Origin: Clostridia bacterium
GTDB lineage: Bacteria > Bacillota > Clostridia > Peptostreptococcales > Anaerovoracaceae
Assembly: GCA_024689865.1 (NCBI GenBank)
Contig: JAILDA010000014.1
Coordinates: 1 to 33,076 of the forward strand
DNA length: 33,076 nucleotides
Reading direction: 5' to 3'
Shown here: piece after piece, positions 1-33,076 of the stretch
How positions within the stretch are numbered: the stretch's first letter is position 1
Layout of the letters: each line of letters starts with the position of its first letter
The notes under the pieces: model-generated
Seen by the model: only the letters and a program-made list of their open reading frames with translations
Told to the model about the DNA's origin: nothing
Databases searched by the model: none
Translations under genes and position numbers: made by a program

Positions 1-1
1 C

Positions 2-1546
2 TACGGCTTGGGCAGCCCGGACGAATACAAAGGGCAGATGATATCGCTGCGCCCCGGCATGCAGAAGAGCCGCATGGACATCCTCCGCAGCCTGGTGGAC
101 ATACAGTACACCCGCAACGACATGGGCTTTGAGCGAGGCACATTCCGCGTCCGCGGAGACATCATAGACATCATCCCCGCGGGCATGGAGAACGCTATAC
201 GCGTGGAGCTTTTCGGGGACGAGATAGAATCCATAAAGGAACTTAACCAGCTTACCGGCGAAGTGATCGCCACACGCAGCCACGTTTCCATTTTCCCGGC
301 CAGCCACTATGTTACAAGCAAAGAACATATGGAGAGGGCCCTCGTAAGCATAGAAGAGGAGCTGGAGGACCGCCTTAAGTGGTTCAACGAGCGCGGCAGA
401 CTGCTGGAGGCTCAGCGCCTGGAGCAGCGCACGCGCTATGACCTGGAGATGCTCCGCGAGATAGGCATGTGCAAGGGCATAGAGAACTACTCGCGCCACC
501 TTATAGGCAACCCGCCGGGTGCCATGCCGTACACGCTTCTGGATTTCTTCCCCAAGGACTTCCTGATAATAATCGACGAGTCGCACGCCATGCTTCCGCA
601 GCTCAGGGCCATGGCCAACGGGGACCGCGCCCGCAAGGAGAGCCTTGTGGAGTACGGATTCCGCCTTCCCAGCGCTCTGGACAACAGGCCGCTTCGCTTC
701 GACGAGTTCGAAGGCAAGGTAAACCAGATAGTATACGTAAGCGCGACCCCGGCCGAGTACGAAAAGGAGAAAGCCGGCGGAATATCCGCGGAACAGGTGA
801 TAAGGCCCACGGGGCTTCTGGATCCGCCCATAGAGGTGGTCCCCACGGAGGGTCAGATAGACCATCTTATCGGGGAACTGCACAAGGAGATAGACAGGGG
901 ATACCGCGCGCTGGTCACCACTCTTACAAAGAAGATGGCGGAGAGCCTTACGGATTATCTTAAGAACGCGGGGCTTAAGGTCCGCTACATGCACTCGGAC
1001 GTGGATACCCTGGAGCGAAACGTAATAATACGAGATCTGCGCCTGGGGCGTTTCGACGTTCTGGTAGGCATCAACCTCCTGAGAGAGGGCCTGGATCTGC
1101 CGGAGGTTTCGCTGGTGGCGATACTGGACGCGGACAAGGAAGGGTTCCTGCGTACGGAAACGTCGCTCATCCAGACGGTAGGCAGGGCGTCCAGAAATGC
1201 GGACGGACGCGTAATAATGTACGCGGACAGCATCAGCAAGGCCATGAAGGCCGCGATTGACGAGACTGACAGACGCCGCAGCATACAGCAGGCGTATAAC
1301 GAAGAACACGGCATAACGCCGCAGACCATAAGAAAAGCCGTAAGGGACGTAATAGAAGTCACCACCAAGGTGGAGGCGGAAGTGGACGAATACGAGGGCA
1401 AGGATCTTCTGGAACTTACCAAGAAGGAGCTCTCCGAGTATGCGTCCAAACTGGAGAAAGAAATGCGCAAGGCTGCCGCGGACCTGCTGTTCGAAAGAGC
1501 GGCGGTGCTGCGCGACAGGCTGCTTGAAGTGAGGTCTAAGCTTTAA
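2..1546 (+). CDS. uvrB: Excinuclease ABC subunit B (UvrB), 5' end truncated by the window edge
   Basis: Frame continues from base 2 ([12 protein letters not shown]...). UvrB-like helicase motifs ([51 protein letters not shown]) and a C-terminal UVR-type domain. Confidence 0.97.
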
Positions 1547-2461
1547 ATGAACTGGTACGAAAAAACAAGACATAAACTGAGTCCGCAGACTGCGTCCATA
1601 ATAGGATGGGCAGGTTTTTCCGGGTCATTGATCATAGCCATCATAGTAATGGGCGCCGGTGCTGCGGACGGAATGACAAGGGAGACCGGCGGAGCAGTTC
1701 TTTTCATCGGTTTTCTGATAGCTGCAATTTTCGTGGCGTTCTGGTTCGCTTTCGGAAAGTGTTACGAGTGCGGCCGCATGCCAAGACCTTTCGAGACCTT
1801 CTGCGCAAACTGCGGAGCCAGACTGGACAAGAGCAAGGCTCAGATGGAAGCAGAGACTTCAAAAGAGCCGTCAGCGGGGCCTTCCGAAGCCCTTGCAGAA
1901 GCAGAGAAGAACGGCAGAGACCTTACGGAGACGACGGTCTCTTCCGAGACCATATTCGACGGCGTGGTGCTGCACGTCTTTAAAGATACCGTAAGCCTTC
2001 CGGACGGAAGAACGTCCACTCGGGAGTTCTTACGGCACCTCGGTGCAGTGTGCGTGGTGCCGGTAACGGCGGACGGCAAGATAGTGGTGGAGCGCCAGTA
2101 CCGCTACGCAGTAGGGCAGACCATGGTGGAGATACCCGCGGGCAAGCTGGACTACAAGGGTGAGGACCGCCTGGAGGCCGCCAAGAGAGAGCTGCGCGAA
2201 GAGACAGGCTACACGGCAGACCGCTGGACGGACCTGGGCACATATCTTACGGCGCCGGCCTTCAGCGACGAGAACATTAGCATGTACATGGCGGAAGGAC
2301 TCCACAAGGGCGACCAGGATCTGGACGACGACGAGTTCCTGGACGTTGTGGAGGTACCGCTGGAAGAGCTGGTAGCGGACGTCATGGCCGGCAGGATAAC
2401 GGACGCCAAGACGCAGACCGGCATACTGAAGGCGGCGGCGATCCTGAACGCCAGACTGTAA
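1547..2461 (+). CDS. Membrane-anchored zinc-ribbon Nudix hydrolase (ADP-ribose pyrophosphatase-like)
   Basis: Two N-terminal hydrophobic segments, a CYECGRMPRPFETFCANCG zinc ribbon, and a Nudix box GKLDYKGEDRLEAAKRELREETGY. The ATG directly follows the uvrB stop (TAAATG). Confidence 0.9.
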   Translation: MNWYEKTRHKLSPQTASIIGWAGFSGSLIIAIIVMGAGAADGMTRETGGAVLFIGFLIAAIFVAFWFAFGKCYECGRMPRPFETFCANCGARLDKSKAQMEAETSKEPSAGPSEALAEAEKNGRDLTETTVSSETIFDGVVLHVFKDTVSLPDGRTSTREFLRHLGAVCVVPVTADGKIVVERQYRYAVGQTMVEIPAGKLDYKGEDRLEAAKRELREETGYTADRWTDLGTYLTAPAFSDENISMYMAEGLHKGDQDLDDDEFLDVVEVPLEELVADVMAGRITDAKTQTGILKAAAILNARL

Positions 2462-2550
2462 GGCTGCCGCAGGATCCGGGGCTCTTGTCTGCGGGCGCTG
2501 TGCGGCGTCTGTGACCGGGCTTTCCGGCAAAAAATAATTTGTTTATTGCC

Positions 2551-2693
2551 GCGGCACACAGTCAGTGCGTCACGGACAATTGGGGAACCCGGTGCTCTGC
2601 GACTGGCAAGCCGGCAGCGCAGACAGAGCAGGAGCACCGCTGGGAGGGGCCCCATTAGCGGGAGCGTGTCCGCCAGCACTGACTGCGTGCCGC
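2551..2693. repeat. Long imperfect inverted repeat / structured element upstream of uvrA
   Basis: Outer arms gcggcacacagtcagtgc (2551-2568) and gcactgactgcgtgccgc (2676-2693) pair at 17 of 18 positions. Inner arms: cggaca/tgtccg, ggtgctc/gagcacc, ctgcg/cgcag. Confidence 0.75.
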
Positions 2694-2712
2694 TCCGTAA
2701 AGGAAATCATTA

Positions 2713-5559
2713 ATGCAAAAAGATCTGATCATCAAGGGCGCAAGGGCCCACAATCTTAAGAACCTGGACGTTACGATCCCGAGGGACAAGCTGGTCGTGA
2801 TCACTGGCCTGTCCGGCTCCGGCAAGAGCTCCCTGGCTTTCGACACCATCTACGCCGAAGGTCAGCGCCGCTACGTGGAGAGCCTGTCGGCATACGCCAG
2901 GCAGTTCCTGGGACAGGTGAGCAAGCCGGACGTAGACTCCATAGACGGCCTGTCGCCTGCCATCTCCATAGACCAGAAGACGACGTCCAAGAACCCCAGG
3001 TCCACCGTGGGCACAGTTACGGAAGTCTACGACTACCTGAGGCTTCTTTACGCACGCATAGGCGTGCCTCACTGCCCGGTCTGCGGCAGGGAGATAAGCA
3101 GCCAGAGCGTGGACCAGATAGCGGACCTTATAATGGCTCACGGCGAAGGCGCAAGGGTAACGATAATGGCTCCCGTCGTCCGCCAGAAGAAGGGCCAGCA
3201 CGAGAAGATCCTTGAGCGCATACAGCGCGAGGGCTTCGTACGCGTGCGCGTGGACGGCGAGATAAAGACGCTGGGCGAGGATGAGATAACGCTCAGCAAA
3301 ACATACAAGCACAGCATAGACATAGTGGTGGACCGCATAGTAATAAAGCCCGGCGCGGAAGGACGTCTTTCCGAGAGCGTGGAACTTGCGGTAAAGCACA
3401 GCGAGGGAGGCCTTGTCTGCGCGCTCATCCAGAGCGGCGAGGAAAAGGAAGAGCACCTGTTCTCCACCAGCCTTGCCTGTCCGGAGCACGGCATAAGCGT
3501 AGGCGAGCTGGAGCCGCGCAGTTTCTCGTTCAACTCCCCGTTCGGGGCCTGCCCGGTCTGCAACGGTCTGGGCTACATAGAGCGCATGGATCCGGACCTG
3601 ATAATCGACGACCAGAACCTTTCGCTGAATCAGGGGGCGCTCACCAAGGCGTTCGCCAGCATGGAATACTCCGGCTTCTACAAGCAGCTGATAGAAGCTC
3701 TGGCAGCCTATCACAAGCAGAGCATGAACACTCCGTACAAGGACCTGTCGGAGCCTTTCAAGCACGAGCTTTTATACGGCACGGACGGCAGAAAGCTGGA
3801 CTACGGCTACGTGCGCAGGGACGGTTCCATATCGCACAGGCACGACACGTTCGAAGGCGTAATACCCAACCTTATGCGCCGCCACGCCTACACCAATTCG
3901 GAGCTCATCCGCGACAAGCTGGAAGCCTACATGACCGTGGACGTCTGCGAAAAGTGCCACGGCAAAAAGCTTAAGGACGAGATCCTCGCCGTAACGGTAG
4001 GAGGCAAGAACATAATCGAATACACGGAGATGTCCGTGCGCGAGGCGCTGGCCTTTACGGAGGAACTGGAGCGCACATTAAGCCCGCGCGACATGTCCAT
4101 AGCGCGCCTTATCCTTAAGGAGATAAAGGCAAGGCTGGGGTTCCTGGCGGAAGTGGGCCTGGACTATCTTTCCATGAGCCGCGCGTCCGCTACGCTCTCC
4201 GGCGGAGAGAGCCAGCGCATAAGGCTCGCCACGCAGATAGGATCGTCGCTGGTAGGCGTAATGTACATACTGGACGAGCCGTCCATAGGCCTTCACCAGA
4301 AGGACAACGCCAAGCTGCTGCAGGCGCTCAGAAGCCTTGCGGACATAGGCAACACGGTCCTGGTGGTGGAGCACGACCAGGAGACCATGGAGGCAGCGGA
4401 CCAGATAATAGACATAGGTCCGGGCGCCGGCATCCACGGAGGAAAGCTGGTCGCACAGGGCAGCATAGAGGACATAAAGGCCTGCGGGGAGTCCATAACC
4501 GGACAGTACCTCTCTGGCAAGAAGAAGATAGAAGTACCCATCGGAAGACGCCCCGGCAACGGACGCTTCCTTACCGTAAAGGGTGCGCAGGAGAACAACC
4601 TTAAGGACATAGACGTGCGCATACCGCTTGGCGAGTTCGTATGCGTTACGGGCGTGTCCGGCTCCGGCAAGAGCAGCCTCATAAACGACATACTGTACAA
4701 GTCCCTGGCGCAGTCGCTCTACCGCGCCAAGGAAAGGCCCGGCAAGTGCAGAGGCATAGAAGGCCTGGAGTACATAGACAAAGTCATAAACATAGACCAG
4801 AGCCCCATAGGTCGCACACCCAGGAGCAACCCGGCCACTTACACGGGCGTGTTCACCAACATACGCCAGCTGTTCGCGCAGACCAACGACGCGAAGATGA
4901 GGGGCTTCGACCAGGGCCGCTTCAGTTTCAACGTAAAAGGCGGGCGTTGCGAGGCCTGCGGCGGAGATGGTATAATCAAGATAGAGATGAACTTCCTCCC
5001 GGACGTTTACATTCCGTGCGAGGTCTGCGGCGGAAAGCGCTACAACCGCGAGACCCTGGAGGTAAAGTACAAGGGGAAGAACATATACGACGTCCTTGAG
5101 ATGAGCGTGGACGAGGCGCTGGACTTCTTCGCCAGCCAGCCGGCCATAAACCGCTACATAGAGACGCTCCATCAGGTGGGCCTGGGCTACATCAAGCTGG
5201 GGCAGCCCAGCACGCAGCTTTCCGGAGGAGAGGCGCAGCGCATAAAGCTTGCGTCGGAACTCTCCAAGCGCAGTACCGGCAGAACGCTCTACATACTGGA
5301 CGAGCCCACTACCGGCCTTCATTTTGCGGACGTGGACAAGCTTGTGGACGTACTGCAGAGGCTCGTGGACGCGGGCAACACAGTGCTTGTAATAGAGCAC
5401 AACCTGGACGTAATAAAGTGCGCGGACCACATAATAGATCTTGGTCCGGACGGAGGCGAAAGGGGCGGCCTCATAATAGCGCAGGGCACCCCGGAACAGG
5501 TAGCCGAAGTCGAAGGTTCCTACACCGGTCAGTATCTTAAAAAGATCCTAAATAAATAA
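2713..5559 (+). CDS. uvrA: Excinuclease ABC subunit A (UvrA)
   Basis: Duplicated ABC ATPase ([51 protein letters not shown]), [12 protein letters not shown] and [12 protein letters not shown] signatures, zinc-finger Cys motifs. RBS-like aaaggaaa upstream. Confidence 0.98.
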
Positions 5560-5590
5560 CATAAAGCAGGTCGCTTCGGAGGGAAAAGCC

Positions 5591-7063
5591 ATGACCGAGA
5601 AAACGTTTTTAAGCAAGGACGGAAAGAGCACCATCCATTATTACGTATGGGAGCCTGCGGGCGAGCCCGTCGCCATTCTCCAGATAACCCACGGAATGGC
5701 GGAACACATGCTCAGGTACGAGCCGTTCGCGGAGTATCTTAACAGCTTCGGCATCCTGGTCTGCGGACACGACCACATAGGCCACGGACGCAGCGCGGCA
5801 CCGGAGGACTGGGGATATTTCGGAGAGCGCGACGGCTGGAAGATATTCGTTCAGGACGTTGAGCAGCTCCACCAGATCATGAAGGTACAGTACATGGATA
5901 CCCCGTACTTCCTGATGGGTCACTCCATGGGATCCTTCGTTGCAAGAGCATGGCTGGCGATGTACGGAACCGGCGTGGACGGAGCCATAATAATGGGTAC
6001 CGCCGGAGCCAATCCTGCGCTGGGCGTTGCGAAGTTCCTGGTAAAGACCATAAGGAATTCCAAGGGCAGCAGGCACATAAGCAAGCTCATAACCAATCTG
6101 GCGTTCGGATCCTACAACAAGAGGATAAAGCCTGCCAGGACTCCTTACGACTGGCTTACCAGAGACGGCGAGATAGTGGACAAGTACAACGCGGACCCGG
6201 CCTGCGGCTTTACCTTTACCGCCGCCGGATACGCGGACCTGTTCAACCTTATCGGATACATAAGCACGGAAAACTGGTACAAGCTTGTTCCCAAGAGTCT
6301 GCCCATACTTCTGGTAGCAGGCGCGGAAGACCCCGTAGGCGCTTACGGTGCAGGTCCGGCCGAAGTTGCCGAGGGCCTGGAGAACGCGGGCTGCAAGGAC
6401 GTTTCGCTCATCCTTTACGAAGGCATGCGCCACGAGATACTCAACGAGTTCGGCAAGGAAGCAGTCTACGAGGATCTTAAGAGATTCATCCTGGGCGAAG
6501 AGGCACTTGGCGCGGATGAAGACGAGGACGAGCCTGCGGAAGCCGTGGCTGCGGACATTGCAGAAAAGAAGCATTTCGACGCTGATCCTGAGGATATAAG
6601 GCCTGCGGCGGAAAAGGCAATGGACGATGCCGCGCAGCTTGATCACTCTTCTCCGGACATCAGCGGTGTTGAAAAGGCCGATGTGCCTCACAAGGGAATA
6701 AGAGGATTCGGATCCGAATTCAGCGAGGAACCTGCCGAAGATGCAGGTTCCAACGACGGCGAACTTAAGCTCAAGGCTGCGTTAAAGGATCTTATGGAAG
6801 AGCCTGCACTGGAAGTCGATGCTCCGGCTCAGGATAACAGACCTGCAAACGAGAAGGCGATGGATGCTGCTTCGGACTATCCTGATGCACCGGACCTTTC
6901 CGGCGTGGATAAGCAGGACGTACCGCACCGTGGCATCAGAAACGTATACGAGACTGTGGACGGACTGGCAGAAGGCGCTGCCGAAGCTGCTGAGACCGTT
7001 AAGGAAGAAGTCCGTAAGATCAGCGAGCAGGCCGAAGACCTGGCAGCAAAGTATAATGGTTAA
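5591..7063 (+). CDS. Alpha/beta-hydrolase (lysophospholipase/monoacylglycerol lipase-like) with an acidic, repeat-containing C-terminal extension
   Basis: ITHGMAEHMLRYEPFAEYL, GHDHIGHGRS, nucleophile elbow GHSMGS, late His in YEGMRHEILNE. About 180 residues of acidic tail. RBS ggaggg upstream. Confidence 0.9.
   Translation: MTEKTFLSKDGKSTIHYYVWEPAGEPVAILQITHGMAEHMLRYEPFAEYLNSFGILVCGHDHIGHGRSAAPEDWGYFGERDGWKIFVQDVEQLHQIMKVQYMDTPYFLMGHSMGSFVARAWLAMYGTGVDGAIIMGTAGANPALGVAKFLVKTIRNSKGSRHISKLITNLAFGSYNKRIKPARTPYDWLTRDGEIVDKYNADPACGFTFTAAGYADLFNLIGYISTENWYKLVPKSLPILLVAGAEDPVGAYGAGPAEVAEGLENAGCKDVSLILYEGMRHEILNEFGKEAVYEDLKRFILGEEALGADEDEDEPAEAVAADIAEKKHFDADPEDIRPAAEKAMDDAAQLDHSSPDISGVEKADVPHKGIRGFGSEFSEEPAEDAGSNDGELKLKAALKDLMEEPALEVDAPAQDNRPANEKAMDAASDYPDAPDLSGVDKQDVPHRGIRNVYETVDGLAEGAAEAAETVKEEVRKISEQAEDLAAKYNG
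6590..6703 (+). repeat. Copy 1 of a ~38-aa repeated motif in the hydrolase tail
   Basis: EDIRPAAEKAMDDAAQLDHSSPDISGVEKADVPHKGIR. Confidence 0.85.
6830..6940 (+). repeat. Copy 2 of a ~37-aa repeated motif in the hydrolase tail
   Basis: QDNRPANEKAMDAASDYPDAPDLSGVDKQDVPHRGIR; aligns with copy 1. Confidence 0.85.
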
Positions 7064-7724
7064 GCTGGGCAATTCCTGGGACGAAATACTAAAGGACGAG
7101 TTCCGAAAGGACTATTATCTTAAGCTGCGCGAATTCCTTAAGGAAGAATATTCCACGCGGACCATATACCCGGACATGCACAACATCTTCAACGCGCTTA
7201 AAAAGGCGTCGTACGAGGACGTTAAAGTGGTGATACTGGGGCAGGACCCCTACCACGAGCCGGGTCAGGCCCAGGGGCTGTGCTTTTCGGTTCCGGACGG
7301 TTTTCCGCTGCCGCCGTCGCTCAAGAACATCTATCAGGAGCTTGCGGAGGACCTGCGTGTAGTAAGGCGTTCCGGCAACCTGGAGGACTGGGCGGAGCAG
7401 GGCGTGCTGCTTCTGAATGCTGTCCTTACCGTAAGGCGCGGTCAGGCGGGATCGCACGCCGGAAAAGGCTGGGAGATCTTTACGGACCGTGTAATAGAAC
7501 TTCTCAACGAGCGCTCGGATCCTGTGGTGTTCCTGCTCTGGGGAGGCTATGCCAGGAAGAAAAAGGCCCTTATAACCAACCCGCGCCACTACGTGCTGGA
7601 GGCCGCTCATCCAAGCCCTCTGTCTGCCTATAACGGCTGGTTCGGATGCAGGCATTTCTCCCGCGCAAACGGCATTCTGGAGAGCCTCGGAAAGGCCCCG
7701 ATAGACTGGAAAGGGCGCGCCTGA
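7056..7724 (+). CDS. ung: Uracil-DNA glycosylase, family 1
   Basis: VVILGQDPYHEPGQAQGLCFSVP, GVLLLNAVLTVRRGQAGSH, AAHPSPLSAY. Proposed start ATG 7056 overlaps the end of the hydrolase gene by 8 bp; the tracked ORF starts too early. Confidence 0.96.
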   Translation: MVKLGNSWDEILKDEFRKDYYLKLREFLKEEYSTRTIYPDMHNIFNALKKASYEDVKVVILGQDPYHEPGQAQGLCFSVPDGFPLPPSLKNIYQELAEDLRVVRRSGNLEDWAEQGVLLLNAVLTVRRGQAGSHAGKGWEIFTDRVIELLNERSDPVVFLLWGGYARKKKALITNPRHYVLEAAHPSPLSAYNGWFGCRHFSRANGILESLGKAPIDWKGRA

Positions 7725-7766
7725 AGACTTCTGAAATTTGTTGAATAAATCAAATGTAACACCTGA

Positions 7767-7806
7767 GGAACGTTCGGCTCTTTGCGAACGTTCCGCACTT
7801 TTTTTG
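7767..7806 (+). terminator. Rho-independent terminator after ung
   Basis: Perfect 10-bp stem ggaacgttcg (7767-7776) / cgaacgttcc (7785-7794), then gcac and a T tract. Confidence 0.85.
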
Positions 7807-7842
7807 TGAAATCTTTGGGCACTTTGCTGAATAAACTTTCAC

Positions 7843-7870
7843 TTGAAATCTCAATGGTTTATAATATATC
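7843..7870 (+). promoter_or_regulatory. Candidate promoter for xpt
   Basis: TTGAAA (7843-7848), 16-nt spacer, TATATC (7865-7870); an overlapping TATAAT lies at 7860-7865. Confidence 0.4.
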
Positions 7871-7892
7871 TGTAAGATTTTTCGGAGGCGTC

Positions 7893-8465
7893 ATGCAGGA
7901 ATTAAAGGACAGGATCTTAAAGGACGGAAGGTGCCTGGGAACAGACATTCTTAAGGTGGATTCCTTCCTCAACCACCAGATAGACGTAGGGCTTACTGCC
8001 CGCATGGGACAGGAATTCGCAAGGCTCTTTTCGGGACTTGGGATCAACAAGGTCCTTACCATAGAGACCTCCGGAATACCTGCTGCGTACGCGGCGGCGC
8101 ATGCCATGGGAGATCTGCCTCTGGTGTTCGCCAAGAAGACTTCTCCCTCCACCATGGTGGACGGCGTGTACAGCGCCCCGGTAAAGTCCTTTACCAAGGG
8201 CACGGTAAGCAACGTGATCGTTTCCAGGCGCTACATAGGCCCCGGCGACGTGGTCCTTCTGATAGACGATTTCCTGGCTCACGGCGAGGCGGCCGGCGGT
8301 CTTTACGAGATCTGCAGGCAGGCTGGCGCGCAGTGCGCGGGTCTGGGCGCGGTAATAGAAAAGAAGTACCAGGGCGGTGCGGAGAAGCTCCGCGAAAAAG
8401 GCCTTAAGGTACAGTCTCTTGCGGTAATCACGTCCCTTAAGGACGGAAAAATAGAATTCGAATGA
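7893..8465 (+). CDS. xpt: Xanthine phosphoribosyltransferase
   Basis: LKVDSFLNHQIDVGL, VLTIETSGIPAAYAAA, PRPP-loop region VLLIDDFLAHGEAAGGL, AVIEKKYQGG. RBS ggagg at 7884-7888; start ATG 7893. Confidence 0.93.
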   Translation: MQELKDRILKDGRCLGTDILKVDSFLNHQIDVGLTARMGQEFARLFSGLGINKVLTIETSGIPAAYAAAHAMGDLPLVFAKKTSPSTMVDGVYSAPVKSFTKGTVSNVIVSRRYIGPGDVVLLIDDFLAHGEAAGGLYEICRQAGAQCAGLGAVIEKKYQGGAEKLREKGLKVQSLAVITSLKDGKIEFE

Positions 8466-8498
8466 TCGATTCTGAAGAAGAAAAGGAGAAACAGTAAA

Positions 8499-9779
8499 AT
8501 GAAAAAGATCATCGCTGTTATTCTGGCGCTCGTACTGGTCCTCGGACTTGCTGCATGCGGAACGCCGGCTAACAACACCCCGGCCAACAACACCACTCCG
8601 GCTAACAACACTACTCCGGAACCGCAGGCTAAGACCTACAACGTAGGCATGGTCTGCATAGGCGACGACAACGCCGCTTACGACAGAAACTTCTACATGG
8701 CAGCCGATGCCGCCAAGGCCGAGCTCGCCAAGAAGGGCATCAACATCGAGTGGCAGTACACCTACAACCACCCGGCAGGAAAGGACGTTGCCGACGACTG
8801 CGAAAAGCTGGCCGGCGACCTGAACTGCGTAGCAGTATTCCTTAACTCCTACGGCCAGGAAGACGCGATGCTTCCCATAGCCAAGGATTATCCCAACACC
8901 GTATTCGTGGGAATGACCAACGAAGGTTCCATGAGGGACGATCTTGACAACACCGTAAACTCCTTCCCCAGCATATTCGAAGCCAGATATCTGGCAGGCG
9001 TTGCCGCAGGCTGCAAGCTGAACGAGCTCATCGAGAACGGCACCATCAAGGCTGAACAGGCTGTCATCGGTTACGTAGGCGCCTATACCTTCGCCGAAGT
9101 AGTTTCCGGCTACACCTCCTTCTATCTTGGAGCAAAGAGCGTTTGCCCCTCCGCTACCATGATCGTTAAGTTCATCGGTTCCTGGGGCGATCCTCAGATG
9201 GAAGCTACCACCGCTCAGGACCTTATCGATAACGGCGCCGTGCTGATCTCCCAGCACTCCGACTCCACCACTCCGGCTACCACCGCTCAGGCTAACAAGA
9301 TAAAGGGCACTGACGTTCCCGTAGCTCACGTAGGATACAACATCGACATGAGCGACGTTGCTCCGGAAAGCTCCATCATCTCCTCCAGAATAGACTGGAC
9401 CAACTACATGGTCTACGTCATCGAGAAGGCTGTTAAGGGCGAGAAGGTAGACAAGGACTACACCGGTCACGGACTTAAGGACGGAGACGTTAAGCTTACC
9501 GCTCTCAACGAAAAGGTAGCCGCCAAGGGCACCGCGGAAGCAATAAAGGCTGCCGAGGACGAGATCAAGTCCGGTAAGCTCCAGGTATTCGACGTTACCA
9601 AGTTCACCATCGGCGGAAAGACCGCAGAGCACGCTCTTGTGGACATGACCGGCGACTTCGTGGGCGACGAGGGATTCGACGCCATCTTCGACGGTTACTA
9701 TCACGAGTCCTACTTCAAGTCCGCTCCGGCATTCGACCTCAGAATCGACGGAATAACCCTCCTCAACGAGGCTTACTAA
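8499..9779 (+). CDS. BMP-family (Med/BmpA-like) substrate-binding lipoprotein, probably nucleoside-binding
   Basis: Signal peptide with lipobox LAAC, Asn/Pro/Thr-rich linker (PANNTPANNTTPANNTTP), BMP-type fold sequence, downstream ATPase and two permeases. Confidence 0.92.
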   Translation: MKKIIAVILALVLVLGLAACGTPANNTPANNTTPANNTTPEPQAKTYNVGMVCIGDDNAAYDRNFYMAADAAKAELAKKGINIEWQYTYNHPAGKDVADDCEKLAGDLNCVAVFLNSYGQEDAMLPIAKDYPNTVFVGMTNEGSMRDDLDNTVNSFPSIFEARYLAGVAAGCKLNELIENGTIKAEQAVIGYVGAYTFAEVVSGYTSFYLGAKSVCPSATMIVKFIGSWGDPQMEATTAQDLIDNGAVLISQHSDSTTPATTAQANKIKGTDVPVAHVGYNIDMSDVAPESSIISSRIDWTNYMVYVIEKAVKGEKVDKDYTGHGLKDGDVKLTALNEKVAAKGTAEAIKAAEDEIKSGKLQVFDVTKFTIGGKTAEHALVDMTGDFVGDEGFDAIFDGYYHESYFKSAPAFDLRIDGITLLNEAY

Positions 9780-9821
9780 TTACATTCCGGCGCAATTTAC
9801 CGCGACTGATGCAGATTAGTG

Positions 9822-9830
9822 TGATATAAT
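9822..9830 (+). promoter_or_regulatory. Candidate extended -10 promoter internal to the transporter operon
   Basis: TGATATAAT, a consensus TGnTATAAT match, in the lipoprotein-ATPase gap. Confidence 0.55.
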
Positions 9831-9834
9831 AAGA

Positions 9835-9901
9835 CGAAAGGGGACAGCTTGCGCGCCGCCCCCTTTCGCCGTATTCAGGCCGGGATCACGATCCGGGCCT
9901 G
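9835..9901 (+). promoter_or_regulatory. Two adjacent hairpins in the leader of the ABC ATPase gene
   Basis: cgaaagggg (9835-9843)/cccctttcg (9860-9868), perfect 9 bp; caggccggga (9876-9885)/tccgggcctg (9892-9901), one mismatch. Confidence 0.65.
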
Positions 9902-9932
9902 CCCGATTTCCTCTTTTAACCAGGAGACAGCA

Positions 9933-11465
9933 ATGGATAAAGTACATGCTGTGGAGCTTAAAGGTGTTACCAAAAGCTTCGGCAGCAACATGGCAAACAA
10001 GAACATCGACCTTTTCGTGGACAAAGGGGAGATAATGGCTCTGCTGGGCGAGAACGGCTCCGGCAAGACCACACTCATGAACATCCTCGCCGGCATTTAT
10101 CTTCCGGACGAGGGCCGCATATTCGTGGACGGAAAGGAAGTAACGATACGTTCTCCCAAGGACGCGTTCGACAACCGCATAGGCATGATACACCAGCACT
10201 TCAAGCTGGTGGATGTGTTTACCGCGGCGGAGAACATAGTGCTGGGTCTGGAAGGCACTGGCAAGCTGGATCTAAAGGCTGCGTCCTCCAAGGTGAGGGA
10301 GATAAGCAGAAAGTACGGTTTCGACATAGACCCGGACAAGAAGATATACGAAATGTCCGTGTCCGAAAAGCAGACCGTAGAGATAATAAAGGTGCTGTAC
10401 CGCGGGGCGGACATACTGATACTGGACGAGCCCACGGCGGTGCTTACGCCTCAGGAGATAGAAAAACTCTTTGCCGTAATGCGGGCCATGCGCCGCGACG
10501 GCAAGTCGATCATAATAATAACGCATAAGCTCAACGAGGTAATGGCGGTGTCGGACGTGGTGGCGGTGCTGCGCAAAGGCGAGCACATAGGCACGGTCCG
10601 CACCTCGGAGACCAGCCCCCAGGCTCTTACGGAGATGATGGTGGGCCGCAAGGTGGAGCTCAACATAGGAAGAAAGGATCCGGTGGATCCCAAGCCTCGC
10701 CTTACGATAGCCGGTCTTACGGTGCGCGACGGCGAGGGCGTAAAGAAACTGGACGACGTGGGCTTCATTGCATTCGGCGGCGAGATACTGGGGATCGCAG
10801 GTATTGCCGGCAGCGGACAGAAGGAGCTTCTGGAAGCCGTGGCAGGCCTTCGCAAGATAGAAAGCGGTTCCATAATCTACACCCCGGAGGGCAAGTCTCC
10901 GGCGGAACTTGTAGGCAAGACCCCCATGGAGATAAAGGACGCCGGCGTTGCCCTGGCCTTCGTGCCGGAGGACCGTCTGGGAATGGGCCTTGTAGGCGGC
11001 ATGGGCATGACAGGCAACATGCTTCTAAGGTCCTGGCACAAGAACAAGGGCATATTCGTGGACAGAAAGGCCCCGGAAAAGCTGGCGGCGGACGTAATGG
11101 AAAAGCTGGAGGTCGTAACTCCCGGAATCTACTATCCGGTGCGCAAGCTCTCCGGCGGAAACGTCCAGAAGGTGCTGGTAGGAAGAGAGATAGCGTCCGC
11201 GCCGTCGGTGCTGATGAGCGCCTACGCTGTCCGCGGACTGGACATAAACACTTCGTATACGATATATAACCTGATGTGTCAGCAGAAAGAAAAGGGCGTA
11301 GCGGTAATATTCGTCGGGGAGGACCTGGACGTGCTGCTTGAGCTCTGCGACCGCATACTCGTTCTGTGCGGAGGAAAGGTCTCCGGCGTTGTGGACGCAA
11401 GGACGGCCACCAAGGAACAGCTTGGGCTTCTGATGACGTCGGTAGGCGGAAAGGAGGCAAACTGA
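9933..11465 (+). CDS. Nucleoside ABC transporter ATP-binding protein (YufO/NupA-like, duplicated NBD)
   Basis: GENGSGKTTLMNILAG, LILDEPTAVLTPQE, LSGGNVQKVLVGREI, second-domain Walker B region VLMSAYAVRGLDI. RBS aggaga before ATG 9933. Confidence 0.93.
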   Translation: MDKVHAVELKGVTKSFGSNMANKNIDLFVDKGEIMALLGENGSGKTTLMNILAGIYLPDEGRIFVDGKEVTIRSPKDAFDNRIGMIHQHFKLVDVFTAAENIVLGLEGTGKLDLKAASSKVREISRKYGFDIDPDKKIYEMSVSEKQTVEIIKVLYRGADILILDEPTAVLTPQEIEKLFAVMRAMRRDGKSIIIITHKLNEVMAVSDVVAVLRKGEHIGTVRTSETSPQALTEMMVGRKVELNIGRKDPVDPKPRLTIAGLTVRDGEGVKKLDDVGFIAFGGEILGIAGIAGSGQKELLEAVAGLRKIESGSIIYTPEGKSPAELVGKTPMEIKDAGVALAFVPEDRLGMGLVGGMGMTGNMLLRSWHKNKGIFVDRKAPEKLAADVMEKLEVVTPGIYYPVRKLSGGNVQKVLVGREIASAPSVLMSAYAVRGLDINTSYTIYNLMCQQKEKGVAVIFVGEDLDVLLELCDRILVLCGGKVSGVVDARTATKEQLGLLMTSVGGKEAN

Positions 11466-12544
11466 TGCACGGAAAGACTCCTTTCGTAAGGCTCACCAAG
11501 CGCGAGAACATGCCCAGGGGCAAAGTGTGGATGATACGTTTCGGATCGTTCATATTCGCGCTCCTTATAGGCATGCTAATATTTGCGGTAATAGGGGCCA
11601 AGCCGCTCAGCGCGTACGGTTCCATAATACAGGGCGCTCTGGGAAGGCGCACGGGAATACGCCAGGTAGTGCGCGACGCCATACCTCTTCTGGGAACGGC
11701 TCTGGCTCTTGCGCCTTGCTTTAAGATGCGCTACTGGAACATAGGCGCGGAAGGCCAGATAACCATAGGCGCGGTGGCTGCAACGTTCTTTGCAGTGCAC
11801 TTCAAGACCATGCCCGCCGTGGCTCTGCTGCTTATAATGGCCGTGGCCGGAATAGTCCTGGGCGGCGTGTGGGCGCTGATCCCGGCGATCTTCAAGTCCC
11901 GCTGGGGCACCAACGAAACGCTCTTTACCCTTATGATGAACTACATCGGCATAGGCATCGCAGCCTGGCTGGTGGGCGGTCCGTGGGAAGGCAAGCCCGG
12001 AAGCCAGATAATGCCTGTGTTTACCCGCAACGCAATGCTTCCCAAGGTGCTTGGGATCAACTGCGGATGGATAGTAGTCATAGTGCTTACCGTGCTGATG
12101 TTCATATACATGCGCTACACCAAGCATGGCTACGAAGTCCATGTTCTGGGCGAGTCCGAGAACACCGCCAGATACGCCGGCATGAACGTGCCTAAGATAA
12201 TAATGCGCACGGCGGCTCTGTCCGGAGCCATCTGCGGACTGGTTGGATTCCTGGTGGTAAGCGGCACGGACGGAACGCTTTACGCGGACGTTGCCGGAGG
12301 CGCCGGATTCACTGCCATAACGGTGTGCTGGCTGGCTCAGCTGAACCCATTCGCAATGATCGTGATAGCTCTGATGCTGTCCGTGCTCTCCAAGGGTGCA
12401 AGCACGCTGCAGAGCGCCATGGGAATACCGGCGTCCATAACGGACATACTTACCGGAATAATACTCCTGTCCATGCTGGGCTGCGAGTTCTTCATAAACT
12501 ACAAGATGCACTTCCGTAAGTCGTCGGATAAGGAGGCCGCATGA
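11465..12544 (+). CDS. Nucleoside ABC transporter permease (YufP-like)
   Basis: Polytopic membrane protein of the BPD_transp_2 type (FKMRYWNIGAEGQITIGAVAA, RWGTNETLFTLMMNYIG). Start overlaps the ATPase stop (TGATG). Confidence 0.92.
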   Translation: MHGKTPFVRLTKRENMPRGKVWMIRFGSFIFALLIGMLIFAVIGAKPLSAYGSIIQGALGRRTGIRQVVRDAIPLLGTALALAPCFKMRYWNIGAEGQITIGAVAATFFAVHFKTMPAVALLLIMAVAGIVLGGVWALIPAIFKSRWGTNETLFTLMMNYIGIGIAAWLVGGPWEGKPGSQIMPVFTRNAMLPKVLGINCGWIVVIVLTVLMFIYMRYTKHGYEVHVLGESENTARYAGMNVPKIIMRTAALSGAICGLVGFLVVSGTDGTLYADVAGGAGFTAITVCWLAQLNPFAMIVIALMLSVLSKGASTLQSAMGIPASITDILTGIILLSMLGCEFFINYKMHFRKSSDKEAA

Positions 12545-13536
12545 TGGGTACTCTGGACTTCATAATAGCTCTTATAAGGGCAGCCGTGTTCAACGGCACT
12601 CCGCTGATGTACGGAACCTCCGGCGAGATCCTTACGGAGAAGTCGGGCAACCTTAACCTGGGTGTGGAAGGCCTGATGTTCATGGGCGGAGCCTTCGGAC
12701 TGCTGGGTGCTTTTACCTACGGCAACGCCATGGGTGACAACGCGAGCGGCGTGGTAGCCGTTATAATTGCTCTGGTATGCGCTTTTGCGGCAGGCTGCTT
12801 CGGATCGCTGATATTCAGCTTCCTTACGATAACGCTGCGCGCCAACCAGAACGTTACAGGTCTTGCTCTTACGATACTCGGCACCGGCGTGGGCCAGTTC
12901 GTAGGCGAGATGATGCGTCTTAAGGTGGGCGGCAACGTTGCGATAAGCAATGCTCTTAAGCTTGCGTTCGCAAACTCTCCGTTCCCGCAGACGCTGCAGA
13001 ACATCCCGGTCGTGGGACCGCTGATCTTCGGATACAACATATTCGTGTATCTTGGAATAATCATGATCATCGTCATGCATCACTTCCTGGCTAAGACCCG
13101 CAAGGGCCTGTATCTCAGGTCCGTGGGCGAGTCCCCGTCGACGGCGGATTCCGCGGGAATAAACGTTACCAGGTACAGATACATAGCAACGGTAATAGGC
13201 GGGGGCATCTCCGCGATAGGCGGCATGGTCTACACCATGACGATCTCCGGAACGGTCTGGAACCACACCGGTCTTTCCGGCGAAGGCTGGGTAGCCGTGG
13301 CGCTGGTAATATTCTGCCTGTGGAAGCCTATCAACAGCCTCTGGGGATCCGTGCTCTTCGGCGCTCTGCTGATACTCTACATAAGGCTGCCGCTGCCGTT
13401 CATACCCACTCAGATCTACAAGGTGGTGCCGTACATCGTTACCGCCCTGGTCCTTATAATGGTGTCCATACGCCAGAGGCGCGAGGATCAGCCGCCGGCA
13501 GCGCTGGGCACGGCATATTTCCGCGAAGACAGATAG
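12541..13536 (+). CDS. Nucleoside ABC transporter permease (YufQ-like)
   Basis: TPLMYGTSGEILTEKSGNLNLGVEGLMFMGG; polytopic; 4-bp overlap with the preceding permease. Confidence 0.92.
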   Translation: MMGTLDFIIALIRAAVFNGTPLMYGTSGEILTEKSGNLNLGVEGLMFMGGAFGLLGAFTYGNAMGDNASGVVAVIIALVCAFAAGCFGSLIFSFLTITLRANQNVTGLALTILGTGVGQFVGEMMRLKVGGNVAISNALKLAFANSPFPQTLQNIPVVGPLIFGYNIFVYLGIIMIIVMHHFLAKTRKGLYLRSVGESPSTADSAGINVTRYRYIATVIGGGISAIGGMVYTMTISGTVWNHTGLSGEGWVAVALVIFCLWKPINSLWGSVLFGALLILYIRLPLPFIPTQIYKVVPYIVTALVLIMVSIRQRREDQPPAALGTAYFREDR

Positions 13537-13543
13537 AAGTTGC

Positions 13544-15787
13544 ATGAGCGCGCCGGACCGCAGGCCGCGGTGCGCAGCAGGTATCAACTTGTTCAGACAA
13601 GCAAAAGAAAAAAAAGGCGTCCTTATCTGCGGAGCCTACGGGCTCGGCAATTCCGGGGACGAGGCGATACTGGAGGCAGTCCTCTCCCAGATAAAGGAGG
13701 CGGACAGCACGGTACCCGTTACCGTAATTTCAAGAGATCCGCGCCGGACCGCAGACCTTCACAAGGTCCGTGCGGTCTGGTCTTTTAATGTTTTCGGACT
13801 CATCCGCGCTTTCAGGCGCAGCGGCCTTTTCTTAAGCGGCGGCGGAAGCCTCATCCAGGACGTCACCAGCCGCAGGAGCCTGCTGTATTACCTTGCCACC
13901 TTAAGGCTTGCGAAGCGCTTCGGGTGCAGCGTGGTTATGTACGGCTGCGGCATAGGACCGGTGGAAAAGACTGCCGACAGAAAGCTTGCGGCCAAGGTCA
14001 TAAACAAGTGCGCAGACTGCATAACGCTGAGGGATTCCAGGGCGCAGAAGGAGCTGGAGGCATTGGGCGTGTCCGGCAAGGACGTGCGTATAAGCGGTGA
14101 TCCGGCTCTGTCGCTTGCGGCAGCGGAAGGAACGGAACTGGACAGGGCGATGAGAGCTCTGGGCATGGATCCGGAGGAAAGGTACATAGCGTTCTCCCTA
14201 AGGGACATGGGCGAGGACAAGCTGCCGGCTTCCCTGGTGGCGGGCGCTGCGGACGAATGCAGCAGAAAGTTCGGCTGCCGCACCGTATTCATCTGCAACA
14301 GCAAGGAAGACGGCGCGTTTGCGGAGCGTGTTTCCGAGCTTATGGAAACACCTTTCATGATAGTTATGGAGGGCCTGAGATCCTCCGTCGTGCTGGGAAT
14401 AATGTCCAGGGCGGCGGCATTGGTCTCCGGACGACTTCATTCCCTTATATTCGCCGCGGGCGCAGGCGCTCCGGCAGTCGCGGTGTCCTACGACCCCAAG
14501 GTGACCGGTTTCATGGAAGACCTTGGCTGCGGCAGAACGATAGCCCTGGAAGACCTTACTCAGGAGCTTCTGGTGGAGAGCGTGGAGCAGGTGCTGGGCG
14601 AAGACAGACAGCAGCTGGCGGCCCGCGCGGAGGAATTAAAAAATCAGGAACTGGTCAATTCGGAAGTCCTTAAGGAATTCATGGAGAAGACCGGAGTAAG
14701 CATTCCCCGCGAGGAAAAGCCGGACGGCCCGGTAAAGCTTGCGTTCTTTACGTCGGACTTTAAGATAGGCGGAATGCAGAAATCGCTGGTCAATCTGCTT
14801 AAGAACCTGGACCACGAGCGCTGCGAGGCAGACGTGTACTACTACGAGGACGAGATCTTCTACGAGCTGCCTGTCTGCAAAGGCATCAACTACATAAAGC
14901 TGGAGCCCAAACCCTACTGGTACCGCTTCGTGTACTTCCGGCTTCTGATGCAGTTCGCAAAGGACCCGGCCCCCGGCAAGCACTACGATGTTGCGATAGA
15001 CTTCAACAGCTACCAGAACGAATGCGCCCTGTACGCCTGCACCGTAGACGCGGACAAGCGCGTTATGTTCGTGCACAACGACGTGGAGCGCAAGCTGGAG
15101 GAAGAGCCGAAATACAGGGTGCTGTGGCATTTCTTTAAAGGTAAGTTCGCGTATTACGACGAGTTCGCGGCGGTTTCGACGGGCATCGTGGAGAGCTTCC
15201 GCAGAGCGTCCGGCACCGATAAGCCTATCTGGATAGTGCCGAACTACGTAGACACCGAGGAGATATTCCAGAAGGCGGACAAGCCTCTGGTGTTCCGCTT
15301 CGACAACAGCAAATACAACCTCTGCGCCGTGGGCAGGCTGTGCCACCAGAAGGGTTTCGACATCCTGCTGGATATCTACGGCCGCGCGGCGGAGCTTAGG
15401 CAGGATCTGCATCTTTACATCATCGGCGACGGTCCGGACAAGGATTCCTTAAGGCTTAAGGCCCGCGAGATGGAGATAGACCGCAGGATGACTTTCCTGG
15501 GCAACCAGCCGAACCCCTACGCGTACATGTCCCACATGGACGGACTGGCTCTTACCAGCCGCTACGAGGGGCAGGGCATGGTGATAATGGAAGCCAAGGC
15601 GCTGGGTCTGGATCTTTACGTTTCCAGAAATCTGGAAGGATGCAATCAGGGCATACGCTGCAGCGACGACATCGCGGCGGAGCTTCTGACCGCGGACAAG
15701 AAGGTCAAGGTGCGCGACGACCTGAGCGCGTACAACAGGAACATAACCAGGCAGCTGGCCAGGATATTCGGCATCCCGGCAGAATGA
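13544..15787 (+). CDS. Fusion: CsaB-like polysaccharide pyruvyl transferase (N-term) plus GT4-type glycosyltransferase (C-term)
   Basis: N-term ICGAYGLGNSGDEAILEA, FLSGGGSLIQDVTSRRSLLYYL, MYGCGIGPV, SGRLHSLIFAAGAGAPAVAVSYDPKV. C-term from ~14731 TSDFKIGGMQKSLVNLL, VGRLCHQKGFDILLDIY, SRYEGQGMVIMEAKALG. One uninterrupted ORF; exact start uncertain. Confidence 0.9.
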   Translation: MSAPDRRPRCAAGINLFRQAKEKKGVLICGAYGLGNSGDEAILEAVLSQIKEADSTVPVTVISRDPRRTADLHKVRAVWSFNVFGLIRAFRRSGLFLSGGGSLIQDVTSRRSLLYYLATLRLAKRFGCSVVMYGCGIGPVEKTADRKLAAKVINKCADCITLRDSRAQKELEALGVSGKDVRISGDPALSLAAAEGTELDRAMRALGMDPEERYIAFSLRDMGEDKLPASLVAGAADECSRKFGCRTVFICNSKEDGAFAERVSELMETPFMIVMEGLRSSVVLGIMSRAAALVSGRLHSLIFAAGAGAPAVAVSYDPKVTGFMEDLGCGRTIALEDLTQELLVESVEQVLGEDRQQLAARAEELKNQELVNSEVLKEFMEKTGVSIPREEKPDGPVKLAFFTSDFKIGGMQKSLVNLLKNLDHERCEADVYYYEDEIFYELPVCKGINYIKLEPKPYWYRFVYFRLLMQFAKDPAPGKHYDVAIDFNSYQNECALYACTVDADKRVMFVHNDVERKLEEEPKYRVLWHFFKGKFAYYDEFAAVSTGIVESFRRASGTDKPIWIVPNYVDTEEIFQKADKPLVFRFDNSKYNLCAVGRLCHQKGFDILLDIYGRAAELRQDLHLYIIGDGPDKDSLRLKAREMEIDRRMTFLGNQPNPYAYMSHMDGLALTSRYEGQGMVIMEAKALGLDLYVSRNLEGCNQGIRCSDDIAAELLTADKKVKVRDDLSAYNRNITRQLARIFGIPAE

Positions 15788-15817
15788 CAGGACGGACCGG
15801 ATGCCCGGAGGAAGCGT

Positions 15818-16948
15818 TTGAAGATCCTTTTTCTTATAAACAAGGCCGGCGGAGGCGGGAGCGAGCGTTTCGTACTGGATCTGGCGGAGGAGCTTAAGAG
15901 CCGCGGCATCGAGTGCGTCCTGGCCTACGGTCTGGAAGGGCAGCTTGCGGACAGAGCCCGCGCGGCAGGCATTAAGACCGTTAAGCTTGGGCTTAAGCGC
16001 CGGGACTTTTTTTCGGCGTCCGGAAGGATAGCGGAGCTTTGCAGAAGCGAAGCCATAGACGTTATCCACGCACAGTTTCCGCGCGAGAACTTATATGCTC
16101 TGCGTTCCCTGAAATATTACGGCAGACCGAAGGTGGTCTGGACCTGCCACTGGTATCAGGCCCAGGGCATCAAGTGGCGGCTTATCAATAAAGCATATGC
16201 AGAAAAGCTGTTCGCTGCAGCAGCCGTCTACGAGGGCGGCATGCAGATCCTTAAGGAGAACGGGATTCCGGCGGACAAGGTCTGCTTCATTAACAACGGG
16301 GTAAAACTGCCGGAGGATGCAAAACTCTCAGATGCTGCCGGAGCCGCGGAAACAGCAGGTGCTGCGGAAGCGGCAGAGCCGGACGTTTTCGAGTGCTGCG
16401 TGCTCAGCAGATATTCCCCGGAAAAAGGCTTGGACATGCTTTTGGACAGCATCAAACTGCTGGATCCGGACAAGCCTTTCCGCTGCACGGTCTGCGGAGA
16501 CGGAGGGCTATACGGGCACATCGGAGACCGGATAAAAGCTGAAGGTCTGGAAGGCAGAGTGGTGCAGGCAGGATACCTTACGGACGCATTTCCTGTGCTG
16601 CAGGGATCGCAGCTTTTCCTAAGCCCTTCGTACAAGGAAGGCTTAAGCCTGGGACTTTTAGAGGCGCTTGCGGCAGGGCTCCCGTGCGTTGTAACGGACG
16701 CGGGCGCGTCGCGAAGCGTGGCGGAGGACGATCCTCGCTGCGGCATATGCGTAAGACCGGGCGACGCAAAAGCCTTCGCGGCAGCGATCGACAGGTACAT
16801 GAACGATAAGGATCTGCGCCTTGCGCACTCAAAAGCGGCGCGGGAAAAAGCGCAGAAATACAGCGTCCGCCGCATGGCAGACGAATACATAAGGCTCTAC
16901 GAATACGGGCCGGGCGGAATTTCGGGAGGACAGCATGAAGATCGCTGA
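15818..16948 (+). CDS. GT4-family glycosyltransferase
   Basis: NKAGGGGSERFVLDLAEEL, LSRYSPEKGLDMLLDSI, LSPSYKEGLSLGLLEALAAGLPCVVTDAG. TTG start with RBS ggagga (15807-15812). Confidence 0.9.
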   Translation: MKILFLINKAGGGGSERFVLDLAEELKSRGIECVLAYGLEGQLADRARAAGIKTVKLGLKRRDFFSASGRIAELCRSEAIDVIHAQFPRENLYALRSLKYYGRPKVVWTCHWYQAQGIKWRLINKAYAEKLFAAAAVYEGGMQILKENGIPADKVCFINNGVKLPEDAKLSDAAGAAETAGAAEAAEPDVFECCVLSRYSPEKGLDMLLDSIKLLDPDKPFRCTVCGDGGLYGHIGDRIKAEGLEGRVVQAGYLTDAFPVLQGSQLFLSPSYKEGLSLGLLEALAAGLPCVVTDAGASRSVAEDDPRCGICVRPGDAKAFAAAIDRYMNDKDLRLAHSKAAREKAQKYSVRRMADEYIRLYEYGPGGISGGQHEDR

Positions 16949-17414
16949 CGAAAAAGGAAGACTCTTCGGAAAGATCAACATCATAGATCTGCTGGTGATA
17001 ATAGTTGTACTGGCGGCGGTCTGCTTTGCGCTGTTCCGCTACGTTCTGCCGAAGACCGACAAAGGCGAGGAGCAGGCCTGCGAAATGGTGCTCTTCTGCC
17101 ACGACGCGCCGCGTTTCACGGCGGAGCAGGTAAAGACGGGCGACAGCGTCTGGGACCAGAGCTACGACGTAGATCTGGGTACGGTAAAGAGCGTGGAGAT
17201 ACTTCCGCTCATGGAGACGCAGACCGGTCCGGACGGCAGGACAGTTTCGACCGAGAGCGACTGGCTGGTAAGCGTGGTCCTGGTGCTGGACTCTAAGGGC
17301 GTAAAGGAGGAGCACGGGCTGCGCATAGACGGGTCGCTGTACGCCTCCGGCCATACCATGACCGTGTTCGCGGGGGAGGCCAAGCTCTACCTTAAGGTCC
17401 GCGAGATCCGTTAG
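16935..17414 (+). CDS. DUF4330-like single-pass membrane protein
   Basis: ADEKGRLFGKINIIDLLVIIVVLAAVCFALFRY N-terminus; position in a polysaccharide cluster. RBS ggagg upstream. Confidence 0.75.
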   Translation: MKIADEKGRLFGKINIIDLLVIIVVLAAVCFALFRYVLPKTDKGEEQACEMVLFCHDAPRFTAEQVKTGDSVWDQSYDVDLGTVKSVEILPLMETQTGPDGRTVSTESDWLVSVVLVLDSKGVKEEHGLRIDGSLYASGHTMTVFAGEAKLYLKVREIR

Positions 17415-17494
17415 TTTTTACAGCAGAGTCCGCAGGCTCCGGCAGCATTTCTTGCAGGTCTTTGCCGGGCCGCGGCTCTTACGAGGTCCGATCC

Positions 17495-19087
17495 ATGCTT
17501 TCAGACAGCATTCTTGGAAAGATAGACAGGATATGGGGACAGAGCGCATGCTTTAAGCTGTGCTCTGCTGTTTTATCGTTCTTTTCAAATGCCTGGAGCA
17601 GCAGTTTTTTAAGGAAAGTGCTGTACAGACTGTCCGGCCTTGGGCGAATGGATAACGGCGCGCGGAAAAGCGGCGGCACAAACGTGCGGGCCGCCGGTGC
17701 ATCTGTTGCTGCGGCAAAGAATGCTGTTTCCGGCGTGGTAAACGCTTACGACAGCAGCGCGTTCGTGCGCATCGCATCCGGTTCCGCGCTATTCAGGCCG
17801 GGAAGGATATCCGGCATCGTTTTTCTTGTAATGTTCTGCGTTCTGCACACTGCATGGCGCAACTGGTATGCGCTTGCGGCGGCTGCGGTGCTTTTTGTCT
17901 CCGTACTCATTCTGTCTGCGGCAGGCAGAAGACCGTTCCCTGGAGCAGTGGACCTTGGCCGTCCCATCATTGTCTTCGGCGTCTGCTGCATTATTTCCCT
18001 GCTTTGTTCCGAAGCGGTCTACGACAGCGTAAGAGTACTGGCATTCTTCGCTTCTGCGTTCATGTTCATGTGGTCTGCAGAGGCAGGCATAAAGGACAGG
18101 GAGGCGCTTAAAGAGTATCTGGTTTGGATCTACGCGGCGGTAATGATCGTCTCGCTTCTCGGCATAGCGCAGAAGATCGCCGGTGTTTCCGTAAATGCTT
18201 CGCAGACGGACCTGGCGCTCAACCCGGGGATCGGAAGGGTGTGCTCCTCGCTGGAGAATCCTAACAACCTGGCGGAATTCCTGGTATTGTTCTCACCGCT
18301 CTGCGCGGTATTCGCGGCTTCCGGGCGCACGGCAATGCAAAGGCTCGTCCTGGCCGTAGGCCTTGTGCTGCCCGTGACAGCGCTTCTTCTTACATATTCC
18401 AGATCCGGGTGGCTCTCCGCGGCGCTTACCGCGGTGATCTTTGTGTACTTTACCAGGCGCAGGATACTGCCTCTTATCATAGTCCTTGCCATCCTTGCGG
18501 TCCCGCTGTTGCCGTCCGGCGTGCTTCTCAGGCTCTCCAACATGTTCAACCCGGCGGATACCAGCGCGGACTACAGGATAAGGATATGGGAGGCCACGCT
18601 GAGGCTGCTTGCGGACCAGCGCAGGTTCATTACGGGCATAGGTCCCGGCACGGCCACGCTTGCCGCGCAGATACAGTACTTCGCCGACGAATACGTGCTG
18701 TCCGGCATAGTGCATTCGCAGATGCTGTACCTGGAACTTATAGTGGAGTTCGGGCTTCTGGGAGCCGTCAGCGCGCTGCTTGCGTTTGCGGTCCCGTCCG
18801 TAAGGGCGTCGTTCGTGCTGAAGCGCTGCGATGCTGCAAGTCTTCCGGCTCGTGTGCTTGCCGCGTGCGTGTCCTCCATGGCAGGAATGTCGCTGTTCGG
18901 CCTGTTCGAATATTCATGGTTCTATCCGCGCATCCTGTTCGGATCGTTCCTGCTTCTCGGGATAATGAAGGCTGCAATGCGCATGGCGGAGGCGGAAGCA
19001 AACAGTGCGCAGACAGGATCGACCGCCGGGGACTGCCGGCCGCAGACCTTAAAGCGCGGCCTGCTTGTATCGGAGGCGCAGCAATGA
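17495..19087 (+). CDS. O-antigen ligase/Wzy-type polymerase family membrane protein
   Basis: Polytopic; TYSRSGWLSAALTAVIFVY, ITGIGPGT, SGIVHSQMLYLELIVEFGLLG. ATG 17495 preferred over the upstream in-frame TTG 17462. Confidence 0.88.
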   Translation: MLSDSILGKIDRIWGQSACFKLCSAVLSFFSNAWSSSFLRKVLYRLSGLGRMDNGARKSGGTNVRAAGASVAAAKNAVSGVVNAYDSSAFVRIASGSALFRPGRISGIVFLVMFCVLHTAWRNWYALAAAAVLFVSVLILSAAGRRPFPGAVDLGRPIIVFGVCCIISLLCSEAVYDSVRVLAFFASAFMFMWSAEAGIKDREALKEYLVWIYAAVMIVSLLGIAQKIAGVSVNASQTDLALNPGIGRVCSSLENPNNLAEFLVLFSPLCAVFAASGRTAMQRLVLAVGLVLPVTALLLTYSRSGWLSAALTAVIFVYFTRRRILPLIIVLAILAVPLLPSGVLLRLSNMFNPADTSADYRIRIWEATLRLLADQRRFITGIGPGTATLAAQIQYFADEYVLSGIVHSQMLYLELIVEFGLLGAVSALLAFAVPSVRASFVLKRCDAASLPARVLAACVSSMAGMSLFGLFEYSWFYPRILFGSFLLLGIMKAAMRMAEAEANSAQTGSTAGDCRPQTLKRGLLVSEAQQ

Positions 19088-19815
19088 GAACCGGAAGAAC
19101 AGAACTAAGGGGCATCCCGCTGGACGTCCTTACAAGGGAAGAAGCCGGAAGATGCATGGAGCAGCTGCTGGAAACAAACGGCTGCAGCGTTGTCGTAACG
19201 CCCAACTGCGAGATCCTTTATGCCGCGGAAAAGAACGCGGAGCTTAAGACCGCGCTGATCGGTGCGGATCTTGCGGTCCCGGACGGCATAGGCGTGGTAA
19301 AGGCCGCATCCATGGCCGGAAGCCCGCTTAAGGAAAGACTCGCAGGCATAGATATCTGCACTGATTCGTTAAAGATCTGCGCTCAAAAAGGCATGTCCGT
19401 ATTCTTTCTGGGAGGAAAGCCCGGAATAGCGGAGCGCGCCGCAAAAAACATGGAGCAGCAGATCCCCGGTCTTAAGGTCGCAGGAACTGCGGACGGATAC
19501 TTTCTCCCGGAGGAAGAAGAACGGCTTGTCCGCCGCATCTCCGAAAGCGGCGCGGCTTTTGCGGTAATTGGTCTCGGTTCCCCGAAGCAGGAGCTTTTCA
19601 TGCATAAAAACGCCGCGCATTTAGGCGTAAAAGCGTGCATGGGCGTCGGCGGGAGCCTGGACGTTTGGGCCGGAGAAGTAAATAGAGCTCCGGAAAAGTT
19701 TACCCGCGCAGGTCTGGAATGGCTCTACAGGCTTGTTCAGCAGCCTTCCAGAATAAAGCGCATAGTTAAGATCCCTGCTTACCTGTTTTTGGTAAAATTC
19801 ACAAAAAAAACATAA
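19084..19815 (+). CDS. WecG/TagA/CpsF family glycosyltransferase
   Basis: VVTPNCEILYAAEKN, ADLAVPDGIGVV, ERLAGIDI, FLGGKPGIAERAAKNM, GLGSPKQELFMHKN, GVGGSLDVWAGEVNRAP. ATGA overlap with the preceding gene; the tracked ORF begins far upstream. Confidence 0.95.
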   Translation: MRTGRTELRGIPLDVLTREEAGRCMEQLLETNGCSVVVTPNCEILYAAEKNAELKTALIGADLAVPDGIGVVKAASMAGSPLKERLAGIDICTDSLKICAQKGMSVFFLGGKPGIAERAAKNMEQQIPGLKVAGTADGYFLPEEEERLVRRISESGAAFAVIGLGSPKQELFMHKNAAHLGVKACMGVGGSLDVWAGEVNRAPEKFTRAGLEWLYRLVQQPSRIKRIVKIPAYLFLVKFTKKT

Positions 19816-19832
19816 GTATCCATAGTAAAGAC

Positions 19833-19861
19833 TTAACATTTACGGTGTTATGTAGTATACT
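19833..19861 (+). promoter_or_regulatory. Candidate sigma-A-type promoter for ftsEX
   Basis: TTAACA (19833-19838), 17-nt spacer, TATACT (19856-19861). Confidence 0.65.
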
Positions 19862-19904
19862 ATACTGTGATTTAAAGCATCTTAGGGGTAAAGGAGATGT
19901 CCTG

Positions 19905-20588
19905 TTGATCGATTTTAAGAACGTGACCAAGGTCTACGCGGATACTGTGGCACTTAAAAATGCGACCCTCCATATAGATCAGGGCGATTTTGTATTTGTC
20001 GTAGGTCCCACCGGATCCGGAAAATCCACGTTTATCAAGCTCATCACAAAAGAGATAGAGCCGGACGAAGGAGAAGTTTCGGTAGAGGGCAAGCCTCTCA
20101 GCAAAATGTCCAACCGCGACGTTGCGTTCCTCAGAAGGGACATAGGCATGGTGTTCCAGGACTTTAAGCTTCTGGAGAACAAGACTGTTTTCGAGAACGT
20201 GTCGTTTGCCATGGAAGTGGTGCGCTGCAGCAAGAAGACCATAGACAGGCAGGTGCCCCAGATGCTCTCCGTCATGGGAATAGAGGATAAGGCGAACAAC
20301 TTCCCGAGCGAGCTTTCCGCGGGAGAGCAGCAGAGGGTCGCCATCGCCAGGGCAATAATAAACAACCCGCGCATACTGATCGCGGACGAGCCCACAGGCA
20401 ATCTGGACCCGGAGACGGCCTGGGAGATAATGCAGCTGCTGGAGCTGGTAAACAAGCGCGGCACCACCGTAGTGATGGTAACGCACGCCAGGGACATAGT
20501 TAACCGCATGAACAAGCGCGTAATAGCTATAGACCAGGGCACCATAATCCGCGACAGCAGGGGAGGAGATTACGGGTTCGATGATTAG
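19905..20588 (+). CDS. ftsE: Cell division ATP-binding protein FtsE
   Basis: IDFKNVTKVYADTVALKN, VGPTGSGKSTFIKLI, LSAGEQQRVAIARAIINNPRILIADEPTGNLDPETAWEIM. Proposed TTG start 19905 with RBS aaggag (19891-19896). Confidence 0.95.
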   Translation: MIDFKNVTKVYADTVALKNATLHIDQGDFVFVVGPTGSGKSTFIKLITKEIEPDEGEVSVEGKPLSKMSNRDVAFLRRDIGMVFQDFKLLENKTVFENVSFAMEVVRCSKKTIDRQVPQMLSVMGIEDKANNFPSELSAGEQQRVAIARAIINNPRILIADEPTGNLDPETAWEIMQLLELVNKRGTTVVMVTHARDIVNRMNKRVIAIDQGTIIRDSRGGDYGFDD

Positions 20589-21474
20589 GGGTGCGCTTTA
20601 TTCGTTAAAGCAGGCGTTCAGGCACGGATTCAGGAACAAGGGCATGACTCTTGCTTCAATATTTGCAATTACCGCAATGATGCTTATCCTGGCGCTGTTC
20701 TTCTTCCTTACGGTAAACGTCAGTTTCCTTACGGAAAACGTTAAGGATCAGTTCGGCACCATAGAAGTCTTCCTTAAGGATGAGACTACGCAGGAACAGG
20801 CCGCCAACATGATAACCAGCATCAAGGGAATGCAGGGCGTCCAGGACGCGACCTACATTTCCAAAGAGCAGGGCATGGAAGAGTTCAAGGCGCGCTGGGG
20901 CAGCAACGCCTACCTGCTGGACGGACTGGATGAGAACAATCTGCCCAACTCCATAAGGATAACTCTTTCCGAGCTGGAGACCGGCGAATTCATAGCTACT
21001 ACCGCCGCCGGACTTCCCGGGGTGGATGTGGTCCGCTTCTACAGCGAAGAAGTAGGGAAGGTAATAAAAGTATCCAACACCATACAGCGCGGCGCGCTGG
21101 TGGTAATAATCTTCCTGGTGATAGTCTCTCTGGTGGTCGTTTCCAACACCATAAAGCTTACGGTAATGGCTCGCCAGGACGAGATACGCAACATGCGCTA
21201 CGTGGGCGCTACCAACTGGTTCATAAGAGGCCCCATGTTCCTGGAGGGAATAATAATAGGCTGTATTTCCGCGGCCATCTCCGTGGGACTTTCGGCTCTT
21301 ATATATACAAGGCTCTGCGACACTCTGGGCGAGCAGGCATTCCAGCTGTTCTCGGCCAGTCTTGTGGATCCGCAGTTCCTTATCAAGAACATCGTATGGA
21401 TATTCTTTGCTCTGGGCATAGGCATAGGGGCCTTCGGAAGCATAATATCCATGAGGCGTTATCTTAAATCATAA
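20581..21474 (+). CDS. ftsX: Permease-like cell division protein FtsX
   Basis: Four-TM FtsX topology, NTIKLTVMARQDEIRNMRYVGATNWFIRGPMFLEG. Overlaps the ftsE end by 8 bp. Confidence 0.95.
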   Translation: MIRGALYSLKQAFRHGFRNKGMTLASIFAITAMMLILALFFFLTVNVSFLTENVKDQFGTIEVFLKDETTQEQAANMITSIKGMQGVQDATYISKEQGMEEFKARWGSNAYLLDGLDENNLPNSIRITLSELETGEFIATTAAGLPGVDVVRFYSEEVGKVIKVSNTIQRGALVVIIFLVIVSLVVVSNTIKLTVMARQDEIRNMRYVGATNWFIRGPMFLEGIIIGCISAAISVGLSALIYTRLCDTLGEQAFQLFSASLVDPQFLIKNIVWIFFALGIGIGAFGSIISMRRYLKS

Positions 21475-21517
21475 ATGGGAAAACTGCTTTGGGGAAAGCA
21501 GTCAGAAGGGGGATAAA

Positions 21518-22678
21518 ATGAGAAGGAAAGGAAGAGCGAAAACAGCCGTTAAGGTCATCGTCCTGATGATGGCCCTCGTCTGCGTCTGCGCGCCGCTTCT
21601 GTCGCCGCTTGGCTTCGGAAGCTCGGCTTACCAAAAGCAGAAGGAATACGACGAGATCCGCTCCAACATCATAAAGTCCGAGCGGGAGCTGTCGGCAGGC
21701 CAGAAGCAGGCCAAAGAGCTGCAGGCGGACATCAAGAACTACGAGACTCAGATCTACGATACCCAGGTAGAGATCAATCTGCTTACGGAGGACCTGAACT
21801 CCACAAAGGAGCGTGTCACCAAGGCCCTCGCCGAGCTGGACGAGATACAGGGCAGGATCACAGAGCAGAACGAAGCTTTGTGGAGCAGGCTCAGGGTAAT
21901 GTACATGCAGGGCGACGCCGGAATGATCTCCATCCTTCTTGGTTCTGCCAGCATGACGGAGCTTCTGACCAACGTCGAGATGATGAAGCGCATCACGGAG
22001 TCCGACTCCGATCTGATAGCGTCTTTGGAAAAGCAGCACGCAGCCGTTACGGAAAAGAAAGACGAGCTGGTAGCGCTTAAGACGGAGCTCGAGACCAAGC
22101 AGGCGGAGCTGGACGCAAAGAAGTCCTCGCTGGACAAGGATCTGGCGTCCGTAGCATCCCTCAAGAAAAAGATAGAAAAGAACAACGCCGCTCTGGAAGC
22201 CCAGATCGACGCGATGAACGAAGAAGCCGACGCTCTTAAGAACGAGATACTTAAGCTGCAGAGCGGCGGAGATTACAACGGCGGAGCAATGGGCTGGCCT
22301 TCCAGATCCAGCAACAGGATAACGGACGTGTTCGGAATGAGGCTCCACCCCATACTGCATTACTATAAGATGCACACAGGTATAGACATCGGTGGAGGAA
22401 CAGACATACTCAGCGCTGCCGACGGCACCGTAATAAGGACCGCCTACAGCAGCGGTTACGGCAACTACGTAATGGTGGACCACGGCGGCAAAGTCGTAAC
22501 ACTGTATGCCCACTCCAGCAAAATACTTGTTAAGGTCGGCGATAAGGTAAAGCGCGGCGACGTGCTGGCGCTGGTAGGTTCCACAGGCATGTCCACCGGA
22601 CCGCACTTACACTTTGAGGTAAGGGTAAACGGAGTTTACAAGGATCCTCTGGATTGGGTAACTCCGGGTAAGTTCTGA
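21518..22678 (+). CDS. Coiled-coil M23-family peptidase, EnvC/murein hydrolase activator-like
   Basis: N-terminal signal/TM, long coiled coil, C-terminal M23 motifs RLHPILHYYKMHTGIDIGGG and GPHLHFEVRVNG. Confidence 0.93.
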   Translation: MRRKGRAKTAVKVIVLMMALVCVCAPLLSPLGFGSSAYQKQKEYDEIRSNIIKSERELSAGQKQAKELQADIKNYETQIYDTQVEINLLTEDLNSTKERVTKALAELDEIQGRITEQNEALWSRLRVMYMQGDAGMISILLGSASMTELLTNVEMMKRITESDSDLIASLEKQHAAVTEKKDELVALKTELETKQAELDAKKSSLDKDLASVASLKKKIEKNNAALEAQIDAMNEEADALKNEILKLQSGGDYNGGAMGWPSRSSNRITDVFGMRLHPILHYYKMHTGIDIGGGTDILSAADGTVIRTAYSSGYGNYVMVDHGGKVVTLYAHSSKILVKVGDKVKRGDVLALVGSTGMSTGPHLHFEVRVNGVYKDPLDWVTPGKF

Positions 22679-22679
22679 T

Positions 22680-24404
22680 ATGGCTAGATGGGTCATCGCC
22701 CGGGAAAACAACGATCAGGAGCAGGGGCTTTTAGGAGTCCCTGCTTCCGTGCTCAATATACTGACTAACCGCGGCATCCCCGCGTCCGAACTGGAGGACT
22801 TTCTGTCGCCTGCCCCCAAGGTAACGTACGACCCCTTCCTCCTTACGGATCTTAAGGAAGCAGCGCAGTTTCTGATCGACGCGGCAGACAGCGGAAAGAC
22901 CATCTGCGTGTACGGAGACTACGACGCGGACGGCATTACTTCCACTGCTCTCATGACCAGCGTCCTGGTGTGCCTTACTGACAAGGTGTTCAGCTACGTC
23001 CCCAGCAGGTTCACGGACGGCTACGGCTTAAGCGTCAGCGCCGTTCAAAAAATAAGGGATCAGGGCGCAGACGTACTGCTTACCGTGGACTGCGGAAGCA
23101 CAAGTCCCGCGGAAGTAAGATATGCCAAGGAACTTGGCATGGACGTCGTCGTTACGGATCACCACATCCTGCGCGACGGAATGGATCCGGAGTGTCTCTT
23201 CGTAAATCCCAAGCGCGACGGAAATTACCCGTTCAGCGAGCTCTGCGGATGCGGAGTGGCTTTCAAACTGGCACAGGGGCTTCAGCGTCTGCTGGAGCAG
23301 CGCGGCGACAGCCGCTTTACCAAGGCAAAGCTTAATTCGCTGCTGGACCTGGTAGCGATCTCCACCGTGGCGGATATAGTGCCGCTCAGGGGAGAAAACA
23401 GAAATCTTGTAAAATACGGGCTGGACAGGATAAACAGGAAGGAGCGCGCCGGGCTCAACTGCCTCCTTAACGCTCTGGATCTTTCCGGAAGGATAATAGA
23501 TTCCTCCAGCATTTCCTATATAATTGCACCCAACCTTAACGCGCTCGGCCGCATGAACGATGCTGCCCCCGGCGTGGAGCTTCTGGAGAGCAGAAGCACG
23601 GAGGAGAGGCTGGACGAGCTGGCCGAGCTTACGATAAAGACTAACATAGAACGCAAGGCCGAGCAGGAAAAGACCTTCAGGATATGCAGACAGAGCCTCG
23701 CAAAAGGGGACTGCGGCGAGTACGCACCGGTAATACTTGCGGATGGGGCTCACGAAGGCGTAGCCGGAATAGTTGCCGGCAACCTGAAGGAGCAGCTCTA
23801 CAGACCGGTGTGCATAGTAACGCCCACCGGAGACGGTCTGCTTAAAGGTACCGGAAGATCCATTCCGGGAGTAAATCTGCACCAGTGCTTCGAGAACTGC
23901 GGCGACATATTCACAAGGTTCGGAGGACACGCGGGAGCGTGCGGCTTCAGCCTTAAGGAAGAGAACCTGGACATATTCAGACAGCGCATGCAGGAGCAGG
24001 TAAAGTCTCTTGCGGACAATGATCCCGGACTCTTTACGGAGACCATATACATAGAGCACGAGCTTTCTTCCGCAGAGAAGAACATAGGCTATGCAGAAAA
24101 ACTTCAGCTGCTGGAGCCCTACGGTGAAGGCAACCCGGTGCCTCTGTTCTGCATAAAGAACGCGCAGGTAGGTTCGGTAAGGACCATGGGCGCGGACGGA
24201 CAGCACATTCGCTTTACCGCCATGACCGACGACAGGATACCGGTGGGCTGCGTGCTCTTCGGCAGAGCGGAGCAATACAAGGACATGATCTTCAGCCATT
24301 CGAGAATAGATGTTGCCGGAGAACTGGACATAAACGAATTCAGAGGAGAGCGCAAGCTCCAGATGAGAGTGAAGGACATACGCGTGTCCGGACAGGAAGA
24401 ATAG
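22680..24404 (+). CDS. recJ: Single-stranded-DNA-specific exonuclease RecJ
   Basis: VYGDYDADGITSTALM, TVDCGS, VVTDHHILRDG, DHHA1 motif RFGGHAGACGFSL. Confidence 0.95.
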   Translation: MARWVIARENNDQEQGLLGVPASVLNILTNRGIPASELEDFLSPAPKVTYDPFLLTDLKEAAQFLIDAADSGKTICVYGDYDADGITSTALMTSVLVCLTDKVFSYVPSRFTDGYGLSVSAVQKIRDQGADVLLTVDCGSTSPAEVRYAKELGMDVVVTDHHILRDGMDPECLFVNPKRDGNYPFSELCGCGVAFKLAQGLQRLLEQRGDSRFTKAKLNSLLDLVAISTVADIVPLRGENRNLVKYGLDRINRKERAGLNCLLNALDLSGRIIDSSSISYIIAPNLNALGRMNDAAPGVELLESRSTEERLDELAELTIKTNIERKAEQEKTFRICRQSLAKGDCGEYAPVILADGAHEGVAGIVAGNLKEQLYRPVCIVTPTGDGLLKGTGRSIPGVNLHQCFENCGDIFTRFGGHAGACGFSLKEENLDIFRQRMQEQVKSLADNDPGLFTETIYIEHELSSAEKNIGYAEKLQLLEPYGEGNPVPLFCIKNAQVGSVRTMGADGQHIRFTAMTDDRIPVGCVLFGRAEQYKDMIFSHSRIDVAGELDINEFRGERKLQMRVKDIRVSGQEE

Positions 24405-24407
24405 AAC

Positions 24408-25616
24408 ATGTATATAAGAAAAGGCGCATTCGTATTGTTTCTTGTCGTAGCGCTGATACTCGGCGGGGTGGGCATACTGTTCGCCCAGAGGGTCGGCGTA
24501 AGCAACAGTTCGCTGCTTACGGATGAAGAGTATAAGGAATACCAGTATCTTAAGGATACTTACGGCAAGTTCGACGACATAAAGAACTTCGTGGAGGAGT
24601 ACTATTACATAGACGTGGACAGCAATGCCATCATGGAATCCTCCTACAGCGGTCTGCTCGACGGTCTTAACGATCCCTATTCCGAGTATGTATCCGCGGA
24701 GGAATACGCAGATTATCTTGCATCCATGCTGGGCGAGTATTCCGGCGTGGGAATGTCGTTCTACGGCAACGAAGACGATGTTCTGGAAGTAGTAAAGGTA
24801 TACAGGAACAGCCCGGCTAAGCAAGCCGGAATGCAGCCCGGGGACATAATCGTAAAGGTTGACGGCAAAGAGTATTCCGGAAGCGAGTCTTCGGAAGCAG
24901 CCTCCAACATCAGGGGCAAGGAAGGAACGTCCGTAGAGCTGACCTACCGCCGCAGCGGTGTGGAGCATACCGTTACCATGGTGCGCGCATCCATCCAGGT
25001 GGATACCATAGAGTATAAGATGCTCGAGGATGACCTGGGCTACATACTCATCGACGGTTTCGAGAGCGCCACAGCCAAGGATTTTAAGGAAGCGCTGGAT
25101 GACCTTACCGCAAAGGGCGCCAAAGGTCTTATAATAGATCTAAGGGACAACGGCGGCGGACTTGTGGACCAGAGCATTAAGATAGCGGACATGCTGATGG
25201 AGCAGGGCACCGTGGTCTACACGGAGGATCACAACAAGAAAAAGGATTACTACACCACTTCCGCGGGACGCACGGAGCTTCCCTATGTGGTGCTCGTAAA
25301 CGAGTATACGGCTTCCGCCTCCGAGATACTGTCCGCAGGCATACAGGACAACAACGAAGGAATAATAATAGGCACCAAGACTTACGGCAAAGGAATAATA
25401 CAGAGCCTCTACCCCAGCAGCATGGTCCAGGACCGCGGCAGCTGGGACGACGGCAGCGCCGTTAAGATAACAATAATGCAGTACTTCTCCCCGTCCGGAA
25501 AGACCATACACAAGGTAGGAATAACTCCGGACTACATCGTGGAGCTCGTGGAAGGCGACGAGACCGACTACCAGCTTCAGAAAGCCATCGAAGTTCTTAA
25601 AACGGAGGTAAAATAA
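24408..25616 (+). CDS. S41-family carboxy-terminal processing protease (CtpA/CtpB-like) with PDZ domain
   Basis: N-terminal TM, SPAKQAGMQPGDIIVKVDGKE PDZ, LIIDLRDNGGGLVDQSIKIAD, EYTASASEILSAGIQDN, GTKTYGKGIIQ. Confidence 0.94.
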   Translation: MYIRKGAFVLFLVVALILGGVGILFAQRVGVSNSSLLTDEEYKEYQYLKDTYGKFDDIKNFVEEYYYIDVDSNAIMESSYSGLLDGLNDPYSEYVSAEEYADYLASMLGEYSGVGMSFYGNEDDVLEVVKVYRNSPAKQAGMQPGDIIVKVDGKEYSGSESSEAASNIRGKEGTSVELTYRRSGVEHTVTMVRASIQVDTIEYKMLEDDLGYILIDGFESATAKDFKEALDDLTAKGAKGLIIDLRDNGGGLVDQSIKIADMLMEQGTVVYTEDHNKKKDYYTTSAGRTELPYVVLVNEYTASASEILSAGIQDNNEGIIIGTKTYGKGIIQSLYPSSMVQDRGSWDDGSAVKITIMQYFSPSGKTIHKVGITPDYIVELVEGDETDYQLQKAIEVLKTEVK

Positions 25617-26359
25617 TGTTCTTGTTCGCAGCCCCGTCGTTACTCCTGATTGCTCTGGCGATACTGCCGGCCATACTGCTCATGATATACATCTACAAGC
25701 AGGACAGGTTGGAGCAGGAGCCTACAAGGATGATCATCAGTCTGGCCACGCTGGGCGTGGTTTCAACGTTCCTTGCCATGATAACGGAGACCGTAGGCAT
25801 GGCAGTCCTTGGCCGCATGTTTTCGGAATCCAGCGTTGTATACAGGCTTCTGCTGTACTTCATAGTTGTAGGTCTTTCCGAGGAAGGGTTCAAGTATCTG
25901 GTGCTTAAGATAGGCACCTGGAGGAGCCCGGAGTTCAACTGCAAGTTCGACGGTGTGGTATACGCTGTAGCGGTATCTCTGGGATTCGCCGTATGGGAGA
26001 ACATCAAGTACGTAATGACCTACGGACTTGCGACCGCGCTCGTAAGAGCGGTCACCGCGGTGCCGGGCCACGCGTGCTTCGGCGTAATAATGGGAGCCTG
26101 GTACGGGCTTGCCAAGAGAAAGCAGCAGCAGGGCTGGGACAGCGCTTCCAGGCTTGCCAGGTTCATGGCAGTGCTTCTTCCCACGATCATCCACGGGATC
26201 TACGACTTCATAGCCACGGCTAATACAAGCTCCATACACTTCATAATGTTCGTGGTAATAATGTTCGTGGTATGCTTCTACACAGTCAAGAGACTGTCGG
26301 CGGATGACAAGTATCACAACGACGATCAGGGTGAGGACCTGAACATAATAGACATATAG
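25616..26359 (+). CDS. PrsW-family intramembrane metalloprotease
   Basis: Polytopic; YKQDRLEQEP, VGLSEEGFKYLVLK, FDGVVYAVAVSLGFAVWENIKYV, PTIIHGIYDF. Confidence 0.9.
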   Translation: MFLFAAPSLLLIALAILPAILLMIYIYKQDRLEQEPTRMIISLATLGVVSTFLAMITETVGMAVLGRMFSESSVVYRLLLYFIVVGLSEEGFKYLVLKIGTWRSPEFNCKFDGVVYAVAVSLGFAVWENIKYVMTYGLATALVRAVTAVPGHACFGVIMGAWYGLAKRKQQQGWDSASRLARFMAVLLPTIIHGIYDFIATANTSSIHFIMFVVIMFVVCFYTVKRLSADDKYHNDDQGEDLNIIDI

Positions 26360-26397
26360 CAAAAGCGCGCAGCGGAAAGAGCCGCGCAAGGTTTCAA

Positions 26398-27771
26398 ATG
26401 ACTGCACTCAACTGGGTCGCGCTGGCGATCTTCGTAATTACATATGTACTGATCTTTACATTGGAAAAGGGCCGGCCTTACGTAGCCCTTGCCTCGGCGC
26501 TTGTTTTTGTGGTGCTGGGGATCATCCGTGTGTTTCCGGATTATTCCTACGGACCGCTTGCGGCGCTTAGGGAAATAGACTGGAACGTCCTTATGATGAT
26601 AGCCGGAATAATGGGCACCGTCGTGCTTTTCATAGATTCCGGCATGCCTAAACTGATCAGCGAGATGCTGATCTCCAAGGTCAGCTCCCTTAAATGGATG
26701 ATAGTGGTGATGAGCCTGTTTGCAGGCATAGTCTCCGCTTTCGTGGACAACGTTGCCACGGTGCTGATGATAGCTCCGGTGGCTCTTGCCATCTGTGCCA
26801 AGCTGGGTGTTTCCCCTGTGCCGATGGTGATCTGCGTGTCCATCTCGTCCAATCTCCAGGGCGCCGCAACGCTGGTAGGCGACACCACATCCATACTTCT
26901 TGCCAAATATGCCGGCCTGGACTTTACGGATTTCTTCTTCTTCCGGGGCAGGCCCGGAATGTTCTGGGTGACTGAAGCAGGCGCGCTGGTAAGCGCTCTT
27001 ATAATCTGCTTCATGTTCCGCAAGGAAAACAACAAGTTAGAGCCCTTTACCGAAAGGACGAAAGTAGAGGACAAGTTCCCCGGAATAATGCTTGCGGGAA
27101 CCGTTGTCGCTCTGATCGCTGTGTCTTTCATTCCCTACAAGGACGCTGCTGCGCCGGGACAGTTCTATAAGCCGGACTGGAGCAACGGAACGATCTGCAT
27201 TCTGTTCTTCCTTGTATGCATGGTGAGGACCTGCATAAAGGAACACTCTCCGAGAGCCGCAAAAAAATCCCTGAAAGAACTTGACCTATACACAATAACT
27301 CTTCTGGCCGGTCTGTTCATAGTGATAGGCGGAATAAAGAGGGCCGGAATAATAGACCTTATCGCCCGCGGAATATTCGATCTTTGCGGAGGCACCACAA
27401 GAGGCGCACTCTTCCTGACCTTCACGATAATTGTGTGGATGTCCGTACTGGTATCTGCTTTCATAGACAACATTCCGTACGTTGCCACCATGCTGCCGGT
27501 CGTGAGATCTTTGGCTGCCGGTTTCGCGGTGTCTTCGGATCCTGCGGTGGCAGGCAGCAGCACCATTCTGCTCTACTTCGGACTGCTCGTGGGGGCAACG
27601 CTCGGCGGAAATCTTACTCCTATAGGTGCTTCGGCGAACGTTCAGGGAATAGGTCTCCTCAGACGGGCTGGCTATACGGTAAAGCCTAAGACCTTCATGA
27701 AGTACAGCGTGCCGTTCACGCTCTCCGCGGTATTCGTCGGATACGCGCTGCTCTGGATCATCTGGATATAG
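26398..27771 (+). CDS. ArsB/NhaD- or SLC13-type ion/anion permease
   Basis: Polytopic; duplicated FVDNVATVLMIAPVA / FIDNIPYVATMLPVV motifs; GATLGGNLTPIGASANV. Confidence 0.88.
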   Translation: MTALNWVALAIFVITYVLIFTLEKGRPYVALASALVFVVLGIIRVFPDYSYGPLAALREIDWNVLMMIAGIMGTVVLFIDSGMPKLISEMLISKVSSLKWMIVVMSLFAGIVSAFVDNVATVLMIAPVALAICAKLGVSPVPMVICVSISSNLQGAATLVGDTTSILLAKYAGLDFTDFFFFRGRPGMFWVTEAGALVSALIICFMFRKENNKLEPFTERTKVEDKFPGIMLAGTVVALIAVSFIPYKDAAAPGQFYKPDWSNGTICILFFLVCMVRTCIKEHSPRAAKKSLKELDLYTITLLAGLFIVIGGIKRAGIIDLIARGIFDLCGGTTRGALFLTFTIIVWMSVLVSAFIDNIPYVATMLPVVRSLAAGFAVSSDPAVAGSSTILLYFGLLVGATLGGNLTPIGASANVQGIGLLRRAGYTVKPKTFMKYSVPFTLSAVFVGYALLWIIWI

Positions 27772-27783
27772 GCGGCACTCGCC

Positions 27784-28821
27784 ATGAGGATCCATCTTAT
27801 CAGGAAAGAAAAGGGAAAAGTATACAAGTCGGCGGACATAGTAGACGCCCTTTTTGGTTACGGGCTGGATCACGACGACGACCGCGCGCCGCACCTTAAA
27901 GGCCCCGGATCCGAAGGGTTTTTCATTTCCATAAGCGATACCGTTAATTACTGGGCCTGCTGCATAGAACCTCACATTGTCGGGCTGGACATGGAGGAGA
28001 GTTCCAGACGCGTAAAGCCCGCGATAGCAAGGAAGCTGCACAAGGCGGAGCAGGAATACCTTTCCGTGCTCTCCGAGGGAGGCAGCGAGTGGACGGAGGA
28101 ATTCCTGTCCATCTGGACGCGCAAGGAGGCATGGTCCAAATACAAAGGAGCCGGGCTGTCCCTTGGCTTCTCTTCTTTTTCCGTTCTGGACGGCAGCATA
28201 GAAGGTGTGCCGGTAGCAAGCTTTACCTACAAAGACCTTATCTTCGGGATAGCCGGGGACAAGGAGGCAGAAGTTCAGCGCACGGAGTACGACGCCCCGT
28301 TTGCCAAAAGCGCTCTGGAATACGGCGCGGATCTGCTGGACGTAAGGGGATACTCTTCCGGAGAACTGCGCAAGAAGCTGGAGGGCCGCGGATACGGGCC
28401 GGAGGAAGCAGCGCAGGCCATAGAAAAGTTTAAGGAATACGGATACATAAACGACAAAGAATACGCGGGCAGCGTCGCCCGCAAGGGTTCCGAGTCCGGA
28501 AAGTCGTCGCGGCGAGTGGAGACCGAGCTTAAGCGCAAAGGTCTGGATGCGGAGACTGCCAGAGACGCTGCGGAGGAACTTAAGGAAGGCGACTACGAAA
28601 GAGCGCTTGCCGAAGCAAGGAAGATGCTGGAAAAGCTCGGCGGACTGCCGTCTGTAAGCAGAGAAGACGACATCGGCAGTACGGAGGAAGCCCGCGAACG
28701 CGTAAGGGAAGCTTACGCGAAACGTCAGAAGATATACGGTAAGATATCCCGGAGGCTCTCAGCCCTCGGCTACGAGGCTTCGGTAATATATTCTGTTACG
28801 GAGGAACTGGTAAGATGGTGA
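27784..28821 (+). CDS. Fusion: 4'-phosphopantetheinyl transferase superfamily domain (N-term) plus RecX-family domain (C-term)
   Basis: N-term HIVGLDMEES and FLSIWTRKEAWSKYKGAGLSLGFSSFSV (Sfp-type motifs). C-term from ~28300 ALEYGADLLDVRGYSSGELRKKLEGRGYGPEEAAQAIEKFKEYGYINDKEYA... and KISRRLSALGYEASVIYSVTEEL (RecX three-helix repeats). Confidence 0.85.
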   Translation: MRIHLIRKEKGKVYKSADIVDALFGYGLDHDDDRAPHLKGPGSEGFFISISDTVNYWACCIEPHIVGLDMEESSRRVKPAIARKLHKAEQEYLSVLSEGGSEWTEEFLSIWTRKEAWSKYKGAGLSLGFSSFSVLDGSIEGVPVASFTYKDLIFGIAGDKEAEVQRTEYDAPFAKSALEYGADLLDVRGYSSGELRKKLEGRGYGPEEAAQAIEKFKEYGYINDKEYAGSVARKGSESGKSSRRVETELKRKGLDAETARDAAEELKEGDYERALAEARKMLEKLGGLPSVSREDDIGSTEEARERVREAYAKRQKIYGKISRRLSALGYEASVIYSVTEELVRW

Positions 28822-29510
28822 TCCCGATAGGTGCGATCACATGCGCGCTATGCATAGTGGTCGGGGGCCTGATAGGCTCGGCAGCCGGAGAAAAGATAAG
28901 CAGCAAGGTAAAGGATACCCTTAACATGATATTCGCGCTCGTGGCGCTGTCCATGGGCATAATCCCGCTCCCCGGGCTTAAGAACCTGCCCGCTGTGGTG
29001 CTGTCGGTGATCCTCGGCACGCTGCTGGGCGTTAAGCTTAAGCTTGGCGACAAAGTGCGCTCGGGCCTAAGCAAACTTGCCCGCGGACGCTGCACGGAGG
29101 AGTTCCTTACTATAGCGGTGCTGTTCTGCGTAAGCGGAACAGGCTATTACGGGGCGCTGGTGGAAGGCGTTACAGGAGACCACAGCATTCTGCTGGCCAA
29201 GGCGATACTGGACATATTTACGTCCGCGATACTGGCCTGCAAGCTTGGAAAGTCCGTGTCCCTTCTGGGCATACCGCAGGGCGTGATCCATCTTGTGATA
29301 TTCTTCATAGCCAGGTGGATATACCCGCTTTGCACACCGTCCATGATAGCGGACTTTAAAGCCGCGGGCGGCTACATAATGCTTGCGACGGGGCTCAGGA
29401 TGCTTAAGCTTCGCGAGGATCTTCCCACTGCGGACATGATACCGTCGCTGATAATCGCCCTGCCGGTGTCGTGGCTGTGGAGCACTTACATTACTCCGCT
29501 GCTTGGCTAG
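28815..29510 (+). CDS. DUF554 family membrane protein (YdfK-like)
   Basis: IPIGAITCALCIVVGGLIGSAAGEKI, VLFCVSGTGYYGALVEGVTGDHSILLAKAILDIFTS. Start overlaps the preceding stop region. Confidence 0.88.
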   Translation: MVIPIGAITCALCIVVGGLIGSAAGEKISSKVKDTLNMIFALVALSMGIIPLPGLKNLPAVVLSVILGTLLGVKLKLGDKVRSGLSKLARGRCTEEFLTIAVLFCVSGTGYYGALVEGVTGDHSILLAKAILDIFTSAILACKLGKSVSLLGIPQGVIHLVIFFIARWIYPLCTPSMIADFKAAGGYIMLATGLRMLKLREDLPTADMIPSLIIALPVSWLWSTYITPLLG

Positions 29511-29568
29511 AAAACAATGCGCCGGCTCTGCCGGCTTCTCGGAGACCATAGATTACAGGAGTTTAAAC

Positions 29569-31752
29569 ATGCGCTGCAAACAATGCGGGAGCGAAATTCC
29601 CGAAGGCTCAAAATTCTGCATAATGTGCGGAGCAAAAGTGGGACCGGAAGAACAGGAAGAAAAGATCCCTGCGTCTGTTCCTGAGCAGAATACCGCGTCA
29701 AAAGCATCACCGGCTGAGCCAGAATCCGAAAGACAGAATGAACGGCCAAAGACCAGGATCGTCTACAAACTGCCGGATAAGGCGGAGAAACACTCTCTTA
29801 AGCTGCCTCTGATCCTAGCGGCGGCCATAATTGTAATTGCCGCGCTGCTTCTGATAATAAAGCCTTGGAAGGGCTCGTCCTCGCAGACTGCCAGAGCATA
29901 TAAAGCCTACAACGATATCCTTAACGAAAAGGCGGACGATCTTGCAGCCTACGACTGGCAGCTCAACCTTGCCGGCTCGGAGAACGGAACAGAGTCCAGA
30001 CCGGTCCTTTTCCGCGACATCTGCGGAAACGAGATCCCGGAGCTTATACTTGTGCGCGCCGCGGACAAGGAAAAGCGGACCGCGATGCTGGAGATCTACA
30101 CCTTCGAAAAAGGAAAGGCAAAGCTGATCTTCTCGCAGGAATGGAACCTGGGGCTTAAATACATACTGTATCAGAACAAGGACGATAAAGCGCTGAAGCT
30201 TTTCACTAACGAAGGCTACGGCGGATACCTGTTCGAAAAGTTCGTCAGCTTAGAAGGCGGCAGTGGAAGTCTTACCGCAAGGGAGTCCGCCGGACGCAGC
30301 ACGGAAAAGCCGGAAAGCGCGCTGGTGGACAAGTTCCGCGTGGACGGTAAAGAGGTAACGAAAGAAGAATATGCACAGGCCGCGGCCGAAGCTCTGGAAG
30401 ACGTTGACGAAGTGCTCATGTACAGCGACGGCACCGTAAGCTACGTGGTGGACCGGATATACGAGAAGGGCTGTCCGGCGCAGACGGTAAGGGACGCAAA
30501 GCTGCATGCTGCCGCGGAAATGGGGAAGCTTTACGAAGCCTCGGAAAAGGCTCCGGCGGAGTTAGTGCCGGGCGGGATGCCGGACTCTCTGAACAGGTTC
30601 CTTCTTTACTTCAGTTCGTGGTACGACGGCGGCTCAGGTAAAAAGGAATACGACTGCACCAAGGCCGCGGAAGACAGCGGCAACATTCTGGCCGAGATAG
30701 TAGGCAACGGCTCCATCGTGGACTTTAACCTGTATCTGAATGCCAAACACATGTCCGTATGGGACAATAAGACTCAGGATCCGCGCGGCTGGAACCAGAA
30801 AAACGGCTACTTGGGTTTTGCGGTCAACAGGGAAGAAGGCGTGGACTGGATAGCCAGGAACATATTCAACGTTTCGGATAAGGACATCCAGACGCTTAAG
30901 AAGTCCGGCGAGGAGAAGGAGCTCTTCTACATCGACAAGGATACCGAGGGCAATTCCAACTACTACAACGTCATCGGCGGCGTGGGAGATCCGTTCATAC
31001 GTGTCTCCGTAGGCAGCGTGCTCTACGACGGCAGCAAGTACTACGTGTCCTACGATCTGCTGCGGATCGATTACGGCAGGAACGGCAATCCGTCCTATAC
31101 GTACGACAGCACTTACAGCGCCGTAATGGAGTACAAGATCATAGACGGCAGATGCTACTGGAGCATGTACAGCAACACCCCGGCAGAGAACGCGGAAGAT
31201 CCTTCCGTCTGGGGCACGGCAGGAGACATAGCGGACGGCACCAAGGTCCCGGATCTGTTCGCCAAGATGCCCAAGGAATACATATTCACCAGCGGCGTAG
31301 GCGGCTGGGGGACGGTCATTACTATAAACGACGACGGAAGCTTCAGCGGCTCGTATGAAGACCATAATTACGGAGAGTCCGGCGACGGATACGACGGCAC
31401 GCAGTACGTCTGCGAATTCACCGGAAAGTTTACGGATCCCGTGCAGATCAACGCATCTACATATGCGTTCAGGCTTTCGGACCTTCAGTATCAGACAGGT
31501 CCGGTCGGCGAGAGCCGCATAGAGAAGGATCCTTCCGGCTACAGGATGCGTATCGTTAACAGCGAGGCGTACGGCATCAACGGCGGCAGCGTGTTCTATC
31601 TGTTTGCCAAGGGTGCGCCGATAACCAGGCTGCCCAAGGAATTCATGGAATGGATGTACCTGCCCCTGATCTCCAGGCAAAGCGACATATACCTTAAAGG
31701 CTTCGGACTCTACAACCAGGAACAGCAGTGCGGCTTCTACGGTGCGAACTGA
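29569..31752 (+). CDS. Zinc-ribbon, single-TM protein with a large uncharacterised extracytoplasmic region
   Basis: MRCKQCGSEIPEGSKFCIMCGAKV, charged linker, TM LKLPLILAAAIIVIAALLLIIK, then ~600 aa. Start ATG 29569 with RBS aggag at 29556-29560; the tracked ORF starts too early. Confidence 0.85.
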   Translation: MRCKQCGSEIPEGSKFCIMCGAKVGPEEQEEKIPASVPEQNTASKASPAEPESERQNERPKTRIVYKLPDKAEKHSLKLPLILAAAIIVIAALLLIIKPWKGSSSQTARAYKAYNDILNEKADDLAAYDWQLNLAGSENGTESRPVLFRDICGNEIPELILVRAADKEKRTAMLEIYTFEKGKAKLIFSQEWNLGLKYILYQNKDDKALKLFTNEGYGGYLFEKFVSLEGGSGSLTARESAGRSTEKPESALVDKFRVDGKEVTKEEYAQAAAEALEDVDEVLMYSDGTVSYVVDRIYEKGCPAQTVRDAKLHAAAEMGKLYEASEKAPAELVPGGMPDSLNRFLLYFSSWYDGGSGKKEYDCTKAAEDSGNILAEIVGNGSIVDFNLYLNAKHMSVWDNKTQDPRGWNQKNGYLGFAVNREEGVDWIARNIFNVSDKDIQTLKKSGEEKELFYIDKDTEGNSNYYNVIGGVGDPFIRVSVGSVLYDGSKYYVSYDLLRIDYGRNGNPSYTYDSTYSAVMEYKIIDGRCYWSMYSNTPAENAEDPSVWGTAGDIADGTKVPDLFAKMPKEYIFTSGVGGWGTVITINDDGSFSGSYEDHNYGESGDGYDGTQYVCEFTGKFTDPVQINASTYAFRLSDLQYQTGPVGESRIEKDPSGYRMRIVNSEAYGINGGSVFYLFAKGAPITRLPKEFMEWMYLPLISRQSDIYLKGFGLYNQEQQCGFYGAN

Positions 31753-31796
31753 GTCGCTCCGGATCTGTGCAGGACCCGGCGATCTGTTTTCTGCGC

Positions 31797-31825
31797 TTGT
31801 TCAAAGAAGAAAACGATGTTATTAT
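31797..31825 (+). promoter_or_regulatory. Candidate promoter for ileS
   Basis: TTGTTC (31797-31802), 17-nt spacer, TATTAT (31820-31825). Confidence 0.45.
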
Positions 31826-31892
31826 TAATAAGTTATGGAACAGTCGCCCGGAAAGGGCGGTAATACCCGGTTCGATATAAAAGGTAGTTAAA

Positions 31893-33076
31893 ATGTACAA
31901 GAATCTTTCAGACAAACCTATCGCGCAGGTGCAGCTGGCACAGGCGGACAAGTGGGACGAGATGAACATGCTCCAAAAGTGCGTGGACCTGAGGGAGGGT
32001 CAGCCGAACTTCCTGTTCTACGAAGGCCCGCCCACCGCTAACGGCAAGCCCGGCATCCATCACGTAATAGCAAGGACACTTAAGGACTCCGTCTGCAGGT
32101 ACAAGACCATGCAGGGATTTAAGGTGCGCCGCAAGGCAGGCTGGGACACCCACGGACTGCCGGTGGAGATAGAAGTCGAAAAGCAGCTGGGATTCTCCGG
32201 CAAGCAGGACATAGAAAAGTACGGCATCAAGGAGTTCAACGAAAAGTGCAAGGCCTCCGTATTTACCTACGAGGCAATGTGGCGCAACATGACCCACCGC
32301 ATGGGCTACCTGATCGATCTGGACAACCCGTACATTACGCTGGACAACAACTACATAGAGACCGGCTGGTGGATAATCAAGGAGTTCTTCAAGGCCGGAC
32401 TCATATACGAAGGACATAAGGTAGTTCCTTACTGCCCGCGCTGCGGAACAGGACTTGCTTCGCACGAGGTAGCTCAGGGTTACAAGATGATAAAGGTAAC
32501 TTCGCTCTACGTTCCGTTTAAGAAGAAGGGCGAGGAGAACACATACTTCATGGCATGGACCACCACCGCGTGGACCCTTGCCGCCAACGAGTTCCTGGCA
32601 GTAGGCCCGGACATCGACTACGTTAAGGCGGAGCAGAACGGCAGATTCTACTACATGGCAAAGGCCAGAGTGGACGCAGTCCTGGGATCCCACGGAGAGT
32701 ATAAGATCGTGGAAGAAATGAAGGGCGCGGATCTGGAGGGCATGGAATACGAGCAGCTGATGCCGTTCGTCGAGATCCCCGGAAAGGCCTTCTTCGTAGG
32801 CACCGCGGACTATGTTACCACGGAAGACGGTACCGGAATAGTACACTGCGCTCCCGCGTTCGGCGAGGACGACTACGTTGCCGGCAGAAAGTACGGCGTG
32901 GCCGTGGTCAACCCCGTGGACGAGGAAGGCAAATACACCGCAACTCCCTGGAATGGCCGCTTCATCATGGAAGAGGGTCTGGACGTAGAGATAATCAAGT
33001 GGCTGGCTGCGGAAGACAAGATCTACGACAAGCAGAAGCTGGAGCACAACTATCCGCACTGCTGGCGCTGCGACAC
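31893..33076 (+). CDS. ileS: Isoleucyl-tRNA synthetase, N-terminal part (runs off the window end)
   Basis: FYEGPPTANGKPGIHHVIARTLKD, GWDTHGLPVEIEVEKQLG, AWTTTAWTLAANEFLAVG editing region. Open to the last base, absent from the ORF track as a + strand entry. Confidence 0.96.
   Translation, partial: MYKNLSDKPIAQVQLAQADKWDEMNMLQKCVDLREGQPNFLFYEGPPTANGKPGIHHVIARTLKDSVCRYKTMQGFKVRRKAGWDTHGLPVEIEVEKQLGFSGKQDIEKYGIKEFNEKCKASVFTYEAMWRNMTHRMGYLIDLDNPYITLDNNYIETGWWIIKEFFKAGLIYEGHKVVPYCPRCGTGLASHEVAQGYKMIKVTSLYVPFKKKGEENTYFMAWTTTAWTLAANEFLAVGPDIDYVKAEQNGRFYYMAKARVDAVLGSHGEYKIVEEMKGADLEGMEYEQLMPFVEIPGKAFFVGTADYVTTEDGTGIVHCAPAFGEDDYVAGRKYGVAVVNPVDEEGKYTATPWNGRFIMEEGLDVEIIKWLAAEDKIYDKQKLEHNYPHCWRCD

Follow-up and report, generated by a model that had tools for sequence, protein, structure and literature searches.

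A predicted phosphopantetheinyl transferase-RecX fusion protein, conserved and recurrent within one bacterial family

The window analyzed here, a 33,076-nucleotide stretch of DNA from a Clostridia bacterium, exhibits a single open reading frame (positions 27784..28821, forward strand; 345 codons plus TGA) in which a 4'-phosphopantetheinyl transferase (PPTase) of the Sfp type is followed by a RecX domain. We consider it quite probable that this two-domain protein arose from the merger of two operon neighbors, a PPTase gene and then recX, and that both halves keep their old, independent jobs. Judged from genome comparisons, the fusion is real, conserved, old and recurrent within one family; its age, its recurrence and the fact that it carries the only PPTase detected in the genus lay beyond the sight of the first-pass annotation of this DNA. 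Here an apparently indispensable enzyme is joined to an unrelated DNA-repair regulator, a union maintained in at least seven genera. With repeated fusions of this gene pair in one family, the question of neutrality or selection in such mergers becomes tractable. A best-hit annotation would label the gene as recX or as PPTase, overlooking the other half, and the genus would then appear devoid of a holo-ACP synthase. The PPTase-RecX architecture appears to be undescribed, no description having been found in the literature searched, a search with most subscription journals outside its reach. The host group consists of uncultured bacteria, kin of rumen organisms.

The fused gene runs from ATG to TGA without interruption, and no stop codon occurs at the junction, in agreement with the first-pass annotation, which had described one 345-aa frame. 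Its assignment of the two halves to PPTase and RecX also stands, neither half being reassigned by Pfam or by profile matches to known structures, and the motifs it had quoted, VGLDMEES and WTRKEAWSKYKGAGL, are correct. The PPTase domain covers positions 27784..28197 (forward strand, residues 1-138) and, judged like all Pfam calls in the window protein by the curated gathering cut-offs, matches ACPS at residues 66-138 (E-value = 6e-11, 42.8 bits against a cut-off of 25). The junction (28198..28305, forward strand, residues 139-174) comprises the end of the PPTase lobe and a linker. The RecX domain (28306..28818, forward strand, residues 175-345) exhibits matches to RecX_HTH1 at residues 177-215 (E-value = 7e-12, 45.6 bits, cut-off 26) and to RecX_HTH2 at residues 223-262 (E-value = 9e-8, 32.7 bits, cut-off 26), a putative third helical unit being indicated by predicted fold only. 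A profile of 13 fusions matched the Sfp structures 1qr0 and 4mrt (E-value of about 6e-25, profile positions 4-191) and the RecX structures 3dfg, 3e3v, 3c1d and 3d5l (E-values from 3e-19 to 5e-17, profile positions 190-345). Sfp and RecX structures were both found as well with the window protein alone as the query.

The genus is known from draft assemblies, several of them highly fragmented, which would favor an artefact of assembly or sequencing, a reading to which we give virtually no credence. The same unbroken fused frame, common to all 11 genus genomes, encodes proteins 48-96% identical to the window protein, and the fusion is present in six more genera. Pairwise comparisons with the window gene gave a dN of 0.01-0.24 against a dS of 0.22-2.3 in each of four segments (PPTase, junction and the two RecX parts); on these substitution rates both halves of the gene are under purifying selection. 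The frame shared by 11 genomes, together with a dN far below dS in both halves, rules out a sequencing error.

Profile searches of the family yielded one-frame PPTase-RecX matches in the window's genus and in g27, g61, g78, g87, g89, g94, g97, g101 and g105; in g56 and g5 only some members gave such a match. Most of the family possesses PPTase and recX as separate genes, and a profile search of about 396 genomes from elsewhere in the phylum found no match spanning both domains. A tree was built from the PPTase and RecX sequences, plus ileS or recJ where present, of 78 loci selected among the top profile matches; fused and in-frame loci are therefore over-represented in it, and no fusion rate can be obtained from it. 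The architecture, which the first-pass annotation had proposed to look for in other genomes, is present in the whole genus and in six further genera of one clade; this clade, with a support of 100, holds 30 intact fused loci, and no reversal to separate genes was seen within it. Four further loci, in which the contig ends within the gene, are consistent with fusion. Mapping the fused or separate state on the tree requires seven changes, at least six of them forced by the starred branches, which points to separate later fusions elsewhere in the family. Although a change may be either a gain or a loss of fusion, the later fusions appear recent: of the four in g56, three retain a methionine at the position of the recX start of their sister genes, with the stop codon gone. 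The draft genome G288 exhibits two different fused PPTase-RecX genes (L135 and L136), which may reflect a duplication or a contamination of the draft.

The gene order in the genomes examined is often recJ, S41 peptidase, PPTase, recX and ileS. In relatives with separate genes, recX often starts just before, or some tens of bases from, the stop codon of the PPTase gene; in several genomes the recX ATG overlaps that stop codon (ATG at -1), and in some relatives recX lies in frame behind the PPTase gene with a single stop codon between them. Some genomes have recX 0.8-1.8 kb downstream of the PPTase gene, or on another contig. Since the two genes are often directly adjacent, overlapping or separated by a lone stop codon in non-fused relatives, read-through after the loss of a stop codon is the likely origin; the fusion would most likely have started with an accidental merger of neighboring genes and not with a link between two processes. 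As the relatives suggest, the stop codon between the PPTase gene and recX would have been lost, translation would have read through into recX, and the former recX start would then have disappeared.

The PPTase half exhibits the GxDxE metal-binding motif (GLDME, residues 67-71) and the WxxKE-x3-K motif (WTRKEAWSK, residues 111-119), and no variation was seen at residues G67, D69, E71, E89, W111, K114, E115 and K119 across 13 diverse fusions. The S-H-S/T motif is without its histidine in the window protein (SISDT, window positions 27928-27942). An aspartate replaces this histidine in 25 of the 30 loci of the fused clade; it is retained in nearly all separate genes and in g101, the first branch within the clade. 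The lysine of the GKP motif is often replaced in the fused clade. Residues of the S-H-S/T and GKP motifs have a role in CoA contact or binding, and the S-H-S/T histidine is not needed to define the superfamily. Compared with Bacillus subtilis Sfp (1qr0, 4mrt), the fusion shares both the GxDxE and WxxKE-x3-K motifs and a profile match over Sfp residues 35-222, but it has RecX attached, an aspartate for the S-H-S histidine, and no counterpart of Sfp residues 1-34. The histidine replacement, the frequent loss of the GKP lysine and the missing N-terminal segment make PPTase activity less than certain, and they would fit a non-catalytic half acting as a scaffold. We hold this to be highly improbable, given the invariant acidic and KE motifs, the purifying selection on the domain, and the finding of no other PPTase despite the presence of AcpP and the type II fatty acid synthesis genes (FASII). 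In an AlphaFold model based on a four-sequence alignment the PPTase half falls below a pLDDT of 50, and no claim is drawn from that part of the model.

The first-pass annotation had suggested looking for a standalone recX, acpS or sfp in the genomes with the fusion. No other PPTase was found in any genus genome, only the fused gene matching PF01648, and no free RecX was found in them either, G004 included; G004 is 98% complete, but the window's genome is 69% complete and most of the other genus genomes, the window's included, lie at 61-82%, so that incomplete genomes account for part of the evidence against a second PPTase. Likewise, no AcpS was found beside the fused Sfp-type enzyme, and the genus exhibits no short stand-alone AcpS-like frame (about 115-180 aa). 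The genus possesses an AcpP, which bears the motif DSLDAVE, and also a FASII cluster headed by a second carrier protein and including FabK-like, FabD, FabG and FabF genes. G004 possesses the fusion, AcpP, the FASII cluster and a separate recA. Of the 352 family genomes, 328 gave a PPTase match, usually just one, and the listed frames are mostly about 200 aa long; other families of the order mostly show an AcpS-like length of about 115-180 aa. From this difference in length, AcpS seems to have been replaced family-wide by an Sfp-type PPTase of about 200 aa. Since the fusion is the only PPTase found, even in G004 with its AcpP and FASII cluster, its N-terminal half is very probably the housekeeping holo-ACP synthase; it would transfer 4'-phosphopantetheine from CoA to AcpP, making holo-AcpP, in a lineage without AcpS. 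Cyanobacteria show that an Sfp-type enzyme of broad range is able to act on the carrier proteins of fatty-acid synthesis (PMC5605751). PPTase domains integrated in larger enzymes, as in fungal type I FAS, have been described as a PPTase subfamily (PMC5605751); there, too, the PPTase is built into a longer chain, but its partner is the carrier protein's own synthase, whereas here it is an unrelated recombination protein. In one genome (G018, L033:7505-8851, reverse strand) the PPTase frame has a YrvL domain upstream, possibly a different fusion, or else a frame whose true start lies far inside it.

Whether the fused gene would yield one chain or, in addition to the full-length fusion, a free RecX from an internal start can be judged from the junction. 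Near the window junction a GTG is the sole candidate start, and no Shine-Dalgarno-like sequence precedes it; several fused loci lack a candidate altogether, the candidates of other loci lie at differing positions, and no conserved junction start with a Shine-Dalgarno-like sequence was found in the genus. The old recX methionine kept in the recent fusions G115, G121 and G134, and an internal ATG in G075 preceded at 5 nt by GGAGG, would speak for two products. With the window's lone GTG and the loci devoid of any start set against them, we regard two products as distinctly unlikely, and one chain is the likely product in the genus. A vestigial recX ribosome-binding site was considered at AAGGAGG (28261-28267) and rejected, as no in-frame ATG, GTG or TTG follows it at the proper distance.

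The RecX half, the only RecX found in the genus, is very probably an ordinary RecA modulator. It shares with known RecX proteins (3dfg, 3e3v, 3c1d, 3d5l; B. subtilis RecX, PMC3527212) two helical repeats over the Pfam cut-offs and, by predicted fold, a putative third, and differs from them in standing behind a PPTase and in a third repeat that, in the window protein, gives no Pfam match over the threshold. HTH3 exceeds its cut-off in two other loci (L031 and L073). The AlphaFold model is confident for the RecX half only, and this half matches RecX structures, with a TM-score of 0.77 by target length for 3e3v. Like free RecX, the C-terminal half would bind and modulate RecA filaments. recA was found in nine of the 11 genus genomes. 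The window itself contains none, as had been noted at first pass; the recA of this genome lies on another contig (G000:C1:30160-30948). In mycobacteria recA and recX overlap (PMC3062782); unlike mycobacterial recX, the fused RecX is not beside recA.

The first-pass annotation had left the choice between a neutral merger of adjacent genes and a coupling of the two activities. If coupled, the holo-ACP synthase would report CoA or ACP status to RecX, for example through CoA or ACP bound to the PPTase half altering RecX activity, or it would be held at RecA-DNA; membrane-lipid supply and recombination would then be adjusted together. Points consistent with this reading are the fused clade of seven genera without reversal, the change of histidine to aspartate in most of that clade, and the repeated fusion of PPTase with recX when the neighboring recJ-S41 pair, taken as a control, was never fused (adjacent in 35 loci, in frame in eight of them), a control that is weak and carries little weight because the S41 peptidase is an exported protein and the sample over-represents fused and in-frame loci. 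However, no pathway joins the two processes, and the genes stay separate in most of the family. A stop-loss fusion is one mutation away and re-splitting is harder, so that retention needs no benefit. The complete retention across seven genera, and the confinement of repeated fusion to one family, may hint at some benefit beyond chance. A coupling of lipid synthesis to recombination is possible but unlikely, and this analysis lends it no support; the merger is favored by genes that adjoin or overlap in relatives and by later fusions that resemble stop-codon losses. Under the merger of operon neighbors, the two jobs would share one chain and neither would need the other.

The neighbors of the fusion described here lie on the forward strand of the window. 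Upstream are recJ (22680..24404), kept as a neighbor in much of the family, an S41 peptidase of CtpB-like type (24408..25616), a PrsW-family membrane protease (25616..26359), which is an upstream neighbor in the genus, and a CitMHS/ArsB-like permease (26398..27771) ending 12 nt before the fused gene. Downstream, the ATG of a DUF554 membrane protein gene (28815..29510) overlaps the end of the fused gene, and ileS (31881..33074), whose frame is cut by the window end, is again a neighbor kept in much of the family. Positions 8-7721, at the start of the window, carry uvrB, uvrA and a uracil-DNA glycosylase gene; with these and recJ the contig is rich in repair genes, recA being elsewhere. A 747-aa frame at positions 13544-15787 exhibits a match to polysaccharide pyruvyl transferase followed by a glycosyltransferase match, and is possibly another fusion of neighbors.
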